Shown here piece by piece: positions 1 through 38,289 of a stretch of 38,289 bases of DNA; positions within the stretch are counted from its first letter, which is position 1; each line of letters begins with the position of its first letter. The notes beneath the pieces are model-generated. The model made no database searches. It was not told where the DNA came from and worked only from the letters and a program-made list of their open reading frames with translations. This DNA is from Thermoanaerobaculia bacterium (GTDB lineage Bacteria > Acidobacteriota > Thermoanaerobaculia > Multivoradales > JAHZIX01). The translations under genes and the position numbers were made by a program. The stretch spans positions 1-38,289 of the forward strand of contig JALXFE010000523.1 in the NCBI GenBank assembly GCA_027069135.1, written 5' to 3'.

Positions 1-917
1 TCCACGAGGACCGGCTGGACGAAGCCCTCGAGCATCATCGAAAGGCGCTGAAAATCCGGCAAGAGGAAGGCCTTCTCAGATCGTTGGGCGCGTCCCTGTC
101 TGCGCTTGGAGCGGTCTCCATCGCCCGAGGCAACTATGGCCAGGCGCTCGAACACTACCGAGAGGCCGAAGAAGTCCTCAACGAGCACGGGGAGTCCGGC
201 GAGGCGAGCTTCGCCCTGCTGGGCCTCGGTCGAGTCCATCGCCGTCTGGGAGATTTCTCCCACGCCTCCCGCTACTTCCGCAAAGCCCTTTCCTTGCGCA
301 ACGAAAACACGGATCGGGTCGGCCGGGCCATCATCCAGCTCCTCGTGGCGACGAACCAATTGGATCTGGGAAAAATCGACGAGGCGATGACGGAAGCTCG
401 GCGCGCCTCCTTCGACCTTCGCCTGGGACCGGAAGTGAGCCAATTAGGCGATGCCGAACGGCTCCTCGGCAGGATCCACCTCCAGCGGCGCCACTTTGAG
501 CGAGCCCGGGAACACCTCGGCTCCGCCCTCGAGATCCATCGACGACACCAGGACGCCAATGGCGCTTTATTGGACCTGAGCTGGAGCCTCAAGGTCGCTT
601 TGGAGGATGGATTCCCGGAAGAGATCCGGCGCCTCTGCCAGGAAATCCAAGAGAGTCCGGAGTCCTTGAAACCCTCGGAACGACGGGAGTTGCTTTCCTA
701 CCGCCTCTACCAGGCGACCCGCTGGCTGAGGGACAACGCGAAGCCGGCAGGAAGCGATCCCATCCTTCATCTTCAGGCCGCATATCGCGAGTTGCTACGC
801 AAGGCGGAGCATCTCGAGGCGGACCTACGAAATGTCTTTCTGTTTCAAGTGGAAGCGAATGCCGCGATCCTGCAGGCGGCAACGGAAGAAGGGCTGTCTC
901 TTCCCGGCCACGTTTAG
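1..917 (+). CDS. TPR-repeat protein, 5' end outside window
   Basis: The reading frame is open from the window edge (first full codon at base 3), so the N-terminus is missing; about 304 residues are visible. They are helical tetratricopeptide repeats: a partial repeat at the edge, then repeats carrying the G-x-Y-x-x-A-L-x-x-Y, G-D-F-x-x-A-x-x-Y and R-x-F-E-R-A-x-x-H-L patterns. After about residue 170 the repeats fade into a helical tail with no recognisable domain. TPR arrays bind other proteins; in this lineage they often follow a kinase or regulatory domain, which here would lie outside the window. The gene is convergent with the lipoprotein gene 19 bases downstream. The repeat call is secure, the function unknown. 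Confidence 0.8.
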   Translation, partial: HEDRLDEALEHHRKALKIRQEEGLLRSLGASLSALGAVSIARGNYGQALEHYREAEEVLNEHGESGEASFALLGLGRVHRRLGDFSHASRYFRKALSLRNENTDRVGRAIIQLLVATNQLDLGKIDEAMTEARRASFDLRLGPEVSQLGDAERLLGRIHLQRRHFERAREHLGSALEIHRRHQDANGALLDLSWSLKVALEDGFPEEIRRLCQEIQESPESLKPSERRELLSYRLYQATRWLRDNAKPAGSDPILHLQAAYRELLRKAEHLEADLRNVFLFQVEANAAILQAATEEGLSLPGHV

Positions 918-936
918 AAGGCCGGGGTCGGGCCGC

Positions 937-1587
937 TCAGGGGGACCGCTTGAGGTCGATGTTCTTCAGGAGCTCTAAGGCTTCGGTCAGCCGCTCCATC
1001 CGCTCCTTCTGACCGGTCGCTTCGTTACGAGCCTCCGCCAGACGGTTCTCGAGGGCACGCATCTCCGCTAACCGCGCATCGAGCTCCGCCTGCAAGGACT
1101 CCAACTGCTGCCGATTCTGGGCCGCTTCCTCGCGGGCCTCTTCGAGCTTTACCGCGAGGCTCGCAGCCTGGGCGGTCTGTCGTTCCAATTCGTCGCGAAG
1201 AATACCGATCCGGCGCTCGAGGAAAAACTGCCACGAAACCCAAGAGCCGTAGGGCCCGCCGGGGAACTCCTCTACCAGCAGCTCCCGGAGCGCCTGGCTC
1301 CGCTTCTTGTCATGAATCGGGGTTTCCGGAGAGGAATAGAGCAAGATCAGCCGAAACAGGACCCGCTCACGCCCGGAGCCGGAGGCCTGCTCCTGCAGGT
1401 AGGCCTCGTACTTCTTGGCCGCCCGGATGTAATCGCCAGCTGCAAACGAACGATCCGCAGCCATCGGACCCAATGCACAGCCCGCCCAGAACCCCACGAA
1501 AAGAGGCATCAAGACCAGCCCTACGCGAAGGGGACGAACGGGGCGCACTCCTCGACCGAGCAAAGAAAAAAGCTTCCGGATCAGCAT
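937..1587 (-). CDS. Probable coiled-coil lipoprotein
   Basis: A 216-residue protein. The N-terminus has basic residues, a hydrophobic stretch (about 22-35) and Cys37 in an F-W-A-G-C context, which resembles a lipobox although Trp at -3 is unusual. Residues 40-110 look like a short TPR/BamD-like helical region (A-G-D-Y-x-x-A-A-K-K-Y-E-A-Y). Residues 115-210 are a long charged heptad-rich coiled coil. This layout resembles small outer-membrane lipoproteins of the QseG/YfhG kind that sit beside two-component systems, but the match is by architecture only. No clear Shine-Dalgarno precedes the ATG. It is transcribed in the same direction as the two secreted-protein genes upstream, with a stem-loop between them. 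Confidence 0.65.
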   Translation of the reverse strand: MLIRKLFSLLGRGVRPVRPLRVGLVLMPLFVGFWAGCALGPMAADRSFAAGDYIRAAKKYEAYLQEQASGSGRERVLFRLILLYSSPETPIHDKKRSQALRELLVEEFPGGPYGSWVSWQFFLERRIGILRDELERQTAQAASLAVKLEEAREEAAQNRQQLESLQAELDARLAEMRALENRLAEARNEATGQKERMERLTEALELLKNIDLKRSP

Positions 1588-1649
1588 AGCTACAAACGCT
1601 GGACGTACCCAGCCTCGCTACGGAGTGTAGCAGCCAACCAATATCTAAG

Positions 1650-1671
1650 ACGAGGGCCAAGAAACCCTCGT
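1650..1671 (-). terminator. Stem-loop downstream of 1684-2331, possible terminator
   Basis: Perfect 7-bp inverted repeat ACGAGGG / CCCTCGT with an 8-base loop, 13 bases past the stop codon at 1684. On the minus strand the stem is followed by a moderately T-rich stretch (CTTAGATATT), not a clean T-run, so termination may be partial. It separates the secreted-protein pair from the lipoprotein gene. Confidence 0.45.
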
Positions 1672-1683
1672 GGGGGAGTTCGG

Positions 1684-2331
1684 CTACCGGGATAGATAGG
1701 TGTCCAGACCTTGGCGATCGGAATCGGTGAGGAGGTCGTCGGAGAGCAGGAAGGTGGTTCCCGACTCTGGCATGGGAACCGTAGCTACCGACAAAGAGCG
1801 CTCCAGCTCTTTGCAGCTGGCCCCCAACGGTACGAGAATCGAGATCCGACTACAGGTCGTCACCAACCCTTCGGCCAACTGACTGCGAATCTCCAGGCGC
1901 ACTTCCCCCTGGAGATCGACGGCGGTGACCCGATACCCGCCGTCCACACGGTCCATGCGAATACGACCCTCGAGCAGCAAGGTCTGAGGAGGGAGCGTGA
2001 CCTTGTCCGTCATGGTCGAAGTCATCCCCCCGATCAGCAGGTCTGCCTCCAGGTCACCCTCCCCCTGAAGCTCCAGGGTGAGCCAGGCATTGTGGGTTCC
2101 GTCCTCGTTGGGACGTAGAAGGAGGCGATTCTCTCGCAGCTCTACCCGATTGGCCGGCGAGCGCAGCTGAACCGTCATGGGCCCCTGGTGAATGGGCTCC
2201 AAATCCGGATTCGGATTGCTGTAGACGCCATTGACCCGGTCGAAGGAAAAGGTTTCGGCGTCGGTGTCTGCTGTAGTCGGCATCGCCATCCACAGGAGAA
2301 CCGGTAGCCAGAAGAAGTGGCCTCGCTTCAT
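1684..2331 (-). CDS. Secreted protein of unknown function
   Basis: 215 residues with a Sec signal peptide at the N-terminus (M-K-R-G-H then a hydrophobic core, cleavage plausible near residue 21 after T-T-A-D). The mature part is rich in beta-prone alternating segments and has no motif I recognise; two cysteines (in the T-T-C-S-R and A-S-C-K-E contexts) could form a disulfide in the periplasm. The ATG overlaps the TGA of the large VWA gene (ATGA, bases 2328-2331), so the two are translationally coupled and probably act together at the cell envelope. Function unknown. Confidence 0.7.
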   Translation of the reverse strand: MKRGHFFWLPVLLWMAMPTTADTDAETFSFDRVNGVYSNPNPDLEPIHQGPMTVQLRSPANRVELRENRLLLRPNEDGTHNAWLTLELQGEGDLEADLLIGGMTSTMTDKVTLPPQTLLLEGRIRMDRVDGGYRVTAVDLQGEVRLEIRSQLAEGLVTTCSRISILVPLGASCKELERSLSVATVPMPESGTTFLLSDDLLTDSDRQGLDTYLSR

Positions 2332-4835
2332 TCGTAATACCCTCGAGCCGTCCGTGCCTTCATGCCCCGCTTCTTCATCTTCACCTCGACTTCCCGATAG
2401 GACTCCCCCGTTGACGGGCGGTCCGAAGCGTACGCCAGGAGATACTGGCTGCGGAGCTCGTCTTCGATCGCCTGATAGACGCTGGCGAGCTCCTCCGCCT
2501 TCTTGATGAAGAAGGAACGCCCGCCGGTTTCCCTCGAAAGGTCTTTGAGCTTGTCCCGAACTCCCCGATTGAGGTTACTCACATTGAGGCCGATGGTGTA
2601 GATCACGACCCCCGAGTACCGAGCATACTCCAGGGCCTGGGGAAAGGTCAGGTTGCTGGCGGTGTCGTCCCCGTCTGAAAGCAGAATGAGAGCCTTTCGG
2701 CCCCGGACGCCTCGAAAATAGTAGAGCCCGTGGACCAAGGCATCGTGGAGTGCCGTGAAGCCGTCGGCCTGAAGACCCTCTAGGCTCCGGGCGACCGCAT
2801 CCGCATCGTTGGTCGGAGGCATCAAAAGGAAGGGCCGATCGGCGAAGCCTAGAGCGAAGCACCGATCCCGGCGGGTGACGATCTGGTCGAGGAACCCGGC
2901 GGCGGCCAACCGTGCCTCGTAAAGAGCGTCCGACATGGAACCCGAGGTGTCCAATGCCAGACCGATGGTCAGGGGAAGATTGTTCACCAGCTCGAATTTG
3001 GAGAGCGTCTGCAGGCGCCCATCCTCGAAGACCTGGAAGTCCTCGGCGGCGAGGCCGGAAACCAGACCGCCGGAGTTATTGGTCACCGTGGTGAAGAGCT
3101 CCACCAGATTGACATCCACCTCTTCTAAGAACTGCGGATTGTTGAGAAACCGCACAGCCTCCGCTCGGCTGCCGTCGTCGAGCTCGGCGATGACGGTCAG
3201 ATAGGCCAGCTCCCCGCCCTCGGGAACCTGAACCGTGGCCTCCCAAGGTGGGTTTTCGAGAGTCTTGACGAGAGTCTCTCCGATCAGGAACTCCACTTTC
3301 TCCACCCTGCGTTCCTCCGGAACTACCACCTGGGCCTTGGCCGTGATCGCGCCTTTGGAGAGAACCCCTTGGCGAGGCTCGGTGATACGCACTCGCAGGG
3401 CGCCCCGGGGCTGATTGAGGGTCACCTCGTCCGCTTGGACCAGCTCCCCACTCTCGTCATAACCTTCCGCCCGGACGACCTGCTCGCGTGGAAACGGATC
3501 CAAGCGGACCTCCGCGGTGAACGGCGGCCGAGCTCGCGTGAGCTGGACCTTCCCGTCGACGAGGACCACGACCTTGGCGATTCTCGAACCGGTCACGAGC
3601 ACCTCGACCCGCCACAGGCCGACCACGACGTCGCTGTCCGGCGGCACGATGAGCAAGGCATCCTTGTCGCCGATCTGCTCTTTTGAGATCTGCTCGCCGA
3701 TGGCGACCACCAGCTCTTCGGTAGTCTCGAAGCTCGACAGATCCGACCTCGCGTCGGGTTCGGTCGGAACCAGCACTCCCCGGTTGATCCAGGTGGTGGA
3801 GCCTCCCACCTCGTCTTTGACCTTCAAGCGAATGAGGAAGGATTCGCCGGGGCGCAGGGCTCGATCCGTCACCAGAGCCAGCGGTGCGGGCACCGGCGGC
3901 GCTTTCGGATTGAATCGCACCCGGAAGGCATCGAAAATCACTCCGGCCCTTTCGATCGTGCCCTCGATGGAAAGATCCAGCTCCGGCTCTTCGGAGTCGG
4001 TCGCCACCTCCACACCGGATTCCGCCGGTAGCTTGAGGACCGCCCGGGCTACGATCCGCTGTTCATCCCGGGCAGGGAAGGAAAAAGACAGCTCGTCAAA
4101 GAGGAGCTCTGCCGGTGGCTCGAGCAGTGGGGTGCTCGCAGCTTTTCTTGCCCAGCCCTCCAGATCTTCCGGTGGCTCGAGGAAACGCTCCATATCCCGG
4201 TTCGTAGGCCGATCCTTGAGGTAGCCCGTAAGGCCACTGACCCCGGTAATCTTGTCGACCTCCTTGGCTTCCTTGCAGATTTGGTAGTCGAAACGGCGAC
4301 CGGTGATGTACTGCCGCAATTCCTCCCACTGATCCAGGAAATATTCCATTTCCGTCGAATAGAGGACCCGCTTGCCATCGGTGGGCATCCAAAGGCGGTA
4401 CATCTTCTCCGGACCCGGCTGATACACCACCAGATGAGGTCCCTTCTTACGATCTCCGTAGGTCCACAGCTCCATGGATCGATAGACCATGCCGCAGTCC
4501 ACGACACGGTGAAAATCTGGCTTACCATGAAGAAAGAGAAGGTGAGCCCGGACATCGATCGGAGAAAATCCCATCTCTCGAACGAGCTTCTGCCGCCGCT
4601 CCACCCCTTCGCGCAACTCCGGGGAGCGGGCAAAGAAATCCTCCATGATCCGGGCCCGGACCTCCTCCCCCGCGGCGGTGAACCTCGCGAGCTCGGACTC
4701 ACTCAAGAGAAAACCCGGGCCATCCTGAAGAAAGGCACGCTGCGCCTCGGGCCAAAGCAGAATGTCCTGGGTGAAACTGGCCACGGGCGTGCCCAAGAAG
4801 AGGGTTGCAAGAAGTGGGAGGGTCAGGGCTTTCAT
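2328..4835 (-). CDS. Secreted VWA-domain protein, VWFA-related Acidobacterial type with GWxTD-like N-terminal region
   Basis: I start this 835-residue protein at the ATG at 4835, not the longer frame to 4976, because an AAGGAGA site lies just upstream and the first ~20 residues form a signal peptide (M-K-A-L-T-L-P-L-L-A). Residues about 30-180 resemble the GWxTD region found in secreted Acidobacteriota proteins. The middle is Ig-like beta segments (around 390-530). The C-terminal third is a von Willebrand factor A domain with an intact MIDAS motif, D629-T-S-G-S, followed by the conserved T-A-L-x-D-A and L-L-S-D-G-D-D segments. VWA domains bind protein partners through a divalent metal ion. 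It is coupled to the secreted protein downstream by a 4-base overlap and is divergent from the YhaM-like gene. Confidence 0.85.
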   Translation of the reverse strand: MKALTLPLLATLFLGTPVASFTQDILLWPEAQRAFLQDGPGFLLSESELARFTAAGEEVRARIMEDFFARSPELREGVERRQKLVREMGFSPIDVRAHLLFLHGKPDFHRVVDCGMVYRSMELWTYGDRKKGPHLVVYQPGPEKMYRLWMPTDGKRVLYSTEMEYFLDQWEELRQYITGRRFDYQICKEAKEVDKITGVSGLTGYLKDRPTNRDMERFLEPPEDLEGWARKAASTPLLEPPAELLFDELSFSFPARDEQRIVARAVLKLPAESGVEVATDSEEPELDLSIEGTIERAGVIFDAFRVRFNPKAPPVPAPLALVTDRALRPGESFLIRLKVKDEVGGSTTWINRGVLVPTEPDARSDLSSFETTEELVVAIGEQISKEQIGDKDALLIVPPDSDVVVGLWRVEVLVTGSRIAKVVVLVDGKVQLTRARPPFTAEVRLDPFPREQVVRAEGYDESGELVQADEVTLNQPRGALRVRITEPRQGVLSKGAITAKAQVVVPEERRVEKVEFLIGETLVKTLENPPWEATVQVPEGGELAYLTVIAELDDGSRAEAVRFLNNPQFLEEVDVNLVELFTTVTNNSGGLVSGLAAEDFQVFEDGRLQTLSKFELVNNLPLTIGLALDTSGSMSDALYEARLAAAGFLDQIVTRRDRCFALGFADRPFLLMPPTNDADAVARSLEGLQADGFTALHDALVHGLYYFRGVRGRKALILLSDGDDTASNLTFPQALEYARYSGVVIYTIGLNVSNLNRGVRDKLKDLSRETGGRSFFIKKAEELASVYQAIEDELRSQYLLAYASDRPSTGESYREVEVKMKKRGMKARTARGYYE

Positions 4836-5025
4836 CTGGGTCTCCTTGATACCGCGACGAAGCCTCCCGGAGGGGTCGTCGGGGCGTGGGCGCACGGGTT
4901 CGGGGCCATCTCTACGATTGCGATGCTGCAAGTCCGGGGCCACCGTCGACTCCCTTCGGTGGAGACTACGGCCCACGCTCGGCGACGGACGCCTCGAGGT
5001 CCTTCAGGCTCTGGAGCTTCTCTCC

Positions 5026-5054
5026 TTGGCAGGGGCGTTCCCGGGCCATACTAT
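5026..5054 (+). promoter_or_regulatory. Candidate sigma-70 promoter for the OB/HD nuclease gene
   Basis: TTGGCA (5026-5031) and TACTAT (5049-5054) are separated by 17 bases. The transcript would have a leader of only about 11 bases, just enough to hold the GGAGGAG ribosome site at 5060-5066. This tight geometry lowers confidence. Confidence 0.35.
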
Positions 5055-5071
5055 TGCGCGGAGGAGATCCA

Positions 5072-6118
5072 ATGACGCAAGTTGCCCACAACAAAGCCAT
5101 CGCCGATTGGGAAGAAGGCGATTACGTTCAAGGCTTCGCTTTCCTGGCCAAGAAAGACCGCCGCCAAGACCGCAACGGCAAGGACTATCTGGACTTACAG
5201 CTGGCGGACAGCACCAGCGCCATCGCTGGAAAGGTCTGGGGAGGAAGCTCTGCCCTCAAGGCAGATTTCGACGCTCATAGCTTCGTAGCGTTTCGCGGTT
5301 CGGTGCGCAGTTATCGAGACCAGCTCCAGCTCAACGTCGATCATTGCCGGCCGATCTCGGAAGAAGATCGAAAGTACGGATTCGATGAGACCCAGCTGAT
5401 TCCGTCCACGCGAGAGGACATCGATGAGCTCCAGACGCGACTGAAGAAGGCCCTCGGACGGGTCGAACGGCCGATACTGCAACGCTTGGTGGCCGAGACC
5501 CTCGACCGGTATGGAGAAGACCTCTACAAGCATCCCGCAGCAAAGATGATGCACCATGCCTACCTCGGGGGCCTCTTGGAGCACACCACGTCCATGGCGG
5601 AGCTGGCCAACTATGCTTGCGACCACTATCGGGATCTCGATCGGGACCTAATTCTCGTCGGCGTCCTCTTTCATGATCTGGGCAAACTCGTTGAGCTCGG
5701 CGCCATGCCGGCCAACGACTACACCCTGGAGGGACGATTGGTCGGCCACGTCGTGATCGGGCGGGATCTCCTCCTCAAGGCCTGCGCCGCCATCGAGGAC
5801 TTCCCGGCGGATCTGCGCCTCCACCTGGAACATCTGGTGCTATCCCATCAGGGCAAGAAGGAATACAGCGCCGCCGTCGAGCCCATGACGCCGGAAGCTC
5901 TGACCTTGCATTTCATCGACGACCTGGATTCCAAGCTCAACCAGCTCTGGAACGCCCGCCACAACAGCGACGAGCCCCTCCAATTCATCAAGGGCCTCAG
6001 TCGCTATATGTACCTGGGGGAACGGGAAGAGACGGAGGCGACCCCGGAGGTCACCGGGGGCGAAGGTGAACCGAAGGGGATCCTTGAGGTGGCCGACCGG
6101 ACTGAAGAGAATGCTTAA
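5072..6118 (+). CDS. YhaM-like 3'-5' exoribonuclease: OB-fold plus HD domain
   Basis: 348 residues starting at the ATG after a GGAGGAGATCCA ribosome site; the frame stays open upstream but is out of context there. Residues about 17-93 form a nucleic-acid-binding OB fold (Y-V-Q-G-F-A-F-L-A-K-K-D, D-Y-L-D-L-Q-L-A-D, V-A-F-R-G). Residues 155-320 are an HD phosphohydrolase domain with H-H-A-Y-L-G-G-L-L-E-H-T and the metal-binding H201-D202 in L-F-H-D-L-G-K, then H-x-x-L-S-H and D-D-L-D-S-K. This arrangement and length match the YhaM/Cbf1 family, which trims RNA and single-stranded DNA from the 3' end. The tail after ~325 is acidic and variable. The gene stands alone, divergent from the VWA gene. 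Confidence 0.88.
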   Translation: MTQVAHNKAIADWEEGDYVQGFAFLAKKDRRQDRNGKDYLDLQLADSTSAIAGKVWGGSSALKADFDAHSFVAFRGSVRSYRDQLQLNVDHCRPISEEDRKYGFDETQLIPSTREDIDELQTRLKKALGRVERPILQRLVAETLDRYGEDLYKHPAAKMMHHAYLGGLLEHTTSMAELANYACDHYRDLDRDLILVGVLFHDLGKLVELGAMPANDYTLEGRLVGHVVIGRDLLLKACAAIEDFPADLRLHLEHLVLSHQGKKEYSAAVEPMTPEALTLHFIDDLDSKLNQLWNARHNSDEPLQFIKGLSRYMYLGEREETEATPEVTGGEGEPKGILEVADRTEENA

Positions 6119-6137
6119 CAGCCCGTGGCTAAGGTCG

Positions 6138-6151
6138 CCCCGCCCGCGGGG
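6138..6151. repeat. GC palindrome between convergent genes
   Basis: CCCCGC-CC-GCGGGG lies 20 bases after the nuclease stop codon. It can fold on either strand but has no T-run, so it is only a possible bidirectional transcription end. Confidence 0.35.
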
Positions 6152-6174
6152 AATAGAGACAACCCACGGATAGA

Positions 6175-6195
6175 GGGCAGGCACAAGGCCCGCCC
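6175..6195. repeat. REP-like imperfect hairpin
   Basis: GGGCAGGC and GCCCGCCC flank the loop ACAAG, one mismatch in eight pairs, followed by CTACGGA. Short intergenic palindromes of the form GTAGGGGCGGGCC..TTGTGCC..GCCC occur dispersed in several bacterial genomes. Only one copy lies in this window, so its repetitive nature is an inference from family resemblance. Confidence 0.4.
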
Positions 6196-6225
6196 CTACG
6201 GACGGCATACCCCCCGGGGACTGAG

Positions 6226-6774
6226 TTATTCCAGCTCCAGGGCCTTCTGCTCTCCGCCGCCAAAGGGAGCCCCTTCCAGCTCGAGTAGCGCCTTCTTGGC
6301 ATCCAGACCGCCACCGAACCCGGTGAGTGAACCGTCGATGCCGATCACCCGATGGCAAGGGATGACGATGGGAATCGGATTGGCCCCGTTGGCCGCTCCG
6401 ACGGCACGGCTGGCCTTCGGGCGTCCGATCGCAGCGGAAAGGGCCCCGTAGGAGGTCGTGGCTCCGAAAGGGATCCTCTGAAGCTGCGACCAGACCTGCC
6501 GCTGGAACCGTGTCCCCTGAGGGGCAAGTTCCAGCTCGAAGTCCTGCCGGTCTCCGGCGAAATACTCCATCAGCTGCCGTCGTAAGGTGGCGGTGCGGCG
6601 CTCGTCCTCCCGCAGGTCGAAGCCGGCAGCCACCAAATCCTCCTGCACTTGAGCCACGCTTCGCCCCTTGGCGAATTCGATCCGTACGACGGCACCGCTC
6701 TCGTCGACGACACACAGCAGCGGCCCACAGGGAGATTCCACCTGCGCGGAGTAGTAGGGAGTAGAAGTGTTCAT
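6226..6774 (-). CDS. ogt: Methylated-DNA--[protein]-cysteine S-methyltransferase
   Basis: 182 residues. The acceptor motif I-P-C140-H-R-V is intact, preceded by the helix-turn-helix DNA-binding part (F-G[22 protein letters not shown]) and followed by the conserved G-F-G-G-G-L. The enzyme moves the alkyl group from O6-alkylguanine to its own cysteine, repairing mutagenic damage in a single-use reaction. The ATG at 6774 overlaps the TGA of the ada-alkA gene (ATGA, 6771-6774), so both are made from one message. The pair covers regulator, base excision and direct reversal in two polypeptides. The length is normal for Ogt/MGMT enzymes. Confidence 0.93.
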
Positions 6775-8210
6775 CCAGCGACCTCCAAGCTCTTCCAAAA
6801 ATGAAACGTGGCCAGGCTTCGGTAAGGACGAAAGACCTCCATCAGCTCCTGGGTCTTCGCCGCGTCGGGACGCTGCGCCAGACTGAAGAATGTCTGGAGC
6901 CCTTTCACCAACCCCGCATCTCCCACCGGAACGCAATCCTCGAAACCGAACCCTCGCATCATGACGTAATGGGCCGTCCAGGGCCCGATCCCTCGCAAGG
7001 CGAGCAATCTCTCTTCCAAGACCTCGGCGCTTCCCTGGCCCAACGCCGCCAAGTCGAGACGGCCTTGGGCGACCTCCTGAGCCACGCCGATCAAATACTC
7101 CGCCTTGCGTCGAGAAAACTGGCGGCGCAACAGGCGGTCCGGATCGACGCCGGCCACGGCAGCCGCTTGCGGCGGCGCCCAAAGCCCGTCCCCGGCAGGA
7201 CTTCCGGCCAATTCCACCAGCCGCCGCTGCAACCTGAAGGCGAAGGGAAGATTGATCTGCTGGCCGAGGATTGCCCAGACCAGGGCGTCAAAGGGGGTAC
7301 CCGTGAGGGGAGCGCGTAGACCTTTTCGACCCGCGACTAAGGCAGCGAGCTCCGGTCGTTGGCCGACGTGACGTTCGAAACCGCCCGCAAGCCACCCGAA
7401 ACCGAGGCGACGAAGAGCGTAGCCATGGGCCCGGACGGCGGCTCCTCGAGCGAAACCTTCTCCCGCGAGACGGCAGGAGACTTCATCCTCTCGAATCTCG
7501 AGGCTGAGACGCGCTGGCTTGCCCTGCATCCAGAAACCCGACTCATGGCACCTTCCTCGGACCCGATCCGTGAGACTCTCCGGATCCCTCCCCAAATATC
7601 GAAGAATCGCCTCCGCCGGGTACATGTCGGGCAAGCGTAGGGAGAACGAGGACGCCCCCGGCAACTGCCGGTACTCGCCCGGAGCCATTCCCGCTTCACG
7701 ACGGAAGGCCTCGCCGAAGCTCGACAGACTTTCGTAACCGACCTCGAAGGCGATCTCGGCCACCGAATGCTGCGAGCCCAGCAGCAGGTCTTGGGCAGCC
7801 GCCACGCGAGCCTTGCGCAGAAGACAAGCCGGCGTGCTGTGAAAGTGGAAACGCACCAGCTGGTGCAACTTCGAGGCCCCCCAGCCGGAGGCTTCCACCC
7901 AGGCCTCCACGGACGCATAGGCTGCCGGGGCTCGGCGCAAGGCGTCCACCCTCTTGATAACCGTGGCCCGATCCGGGTCAGCCCGACGGTAGAAGTCGTC
8001 CGGTCGACAGCGCTTGCAGGCCCGCAACCCCGCCTGCCTCGCTTCTTCCGGCTCAGGAAAGAAGCGCACGTTCTCCGGCTTGGGATTGCGCGCCTTGCAA
8101 GAGGGCAGACAGTAGATTCCTGTGGTCAGAACCCCGGTGATGAACCGTCCGTCGTAGGCCGGATCTCGGGCTTGCATGCGATCGATCATTCTTCGGCGGG
8201 AAAGTGCCAT
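6771..8210 (-). CDS. Ada-type regulator fused to AlkA DNA-3-methyladenine glycosylase
   Basis: 479 residues in three parts. Residues 8-75 are the Ada zinc domain with Cys34, Cys38, Cys65 and Cys68 (C-L-P-S-C and C-K-R-C); Cys34 would be the methyl acceptor by analogy with E. coli Ada. Residues 85-183 are an AraC-type helix-turn-helix region. Residues 186-479 are AlkA: an N-terminal beta part, then the helix-hairpin-helix L-R-G-I-G-P-W-T-A and catalytic Asp431 in V-G-D-A-G-L. In Ada, methyl phosphotriester damage moves a methyl to the zinc cysteine, turning the protein into an activator; here the same protein also excises alkylated bases. The short coding overlap with the methyltransferase gene marks an adaptive-response operon. 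Confidence 0.92.
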
Positions 8211-8270
8211 GGCTCAAAATATACCCGCCGCCCTCGCCCCCGGCTACCGGATCTCTGCGCGGGAATCTCG

Positions 8271-9248
8271 CTAAGGCAACGTCGTCGCGGACCAGGTGCC
8301 CAGATCCCCCGACTCGAAGCCGTCAGAGAAGATCCTTCCGCCCTCCGGAAAGCGAATGAAAAAACCATCCGCCCAAACCACATCTTCTTCGTCCCGAGCC
8401 GCCGGGAAGCCACCAGGGGTGTAGATGTCGCCGCTGGTCGCCCCGTCACTCCCGGGGGAACGAATCGCCAGCACCGCCGGGCCGAGAGGGTCGAAGGTGT
8501 CGACGAAGAACTCGAAGGAATTCCCCCAGCCATCCAACTCTGGAATGAAAGGTAGATAGGACGGAACCAGGAAAGTCGACATCTCAAGGGCCGTGATCGG
8601 AGGATACAAAGAGAGATCGAAAGACCCACCGCGGAGATTCTCCGCTGGCCCCTCGATCCCCGACACAACATCGGTCAGCCAGGAGATCATGGCGGCACCG
8701 ACGGTACGGACCAGATCCAAGGTCACCGCCTGCGCTTCTTCCGGCGCCGGTAGCGGACGGCGGAGGAACAAGCCGCGGAGGAAGACCAGGTCTTCATCCC
8801 CGCTCGATGTATAGCCCGGGGAGTAGATATCCCCTTCCGCGGCTCCGTCGGCGCCCAGACTGCGAATCGCCACGGTCTCGAGAGAGAAAATATTGACCGT
8901 GTCGAGACGGTAGTCGTAGGCGTTGCCCCAGCCATCGAACTCCGGAAGTACCGGCAGATACATGGGGACCAGAAGGATCTCCAATGCTTGGTGCGTAATG
9001 ACCGGGTAATCCCGCAGATCGAGACCGGCTCCATTCCGATGCTGGGTTCTCCCGCTCCCGTGATCTACCAGCCAGGAAACCATGGCGGCGCTAGCCACCT
9101 CCATGTCCTGCAAGGTGGTCCCGGCAGGGTCCTGGGCGGCGGCTGACGGCAGGAAAGGCCCTACAAGCAGACCGGCGATCACGATCGATGCGATGCGACG
9201 GGCGAAAGAGGGGAGGAAAAGGCTCGACCTTCGAGATGAAAAAATCAT
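8271..9248 (-). CDS. Secreted protein with two pseudopilin-like repeats and FESGD tail
   Basis: 325 residues. I chose the ATG at 9248, which has GGGAGAAG 5 bases upstream, over a TTG five codons earlier. A signal peptide covers about residues 1-39 (cleavage after S-A-A-A-Q). The mature part holds two tandem copies of about 130 residues, each with A-A-M-[VI]-S-W-L, then V-P-x-Y-L-P-x-[IL]-P-E-x-D-G-W-G-N, then I-R-S-x-G-[AS]-D-G and G-D-I-Y-[ST]-P-G. D-G-W-G-N and S-x-G-x-D-G are the landmarks of the calcium-binding end of GspG-type major pseudopilins, but the N-methylated pilin helix is missing. It ends with F-S-D-G-F-E-S-G-D-L-G-T-W-S, a tail seen on many secreted proteins of this lineage. 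Function unknown; its own promoter is strong. Confidence 0.75.
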   Translation of the reverse strand: MIFSSRRSSLFLPSFARRIASIVIAGLLVGPFLPSAAAQDPAGTTLQDMEVASAAMVSWLVDHGSGRTQHRNGAGLDLRDYPVITHQALEILLVPMYLPVLPEFDGWGNAYDYRLDTVNIFSLETVAIRSLGADGAAEGDIYSPGYTSSGDEDLVFLRGLFLRRPLPAPEEAQAVTLDLVRTVGAAMISWLTDVVSGIEGPAENLRGGSFDLSLYPPITALEMSTFLVPSYLPFIPELDGWGNSFEFFVDTFDPLGPAVLAIRSPGSDGATSGDIYTPGGFPAARDEEDVVWADGFFIRFPEGGRIFSDGFESGDLGTWSATTLP

Positions 9249-9283
9249 GGCGACTTCTCCCAAAAAAATAAAGGATACTGTTT

Positions 9284-9312
9284 ATTATACGATCTTTGAT
9301 CGCAGACGTCAC
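9284..9312 (-). promoter_or_regulatory. Sigma-70 promoter of the pseudopilin-repeat gene with internal palindrome
   Basis: On the minus strand a perfect -10 box TATAAT (9289-9284) sits 17 bases from GTGACG (9312-9307, four of six consensus bases). The spacer holds the palindrome CGATC-TTT-GATCG (9290-9302), placed where a repressor would block polymerase. The leader to the ATG is about 30 bases. Confidence 0.6.
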
Positions 9313-9422
9313 AAAGCTCCGGAACGAAGGATCATGATCAGGAGAACCGGGCTGCTAGGATGTCGGCCCGACCGCACAGGACACTACATCGATCCCTGGT
9401 CCCTTGGAGGATGTTTCAAACC

Positions 9423-10160
9423 ATGACACCGGCCCCAACATTGTCCGCACTGGCTGCCGGTGTCGGCGTTTTCGCAGCTCTCGCCGGGCCCCTGGCGGCC
9501 CACCTCCAGCTCTTATCCCCATACACCGCCTTCCGGACCTTCGCGTTGGGGATCTTCACCGGCAGCCTCCTCGGGGTCGCCTTGGGCCTTTGGGCCCTGC
9601 TTCGCACCTGGAATCAGCCGGACGCCGTCGGGCGCCCCTGGGCCTGGGCGGGCCTGCTGACCGGAGCCGTGCTCCTCTTGGCCATGGCTTTAGCGGGCGC
9701 CTCCGCCGCCAAGGTCCCGCCGATCCACGACATCACGACCAACCCGAAAAACCCACCGGAATTTGTCCAAGCTCTCGAAGCCGAAGACAACCGCGGCCGG
9801 AATCTCACCTACCCCCACGGGGACTCCAAGACCCCGAAGCGGCAGCAGGAGGCGTATCCGGATCTGAAACCCATCGGATATCCAGCCGCTCCCGAGGAAG
9901 CCTTCGCAAAGGCTCGAGACACCGCTGAGGCCCTCGGCTGGGCGATTCTTGCCTTGGATCCGGCCGCCGGACGCCTGGAAGCCACTCAAACCTCTCGCCT
10001 CTTCCGATTCGTGGACGACATCGTCATCCGCGTGCGGAAAGACGAGGACGGTAGCGGATCGATCGTAGATCTTCGTTCGACCTCCCGCGACGGCATCAGC
10101 GACCTCGGCGCCAACGCTCGCCGCATCCGGCAGTTCCGAGAAGCCCTGATCGGGAATTGA
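9423..10160 (+). CDS. DUF1499 family membrane protein
   Basis: 245 residues from the ATG at 9423. An alternative ATG at 9411 abuts the GGAGG site with no spacing, so I prefer 9423. Three hydrophobic segments (about 5-25, 36-60 and 75-98) anchor the protein. Residues 100-245 are the DUF1499 domain, recognised by P-P-I-H-D-I-T-T-N and P-x-L-K-P-I followed by an [ED]-A-T-x-x-S-R-L-F-R-F-x-D-D-x-x-I-R-V core and the R-S-x-S-R-x-G-x-x-D-x-G ending. The family is widespread, mostly beside membrane or stress genes, and has no settled function. It is 26 bases upstream of the radical SAM gene and probably shares its transcript. Confidence 0.85.
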   Translation: MTPAPTLSALAAGVGVFAALAGPLAAHLQLLSPYTAFRTFALGIFTGSLLGVALGLWALLRTWNQPDAVGRPWAWAGLLTGAVLLLAMALAGASAAKVPPIHDITTNPKNPPEFVQALEAEDNRGRNLTYPHGDSKTPKRQQEAYPDLKPIGYPAAPEEAFAKARDTAEALGWAILALDPAAGRLEATQTSRLFRFVDDIVIRVRKDEDGSGSIVDLRSTSRDGISDLGANARRIRQFREALIGN

Positions 10161-10186
10161 GGACCGCACCGAAAGGACCTCTCTTG

Positions 10187-11476
10187 ATGGAAACCCAGAC
10201 CGTGGACACGATCTCCTCAGAGCACGGGGCCCACACCCAAGAGTTCCGCCCGTCCCTCGTATCCTGGAACTTGACCCGGCGTTGCAATCTGCGTTGCCCC
10301 CACTGCTATCTCTCCGCCGGCAAGAAGGCGGAGCAGGAGTTGACGACGGAAGAATGCCTCGCCCTCATCGACGAGATGAAGGCCCTGGGGACTGAGATGG
10401 TCATCCTCACCGGCGGCGAGCCTCTGCTGCGCAAGGACATCTTCGACATCGCCACCCGCTGTGCGGAGCAAGGCATGTGGGTGGTGATGGGCACCAACGG
10501 CGTCTTGATCGACGACCGCGTGGCCCAAAGAATGGTGGACTGCGGGATCAAGGGAGTCGGAATCAGCATTGATTCCGTGGATCCGGAGAAACACAACAGC
10601 TTCCGTGGTGGCCCCAACTCCTGGGAGCACTCCGTGCGGGCTCTCAAGATCTGCCGCCAGCATGGGCTGGAGGTCCTCGTCCAATCCACCGTCATGGCCA
10701 GCAACTATGAAGAGGTGCCCAAGCTCATCGACTTTGCCAAGGAGATCGGCGCCTGGTCCTTCAACCTCTATTTCCTCGTCCAGACCGGTCGCGGCCAGCT
10801 GATGAACGACCTCTCCGCCGAACAGACGGAGTCCATGCTCACCCACCTTGTGGAACACCAGGAGGCCTACCGTCCCATGCTGGTGCGCTCCAAATGCGCC
10901 CCGCATTTCAAGCGCCTGGCCTATGAGCGGGGTTTGGGCGGTCTCGAGAGCGGCGGCTGCATGGCCGGCACGCACTACTGCCGCATCACCCCGGACGGCG
11001 ACGTCACCCCCTGCCCCTACATGGACCTCTCCGCCGGCAACGTCCGGGACTCGAGCTTCACGGAGATCTGGAATCACTCGGACCTCTTCTCAGGGCTCCG
11101 GGACTTAGAACGCCTGGAGGGCCGCTGCGGCGCCTGCGAGTTCAACGAGCTCTGCGGCGGTTGCCGTTGCCGCGCCTACGCCGCCTTCGAAAACCCCCTC
11201 CAGGAAGACCCGGCCTGCACTTACCAACCGACCGGCCAACCCCTGGACGCCCACATCGTCCTCTGGGACCCCCAGGCCCGCGCGCGCCTGGACCGCATCC
11301 CCATCGCCTTCATCCGCTCCAAAGTCCAAAGCGGCCTCGAAGCCTACGCCCGCTCCAACTCCATCCCCTTGATCACCGACGAGATCATGCAACAAGGCCT
11401 CCAAGGCGACGCCCGTCCCAAAGCCTTCGACAAGCTGCCGAGTTTCTTGAAGCGACCACCGTCGGTTCAGGATTGA
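10187..11476 (+). CDS. Radical SAM/SPASM protein with C-terminal PCP_red-like domain
   Basis: 429 residues from the ATG at 10187, chosen over a TTG ten codons upstream. The radical SAM core carries the cluster motif C33-x3-C37-x2-C40, then I-L-T-G-G-E-P-L and I-S-I-D-S. A SPASM-type region follows with extra cysteines (G-G-C-M-A, C-P-Y-M-D, C-G-A-C-E-F-N-E-L-C-G-G-C-R-C), able to bind further 4Fe-4S clusters. The layout resembles haem-pathway enzymes of the NirJ/AhbC/AhbD group. From Trp360 comes a PCP_red-like domain (A-R-A-R-L-D-R-I-P, E-A-Y-A-R, I-T-D-E-I-M), a module known from the C-terminus of BchB/ChlB. The haem genes 3 kb downstream make a tetrapyrrole substrate plausible; peptide modification is the alternative. 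The last codons have a diverged second copy at 11971-12019. Confidence 0.85.
   Translation: METQTVDTISSEHGAHTQEFRPSLVSWNLTRRCNLRCPHCYLSAGKKAEQELTTEECLALIDEMKALGTEMVILTGGEPLLRKDIFDIATRCAEQGMWVVMGTNGVLIDDRVAQRMVDCGIKGVGISIDSVDPEKHNSFRGGPNSWEHSVRALKICRQHGLEVLVQSTVMASNYEEVPKLIDFAKEIGAWSFNLYFLVQTGRGQLMNDLSAEQTESMLTHLVEHQEAYRPMLVRSKCAPHFKRLAYERGLGGLESGGCMAGTHYCRITPDGDVTPCPYMDLSAGNVRDSSFTEIWNHSDLFSGLRDLERLEGRCGACEFNELCGGCRCRAYAAFENPLQEDPACTYQPTGQPLDAHIVLWDPQARARLDRIPIAFIRSKVQSGLEAYARSNSIPLITDEIMQQGLQGDARPKAFDKLPSFLKRPPSVQD
11413..11457 (+). repeat. Direct repeat 1, copy 1 (tail of radical SAM gene)
   Basis: These 45 bases match 11971-12015 at 40 positions without gaps. Here they encode the in-frame tail R-P-K-A-F-D-K-L-P-S-F-L-K-R-P of the radical SAM protein. 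Confidence 0.85.
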
Positions 11477-11492
11477 GACGACTCCCAGAAAG

Positions 11493-11726
11493 ATGTGGTT
11501 TTGCCTACGAGGTGAGCTCTCTCAGATCGAGGTGATCGCTATCGGTAGCTCGATCCGTGAAGGGCAACGCTTGGAAGATGTCCATGGCTCTGGTAGGTGG
11601 CGAAAGCTCTAGGGTCTTGCCGAGGCAGAGCTACCCAATGGAGGAGTAGTGCTCGCTGAGCTACACTGGTACGAGGCCCACGGTATCGGTCGAAAAGAGA
11701 TGAAGATCAAGAGAATCCTGCCATGA
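11493..11726 (+). pseudogene. Small ORF broken by an in-frame TAG, upstream partner of the 76-aa gene
   Basis: Starting at ATG 11493, 39 codons lead to TAG at 11610-11612. The same frame then stays open for 37 more codons with protein-like content (P-N-G-G-V-V-L-A-E-L-H-W-Y-E-A-H-G-I-G, then K-E-M-K-I-K-R-I-L-P) and ends in a TGA that overlaps the ATG of the next gene (ATGA, 11723-11726). The continuity across the stop and the intact coupling show one ancestral gene of about 77 codons with a nonsense mutation; a single base change (for example AAG to TAG) explains it. Readthrough or a sequencing error is the alternative. I do not know the family's function. Confidence 0.65.
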
Positions 11727-11953
11727 TTGAGAATCCCTCCGATACTTTCGTCTTATGTGTTCAGAACAGTGGCTACGATGCTTCACTCGAAGTACGAAAG
11801 ATCTACCGCACCGTACCGGATGCTCAAGCGACCCGCCGATCGCTTCTGAGGGTTGTCGATGAATCGGGAGAGGACTACCTCTACCCGGCGAAGATCTTCG
11901 TTCCCATCTCCCTGCCCAAGGAAGCCGAGCCGGCCTTTGCCTCAACCGCCTAG
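11723..11953 (+). CDS. Small conserved-looking protein, 76 aa
   Basis: 76 residues with no signal peptide or membrane segment. It is compact, with a central [VI]-R-K-I-Y-R-T-V-P-D-A-Q-A and a well-formed V-V-D-E-S-G-E-D-Y-L-Y-P segment followed by F-V-P-I-S-L-P. I recall similar small soluble proteins in many bacterial genomes, often next to a partner like the broken ORF here, but know no experimental function. The ATG overlaps the stop of that ORF, so the nonsense mutation may reduce its translation. The pair is set between two copies of the radical SAM gene tail. A two-gene toxin-antitoxin or similar accessory module is possible but unproven. Confidence 0.6.
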   Translation: MIENPSDTFVLCVQNSGYDASLEVRKIYRTVPDAQATRRSLLRVVDESGEDYLYPAKIFVPISLPKEAEPAFASTA

Positions 11954-11970
11954 GCTGAACCCATCCTCGT

Positions 11971-12015
11971 CCGCCCCAAAGCCTTCTACAAGCTGCTGAG
12001 CTTCATGAAGCGACC
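11971..12015 (+). repeat. Direct repeat 1, copy 2 (diverged radical SAM tail)
   Basis: This copy reads V-R-P-K-A-F-Y-K-L-L-S-F-M-K-R-P then TGA at 12017-12019, a usable alternative C-terminus for the radical SAM gene. It is 558 bases from copy 1 and has no start codon or domain of its own, so it is a gene-tail remnant. Confidence 0.85.
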
Positions 12016-12066
12016 TTGAGACTGCATCGTCTTGAGCTTGCGGCCACATGCGGCTACAATCTGAGA

Positions 12067-12363
12067 ATGAGCTCCACCGCCGTCGGCATTCGAAAGTTGA
12101 AGGATCATCTCAGCGAGTACGTCCATCGGGCTCGCGACGGTGAGGAATTCCTAATTACTCACCACGGTGAAGTCGTCGCGGAGTTGAGACCCCGAGCTCG
12201 AAAAAGTGCCCCGCCCATCCATCCCGGTATTTCTCAGATGGTGAGTCTGGGTATCGCGCGAGGCGAGACCCTAAACGATCCGACCTTGTACTCGCCACCG
12301 GGGATCACTCTTTCGAGCGGCTCGGTCCAGGAACTCCTCGATGAAGAGCGTGGAGACCGGTGA
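12067..12363 (+). CDS. vapB: Phd/YefM-family antitoxin
   Basis: 98 residues from ATG 12067, chosen because the family motif begins immediately: V-G-I-R-K-L-K-D-H-L-S-E-Y-V, then D-G-E-E-F-L-I-T-H-H-G-E-V-V-A-E-L-R-P. This is the standard N-terminal DNA-binding half of prevent-host-death antitoxins. The C-terminal half (after about residue 50) is the disordered toxin-wrapping part, ending in Q-E-L-L-D-E-E-R-G. The protein should neutralise the PIN toxin downstream and repress their shared promoter. Its TGA overlaps the toxin's GTG start (GTGA, 12360-12363). No strong ribosome site precedes the ATG. Confidence 0.88.
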   Translation: MSSTAVGIRKLKDHLSEYVHRARDGEEFLITHHGEVVAELRPRARKSAPPIHPGISQMVSLGIARGETLNDPTLYSPPGITLSSGSVQELLDEERGDR

Positions 12364-12785
12364 TTCTCCTTGCTGAATCATCTGCCATCCTTTCCTGGCT
12401 ACTCGGTGAAGACTCCGAACAGGTCATAGAGAGAGCCCTCGAAGACGCGGAATCCGTTTTGGCCTCAGACTTGGCCCTGGTTGAGTGCGAGAGGGTCCTT
12501 GTGCGAGCAGCCTTCACCCGTCGCCTAGAGTCCGCTGAAGCTTCTCATCTCCGCAGACGCCTACGTGAAGCCGCCGCAAATTGGACGCTCTTCGAGCTCG
12601 GGTCACAGGTTCTGGAGCGTTCGAAACAGGCCTTCCCTCATGAACCCGTCCGAACCTTGGACGCTCTTCACTTGGCAACCGCACTGGAAGCTAGGAGATT
12701 CATCGCCGGGGTTGCCGTACTCACTCTCGACCAACGCATTCGCTCCAATGCCGAGAGCCTCGGCCTTCCTGTCCTGCCGGTGTAA
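12360..12785 (+). CDS. vapC: PIN-domain toxin, VapC type
   Basis: 141 residues with a GTG start in 4-base overlap with the antitoxin. PIN domains are metal-dependent ribonucleases. The acidic residues fit, with the first position carried by Glu6 in L-A-E-S-S-A-I-L rather than the usual Asp, plus Glu42, Asp101 (R-T-L-D-A-L-H-L-A-T-A) and Asp124 (L-T-L-D-Q-R-I-R). The L-A-E-S-S-A variant is common in this PIN subfamily, so activity is plausible. The last 13 codons exist again, diverged, at 13407-13445, where they end upstream of the esterase stop. Confidence 0.88.
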   Translation: MILLAESSAILSWLLGEDSEQVIERALEDAESVLASDLALVECERVLVRAAFTRRLESAEASHLRRRLREAAANWTLFELGSQVLERSKQAFPHEPVRTLDALHLATALEARRFIAGVAVLTLDQRIRSNAESLGLPVLPV

Positions 12786-12828
12786 CCCCTACTCGCCGAA
12801 ACGTTGCACCAGGTGGTAGCGGGCTTGG
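12744..12828 (+). repeat. Direct repeat 2, copy A (vapC end plus esterase-end remnant)
   Basis: 85 bases matching 13406-13490 at 75 positions without gaps; the last 26 are identical. The first half is the true 3' end of vapC. The second half, read on the minus strand, gives R-Q-A-R-Y-H-L-V-Q-R-F-G-E and TAG, the exact C-terminus of the esterase at 13449, here without the rest of the gene. Confidence 0.9.
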
Positions 12829-12851
12829 CGTAAACCGAAGACGGAATCCGC

Positions 12852-13313
12852 TCAATCCGGCGAAAAGAACACCTTGGTGACGATCCCGTTTTCGAAGTAG
12901 ATATCCCCCCAATCTGAATCGAAGCGGCGGCTTGGCCGAGGCTGGTAAACCCACTTTTCTCCATAACGGGAGGGCTTATACCCTGCCATCACCTGCGCCA
13001 CCTCCTGCCGAGTCATGCCTTCATGGATACGGTTGAATTGCCTCAAGAACGGTTTCCTCGTGCTCCATGGCGTGATGTAAAGAACGAGGAGCAGACCCAG
13101 CATCCCCGCCAGAAGCCCCATGCGCGGCGGAGAAAAGTTGGAGCGCACTCGAAGCAAGAAAAGGACGGTCCAAACAAGTCCGAACCACAAATAGATCTTG
13201 AAGGGAAGAGGCAGGGCAGAAACGACTTCTAACACTAAAAAAATCACCAGCCCAAAGAAAGTAAGAACGATCAAAGAAGCATGAATCAGGAAGTTTCCAA
13301 ACGAACGGTTCAT
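12852..13313 (-). CDS. Small membrane protein with SmpA/BamE-like C-terminal part
   Basis: 153 residues. Three hydrophobic segments (about 9-31, 36-55 and 66-82) are followed by an extra-membrane part with the pattern I-x-x-G-M-T-R-Q-E-V-A-x-V-M, then W-V-Y-Q, W-G-D-I-Y-F-E-N-G-I-V-T-K-V-F-F, which recalls the SmpA/OmlA/BamE fold that helps outer-membrane protein assembly. Here it is attached to membrane helices and not a lipidated cysteine, so the role may differ. GAAGGGGGT lies just upstream of the ATG. The gene sits alone between the two copies of direct repeat 2, which suggests it was added to this site. Confidence 0.65.
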   Translation of the reverse strand: MNRSFGNFLIHASLIVLTFFGLVIFLVLEVVSALPLPFKIYLWFGLVWTVLFLLRVRSNFSPPRMGLLAGMLGLLLVLYITPWSTRKPFLRQFNRIHEGMTRQEVAQVMAGYKPSRYGEKWVYQPRPSRRFDSDWGDIYFENGIVTKVFFSPD

Positions 13314-13405
13314 CGGACACCCCCTTCGGGAGCTGCTTGTGTTGAGAGATTGTACCTTCCGGGAGTGCCACGGTCTTCGAGCGGACGGTTCGGACCTTCA
13401 GTTGG

Positions 13406-13490
13406 CAACGCCGAGAGCCTCGGCTTCACCGTCCTGCTGGTGTGATCCCTACTCGCCGAAGCGCTGCACCAGGTGGTAGCGGGCTTGGCG
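13406..13490 (+). repeat. Direct repeat 2, copy B (esterase end plus vapC-end remnant)
   Basis: Second copy of the 85-base junction. Its first half encodes N-A-E-S-L-G-F-T-V-L-L-V then TGA (13443-13445), the diverged end of VapC with no gene before it; its second half is the real 3' end of the esterase gene. Confidence 0.9.
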
Positions 13491-14192
13491 GCGCCACCAA
13501 TTCCAGTCGTGGGCGACGTCGTGGCCCCAGATGTCTCTGTGGTGGCTGATGCCTTTGGCGGCGAGGATGTCGGCTAGGGTGTGGGTTTCGTCGATGCAGC
13601 CTTCTTCCCAGGGGCCCTGACCACAGACCAAGGCCAGGTGGGTGTTGTTGCGGACCCGCTCCAGGTGGGAGCCCTCGAGCTGGGGCACGTAGGCCATGGG
13701 GTTGTTGAAGTAGACGTCCTGATTGGAGAAACCGCCGGTGAAGCTCGTGATGTCGTAGCGTCCGCTCATGCAAAGGGCGTAGCGGAAGATGTCGGGGTAC
13801 TTCAGCGCGAAATTGGCAGCGTAATAGCCGCCGAGGCTACAGCCGCTGACACCGATGGGGAGGTCCGGGGACTGGCAGTCCCGGCGGATGAACGACGCCA
13901 ATTCGGTGGTCACGTAGGACTCGAAGACCTGGTGCCGCGTAATACGCCACTGCGCGGGGTTCTGCTGCCGCGTCCAGGCTTCGGCCACGTTGCTCTCGGT
14001 GCAGTAGAGCTTGAGCTTTCCCTCCTCGATGAGATCGCCCAGGGTATCTACCATGCCGTGGGCGTCCCACTCGTGGGCCATCCCGGCTGCCGAAGGGAAC
14101 ACCAGGAGCGGTGCACCCCAATGGCCGTAACACCACAGGTGCATGGGCCGGCCCATTTTCTGACTCGGGATCAGCTCGTGTCTTCGCTTCAT
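13449..14192 (-). CDS. Alpha/beta-hydrolase, putative esterase
   Basis: 247 residues without a signal peptide. The nucleophile elbow is G-V-S-G-C-S-L-G-G-Y, with Ser in the G-x-S-x-G-G context typical of esterase D-like enzymes. The oxyanion-side strand P-L-L-V-F-P-S-A-A-G lies near the N-terminus. The C-terminal half contains candidate acid and base residues (D-E-T-H and H-D-W-N-W-W-R-R-Q). Related proteins hydrolyse small esters in the cytoplasm, but the substrate cannot be read from the sequence. The 3' end forms half of direct repeat 2. It is divergent from the hemQ gene, sharing a 151-base intergenic region. Confidence 0.85.
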   Translation of the reverse strand: MKRRHELIPSQKMGRPMHLWCYGHWGAPLLVFPSAAGMAHEWDAHGMVDTLGDLIEEGKLKLYCTESNVAEAWTRQQNPAQWRITRHQVFESYVTTELASFIRRDCQSPDLPIGVSGCSLGGYYAANFALKYPDIFRYALCMSGRYDITSFTGGFSNQDVYFNNPMAYVPQLEGSHLERVRNNTHLALVCGQGPWEEGCIDETHTLADILAAKGISHHRDIWGHDVAHDWNWWRRQARYHLVQRFGE

Positions 14193-14343
14193 CGCTTCCT
14201 GCCCGTGCTACCATCCGAGCGCGTTCCCGAGAGCTGTCCAGGATTGGACCGGCGCGGGACGATGCTCTCACAAGGAATCTTCGCAGACTACTATGGGCGG
14301 TAGTGCTTGACCAGCACGGCAGGCCCTCGGAGCTCATCGCACC

Positions 14344-15024
14344 ATGCCGGATCGCACTCTCAATCACTTCACCTTCTTGCGCTTCTCCCAAGCCCATGCG
14401 GAGCTTTCGACCCAGGCCCGCCAGGAGATCCACACGGACCTGCTCGCAGCCCTGCGCAAAGCCGCGGAACGGGTCGAGATCTACCAGGTTTTTCCGGCCC
14501 GGGGAGACGTCGACGTGCTCGTGTGGTGCGCCTGTAGCGGGGACGGTCCCGAAGCCTTGGCAAGCTTCCTGACGGCCTTCGCCCAGGCCATAAATCCTTT
14601 TCGCCGATACCTCAACGCCACCGATGCTCTCTTTGGCCTCACCCGACCTTCCCCCTACGTTCCCGGCAAGAAACCTTCCGGGATCAATCCCTTGGAAGGA
14701 AACCGCCAAAGGTATTTGACGGTCTACCCCTTCGTGAAGACCTCCGGGTGGTACGCCATGAGTCGAGAAGCTCGCCAGGGCATGATGAACGAGCACATCA
14801 AGATCGGCCGCGAGTACCAAGAGGTGGACCAGATGTTGCTCTACTCCTTCGGATTACAAGACCAGGAATTCGTGGTGGTCTACGAGATGGAAGACATCAC
14901 CGGGTACCTCCAATTGGTCAACGAGCTGCGCAGCTGCGAAGGACGACGGTTCACCGAGCGGGATACCCCGATCACCACCGGTATCTACCATCCGGCGGAG
15001 GAGACCCTTGCCCTGTGGCGATAG
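14344..15024 (+). CDS. hemQ: Coproheme decarboxylase HemQ (chlorite dismutase family)
   Basis: 226 residues, matching the chlorite-dismutase fold. Landmarks are Y128-P-F-V-K, equivalent to the catalytic Tyr of HemQ, and proximal His151 in M-N-E-H-I-K-I-G-R-E-Y. HemQ oxidatively decarboxylates two propionates of Fe-coproporphyrin III to give haem b, using peroxide. The hemH and hemG genes immediately downstream identify it as HemQ rather than a chlorite-detoxifying enzyme. The stop TAG lies inside the hemH start region (overlap 15015-15024), so translation is coupled. A GGAGC stretch precedes the ATG. Confidence 0.92.
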   Translation: MPDRTLNHFTFLRFSQAHAELSTQARQEIHTDLLAALRKAAERVEIYQVFPARGDVDVLVWCACSGDGPEALASFLTAFAQAINPFRRYLNATDALFGLTRPSPYVPGKKPSGINPLEGNRQRYLTVYPFVKTSGWYAMSREARQGMMNEHIKIGREYQEVDQMLLYSFGLQDQEFVVVYEMEDITGYLQLVNELRSCEGRRFTERDTPITTGIYHPAEETLALWR

Positions 15025-15974
15025 TGGAATCGTCGAAAGCAGCGGCGACCGGCGACGAGCCCGAGTGGGCGGTCTTGCTCATGGCCTACGGTAGCCCGGA
15101 ACGGCTGGAAGATATCGAGCCGTTCCTCTTGGATATCCGGGGTGGTCGCCCGACATCGGCGCAGCTGGTCGAGGAGGTCCGGGAGCGCTACGCCCGGATC
15201 GGTGGCAAGTCTCCGCTCCTGGAGATCACTCGTGCCCAGGCCGGCGCCTTGGAATCCCGCCTCAACCGGGAGGAGCGGCGCTTCCGTGTCTACGTGGGAA
15301 TGCGGCATTGGCATCCGTACATCGGCGCCGCCGTTCAGAAGCTCGCGAACGACGGGTTGAGGCGGGTCGTCGCCCTCTGCCTGGCTCCCCATTACTCGAG
15401 GATGAGTATCGGTGCCTACTTCCGCCAGGCCACGGCAGCCTTCGAGGCGGCCGGCTCGAGGTTCGAGGTTCGGTGGGTGGAGAATTGGGGTGATCGCACG
15501 AGCTTCCTCAAGGCTCTCGCGGCCAATGTTCGGCGGGGCCTTGAGAAATTCCCTGCCGAGGAACGCTCGGCGGTGCGGGTGATCTTCACCGCGCACAGTC
15601 TGCCCGCCAAGATCATGACCGACGGGGACCCCTACGATGCCCAATTGCGGGCCACGGCAGGGGCGGTGGCCGAGCGGATCCCCGGAATCGCCTGGGAATT
15701 CTGCTACCAAAGCGCCGGAGCGGGCGGCATCAAGTGGTTGGGGCCGCAGATCGAAGAACGGGTTGCGGAGCTCGCCCAAGCCGGCTACCGCCACCTGCTG
15801 GTCGCCCCGGTAGGCTTCGTGGCGGATCATGTGGAAATTCTCTTCGATCTCGACATCGAAGCTCGCGATTCCGCTGCCGCGGCCGGGGCCCGGTTGGAAC
15901 GCATCGACTCGATGAACGATTCCCCGCCGTTCATCGAGACCTTGGCGGAAATCGTCCTCGAGGCCGTGGCCTGA
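15015..15974 (+). CDS. hemH: Ferrochelatase, coproporphyrin type
   Basis: 319 residues from GTG 15015, which sits 11 bases after GGAGGAG; a second GTG at 15024 is too far from it. Metal-insertion residues His194 (F-T-A-H-S-L-P) and Glu274 (D-H-V-E-I-L-F-D) are present. Tyr25 in L-L-M-A-Y-G-S-P corresponds to the Tyr of B. subtilis CpfC (M-A-Y-G-T-P), whereas protoporphyrin ferrochelatases usually read N-L-G-G-P there. I therefore expect insertion of Fe(II) into coproporphyrin III. No iron-sulfur cysteine tail is seen. It overlaps hemQ by ten bases and is followed by hemG after one base. Confidence 0.93.
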   Translation: MAIVESSKAAATGDEPEWAVLLMAYGSPERLEDIEPFLLDIRGGRPTSAQLVEEVRERYARIGGKSPLLEITRAQAGALESRLNREERRFRVYVGMRHWHPYIGAAVQKLANDGLRRVVALCLAPHYSRMSIGAYFRQATAAFEAAGSRFEVRWVENWGDRTSFLKALAANVRRGLEKFPAEERSAVRVIFTAHSLPAKIMTDGDPYDAQLRATAGAVAERIPGIAWEFCYQSAGAGGIKWLGPQIEERVAELAQAGYRHLLVAPVGFVADHVEILFDLDIEARDSAAAAGARLERIDSMNDSPPFIETLAEIVLEAVA

Positions 15975-15975
15975 G

Positions 15976-17367
15976 ATGAGAAACGTTCTCATTCTAGGCG
16001 GGGGTCTGACGGGGCTCTCGACGGCCTATTACCTGCAGAAGCGAGCCCGGGAAGGGGGACTCGACCTCGGGATTTCGGTGCTCGAAGCGTCTTCCCGTTG
16101 GGGGGGAAAGATCGCTTCCGACCAGATGGGCGGATTCCTGGTCGAGGGTGGGCCGGATTCCTTTATCACCCGCAAGCCTTGGGCCCTGGAGTTAGTCCGG
16201 GAGCTCGGTCTGGGTGACCAGATCTGTGAGACCTCTCCCGAGAACGGACGGGTTTTCCTCCTTAGGGACGGTGCCCCGGTGGAGCTTCCGGCCGGGATGG
16301 CTTTCGTGGTCCCGACCGCCGAGGAGCCCTTTCTGCGCTCCGGCGTGCTGTCGGAGGAAGGCAAGCGGCGGGTCTTGGCGGAAGTGGACGTGCCCCGTCG
16401 GGATCGAGGCGGTGACGAGAGTGTCGCGGATTTCGTGACCCGCCGCTTTGGCAAAGAGGCTCTGGAGCGCCTCGGCCAACCCCTCATGGCAGGAATCCAC
16501 GCGGCGGACCCGAAACGCCTCAGCCTGGCGGCAGCCTTTCCGGAAATGGAACGGATCGAGGCCCACTTCGGCAGCCTCATTCGAGGCCTTCGCGAGGTCT
16601 GGGGCGGCTCCGGTCTCAAAGCCACGAAGAATTCCTCTCGGGTCAGCCTCGCCGGAGGGATCGGTCAATTGATCGACACGCTGATCTCCCGTCTGGATCC
16701 CAAATCCCTCCATCTCGGCCGGCCGGCGGTGAGCTTGGAAAGGGGTCGCGAGGGGTTCCGGGTCCGGGACAGCCAAGGGCAGAGCTGGAACGCCGATGCC
16801 GTGGTGCTCGCCCTGCCGACTTTCGCCGCCGCCGATCTCGTAGGATCCGTCCGCCCCGCCCTCGCTTCCCCCTTGGGCGAGATTCGCTATGTCTCGACGG
16901 CTACCCTCTCCTTGGGATTCTCCGCCGCGGACGTGGAGCACCCCCTCAGCGGATTGGGAATCGTCTTCCCGAAAGTCGAGGGGCGCAATCTCCAGGCCTG
17001 CACCTGGAGCTCCTCGAAATTTCCCGACCGGGCACCGTTTGACCAGGTGCTCGTCCGTGCGTTCCTCGGTGGCACCGGGGCGGAGCATCTGCTCGACCGG
17101 GAGGACGACGATCTCACCGCCCTCGCCCTGGACGAACTGACCCCGCTCCTGGGTCTTCACGCCGCTCCCACCTTGACCCGCCTCTATCGATGGCCCCGAG
17201 GGATCCCCCAAATGGAGATCGGTCACCGCGACCGGGTGGCAGCCATCGAGGCGGCGAGCGGCGACGGTCTCTTCGTCGCAGGCACGGCCTACCGGGGCAT
17301 CGGTCTTCCGGACGCCATCCACTCTGCCCAGACGACGGTGGCCGATTTGCTCGCGGAAATCGGATAG
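15976..17367 (+). CDS. hemG: Coproporphyrinogen/protoporphyrinogen III oxidase, HemY type
   Basis: 463 residues. The FAD-binding Rossmann motif G-G-G-L-T-G-L-S-T-A-Y-Y starts at residue 8, then E-A-S-S-R-W-G-G-K-I and F-L-V-E-G-G-P-D-S-F. The end carries the second FAD contact L-F-V-A-G-T-A-Y-R-G-I-G-L-P-D-A-I-H-S-A. This is the oxygen-dependent, FAD-containing HemY/CgoX family that aromatises the porphyrinogen ring. With HemQ and HemH it fits the coproporphyrin-dependent route, where it acts on coproporphyrinogen III before iron insertion. Oxygen dependence agrees with the oxidase operon downstream. The ATG follows the hemH stop by one base. Confidence 0.93.
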   Translation: MRNVLILGGGLTGLSTAYYLQKRAREGGLDLGISVLEASSRWGGKIASDQMGGFLVEGGPDSFITRKPWALELVRELGLGDQICETSPENGRVFLLRDGAPVELPAGMAFVVPTAEEPFLRSGVLSEEGKRRVLAEVDVPRRDRGGDESVADFVTRRFGKEALERLGQPLMAGIHAADPKRLSLAAAFPEMERIEAHFGSLIRGLREVWGGSGLKATKNSSRVSLAGGIGQLIDTLISRLDPKSLHLGRPAVSLERGREGFRVRDSQGQSWNADAVVLALPTFAAADLVGSVRPALASPLGEIRYVSTATLSLGFSAADVEHPLSGLGIVFPKVEGRNLQACTWSSSKFPDRAPFDQVLVRAFLGGTGAEHLLDREDDDLTALALDELTPLLGLHAAPTLTRLYRWPRGIPQMEIGHRDRVAAIEAASGDGLFVAGTAYRGIGLPDAIHSAQTTVADLLAEIG

Positions 17368-17634
17368 ATCTTGGCGATTTCCCAGCAGGACCGAGAGCCG
17401 GGTGCTGAGCACGGCGAGACCGCGAGGATCGATTTGCGATTCGAGGCCTCACGGCTGCCGCATTCAGGAAACGGCCACCTCTTCCCTCGCTCTCGGAAAT
17501 ACCGGAAATGTCGACTTGACCCTTTAATTCAAGGGGTTCAAGGCCTTGTGCCCCTCGCCTTGAGAGGCTTCCAAAGCGGCCCGGACTCGAGGAATTTCTG
17601 CCCCGGAAGCACCTCTTCAAAGAGGGTGTTTTGG
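17368..17634. other. Intergenic region between hemG and the respiratory operon
   Basis: About 270 bases without a convincing gene. Two short inverted repeats stand out: CTTGA-N9-TCAAG at 17515-17533, and CACCTCTT-CA-AAGAGGGTG at 17610-17628, which lies just upstream of the -35 box. The second has only a 2-base centre, so it looks more like a protein-binding site than an RNA hairpin. No clear terminator for hemG is visible. Confidence 0.5.
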
Positions 17635-17663
17635 TTGACGCTCCACCGAGCCTGTGCTAAATA
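17635..17663 (+). promoter_or_regulatory. Strong sigma-70 promoter of the actC-cox operon
   Basis: TTGACG (17635-17640), a 17-base spacer, then TAAATA (17658-17663): five of six and four of six consensus bases at ideal spacing. The leader to the actC ATG is about 45 bases. It implies the respiratory operon can be transcribed apart from hemQHG. Confidence 0.7.
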
Positions 17664-17713
17664 CCCACCAGCGATTCTCAGAGAATCTTCACTGCCCTGA
17701 AAGGCGACGAAGG

Positions 17714-19122
<1,409 letters not shown>

Positions 19123-19126
<4 letters not shown>

Positions 19127-19677
19127 GCCTGACCCAAGACACGGCAGCGGACGGCCTCTACGGGCTTCTGGCCGAATTCTCAAGCCCTGAAACCCTGTTG
19201 CAGGCCTGCGAGAAGGTTCGAGACCGGGGAATGTCCGCCTGGGACGCCCACACTCCGTTTCCCATCCACGGCCTGGAAAAGGCCATGGGATTGAAACGGT
19301 CGATCATCCCTCTCTTTGTCCTTGTCCTGGGCTTGGGCGGAGCCGCCATCGGCATGCTGATGCAGTGGTGGATCGCGACCAAAGCCTACCCGTTGGTGAT
19401 CAGCGGGAAGCCTCTCTTCAGTTGGCCGGCATTTGTGCCGGTGGCCTTTGAATGCGGGGTGCTCGGAGGGGCTCTGGGGGCTGTCTTCGGCTTCCTGGGC
19501 CAGGCGAGGCTGCCGCAGCACAACCACGCGCTCTTCAACTCAGAGAATTTCGAACGGGTCACGGACGACGGATTCTTCATCTCTGTAGAAGCGGCCGATC
19601 CGAATTTTGACCGTGAGGAGACCGAGCAGTGGCTCCTCGACCTGGGTGCGACCCGGGTGGAGGCCATCGCCCCCTAA
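19123..19677 (+). CDS. actD: DUF3341 protein, ActD subunit
   Basis: 184 residues in 4-base overlap with actC. The N-terminal part ([19 protein letters not shown]) and [11 protein letters not shown] are DUF3341 hallmarks. Two membrane helices follow (about 61-82 and 101-122), with a soluble tail containing D-G-F-F-I-S-V and E-E-T-E-Q-W-L-L. In characterised alternative complex III, ActD is a peripheral-membrane subunit holding the assembly together. GGGGAGAATCGC before the ATG is a good ribosome site. Normally actE lies between actD and actF; here only 25 bases separate them. Confidence 0.9.
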
Positions 19678-19702
19678 AACGGCGAGGAGACGACAAGACG
19701 CC

Positions 19703-20911
19703 ATGGAGCATTCCCAGCACCGGACCATATCCGCCGACGACCTGAAGCTCGCAGGTGACGGCGTCGGACGTTTGACGAAAATCTGTGGAGCCATAGGAAT
19801 CCTGGGGCTACTGGCGACCTTCTTGCTGTATTCCGGCAACCACCAGCAGTTCTACTTTTCCTACCTGGTCTCCTTCAGCTTCTGGTTGAGCATCGCCTTG
19901 GGAGCCCTCATCTTCGTGTTGATCCAATACGCCACCCGGGCCGGGTGGAGTGTCGTGGTCCGCCGCTTGGCGGAGCATACGATGGCGACGCTGCCCTTGT
20001 TCGCCCTGCTCTTCATCCCCATCGCCTTTGGGCTGCACGAGCTCTTTCATTGGTCCCATGCCGAAGCGGTGGCCCACGACGCTCTGCTGCAAAAAAAGAG
20101 CGGCTTCCTCAACCCAGGCTTCTTCTACGTCCGAGCTGCCGTCTATTTTGCCCTATGGTCGGGCCTGGCCCTTTGGTTCCGCCGCCGGTCCCTGATCCAG
20201 GATCTTTCGAAGGACCCCTTGACGACGCGCCTCCTGCAGTCCGTGAGCGCTCCTGGGATCGTCCTCTTCGGAGTGACGGTAACCTTCGCATCCTTCGATT
20301 GGCTGATGTCTCTCGATCCCCATTGGTACTCGACGGCCTTCGGTGTCTACTTCTTCGCCGGCTGTTTTCTGGCGATCCACGCGGTGCTGATCCTCCTCTG
20401 CCTGGGGTTGCAGAGCCGGAAGATCCTTCCCGGGGTGGTCACCTTCGAGCACTACCACGATCTTGGCAAGATGCTCTTCGCCTTCGTCGTGTTCTGGGCC
20501 TATATCGGCTTCTCCCAATTCATGCTGATCTGGTATGCCAACATCCCAGAGGAAACCCTCTGGTACCAAAATCGCCTGCAAGGCGGCTGGTACGGGGTCA
20601 CCGTCGCTTTGGTCGTGGGCCACTTCGCCCTACCGTTTCTCTTCCTGCTCATGCGGGACGTGAAGCGTCGCCGCGCGAGCCTCCGCCTGGCGGCTCTCTG
20701 GCTGCTGGCCGTCCACTTCCTGGACCTCTACTGGCTCGTGATGCCGACCCTTCACACTCATGGAGCCGAGCTTCACTTACTCGATTTGACGACCTTCGTA
20801 GGAATCGGAGGTCTGTTCTGTGCCGCATTGGGAATCCTCATGCGCCGTGGAGCCCTGGTGCCCATCGGAGATCCACGCCTGGTAGAGTCTCTATCCTTCG
20901 AGAACATCTGA
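19703..20911 (+). CDS. actF: Alternative complex III membrane subunit ActF
   Basis: 402 residues from ATG 19703, preceded by GAGGAGA; an earlier in-frame start is inside actD and rejected. About ten membrane helices are present, with the ActF-typical stretches H-E-L-F-H-W-S-H-A-E, S-F-D-W-L-M-S-L-D-P-H-W-Y-S-T and G-K-M-L-F-A-F-V-V-F-W-A-Y-I-G-F-S-Q. ActF is a second quinone-side membrane subunit, paralogous to ActC. It ends 111 bases before the cupredoxin gene, the largest gap in the operon, which holds no clear terminator. Confidence 0.92.
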   Translation: MEHSQHRTISADDLKLAGDGVGRLTKICGAIGILGLLATFLLYSGNHQQFYFSYLVSFSFWLSIALGALIFVLIQYATRAGWSVVVRRLAEHTMATLPLFALLFIPIAFGLHELFHWSHAEAVAHDALLQKKSGFLNPGFFYVRAAVYFALWSGLALWFRRRSLIQDLSKDPLTTRLLQSVSAPGIVLFGVTVTFASFDWLMSLDPHWYSTAFGVYFFAGCFLAIHAVLILLCLGLQSRKILPGVVTFEHYHDLGKMLFAFVVFWAYIGFSQFMLIWYANIPEETLWYQNRLQGGWYGVTVALVVGHFALPFLFLLMRDVKRRRASLRLAALWLLAVHFLDLYWLVMPTLHTHGAELHLLDLTTFVGIGGLFCAALGILMRRGALVPIGDPRLVESLSFENI

Positions 20912-21022
20912 TCGGAGTCTCGGAAGAAACCCAGGCGGCCTGAGGACTTGAGGGCTTTTTAAGGATCCCACGTGACTGAGAAGTCCCGAGGGGCCGCTGA
21001 ATTAGCGTTAAGGAGATAAGCA

Positions 21023-21739
21023 ATGTATCGTCGGATTGGACTCATATCCTTTACGGGAGCTCTGGCCGCAGGCCTTTTGTTCGGCACTGCCGCCGAGGCC
21101 GGAAGCATCACTGGAAACATTACCTACGACGACCAGGTGCCGAAGCTTCGGCCCATCAATATGGACGCAGACCCCACCTGCTCCGGCAAGCACAGCAGCC
21201 CGGTCTACCCGGAAATCCTGGTCCTTGGTGACGGCAACGCCCTCGCCAACGTCTTCGTCCAGGTCAAGAACGCGCCCGCCGGCGAGTACCCGGCTCCGAA
21301 GGCTGCCGCTGTCATCGACCAGAATGGCTGCCTCTACCAGCCCCACGTGCTCGGCGTCGTCGTCGGCCAGGAAGTCCGATTCAAGAACTCCGACGGCATC
21401 CTGCACAACGTCCACGGTCGTCCGAAGGTCAACCGGGAGTTCAATATCGGCATGCCGCCGACCCTCAAGGAGAAAGGCGTCACCCTGAACAAACCGGAGC
21501 CGGTCTTCCCGGTCAAATGTGACGTCCACCCGTGGATGCGCTCCTATGTAGCGGTGATGACCCACCCGTTCTTCGCCACCACCGACAAGAGCGGCTCTTT
21601 CGCGATCGGCAATCTTCCGGATGGAAGCTACGAAGTCGAAGCCTGGCACGAAAAACTAGGCACACGGACCGCGAAGGTCACCGTGAGTGGCGGAGCGGCC
21701 ACGGTCGATTTCTCCTTCAAGAGACCGGCGAAAAAGTAG
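21023..21739 (+). CDS. Secreted cupredoxin-like protein
   Basis: 238 residues with a signal peptide (cleavage near A-E-A-G, residue 27) and a strong AAGGAGATAAGCA ribosome site. Candidate type I copper ligands are His128 (G-I-L-H-N-V-H), Cys166, His169 and Met172 in K-C-D-V-H-P-W-M, which has the Cys-x2-His-x2-Met spacing of amicyanin. The rest (about 175-238) reads as a carboxypeptidase-regulatory-like beta domain (G-S-F-A-I-G-N-L-P-D-G-S-Y-E-V-E-A-W-H). It lies between the quinol oxidoreductase and oxidase genes, so a role as periplasmic electron carrier between them, like auracyanin, is attractive. Similar proteins elsewhere have other or unknown roles, so this is inference. Confidence 0.8.
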   Translation: MYRRIGLISFTGALAAGLLFGTAAEAGSITGNITYDDQVPKLRPINMDADPTCSGKHSSPVYPEILVLGDGNALANVFVQVKNAPAGEYPAPKAAAVIDQNGCLYQPHVLGVVVGQEVRFKNSDGILHNVHGRPKVNREFNIGMPPTLKEKGVTLNKPEPVFPVKCDVHPWMRSYVAVMTHPFFATTDKSGSFAIGNLPDGSYEVEAWHEKLGTRTAKVTVSGGAATVDFSFKRPAKK

Positions 21740-21750
21740 TTCACCAAAGA

Positions 21751-21774
21751 CAGACCGGGGATCTCTCCGGTCTG
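21751..21774 (+). terminator. Strong hairpin between cupredoxin and ctaD
   Basis: CAGACCGGGG and CTCCGGTCTG pair through ten positions (one G-U) around the loop ATCT, 12 bases after the cupredoxin stop. The following bases (CTTCGTTTC) are not a T-run, so it may be an attenuator, partial terminator or mRNA-processing site that sets different levels of the upstream and oxidase genes. Confidence 0.5.
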
Positions 21775-21833
21775 CTTCGTTTCAAGACCTGGGCTCGAAT
21801 CTCAGGACGTTGCACGTAAAGAGGAAAGCATCC

Positions 21834-23606
21834 ATGGAAGATACTCACCACGAAGAGCACCACCACGAAGAGTTGGGCTTCTGGAGAAAATACGTTTTCT
21901 CCGTGGACCACAAAGTGATCGGCATCCAATACGCCATCACCGGCCTGCTGTTCCTCTTTTTTGGCTTCTGCCTGATGATGCTGATGCGCTGGCAGCTGGC
22001 TTTCCCCGGTCGGGCGCTGCCAATCATCGGCGGGCTCTTCGGCGACTCACGCATGCCCAGTGGCGTGATGTTGCCGGAGTTCTATAACCAATTGGGGGCC
22101 ATGCACGGGACCATCATGGTCTTCCTCGGTGTCGTGCCCCTGGGGGTCGGTGGCTTCGGCAACTTCGTCGTACCCCTCCAGATCGGTGCCCCGGACATGG
22201 CCTTCCCCCGGCTCAACATGGCCAGCTACTGGTCCTTTTTCCTCGGCGGCGTGACGATGCTGGTCAGCTTCTTCGTCCCCGGCGGCGCCGCCCAGGCGGG
22301 CTGGACGGCCTACCCGCCCCTGGCGGAGACAACCCCCGCGCCGGGACAGGCTCTCTGGCTCATCGGCATGGTCTTCCTCATCACCTCATCGCTTCTGGGC
22401 TCGGTAAACTTCATCACGACGATCATCCAGCTACGGGCCAAAGGGCTGTCCTTCATGCGACTGCCCTTCTTCGTCTGGTCCCAACTGGTGACGGCCTTCC
22501 TCTTGTTGTTGGCTTTCCCGCCCTTAGAAGCTGCCGGCTTCATGCAACTGATGGACATCGTCGCCGGTACGAGCTTCTTTCTTCCCAGTGGCCTGGTCGT
22601 GAGCGGTCAAGCACTCGAAGTCGCCGGTGGTGGTAGCCCGATCCTCTGGCAGCATCTCTTCTGGTTCCTCGCCCACCCGGAAGTCTACGTGCTGATCCTC
22701 CCCGCTCTGGGCATCGTCTCCGAGATCGTGGCCAACAACACCCGTAAGCCTCTATGGGGCTACAAGTCCCTCGTCTACTCGGTGGTCTTCCTGGGCTTCA
22801 TGTCGTTCATCGTCTGGGCCCACCATATGTTCATCACGGGCATGGGCACGGTGATGTCTTCCTTCTTCCAGACGACGACAATGATTATTTCGATACCCTC
22901 GGTGGTCATTCTGACGGTGTTGCTCTTGTCTTTGTGGGGGGGCTCGATACGCTTCAACACCCCCATGCTCTTCGCCCTGGCCTTCTTACCGATGTTCGCC
23001 ATCGGCGGCCTGACAGGCCTTCCGCTGGGCCTATCTTCCACTGACATCCACCTCCACGACACCTACTACGTCATTGGGCATTTTCATTATGTGGTGGCAC
23101 CGGGTTCGATCTTCGCCCTATTTGCCGGCATCTATTATTGGTACCCCAAAGCGACGGGGAGGAAGATGAGTGAGCTCTTGGGCAAGCTCCACTTCTGGCC
23201 GAGTTTCATCTGTATGAATTTCATCTTCTTCCCGATGCTGATCCAGGGAATGGCGGGCCTCAACCGACGCATGTACGATGGCGGTGCTTCCTACGCCCAT
23301 GCCCAGCCGGTCCTTCACCTCAACGGTGTGATTTCGGCGGCGGCCTGGATCATGGCCCTGGCTCAGGTCTTCTTCGTCATCAACTTCTTCCGCAGCCTGA
23401 AGAAAGGCGAGCGGGTCGGGACCAATCCGTGGCAGGCGACGACCCTCGAATGGGCGGCACCCTCGCCGCCTCCCCATGGAAATTTCGCCACCGAGCCCAC
23501 GGTCTACCGCGGCCCCTATGAATACAGCGTCCCGGGAGCCGCCCAGGACTTCTCGCCTCAATTCAACCCGGACGGCGGTTCGCTGTCGGAAAACCAGACG
23601 GCTTAG
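21834..23606 (+). CDS. ctaD: Cytochrome c oxidase subunit I, A1 type
   Basis: 590 residues from ATG 21834, with AGAGGAAAG upstream; the frame extends farther upstream through the hairpin but without a ribosome site. Haem and copper ligands are intact: A-M-H-G-T-I-M (haem a), A-H-P-E-V-Y with the ligand His and cross-linked Tyr, W-A-H-H-M-F (CuB), and H-D-T-Y-Y-V-I-G-H-F-H-Y-V (haems a3 and a). The Glu in H-P-E-V-Y marks the D-channel, A1-type proton path. The N-terminus is unusually His/Glu-rich (H-H-E-E-H-H-H-E-E). The enzyme reduces oxygen to water and pumps protons. Confidence 0.96.
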   Translation: MEDTHHEEHHHEELGFWRKYVFSVDHKVIGIQYAITGLLFLFFGFCLMMLMRWQLAFPGRALPIIGGLFGDSRMPSGVMLPEFYNQLGAMHGTIMVFLGVVPLGVGGFGNFVVPLQIGAPDMAFPRLNMASYWSFFLGGVTMLVSFFVPGGAAQAGWTAYPPLAETTPAPGQALWLIGMVFLITSSLLGSVNFITTIIQLRAKGLSFMRLPFFVWSQLVTAFLLLLAFPPLEAAGFMQLMDIVAGTSFFLPSGLVVSGQALEVAGGGSPILWQHLFWFLAHPEVYVLILPALGIVSEIVANNTRKPLWGYKSLVYSVVFLGFMSFIVWAHHMFITGMGTVMSSFFQTTTMIISIPSVVILTVLLLSLWGGSIRFNTPMLFALAFLPMFAIGGLTGLPLGLSSTDIHLHDTYYVIGHFHYVVAPGSIFALFAGIYYWYPKATGRKMSELLGKLHFWPSFICMNFIFFPMLIQGMAGLNRRMYDGGASYAHAQPVLHLNGVISAAAWIMALAQVFFVINFFRSLKKGERVGTNPWQATTLEWAAPSPPPHGNFATEPTVYRGPYEYSVPGAAQDFSPQFNPDGGSLSENQTA

Positions 23607-23624
23607 GATCAAGGAGCGCAAACG

Positions 23625-24224
23625 ATGTCTGCAGCGGCAATTCCCTATACCGTCGAGCCCCGACCGGATTCCGGGCTCAACAACGTCAAGATCGGTATCT
23701 GGCTCTTCTTGGCATCCGAGGTCATGCTCTTCGGGGCCCTCTTCGCCGGATACATCCTGCTCCGGGTCGGGGCTGAAACATGGCCTAGAGGCGCTGAGTT
23801 CCTCTCGGTCCCCTGGGCGACGACGAATACGGTCGTTCTGATCAGCTCCAGCGTGACCATGGTCCTGGCTTGGGCGGCGCTGATGAAGAAGAACTTCAGC
23901 CGGTACAAGCTCTTCATGGGGTTGACGGTCTTGGCCGGCTTTGGCTTTCTCGGGATCAAGTACATCGAGTACACCTCGAAATTCCACCACGGCTACTTTC
24001 CGTCGACCAATACCTTTCTTTCGATCTACTTCCTGATGACGGGGCTGCACGCGCTTCACGTCATCGGTGGAATGGTCGTCAACGCTTATTTCTGGGGGCC
24101 GGGATCGAAAATGTGGAAGACCCATCCCCAACAATTCATCAATCGGGTCGAGATCGCCGGGCTCTTCTGGCATTTCGTAGACCTGGTATGGATCTTCCTC
24201 TTTCCCATCCTCTACTTGCTGTAA
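23625..24224 (+). CDS. ctaE: Cytochrome c oxidase subunit III
   Basis: 199 residues with AAGGAGCGCAAACG before the ATG. Five membrane helices, with the family landmarks I-W-L-F-L-A-S-E-V-M-L-F-G-A-L-F-A-G-Y (Glu in the lipid-facing helix), F-H-H-G-Y-F-P-S, M-T-G-L-H-A-L-H-V and L-F-W-H-F-V-D-L-V-W-I-F-L-F-P. This is the shorter five-helix bacterial form. It supports stability and proton uptake of subunit I and binds no metal. Confidence 0.94.
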   Translation: MSAAAIPYTVEPRPDSGLNNVKIGIWLFLASEVMLFGALFAGYILLRVGAETWPRGAEFLSVPWATTNTVVLISSSVTMVLAWAALMKKNFSRYKLFMGLTVLAGFGFLGIKYIEYTSKFHHGYFPSTNTFLSIYFLMTGLHALHVIGGMVVNAYFWGPGSKMWKTHPQQFINRVEIAGLFWHFVDLVWIFLFPILYLL

Positions 24225-24286
24225 GCCTCAGCAGGAAGGGAAGGAGCGAAACGCGGCATGACGATGGAGCAAGAAGAGGGAATGAC

Positions 24287-24583
24287 ATGAGCCACGAAAT
24301 CGATATCGACAAGCACGTCCGCACGTACCTCTTCGTCTTTGGCAGCCTACTTGCCTTGACGTTCATTACCGTCGGGATCTCGTATCTCCACCTTTCCGTC
24401 GTGCCGGCAATCGGGCTGGCGTTGGCGGTGGCCACGGTGAAGGGTTCCCTGGTGGCATGCTATTTCATGCACCTGCTCTCCGAGCGTAAGCTGATCTACG
24501 CTGTCATGCTGCTCACCGTCCTCTTCTTTTTCTTCGTCTTGTTGGGGCCGTTGGTCACCGAGACGAACCCCATCGAGCTATAA
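24287..24583 (+). CDS. ctaF: Cytochrome c oxidase subunit IV (prokaryotic)
   Basis: 98 residues from ATG 24287, after AAGAGGGAATGAC; the frame is open much farther upstream but only as an overlap with ctaE. Three membrane helices, with the D-K-H-V-R-T-Y-L-x-V-F opening and the K-G-S-L-V-A-C-Y-F-M-H-L pattern of the small prokaryotic subunit IV. It is an accessory subunit of the oxidase. It ends six bases before the next small membrane gene. Confidence 0.88.
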   Translation: MSHEIDIDKHVRTYLFVFGSLLALTFITVGISYLHLSVVPAIGLALAVATVKGSLVACYFMHLLSERKLIYAVMLLTVLFFFFVLLGPLVTETNPIEL

Positions 24584-24588
24584 GAACC

Positions 24589-24798
24589 ATGTCTTTGAAA
24601 GCACTGCATATCGTGTTCGTCGCCGCTGCAACCCTGCTCGCCGCAATCTTCGGCGCCTGGGCGATGCAGCAATATCGCGGAGGCGCCGGAACGGGCTACT
24701 TGATGACCACTGTCGTCGCCTTCGTGGCAGCCATATCCCTGATCGTTTATGGCCGGTGGTTCCTCCGGAAGCTCAAGAACGTGAGTTACCTGGGATGA
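24589..24798 (+). CDS. Small two-helix membrane protein of the oxidase operon
   Basis: 69 residues with two membrane helices (about 5-26 and 39-57) and a basic C-terminal end (R-W-F-L-R-K-L-K-N). I do not recognise a named family, but small proteins of this shape recur in cox operons of this lineage, so an accessory or assembly role is likely. It starts 6 bases after subunit IV, and its TGA overlaps the next ATG (24795-24798). Confidence 0.75.
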   Translation: MSLKALHIVFVAAATLLAAIFGAWAMQQYRGGAGTGYLMTTVVAFVAAISLIVYGRWFLRKLKNVSYLG

Positions 24799-25040
24799 TG
24801 CGCAAGATACGCCTTGCCGTCCTGACGCTCGCCTGCGCTGCATGCCTAAAGGCACCGGAGGTGCTGGCTTGCCCGGTTTGCTATGGCTCCTCGGACGACG
24901 AAATCCTCCGCGGAGCCGGGATGTCCGTGTTGTTCATGATGGGCATCACCTACGCCATGTTGTTGAGTGGCGTCGCGGTTGTGGTGGTTCTGTACCGTCG
25001 CCGCAGGCGTCAAGAAGCCGCGAAGATCGAGACCATTTAG
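24795..25040 (+). CDS. Small exported membrane protein with CPVCYG motif
   Basis: 81 residues from ATG 24795; a second ATG follows at 24798. A signal-like hydrophobic N-terminus (about 6-23) leads to A-C-P-V-C-Y-G-S-S-D-D-E, then a membrane helix (about 37-60) and a basic tail R-R-R-R-R-Q-E. The Cys-Pro-Val-Cys pair faces the periplasm if the topology is right and could bind copper or act in thiol exchange during CuA or CuB assembly. That is inference; no named family is recognised. It is translationally coupled to the gene before and precedes ctaC by 24 bases. Confidence 0.7.
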   Translation: MMRKIRLAVLTLACAACLKAPEVLACPVCYGSSDDEILRGAGMSVLFMMGITYAMLLSGVAVVVVLYRRRRRQEAAKIETI

Positions 25041-25064
25041 CTGTTAGAGGAGTCAGTAGTCGCC

Positions 25065-25871
25065 ATGGAAAAATTTCTCGGACTTCCGGAAGTCGCCTCC
25101 GCCCACGGCGCAGGCCTGGACAATCTGACGGCCATCGTCCATTGGTTGATGTTGGTCATTTTCGTCGGCTGGGGAGTATTCTTCCTTTTTGCGCTTTTTC
25201 GGTTTAGCGCCAAGCGCAACCCGAAGGCCGACTACCATGGCCTCAAGAGCCACGCTTCGACCTATGTGGAGGGTGCTGTCGCCCTGGCCGAAGCCGTCTT
25301 GCTGATCGGCTTTTCAATTCCCCTATGGTCAGATCGCGTCGATGATTTTCCCGAGCCCAAAGATGCCGTCGAGGTGCGTGTCGTCGCCGAGCAATATGCC
25401 TGGAATATTCACTATCCCGGCGCCGATGGAATCTTTGGCCGAACGGCGGTGGAGCTTGTCGATGCCGAAACCAACCCTCTCGGCCTAGACTCCGACGATC
25501 CCGCCGCAGCGGACGACATCACCACCATCAATCAGCTGCACCTACCGGTCGACAAGTCTGCCTTGATCTACTTGACGACCAAGGATGTGATTCACAGCTT
25601 TACGCTCAACCGGATGCGGGTCAAGCAGGATGCCGTGCCCGGTCTCGAAACCCCGCTATGGTTCACGCCGACGGTGACGACAGCGCAGATGGCGGCCCGT
25701 GAGGGATCCGGCGAGGATTTCAACTACGAGATCTCCTGCTCCCAACTCTGCGGCCTGGGCCACTACCGCATGAGAGGGTTCCTGAAAATCGAGACCCAGG
25801 AAGAATTCGATGCCTGGTTGGTGGACAACGCCCCCAGCGAGGACGAGGGCGGAGACGACTTCTGGAATTAG
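25065..25871 (+). CDS. ctaC: Cytochrome c oxidase subunit II with CuA site
   Basis: 268 residues. Two membrane helices (about 22-46 and 68-87) precede the periplasmic cupredoxin domain. The CuA ligands are His177 (V-I-H-S-F), Cys225, Cys229, His233 and Met236 (C-S-Q-L-C-G-L-G-H-Y-R-M), all present. There is no fused cytochrome c domain, so an external carrier must donate electrons; the cupredoxin in this operon or the cytochrome at the right end are candidates. Its position last in the operon is unusual, since ctaC commonly comes before ctaD. The protein ends with an acidic tail and D-D-F-W-N, similar to the repeats of the cytochrome at 36704-38289. Confidence 0.95.
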   Translation: MEKFLGLPEVASAHGAGLDNLTAIVHWLMLVIFVGWGVFFLFALFRFSAKRNPKADYHGLKSHASTYVEGAVALAEAVLLIGFSIPLWSDRVDDFPEPKDAVEVRVVAEQYAWNIHYPGADGIFGRTAVELVDAETNPLGLDSDDPAAADDITTINQLHLPVDKSALIYLTTKDVIHSFTLNRMRVKQDAVPGLETPLWFTPTVTTAQMAAREGSGEDFNYEISCSQLCGLGHYRMRGFLKIETQEEFDAWLVDNAPSEDEGGDDFWN

Positions 25872-26004
25872 GCTCCCCGGGGACGCCTGGAAAAGGCTGG
25901 AGTCCTTGAGGCCATAACTGCCCGACCAGCTCTTGGCCGGAGCCGGCCACGGACTGCTAGCCCTCTGACAGGAAGGTCTGTAGGTGTCGACTCCCGGTTT
26001 TCGT

Positions 26005-26409
26005 TCAGGGCAACAGAGCCCAGTTTTCGTACCGAAGCCCAGGGATCCGAGCGAACTCCCGCAGGTTGTTGGAGACAAGCACTAGGTTATGGCGTAAGGC
26101 TTGAGCGGCAATCAAGCCATCCAGGTCTCCGATTCGGGTACCGCTTCGCTCGAGCCGGGCCCGGATCTTCGCCCCGACATTTGCGTCCTCTTCATCAAAA
26201 GGAAGAATCTCAAAAGGGTTGAGGAAAAAATCTAGCTTGCTCTGCGTCGCTCCGCGGCTCTGGCTCTTCTCGGTACCCACCCGAAGCTCAAAAACGGTGA
26301 CCACACTCAGCTTCATCTTCGCCGGGCCGACCTGCCGGAGCTTCTCGAGAACCGATGGAGGCCGCTTGTTCAAAGCGTAGATGCAGATATTCGTGTCGAG
26401 CAGGAACAA
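26005..26409 (-). CDS. vapC: PIN-domain toxin VapC, second locus
   Basis: 134 residues with a TTG start 10 bases after the antitoxin stop. The active-site residues are complete: Asp5 (F-L-L-D-T-N-I-C), Glu41 (F-E-L-R-V-G), Asp95/Asp97 (I-G-D-L-D-G-L-I-A-A-Q-A) and the L-V-S-N-N-L-R-E-F ending. This is the classic VapC form, whose members cut initiator tRNA or other RNAs. Unlike the toxin at 12360, it keeps the first Asp. It is convergent with ctaC across 133 bases. Confidence 0.92.
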   Translation of the reverse strand: MFLLDTNICIYALNKRPPSVLEKLRQVGPAKMKLSVVTVFELRVGTEKSQSRGATQSKLDFFLNPFEILPFDEEDANVGAKIRARLERSGTRIGDLDGLIAAQALRHNLVLVSNNLREFARIPGLRYENWALLP

Positions 26410-26419
26410 GAAGAGCTAC

Positions 26420-26659
26420 CTAGAGTTTGAGCTCTTCTCGCCGTTGGGGGACCGCGTTGGGCCGACAGAGCTCTTCAGGTAATGTGCCAAACACTGCCCA
26501 GAATTCCTCTGGAAATTCTCGTTCCGATACCGGCTCGAGAATGAGCTGACTCCCTTTCTTGCGAACTTCGACGACGTTCGTACCCTCTGGGAACCTGAAA
26601 GCCTTCGGCAGTCTCACTGCCTGGCTGTTTCCACTCCAAAACACTCTTGCCGTTTCCAA
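26420..26659 (-). CDS. vapB: VapB/VagC-type antitoxin, second locus
   Basis: 79 residues from a TTG at 26659. A GGAGG site at 26666-26670 lies 6 bases upstream and the family sequence begins here (E-T-A-R-V-F-W-S-G-N-S-Q-A-V-R-L-P-K-A-F-R-F). The farther upstream ATG at 26686 would fall inside the operator and is rejected. The N-terminal half is an AbrB-type swapped-hairpin DNA-binding domain; the acidic C-terminal half binds the toxin. A palindromic operator upstream fits autorepression. Confidence 0.88.
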   Translation of the reverse strand: METARVFWSGNSQAVRLPKAFRFPEGTNVVEVRKKGSQLILEPVSEREFPEEFWAVFGTLPEELCRPNAVPQRREELKL

Positions 26660-26678
26660 GGCTGACCTCCGGGCAGAA

Positions 26679-26696
26679 GTATACACGCGTATATAC
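26679..26696 (-). promoter_or_regulatory. Palindromic operator/promoter of the second vapBC
   Basis: GTATACACGCGTATATAC is an 18-base palindrome with two mismatched positions. On the minus strand it contains TATACT, usable as a -10 box, about 20 bases before the TTG start. Dimeric VapB or VapBC would occlude the promoter by binding here. Confidence 0.6.
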
Positions 26697-26781
26697 AGAA
26701 GCGGAAGGGCCAGATCGGAGAAGACAGTAGAGGAGGGCTACGATCCTGGAAGTAATATCCGGATTCAAGGCCAGCCCGAGA

Positions 26782-27573
26782 CTAGCGGGCTTGAGGGACG
26801 CGCAGGAGCTGGCCGGGGAGGATGCGACTGGATCGCAGGCTGTTCTCCACTCGGAGCTCTTCGACGGTGGTCCCGTGGCTCTTGGCGATCTTCCAGAGGG
26901 TATCTCCTCGCCGAACTCGGTAGCCGGTCGTGACATCCGCCCGGGACTCTGAAGCTCCTCCTCGGAGGCGAGCGACATAGGCCGCGTATTGCCGAGGAAA
27001 CACCGCTACGTGGTAGTGCGGGGGCCGGCGCTCATAGTTGCCGTCCAATACTCCTTGGCGCTCCAGACTCAGCAAGACTCGCTCCAACCAACCGCGGCAT
27101 TTTCGGCTCCAGCTGCGCCGGAGGTCGAGAGCCATACCCGCCTGGTGGACAGACCGGGACGCCGCGTTGGCCGGCTGATGAGACCGGGGACGGGTGAGAC
27201 TGGTGACGACGAGCTTCTCTCCGCAGGCTCGCCGATACTGCCTGGAGAGTCGCTCGACAAAGAGCTTCACTTCCGGTCGAGCATAGGGGTAGGACACATC
27301 GGAGAGCTCGTAATCCCGATTGCCCGGTACGGACACCAGGTAGCCCCGGCGAACGAAGCTTCTCACCTGCTCCGGGTTGCGCAGGAAGGTGTAGCCATGC
27401 TGCCCGGCAGTGCTCGTTTGGCGCGCCATGGACCGAGACCCGCCCCGCAGGCTCGCAGTGGCGGCCTTGACACCATGCCCGCCAGCCGGGAGGACCAGGC
27501 CAAGGAGGCAAAGAAGAAACCCGCGCAGTAGGGGAGCCACCCCCCTCATCCCAGCGATACGAAAAACATTCAA
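26782..27573 (-). CDS. Secreted M15-like peptidase (DUF5715) with C-terminal LysM
   Basis: 263 residues. The N-terminus has a hydrophobic export signal (about 13-32, ending G-G-H-G-V-K-A-A). Residues about 90-205 match the DUF5715 pattern, close to D-Ala-D-Ala metallopeptidases: S-R-S-V-H-Q-A-G-M-A-L-D-L and H-Y-H-V-A-V-F supply a His, Asp and His likely to hold zinc. Residues 218-261 are a LysM peptidoglycan-binding repeat (Y-R-V-R-R-G-D-T-L-W-K-I-A-K). It probably trims peptidoglycan peptides in the periplasm. The start is uncertain: ATG 27573 or an ATG eight codons downstream. It is a single gene. Confidence 0.85.
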   Translation of the reverse strand: MNVFRIAGMRGVAPLLRGFLLCLLGLVLPAGGHGVKAATASLRGGSRSMARQTSTAGQHGYTFLRNPEQVRSFVRRGYLVSVPGNRDYELSDVSYPYARPEVKLFVERLSRQYRRACGEKLVVTSLTRPRSHQPANAASRSVHQAGMALDLRRSWSRKCRGWLERVLLSLERQGVLDGNYERRPPHYHVAVFPRQYAAYVARLRGGASESRADVTTGYRVRRGDTLWKIAKSHGTTVEELRVENSLRSSRILPGQLLRVPQAR

Positions 27574-27727
27574 AACGTAGCTAAACCCGCTTCGTTAAAG
27601 GAAAAACCGACTCAGAGGCCGGTATTTTTTGCCAATGCCGTCACAAAGTCAAACCGAGGACCGGTACAGATAATTCCAAGGCTGCGGGACGAGCCTCTGG
27701 CCTCGGTGACAAACTCCGGCGACCGAC
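27574..27727. other. Intergenic region with weak bidirectional terminator-like stem
   Basis: 154 bases between the PCP_red gene and the peptidase gene, both on the minus strand. At 27602-27630 an ACCG/CGGT stem is flanked by A-rich and T-rich runs (AAAAACCG and CGGTATTTTTT) and reads as a terminator on both strands, though the stem is only four to five pairs. No other structure is seen. Confidence 0.35.
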
Positions 27728-28144
27728 TTACATTCCGAACTTTCCTCTCGCTTCTTCAAGAACGGCTTCATTGATGATCGGGCAGCCCTGGCTCTCGGCA
27801 TAGTGCTCGATCCCTTGTTTGGCCATCGGGCGCACGAAATCCGGAATGTTCTCGAGTCGTGAGAGGGCCTCGCGAGTCCAACGAGGGCCTTCTTCAGAAG
27901 GGGCTGCGCCCTCCATTTGGGGCAGAGCTCCGGAGAACGGGCATTTGGCGGCGGAATCTGCTCCTCCCGGACCGATCTTCACGCCCAGGGATTGCACCAT
28001 CTGCGTTTCCGAAGGGTTGGTCAGCATGGCGATCTGTGTGAAGCACTCCGGACACTCGAACATTGCGCTGAGGGTGCCTTGTTGGGGAGATTCGGTCTTC
28101 TCCAACTTCATGGGCTCGTCACAGCTGACACAGAGGAATTTCAT
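27728..28144 (-). CDS. Zinc-ribbon protein with PCP_red-like domain
   Basis: 138 residues. Cys5, Cys8, Cys31 and Cys34 (C-V-S-C and C-P-E-C) form a rubredoxin/zinc-ribbon knuckle; a further Cys68 lies in the linker. From Trp89 to the end is a PCP_red-like domain: W-T-R-E-A-L-S-R-L-x-x-I-P-x-F-V-R, E-H-Y-A-E-x-x-G, I-N-E-A-V-L-E-E-A. In BchB/ChlB this domain closes over the protochlorophyllide site. As no nitrogenase-like reductase genes are here, binding of another tetrapyrrole or a redox partner is inferred. The ATG overlaps the stop of the Mrp-type ATPase gene (28141-28144), a strong functional link. Confidence 0.85.
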   Translation of the reverse strand: MKFLCVSCDEPMKLEKTESPQQGTLSAMFECPECFTQIAMLTNPSETQMVQSLGVKIGPGGADSAAKCPFSGALPQMEGAAPSEEGPRWTREALSRLENIPDFVRPMAKQGIEHYAESQGCPIINEAVLEEARGKFGM

Positions 28145-29010
28145 TCTTGGGCCTCCAGGGCTTGCAATAGGTTCTCGGCCACAACGTGGATTGCTTCGAC
28201 GGCCTTATGAGCTTCATCCCGCCGCTCCGGCCAACCGCTGTCACACAGTGAAGCTAGCTCGGGATCAAAAGGTACTCGGCCGAGAAGGGGTAGGTCGAGC
28301 TTCGTTCCGGAGCTTGGGAACAGAGGCTTGATCTCCCCGCAGTCTCGGCAAAAATAGCCCGCCATATTCTCTACGTAGCCTAGCATTTGAGCCGATGTCC
28401 CAGCGAGGGCAGAAACCGAGCGCGCGACCACGCTCCGGGAGATATCAGAGGGCACGGTCACCAGGACGAAGCTCACTCCCGAAGGAAGAAAGTCGGCGTA
28501 TTGGACGGTGCGCTCCGCCCCGGGGGGAAGATCGAAGAGGAGGAAGTCCAGGGAGCCCCAGGCCATCGAGGAGAGAAGCTGTCCAAGAACGGCGAATTCC
28601 TTGGTGGAGCGCCAGACATGCTCATCGCCATGGGAAACCGTCGAGAAAGAAACCGGCTGGGAGGCTGGCACGAGGCTGCCCATCGAGACGACGCCGATAC
28701 CATCCTGCCGGCGAGGGACCGCAAGCCCCTGAGGGCTCGGAATCCAGGGGTGGGCGTCCAATCCCGCGAGGTGAGCCTGGCAGGGACCGTTGAAATCTGC
28801 ATCGAGAATCGCCACGGAGGCCCCCCGGCCCTTGAGGGCCTGGGCGAGGCCCATCGTGACGGTACTCTTTCCGACACCGCCTTTACCGGACCCCACGGCG
28901 ACCAGATTCCGTACTCCGGACAAGGCCTCCCGAACGGCCTCTTGCTGAGCTTCTACCTGGGCGATGACGTCGGAACCGCCATCGCCTTCGATATCGAAAT
29001 AGGATTTCAT
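28141..29010 (-). CDS. Mrp/NBP35-type P-loop ATPase
   Basis: 289 residues from ATG 29010, where homology-like sequence begins (M-K-S-Y-F-D-I-E-G-D-G-G); an ATG nine codons upstream is the alternative. The deviant Walker A motif G-S-G-K-G-G-V-G-K-S-T is at 40-50 and Walker B at L-F-D160-L-P-P-G. Cys221 and Cys224 (Y-F-C-R-D-C-G) match the CxxC with which Mrp dimers bridge a 4Fe-4S cluster. Such proteins act as iron-sulfur carriers or scaffolds. The 4-base overlap with the PCP_red gene suggests it delivers a cluster to, or works with, that protein. Confidence 0.9.
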   Translation of the reverse strand: MKSYFDIEGDGGSDVIAQVEAQQEAVREALSGVRNLVAVGSGKGGVGKSTVTMGLAQALKGRGASVAILDADFNGPCQAHLAGLDAHPWIPSPQGLAVPRRQDGIGVVSMGSLVPASQPVSFSTVSHGDEHVWRSTKEFAVLGQLLSSMAWGSLDFLLFDLPPGAERTVQYADFLPSGVSFVLVTVPSDISRSVVARSVSALAGTSAQMLGYVENMAGYFCRDCGEIKPLFPSSGTKLDLPLLGRVPFDPELASLCDSGWPERRDEAHKAVEAIHVVAENLLQALEAQE

Positions 29011-29163
29011 GATGGAACCGCTTCGCTCGAGAATCATACTGCGCCTGCCTTCTCAGGCACAGCCCCCATACATCGTTGCCCCCACGACTCCGGGGAGGAA
29101 ATCGATACCCCGAGGTTCTTTGGGATACGATGAGGTCTTCACCCCCTCGCTAGGCGATCCGGA

Positions 29164-32136
29164 TTGAACCAGCCCGCGCCCCAGGAAAAGGCCTCGTCAA
29201 AGGTCGGCTCCCGGTACGCAGGCTCAAGAGGAACCGTGGATAGAACTAAGCTTCTCCAGCGATGGCCTCGATGGCATTCATGGCTCCGCCAGGGTGCGGT
29301 GGAGTTCTTGCTGCTTCTGAGCGTCGGACCCTTTCTCCTTCAATTCCTGGCCGGTCTGGAGATGTCCCTTTCCTCCCCGGAGGGCCCTCGAGGGGCCTTG
29401 GCGAGCCTCATCCTGGGCTCTCTCTTGGCGGTGGAGGTGTTGATTGTCGCCATCTCCGTCGTCCTGGGCCGCAGCTCCCCCACCTTTCGCCGGGCCTCGG
29501 CGGCTTTCGCCACCTATGCGCTCTTCGTCGCCGTGCTCCGTCTCGCCTCGATCTTCGAGCTTCTGCAGCGGGGCTCTACCGACGGCAGTCTGGAACAGAT
29601 TCTCGAAGTGGGCCGGTTCGGCTCTGCGGGCATACTCTTCTGGGCACTGTGGGCGACGCGGCAACGTCGATCGGTAGAGCTGCGCAACACCCTGCCCGTG
29701 GCCCTGGGGCTAGGGATTGGAGCCGTCTCCTTGGCTCTCCTGGGCATGCCCTTTGCCGACTCCGGGGACCTAACCTTGGCTCGGCCCTGGCAGATTCTGC
29801 CGCTCGTGGTGCTCCTCGCTTGCTTGGTGCCGCTGACAGGCACTCTTTCAGACCTCAGTCGCGACCGGCTTTCTTCTCGCCTGAGCCTTTGCCTCCTGCC
29901 GGAGATTGCGGCCCAATTACATTTCGCGTTGGGGTCCCGTGCCACCTTCGACCATCACTTCAGCGCGTCACTCCTTCTTCAGCTTCTCGCGGAATCCGTC
30001 ATTCTCCTGGGCCTCGCAAGAAACGGGGTCGCTCGATTCCATCAAGGCGCCGCCGCCGTCCGTCGCCTCGAGGAAAGCCTGAGCCGTAGCACCCAGGACT
30101 TGGCGGAAAGTCGTCAGCTATTGGTTGCGGAGAGCGAAAGCCGGTCAACGGCGGAACGAACTCTCCGCTTTCTCAGGACTGCGATCGAAACGACTCAGCT
30201 GGGAGTCGTGGTCGCCGACCTGGATGGAAAGATCCTGTACGCGAACCCTGGCCAGGGCCATATGCATGGAATCGAGGCCGAAAACCTTGTCGGCCAGCCC
30301 GCAAGCCTGCTCGGCCCGCTGGAGCTCCGAGCTCCTTCCGGCCACAAATACGAACACAAGGCGGCGGGCTTCCAAAGGGAGAGCATCAATCAGCACAAAG
30401 ACGGCTCCCGATTCCCGGTCCTTCTGACTTCGGATCTCGTCCGCAACGAGGAAGGTTCCCCGGTCGCCCGGGTCACGATCGCCGAAGATATCAGAGACCG
30501 AAAACGCAATGAACGAGAGCTGCTTCAGCGGGGAGCCGTTCTCGGTGCCATCAGCACCGCCGCCGCACGGCTTCTGCAGGGGCGAGATTGGGAGACGGGT
30601 ATTGAGGAGTCTCTCGCCCTGTTGGGGGCCACCCTCGAGGTGCGCCGCGTCTTCGCCTTCGAGGAGGACCCCAAGGATCCGAAGGGCCGTTCTCTTAACC
30701 TGCGATTCGGCTGGGGCATCTCTCGCCACAGCTCCGAGGACCATGGGGATCTTGGGGTGGTGCGTTTTCAGGGCAGCGCAGAGCTTGCCCTGCTGGAAGC
30801 CTTGCGATCCGGAGAAGGCCAATGGGGCTGCGTAGAAGACTTCGGCGACCGCCTCCCGGTGCCATTCCAACAGCTTGCCGGAGCTTCCATTCTTCTGCAG
30901 CCGGTTCTCGTACGGGACCGCTGGTGGGGAATCGTAGGGGTTTCCGATACCCAACCCCGAGATTGGTCTCTCGCCGAGGTAGAGGGACTCCGGACGGCAG
31001 CGGAGCTCGTAGGCGCTGCCGTCTTTCGCAAGGACAGCGAGCGCTCCCTACGAGAAAGTGAGCGGCGCTTCCGAAATTTCTTCGAGAGCTCGACGGATCT
31101 GATCCAGTCGGTTCGTTCCGATGGCCGGTTTTCCTACGTCAACCGAGCCTGGAAAGAGACTCTCGGTTACAGCCAAGAGGAAGTGGCCGAGCTGCAGATT
31201 CTGGATATCGTCGCCGAAGAGCATCGAAGGGAGTTTCAGAAGACTTTCAACCGGATGCTCGCCGGGGAGAACTTCGATCGCATTGAAACCGTTTTCATCT
31301 CCCATCACGGCCGCCATGTCGTGGTGGAAGGAAGCACCAGCACCGAGCACTCCTCATCGCAAGGCGTCTCGGTTCAGGGGATCTTTCGAGATATTTCTCA
31401 ACGCCGCCGCATGGAGAGAATGAAAGGCGAGTTCATCGCCATCGTCAGCCACGAGTTGCGGACTCCCCTGACCTCCATCCACGCAGCCCTGCGCCTTCTT
31501 CGGGCGAAGCATTTGGAAGGCCTTTCCACCTCCGGGCAGCAACTGGTGGAGCTTGCACATCAGAATAGCCGGCGTCTGGGCCGCCTCATCGACGATGTGA
31601 TCGATGTGGAGCGGTTGGACTCCGGGAGGCTCACGTTTCACCTTCAAACCTACCAGCTCACCGCGCTGATCTCCCAGGCCGTAGAAGAGACCCGAGTGCT
31701 CGCCGACCGCCTCGGCGTCGGGCTCGTCCAGCGGCCCATCGTCGCCCCGTTTCAAGCCCGCCTCGACGGGGGACGACTCGTCCAGGTGCTGAAGAATCTG
31801 CTCACCAACGCCATCAAATTCTCGCCCGAGAACGGCCTTGTCGAAGTCGTAGCGTCCCGAGTCGACGGTGACCTACGGGTCGAGGTCCGGGATCAAGGCC
31901 CGGGGATTCCCCGGGAGTTCCGCGAAAAGGTCTTCGAGCGCTTCTTTCAAGTCGACCCGTCGGAAACCCGCAGCCAGGACGGCACCGGCCTCGGATTGAA
32001 TATTGCGCAGGCCATCATCGAGCGCCTCGGTGGGAAGATCGGATTCGACTGCCCTCCGGAGGGGGGCACGGTGTTTTACTTTCACCTGCCGTCAGCAGGG
32101 GTCTCGACGAAGGCTACTCCGGAAGGATCAGGCTGA
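29164..32136 (+). CDS. Membrane-bound PAS-GAF-PAS sensor histidine kinase
   Basis: 990 residues from TTG 29164; GTG 29236 (after AAGAGG) is another possible start. Residues about 45-285 hold seven or eight membrane helices. A coiled coil leads to PAS 1 (about 336-455), a GAF domain (about 458-620) and PAS 2 (about 635-750). The catalytic core has the H-box S-H763-E-L-R-T-P-L-T-S, N-box N-L-L-T-N-A-I-K-F-S near 878, G1 D-Q-G-P-G-I-P near 910 and G2 G-T-G-L-G-L-N-I near 940, so it should be active. The input signal is unknown. It overlaps tail-to-tail by 23 bases with the response-regulator gene, its likely partner. Confidence 0.92.
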   Translation: MNQPAPQEKASSKVGSRYAGSRGTVDRTKLLQRWPRWHSWLRQGAVEFLLLLSVGPFLLQFLAGLEMSLSSPEGPRGALASLILGSLLAVEVLIVAISVVLGRSSPTFRRASAAFATYALFVAVLRLASIFELLQRGSTDGSLEQILEVGRFGSAGILFWALWATRQRRSVELRNTLPVALGLGIGAVSLALLGMPFADSGDLTLARPWQILPLVVLLACLVPLTGTLSDLSRDRLSSRLSLCLLPEIAAQLHFALGSRATFDHHFSASLLLQLLAESVILLGLARNGVARFHQGAAAVRRLEESLSRSTQDLAESRQLLVAESESRSTAERTLRFLRTAIETTQLGVVVADLDGKILYANPGQGHMHGIEAENLVGQPASLLGPLELRAPSGHKYEHKAAGFQRESINQHKDGSRFPVLLTSDLVRNEEGSPVARVTIAEDIRDRKRNERELLQRGAVLGAISTAAARLLQGRDWETGIEESLALLGATLEVRRVFAFEEDPKDPKGRSLNLRFGWGISRHSSEDHGDLGVVRFQGSAELALLEALRSGEGQWGCVEDFGDRLPVPFQQLAGASILLQPVLVRDRWWGIVGVSDTQPRDWSLAEVEGLRTAAELVGAAVFRKDSERSLRESERRFRNFFESSTDLIQSVRSDGRFSYVNRAWKETLGYSQEEVAELQILDIVAEEHRREFQKTFNRMLAGENFDRIETVFISHHGRHVVVEGSTSTEHSSSQGVSVQGIFRDISQRRRMERMKGEFIAIVSHELRTPLTSIHAALRLLRAKHLEGLSTSGQQLVELAHQNSRRLGRLIDDVIDVERLDSGRLTFHLQTYQLTALISQAVEETRVLADRLGVGLVQRPIVAPFQARLDGGRLVQVLKNLLTNAIKFSPENGLVEVVASRVDGDLRVEVRDQGPGIPREFREKVFERFFQVDPSETRSQDGTGLGLNIAQAIIERLGGKIGFDCPPEGGTVFYFHLPSAGVSTKATPEGSG

Positions 32137-33607
32137 GCTGCGCCAGGACCTGCTCTAGATCCTGGACGGGCTCCATCAGGTGGCGCCAACGAGGTAGGTC
32201 TTGGAAGACCTCGAGGAGGAACTCTTGGTCCCCCGGGGGTGAAGCCACGAGCACCGAGCTCCCGTTATCGATCAAACTCTCGGCGAGATCTCTCCACACC
32301 TCCGAGTCCAACTCATCGGGAAAGAGCACGCCCCCCATGGGACTCGGTTCCTGCAAGGGTAGTCGTAGCTGGGATACCAGCGCAAAGGTAAGAATAAAGC
32401 TGCCCGCGGAGTGGGAGAGGTGAAGGGTACCGCCCCGTCGCAAGAAGATCTCCTGAGGCCGGTCTCCTACGCCGTCGACGAGAAGCACCTCAGGAACGGA
32501 GAGCAACAGGGCCGCGAGTGAATCCCAGGAGGAGTCCGCGGCCCAACAGGTGATGCGGACCCCGGAGGCGTCATCCTCGAGAGAAAAGCCACGAAAGACC
32601 GCGGTCTGGAGGAACTCCCGGATGGCGGCGTCCAAGCTGTCTGAAAGCTCGACCGTCGACTCGTCTCCGGTCACGGAGCCGACGGCCCCCATCTTGTGCA
32701 ACGAGGCGACGATAAGCCGAATTCTATTGGGCGCGACCGGAAACGTCTCGAAGAGCTCCGCAAGGGAGGAAGGGTGGGCTTCGAGAAGCTGGAAGAGCTC
32801 CAACATCGGCTGCTCTTTCAGGTCCTCCGGTATTTTCGGAATCTCGCCTCGACCTTCTAAGACCTGCTCCTCGGGAGGCAGGTACTCCTCGACCTGCCCG
32901 AGGCTGTCCTTCAAGTAGGCGGCCTCCAACAAGATCGGCTGCACTCTTGCCGGCTCCGGCCAATCTGAGGCCGGCGGGCCAGGGGAATCCTCGTCTTCAA
33001 GGCCGAAGCGAAACCTGCCGGTCGTCAACTCGACCATCGACAAGACAGCTTCCCGGCCTTCGAGGGAGCCGAAGCGAGCGAGAGTCAACCGGCCCGAAAA
33101 GAGCTCCACGCGTCCGGAGTGCTCTCCCGCCCGTAGATGCAAGACGCCGGTCTTGGCTCCTTGGTCCAGGCTCTGGATGAGCTCGACGAAAGATTGAACC
33201 TCGAAGGTACCCTCGAGCCCGGCACCCGCCGCGGGCCTCCGAGCGATGATCCCCTCCAGACGAGCCACGAGCTCTTCGGGGTCAAAGGGCTTCTTGAGGT
33301 AGTCGTCCGCCCCCTGGCGCAGACCTCGAACCCGATGCTCGACTTCACCGAGAGCAGAGAGCATCACCACGGGAATCTGAGAGGTACCCACTTCTCGACG
33401 CAGGGTCTCCAGCAGTTCCCAACCGGAAATCTCGGGCATCATCACATCGAGAATCACAGCGTCGAAATGCTCTTCCCGGGCCAACCCCATGACGGTCTTC
33501 GGGTCACCCGTGGAGATCACATCATGGCCATAGCCCTCGAGAGTCAGCTGAATCACCTTCAGCACACCTGGATCGTCGTCGACTACTAAAATTCTCGACA
33601 ACCTCAC
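32114..33607 (-). CDS. Response regulator with REC and DUF4388 domains
   Basis: 497 residues from GTG 33607; TTG 33601 has better spacing to GGGAG and is a close alternative. The receiver domain (1-120) has the acidic pocket D10-D11-D12, phosphoacceptor Asp54 (I-L-D-V-M-M-P) and Lys106 (L-K-K-P-F). Residues about 132-210 are a DUF4388/PATAN-type domain (V-E-L-I-Q-S-L, K-T-G-V-L-H-L, G-R-V-E-L-F-S-G-R-L). Residues 340-497 look like a divergent MglA-like alpha/beta domain without a visible P-loop. No DNA-binding domain is seen, so output is probably by protein contact. The facing histidine kinase is the likely partner. Confidence 0.88.
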   Translation of the reverse strand: MRLSRILVVDDDPGVLKVIQLTLEGYGHDVISTGDPKTVMGLAREEHFDAVILDVMMPEISGWELLETLRREVGTSQIPVVMLSALGEVEHRVRGLRQGADDYLKKPFDPEELVARLEGIIARRPAAGAGLEGTFEVQSFVELIQSLDQGAKTGVLHLRAGEHSGRVELFSGRLTLARFGSLEGREAVLSMVELTTGRFRFGLEDEDSPGPPASDWPEPARVQPILLEAAYLKDSLGQVEEYLPPEEQVLEGRGEIPKIPEDLKEQPMLELFQLLEAHPSSLAELFETFPVAPNRIRLIVASLHKMGAVGSVTGDESTVELSDSLDAAIREFLQTAVFRGFSLEDDASGVRITCWAADSSWDSLAALLLSVPEVLLVDGVGDRPQEIFLRRGGTLHLSHSAGSFILTFALVSQLRLPLQEPSPMGGVLFPDELDSEVWRDLAESLIDNGSSVLVASPPGDQEFLLEVFQDLPRWRHLMEPVQDLEQVLAQLSLILPE

Positions 33608-33653
33608 AACTCCCTACTCAGCCGGATCTCAGCTGCTCACTCACCGACAGGGT

Positions 33654-34511
33654 CTAGGCCGGTGTCGCCTGCGCTCCCACGCGATAGTACGTCCGGGAAG
33701 GCCGGAAAGCCAAGGAGGCCAGATCGATTGCGGCAACCTCCTCCTCGGACATTCTTGGCAACCGAAGGGGGCCAGAGGTCCGACCTTCGACGAATTTCGC
33801 CAGCAACCCCAGGAAGAGTGTGCTTCGACCGGGGTCTCGGCAACCCCAACCTGAGATATCGAAGGCTGTCTCCGGTGGGTTCGCTCTTCGGCCAAGGACA
33901 AAGGCCTCCAATTGCTCCGGGCTGCCGATACCCCACCCTTCTAGACCCGAACCTCGACCTTCGAGGGTCTTGAGGGTTCTCTCCCAGGCAACCCCGGGAG
34001 GCACTTTCAAGAGCCCGGAGTCCCTCACTTCTTGAAGAGTGATGGGAAATACCAGGCCTTCGGGAATGTTCTGAGGCGACCCTTGCTCACGAAGAAAGTC
34101 CGTGTAGGAGATTTCGCGCCGATAGCCGCTGGCCTCGAAGAATTCGAGCAGGTCCGCTCGATCCGCAGGGATCTCAGCAATCAAACGCGGTGGACCGAGC
34201 ACCGCCAGCTTCTGGCTGAGGGAGGTCAACAGATGTCTCCCGTGGCCCCGGCGCTGGTAGTCCCGGCGAACTCCGACCCGATGGATGAGAACCTCCTCCG
34301 GTCGCTTGGTCCCCATCATCACACCGATCGGCTCTTCCCCCTCTCGGGCCACCATGGCGTTGCTGACCCAAACGCTCTCTTCCTGAATCTCCGAACGCAG
34401 AGCGTCTACGGTCAGCCGTGGCTGGCCCGGGAAATGGACGTCGTAGCATTCATTGACGGCCCGGCAGATCAGCGGCATGTCGTCGGGACGACAGAATCGG
34501 TAGGCGACCAT
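33654..34511 (-). CDS. GNAT-family acetyltransferase
   Basis: 285 residues. The N-terminal half is a GNAT domain with the acetyl-CoA loop R-R-D-Y-Q-R-R-G-H-G-R-H-L-L near residues 80-95, preceded by the strand V-L-I-H-R-V-G-V. The C-terminal half (about 150-285) has no motif I recognise, although a second, degenerate GNAT-like half is common in proteins of this length. The substrate is unknown. It lies between the universal stress protein gene (62 bases upstream) and the response regulator (46 bases downstream) on the same strand, so it may share their transcript. No clear ribosome site precedes the ATG. Confidence 0.82.
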   Translation of the reverse strand: MVAYRFCRPDDMPLICRAVNECYDVHFPGQPRLTVDALRSEIQEESVWVSNAMVAREGEEPIGVMMGTKRPEEVLIHRVGVRRDYQRRGHGRHLLTSLSQKLAVLGPPRLIAEIPADRADLLEFFEASGYRREISYTDFLREQGSPQNIPEGLVFPITLQEVRDSGLLKVPPGVAWERTLKTLEGRGSGLEGWGIGSPEQLEAFVLGRRANPPETAFDISGWGCRDPGRSTLFLGLLAKFVEGRTSGPLRLPRMSEEEVAAIDLASLAFRPSRTYYRVGAQATPA

Positions 34512-34573
34512 GTATCAACGCGCTGACCGGTTGCCCGGCCAGCTAAACCTGTCTCGAAGAAAGGCAGGGCGTC

Positions 34574-36655
34574 TCAGCCGTCCGCCTGCTTGGCGTTGAG
34601 CTCTTTGCGCTTTTTTTCTAGGGCCGACATGAAGCCGACCTCGTTGAGAGCCGGGCGCGGGGTGTCGCCGGAACGAGGGGAAGCCTTGTGGTCCTCGAGG
34701 GTGCCGTCGCTGTCGGCGGCTTTCGCTTCCTGGTCGTATTGGCCAAGCATCTCGGCCATCGCCTTCTTGCCGTCCTCGATCCCGTCTTCCACCATGGCGA
34801 GGTCGATACCCGCAAGGCCTCGCTCTTGCGCCAGCTCCTCGATCCGGCTCTGGGTGCGATCTCGCATATATCCTGAGGGTACGCGCAAGACCCGCTCGAT
34901 GGCCTCTTCGGTCCAATCCCAACGAGAGATCAGTGGGTTGTTCTTGGCATCGCGGGCAAGGATCTTGAGGTCCGAATCCTCCTCCGGCTCGGCCGCTGCC
35001 TCTGGGGCGGTACCGCTCCCGGAGACGACGATCTTCTCCGATGGGTCGTGTTTGGACGGGGTGTAGAGAATCCCGGTTTCCTCTTCGACGAAGACGCTGA
35101 CGAATTCCAGGGAGATCGGATCGATTTTCTTCACCCGGGCAGATTTCTCGACCCGCGCCTTTGCCCGACGGCGTTGATATTTGTCTTGGATCGACCGAAG
35201 GGCTCCCTTGGCGTCCTGGGTCCAACGCAGACGACGGCCATCGTAGGTCACCTCTTCTTCGACACCGCCCTCCTGGCTGGCGATCCTCTCGATCATCTCC
35301 TGAGACACCGTCTCGAAGTCGCCGGAGCCGCACACCGCGCATTGCACAGGATTCGATACCCGGGCCGCCACACCGCAGCTCTTGCAGATCGCCACCGGTT
35401 CCTTGCGCGCTTTGTCCAAGGCCAGGGCTTCCGCCAGCTTCGAGGTCGTGTGAGCGGTTTGCTTGGGCATGAAGCGCTCCATCGCCTCGGTCACCAGATC
35501 GGTGGTGACGACACTATGCCCCTGTTCGAGAGCCAGCCGTAGAATGGCGGTGCGGGCGATTCCTTTGACCCCCTCGGGCACTCGAACCATGCGCGACTCG
35601 GCCTCTTCGGTCCAGTGGATGCTCTCCGCCGCCTTGAGGTCAATCTCCGGTGTCACGGCCGCCGTCGTCAAGAGGACATCGCAGGGGCTCAGACGCAGGA
35701 GGTTGTCGGTGTTGCTGCCCAGACCGTCTTCTTCCTCGGCACTGTGGACTCCCACCCGGCCCACCACCAGAACCCAGGGCTCGGTCTTCCGCGCATGGTC
35801 CAGGATCTTCTGGAAGGCTTTTCCGTCGAGAAGAGTCTTGGTGACCTCGATCCCGGCTTCCCGGGCCATCGTCTCGGCGACATTTAGGTGGCTCTGGTAG
35901 ATCTCCGCCAGACCCGTGTCGATGATCTCTTCGTGGAGCTGGTTTTGCTCTTCGAAGCGGAAGATCTTGGCGGCCTTGTCCGTCAATACGTCGACGATGC
36001 CCTTGAAGACCGCGTAATGGAGATAGGGGTCATAGACGCCGATGACCTCGAGCTTCTTGTCGAAGCGCTTGGCGAGTTCCACCGCCGTCATGAGGGCGCC
36101 GAAGGACTCGGGGCTACCGTCGACGCCGACCAGAATGGTGTCGCGTTCGGTCTCTCCCTTCTTGGGTAGGTTCTTGACCACCCAGACGTCCCGATCGACC
36201 TCGCGGCTCACTCTCTGGCAAACCGAACCGATCTGGCTATCCTTGGTCCGCCCGATCCCCACGGCTCCCAGAACCACCAAGTCATAGTCGCTATCGGCGA
36301 TGTCCTTGATGATCTCGGTCGAATGCTTGCCATCCATCATCCTGCGTTCGCAGGAGAGGCCTTGCTCCTGACACAGATCGTCCATGGCCTTGAGGTAGCA
36401 GTCGGAGATCAGCTCCAACCCCATGGTGATCAGGCTGTCGTGAATCTTGCGCTGGCGCTGCAGCTCACCCTCGACCAGGTACTCCTCGGGCAAGGTGAAC
36501 TCCATCTGCTTGAACCGATAGTCGTGCATTTTCGCCGCATATACATGGCAGCCCACCAATTTCGATTCGTAGCTCTTTCCCAACTGCAGGGCGCAATCGA
36601 TGGCCCGGTTGGAATGGGGCGAGTTGTCTACCGGAACGTAGATCGTTTCGTACAT
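34574..36655 (-). CDS. Tandem universal stress protein with three PCP_red-like domains and a zinc ribbon
   Basis: 693 residues. Residues 1-163 and 170-335 are two UspA domains (Y-V-P-V-D-N-S at the first strand; V-V-L-G-A-V-G-I-G-R and V-G-V-D-G-S-P-E-S). Then come PCP_red-like domain 1 (about 348-396, W-T-E-E-A-E-S-R-M-V-R-V-P), a zinc ribbon with Cys424, Cys427, Cys439 and Cys442, domain 2 (about 478-525, W-T-Q-D-A) and domain 3 (about 581-632, W-T-E-E-A-I-E-R-V-L-R-V-P). Domain 2 is the most diverged. UspA domains bind nucleotides or small ligands in stress; the attached domains suggest a tetrapyrrole or redox sensor. The gene follows the cytochrome c gene by 48 bases, likely one operon. 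No biochemical role is established to my knowledge. Confidence 0.85.
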   Translation of the reverse strand: MYETIYVPVDNSPHSNRAIDCALQLGKSYESKLVGCHVYAAKMHDYRFKQMEFTLPEEYLVEGELQRQRKIHDSLITMGLELISDCYLKAMDDLCQEQGLSCERRMMDGKHSTEIIKDIADSDYDLVVLGAVGIGRTKDSQIGSVCQRVSREVDRDVWVVKNLPKKGETERDTILVGVDGSPESFGALMTAVELAKRFDKKLEVIGVYDPYLHYAVFKGIVDVLTDKAAKIFRFEEQNQLHEEIIDTGLAEIYQSHLNVAETMAREAGIEVTKTLLDGKAFQKILDHARKTEPWVLVVGRVGVHSAEEEDGLGSNTDNLLRLSPCDVLLTTAAVTPEIDLKAAESIHWTEEAESRMVRVPEGVKGIARTAILRLALEQGHSVVTTDLVTEAMERFMPKQTAHTTSKLAEALALDKARKEPVAICKSCGVAARVSNPVQCAVCGSGDFETVSQEMIERIASQEGGVEEEVTYDGRRLRWTQDAKGALRSIQDKYQRRRAKARVEKSARVKKIDPISLEFVSVFVEEETGILYTPSKHDPSEKIVVSGSGTAPEAAAEPEEDSDLKILARDAKNNPLISRWDWTEEAIERVLRVPSGYMRDRTQSRIEELAQERGLAGIDLAMVEDGIEDGKKAMAEMLGQYDQEAKAADSDGTLEDHKASPRSGDTPRPALNEVGFMSALEKKRKELNAKQADG

Positions 36656-36703
36656 GGCCTTTTTGTCTCCAGAAGCTACGGTCTTTTTCTCTTCAGCTCG
36701 CGA

Positions 36704-38289
36704 TCAAGAAGCAGCCGCTTGGTCCGTTTGTTGGTTCTTCTTTTTTCTGCGGCGCACCAGACCGATGATCAGCAACTCCAGGGCGAGGACACCGAGTCCG
36801 GCCTTGGCCATCGGCCCAAAAGGGGAAGGCGTCTCCATCGGCTCGAGGTAGAGGTCGTACCAGGAAGTCAATCCTCGTTTGTTGCCCCGCTCGCGGTTGA
36901 AGCCGTCCCACACCGTCACGGCGAGGGGTATGAACTGCCCTTCTTCGAAGGAAATGCCCGAACCCTTTCGCTTCCGTTTGAAGACCACCGACCACTCGCC
37001 GTCCTGGTAGGTGGCGCTGAGCTCCGGCGGCTTCGAATCCGATTCCGTAATGCTGGCGCTGCCTCGCGCCTGGTAGAGCTTTCCCTTCGAGGTCGTCAGA
37101 TCCGCGAACCATAGATCCACCGGATTCTCCAGATCTCCGAAGATGAAGTAGGGCTTGCGGATCCCTTGAGGCAACGCCGCGGGAAACTGAAGGGCCACGG
37201 CGTCCGAAAACTCGCTCTTCACACCCGCGGAAGACGCCGCACCGCCGTCGTCATCCTCTCCCCAGAAATCACCCTCATCGCCGGTGGCTTCCTCTTCTCC
37301 CCAGAATCCGGAGCCATCGTCCGCGGGCTCTTCCTCGGCCTCCTCGCCCCAGAAGCTGCCCTCATCCTCGCCGGAAGCGGCTTCGTCGTCGCCCCAAAAG
37401 CTGCCGTCCCCATCGCCTTCATCGGCAGCACCGCCGGAGAAGAGCTGCGGATTGTCGTCTTCCCAACGCGGAACCTCGAGATCAGGGCCGTTGGCACCGG
37501 AGGCCTCGGCTCGCATGTCGTTCCAGCGCACGAGAAACGCGATTTCACTACGATCGTAAACCGCTTGCACCGTCACTGCCGAGGACGGTGGATAGAAATT
37601 CCGGCCCGGTTCCATGACCTGCCCGATGATCGGAAGCATGGCCTCCGGAGCGTCGGCGAAAAGCTCCCGTCCCCGCTCCAGGTCCATGGGTCCAGAGGCT
37701 GGCACCGCCCGTGCCAGGTTGGCGTAAGGCGGAGCGTCCACGTTGCCGGACAGCGATCGGATGTAGTCGACGATGCTCCAGATGACCTCCGGCTCAAGTG
37801 AGCCATAGAAACCCGGCATCGGGGTACCGAAAAAGCCTCCGCTCATGGTGCGGTAGATGTCTTCACGCGAGCCACCGGCGCGGAAAGCCCAGGGCTTCGT
37901 GAGATCCGCGACCTTGATGTAGTTTCCCCAATCGTCTACCTGCTGCGGTGCTGTGGTCCCATCCCCCCGACCCAAAAGTCCGTGGCAACGGACACAACCG
38001 TTCTCGACATAGGCCGCTTTCCCGGCCTCCACCGACTCCGACGTGTAGTTGGGAGCTGCCGGAATGGGGAAGGAGTCCAGATAGGCCTCCGGGTCCTCGA
38101 AGGAGTCGGAGAAGGTCTTGAGGAAATGAACCAGGCTCGTCAACTGGGTCTCCGAAAAAATTGAAAAGGCCGGCATCGCCGAATAGGGAAGGCCCAACCG
38201 GATGGACCTCTTGAGGTCCTCGTCGGTGGGCAGGGCACCCGTGGGCGTGCTACGGATCTTGTACTTTCCCTTGGTGAAATCGCGCGGAG
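36704..38289 (-). CDS. Membrane-anchored cytochrome c with ethylbenzene-dehydrogenase-like haem domain, 5' end outside window
   Basis: The frame is open to the right edge; an apparent TTG at 38197 is internal, since the bases before it continue with R-S-T-P-T-G-A-L-P-T-D-E-D-L, a conserved cytochrome stretch. About 528 residues are visible. One haem c motif, C-V-R-C-H (37982-37996), with M-P-G-F as likely axial Met, forms a cytochrome c domain; an earlier one ends at A-M-P-A-F. Next is an ethylbenzene-dehydrogenase-like haem b domain, split by an acidic insert with four F-W-G repeats (37232-37438). A C-terminal helix (G-L-G-V-L-A-L-E-L-L-I-I-G-L-V) and basic tail anchor it in the membrane. 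It probably transfers electrons in the periplasm, perhaps to the oxidase. Confidence 0.85.
   Translation of the reverse strand, partial: PRDFTKGKYKIRSTPTGALPTDEDLKRSIRLGLPYSAMPAFSIFSETQLTSLVHFLKTFSDSFEDPEAYLDSFPIPAAPNYTSESVEAGKAAYVENGCVRCHGLLGRGDGTTAPQQVDDWGNYIKVADLTKPWAFRAGGSREDIYRTMSGGFFGTPMPGFYGSLEPEVIWSIVDYIRSLSGNVDAPPYANLARAVPASGPMDLERGRELFADAPEAMLPIIGQVMEPGRNFYPPSSAVTVQAVYDRSEIAFLVRWNDMRAEASGANGPDLEVPRWEDDNPQLFSGGAADEGDGDGSFWGDDEAASGEDEGSFWGEEAEEEPADDGSGFWGEEEATGDEGDFWGEDDDGGAASSAGVKSEFSDAVALQFPAALPQGIRKPYFIFGDLENPVDLWFADLTTSKGKLYQARGSASITESDSKPPELSATYQDGEWSVVFKRKRKGSGISFEEGQFIPLAVTVWDGFNRERGNKRGLTSWYDLYLEPMETPSPFGPMAKAGLGVLALELLIIGLVRRRKKKNQQTDQAAAS

Follow-up and report, generated by a model that had tools for sequence, protein, structure and literature searches.

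Tandem universal stress proteins (Usps) such as TTHA0350 (3ab8), Rv2623 (3cis) and UspE (5cb0) are the closest described relatives of the N-terminal half of the protein reported here. Its C-terminal half carries PCP_red (PF08369), a domain otherwise found at the end of BchB and BchZ, solved as the stand-alone protein Asr4154 (2l09) and, in a chlorophototrophy pre-screen, one of the most prevalent Pfams (PMC12815261). Our search of the open-access literature, as far as its text was available, returned nothing on what PCP_red does in BchB or on PCP_red together with Usp. Two further families bear on the locus. Radical-SAM enzymes of the NirJ2/AhbD type act on porphyrin side chains (PMC7242693). 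The OR-N oxidases are, in the accessible text of the papers describing them, predicted terminal oxidases of nitrite oxidisers, encoded downstream of alternative complex III in Nitrospirales (PMC12342949) and called uncharacterised in Nitrospinota (PMC10839748). The same portions of these two papers are silent on any accessory PCP_red set for OR-N oxidases, and we found no open-access paper naming such a set.

The window analysed here is a stretch of 38,289 nucleotides from a Thermoanaerobaculia bacterium (contig JALXFE010000523.1). It encodes a protein, Usp-PCP, which resembles the tandem Usps over residues 1–336 (Z 24–28, with the ATP motif in domain 1) and differs from them by having two long helical inserts, both conserved, and a C-terminal half of 350 residues made of PCP_red and rubredoxin-like parts. 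Two other proteins of the window end in PCP_red. Unlike BchB (DPOR) and BchZ (COR), they have no nitrogenase-like domain: PCP_red is reused in Usp, zinc-ribbon and radical-SAM proteins. The genes concerned are the following:

10157–11476, forward strand: radical-SAM/SPASM enzyme with a C-terminal PCP_red (rSAM-PCP); nearest NCBIfam models NirJ2 and AhbD

27728–28144, reverse strand: 138-residue protein made of a zinc ribbon (C5, C8, C31, C34), a CPF linker (C68-P69-F70) and PCP_red (ZnR-PCP); from Pfam, alignment and model

28141–29037, reverse strand: Mrp/ApbC-type P-loop ATPase with the Cys pair C230/C233; from Pfam and conserved motif

33654–34511, reverse strand: GNAT-family acetyltransferase (Pfam), next downstream of Usp-PCP and kept in the operon of Acidobacteriota relatives

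34574–36655, reverse strand: Usp-Usp-PCP_red-rubredoxin-like knuckles-PCP_red-PCP_red protein (Usp-PCP), 693 residues, ATG start; from ORF, Pfam, profile match and AF2 model m124182c2085e

36704–38287, reverse strand: c-type cytochrome/EB_dh haem protein (Pfam), cut by the contig end, with its 5' part on contig C133

Domains and Fold of Usp-PCP

The initial annotation had read the gene as UspA-UspA-PCP-zinc ribbon-PCP-PCP in one chain of 693 residues. The ORF proved exact, and Usp and PCP_red were recovered by Pfam and profile comparison. Usp (PF00582) was matched over two stretches (1.7e-40) and PCP_red over three at E<=1 (1.9e-19, above the gathering score), copy 1 corresponding to residues 348–391. 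Copies 1 and 3 each exceeded the family cut-off singly in a whole-genome search (39.5 and 33.4 bits). Copy 2 was weaker in the window protein, and a profile of 16 orthologues matched 2l09 at this place (475–521, E=1.2e-4). Both Pfam domains were present in all 48 full-length copies scanned. The Pfam scores, the match to a solved structure and this 48-member conservation rule out that the C-terminal half consists of chance or low-complexity helices, and the doubt raised in the initial annotation, that these parts might be unrelated helices, was removed by the sequence matches to PCP_red.

The part labelled "zinc ribbon" required a finer description. A Cys knuckle is indeed present; it is a CxxCG...CxxCG pair (C424, C427, C439, C442) that is present without change in about 94 orthologues. 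Of 48 orthologues scanned, Pfam called it rubredoxin-like (PF21349) in 23 and HypA-like in 12. Given these calls, the metal may be zinc or iron. Apart from the four cysteines, the near-invariant residues in the same set of about 94 sequences were H37, H44, H72, H213, H241, H256 and H380. The G-2x-G-9x-G-S/T motif was kept in the first Usp domain (G130, G133, G143), and as written it applies to that domain only, the second having one extra residue between the glycines. ATP binding by the protein would be in keeping with this motif.

The AF2 model (mean pLDDT 79.5) showed a tandem Usp fold with the long conserved helical inserts. Its best matches, Rv2623 (Z 27.9, rmsd 3.5, 280 aligned) and TTHA0350 with ATP (Z 27.4, rmsd 3.0, 257 aligned), were tied, and as comparisons of the whole model they were filled by the Usp part, so that the C-terminal half was barely tested by fold. 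Pfam found no output domain of the DNA-binding, kinase or cyclase kind. The variable tail bore a CP motif of the CPF type in 32 of 89 Usp-PCP sequences and is without it in the window protein. In Acidobacteriota (L068, L074–L080 and other loci) the tail was followed by a conserved terminal peptide of the LNEVGxMSxLExKR type, which reads LNEVGFMSALEKKR in the window and is perhaps a docking tag.

The Partner Proteins

The genome to which the window belongs (7.17 Mb, 97% complete) contained four PCP_red matches in a whole-genome search, all on the window contig and two of them in Usp-PCP. Usp-PCP, ZnR-PCP and rSAM-PCP are thus all its PCP_red proteins; none is BchB, and Usp-PCP is not part of a protochlorophyllide reductase (BchL/N/B). 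A remnant of phototrophy is ruled out, these three being the sole bearers of the domain in the genome. The PCP_red proteins recurred together in relatives, and in the distant ZnR and rSAM proteins the domain was confirmed by Pfam.

The ZnR-PCP gene lies directly after the ATPase gene (27728–29037 for the pair). The modelled PCP_red of its product superposed on that of BchB at 1.1 Å over 54 columns (2kru) and at 1.1 Å over 49 (2ynm). The linker between zinc ribbon and PCP_red was variable in sequence and length with the exception of its CPF motif, found in 21 of 21 aligned proteins and in 47 of 48 measurable linkers against 0.16 expected when each linker was shuffled, a count that reflects conservation among related orthologues and not independent events. 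Residues 60–82, which include the motif, were predicted to be disordered (pLDDT <50). Flexible loops with a CP motif are known to bind haem(III) transiently (PMC10377097), and a Cys-Pro in a predicted disordered segment makes ZnR-PCP, as a new lead, a candidate haem regulatory (CP) motif protein. The shortened ZnR protein of Sulfidibacter has no PCP_red and retains CPF.

The radical-SAM protein shares the CxxxCxxC and SPASM cysteines with the haem enzymes AhbD, NirJ and NirJ2. It differs from them by its PCP_red tail and by its scores of 347 bits to NirJ2 and 305 to AhbD, both below the curated NCBIfam equivalog cut-offs of 500. Downstream of its gene, positions 14344–17367 (forward strand) encode ChdC (chlorite-dismutase family), ferrochelatase and a HemG/HemY-type flavoprotein.

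Gene Neighbourhood

A gap of 48 bases to a preceding cytochrome gene had been noted initially and holds, the cytochrome ORF having its stop at 36704. The gene had been called a membrane cytochrome. A cytochrome it is, not simply of that kind: it combines c-type haem domains with EB_dh (b-haem) and closes the series of cytochrome genes in an oxidase operon. The last 127 bases of the window are the first 127 of contig C133, which bears the upstream operon genes in the right order. Joined by this overlap, the oxidase operon appears complete in the genome. Its ActA- and ActB-like genes are on C133. Elsewhere in the window, the segment 17654–25871 (forward strand) encodes NrfD-like and ActD proteins of alternative complex III and, after them, COX1, COX3 and COX2 of the caa3 type. 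Between the GNAT and Mrp genes, at 29164–33607, lie a histidine-kinase-like ORF (forward) and a DUF4388 response regulator (reverse), outside the conserved operon.

The neighbourhood was conserved, a point on which the initial annotation had let its reading depend. A frequent run in relatives was ActA-, ActB- and ActE-like, CydA-like, two c-type cytochromes, EB_dh cytochrome, Usp-PCP, GNAT, Mrp, ZnR-PCP and rSAM-PCP. The oxidase and cytochrome genes directly preceded Usp-PCP in most Acidobacteriota loci, and outside this phylum Usp-PCP, rSAM-PCP, Mrp and ZnR-PCP tended to cluster close to oxidase genes. In Rokubacteria and Poribacteria, Usp-PCP was beside other PCP_red genes, with a haem-copper oxidase block or more between it and the CydA-like gene.

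The CydA-like subunit itself was matched by PF01654 (3.5e-27). The equivalents of the E. coli haem ligands were kept at H19 in 67 of 71 sequences, at E99 in 71 of 71 and at H186 in 72 of 72, the H19 equivalent being Lys in the Sulfidibacter group. As in the accessible descriptions of OR-N oxidases of Nitrospirales (PMC12342949) and Nitrospinota (PMC10839748), a CydA-type subunit with its ligand residues kept comes directly after act-like genes. By this gene order, applied as in PMC12342949, it would be the subunit of an OR-N-type (OR-N or OR-N5) cytochrome bd-like oxidase.

Distribution and Co-Occurrence with the Oxidase

When 84,980 species genomes were scanned with a 16-member alignment, 248 Usp-PCP loci in several phyla were obtained, a spread that rules out a lineage oddity or an assembly fusion. 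The best 80 of the 248 belonged to Acidobacteriota/Thermoanaerobaculia/Holophagales, Rokubacteria/Methylomirabilota, Poribacteria, Planctomycetota, Hydrogenedentota and others (titles of metagenome-assembled genomes being sometimes wrong) and included an isolate, Sulfidibacter corallicola M133.

Within the order (59 genomes), Usp-PCP and the CydA-like orthologue were both present in 27 genomes and both absent from 32, with no exception. Both states occurred inside six families, indicating repeated joint gain or loss of the two genes. These changes within families are a stronger argument than the Fisher values, which make no correction for relatedness. One genome (G044, 86% complete) had other PCP_red proteins and neither Usp-PCP nor the CydA-like subunit. 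Among 297 genomes of the phylum, the CydA-like gene was found in 30, all with PCP_red. These make up 30 of the 34 PCP_red genomes, the remaining four having no CydA-like gene. Three of the four are of a single genus, and the one checked (G147) encodes BchB and BchZ, each ending in a PCP_red-type domain; in the fourth (G084), PCP_red lies in a 91-residue ORF for which no partner was recognised within 16 kb. In 81 genomes of Methylomirabilota, PCP_red and CydA-like were found together in 51, PCP_red alone in 5, CydA-like alone in 1 and neither in 24, the sample consisting of draft metagenome-assembled genomes, drafts which include the five without a detected CydA-like gene.

In 30 Usp-PCP genomes picked for breadth, the CydA-like subunit and the EB_dh cytochrome were each present in 29. 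For ActB, those of the Poribacteria type and some others gave no match or a short ferredoxin-like one only. Since some genomes with CydA-like and EB_dh gave no convincing ActB match, these two and not alternative complex III are the constant partner, and that complex is disfavoured as constant client. ChdC was found in 2 of the 59 genomes of the order, namely the one studied here and its sister, both of which also have the set; the other 57 are without ChdC, set or no set.

Discussion

From the domain make-up, the common PCP_red domain, the gene linkage, the co-occurrence with the oxidase and the conserved metal and CPF motifs, all directly observed, we propose that Usp-PCP belongs to a set of proteins serving the maturation or delivery of haem for the OR-N-type oxidase and its EB_dh/c-type cytochrome partners, a reading drawn from sequence comparison to which we give an even chance. 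In this model, a dedicated cytoplasmic set would make, modify or hand over a haem-type tetrapyrrole to the oxidase. rSAM-PCP would modify a porphyrin side chain. ZnR-PCP, by its CPF motif, would act as a small carrier that binds haem through a thiolate. Fe-S clusters, or the drive for the hand-over, would come from the Mrp ATPase, and Usp-PCP would be an ATP-dependent scaffold whose PCP_red domains hold or pass the tetrapyrrole for insertion. The haem or tetrapyrrole ligand, the bound ATP, the order of the steps and the oxidase as client are what we infer here. All PCP_red contexts with an assignable partner in our data (BchB, BchZ, AhbD/NirJ-like radical SAM and the Usp-PCP set) are tetrapyrrole-linked or candidates for it. 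Counting against the proposal are the five Methylomirabilota drafts in which PCP_red came with no detected CydA-like gene, and the lack of CPF in the tail of the window's Usp-PCP.

The initial annotation had suggested a sensor or an assembly factor for cytochromes. The second half of this suggestion agrees with the oxidase operon, the further PCP_red proteins and Mrp; nothing was found that favours the first. A regulator, in which the Usp domains would read ATP/ADP or a nucleotide signal, the knuckle and PCP_red would read redox state or haem, and the whole would tune the expression or activity of the oxidase, is nonetheless the strongest of the rivals, although unlikely. The tandem Usp fold shared with UspE and Rv2623, the rubredoxin-like knuckles and the place of the gene after the oxidase operon would suit it, and co-occurrence and synteny fit maturation and regulation alike and cannot tell them apart. 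An assembly factor is favoured over a sensor because the protein has no output domain and is constantly accompanied by a radical-SAM enzyme of the porphyrin type and an ATPase of the metal- or Fe-S-carrier type, a fixed association unexpected for a sensor.

Alternatively, Usp-PCP could belong to the oxidase complex as a stable cytoplasmic subunit. Its exact co-occurrence with the CydA-like gene would be explained, as would its position in most Acidobacteriota loci, directly behind the genes for the oxidase and the cytochromes; the separation of the two genes in Rokubacteria and Poribacteria speaks against it, and we consider this improbable. A little more doubtful still is an alternative route to ordinary haem b, by AhbD-like decarboxylation of coproheme, in which rSAM-PCP and its partners would not be special to the oxidase. 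NirJ2 and AhbD are the nearest models, AhbD can replace ChdC (PMC7242693), and in the window the rSAM-PCP gene is upstream of those for ChdC, ferrochelatase and the HemG/HemY-type protein. However, the two genomes with ChdC keep it besides the set, and the 57 others do without it with or without the set. A general role in haem b is disfavoured because the set does not follow the need for it, and the same distribution in 59 genomes disfavours the set as a ChdC replacement. The weakest candidate, maturation of iron-sulphur or other metal centres with PCP_red as a protein-protein docking domain only, could invoke the Cys pair of the ATPase, the zinc-ribbon or rubredoxin-like knuckles of two members and a weak HypA-like score, and is improbable too, in view of the haem-ligand residues kept by the constant CydA-like partner and of the Fe-S subunit ActB not being convincingly matched in some genomes.

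Returning to the haem maturation set, a more specific form of it is a tentative one, which we hold to be possible and rather less than probable: the cofactor of the OR-N oxidase would be a haem type from a novel branch, with rSAM-PCP modifying the porphyrin and the CPF carrier, Mrp and the Usp-PCP scaffold delivering it. A genetic test is possible, because a cultured species, Sulfidibacter corallicola, has Usp-PCP, Mrp, the shortened zinc-ribbon-CPF partner and the oxidase. Since PF08369 also marks genomes bearing the oxidase set, a phototrophy pre-screen that uses it may pull in non-phototrophs. The conserved accessory set gives a handle on the needs of OR-N oxidases, with relatives occurring in many other bacteria. 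If the novel-branch reading is true, PCP_red would serve the handling of tetrapyrroles in general and would not mark chlorophyll synthesis.
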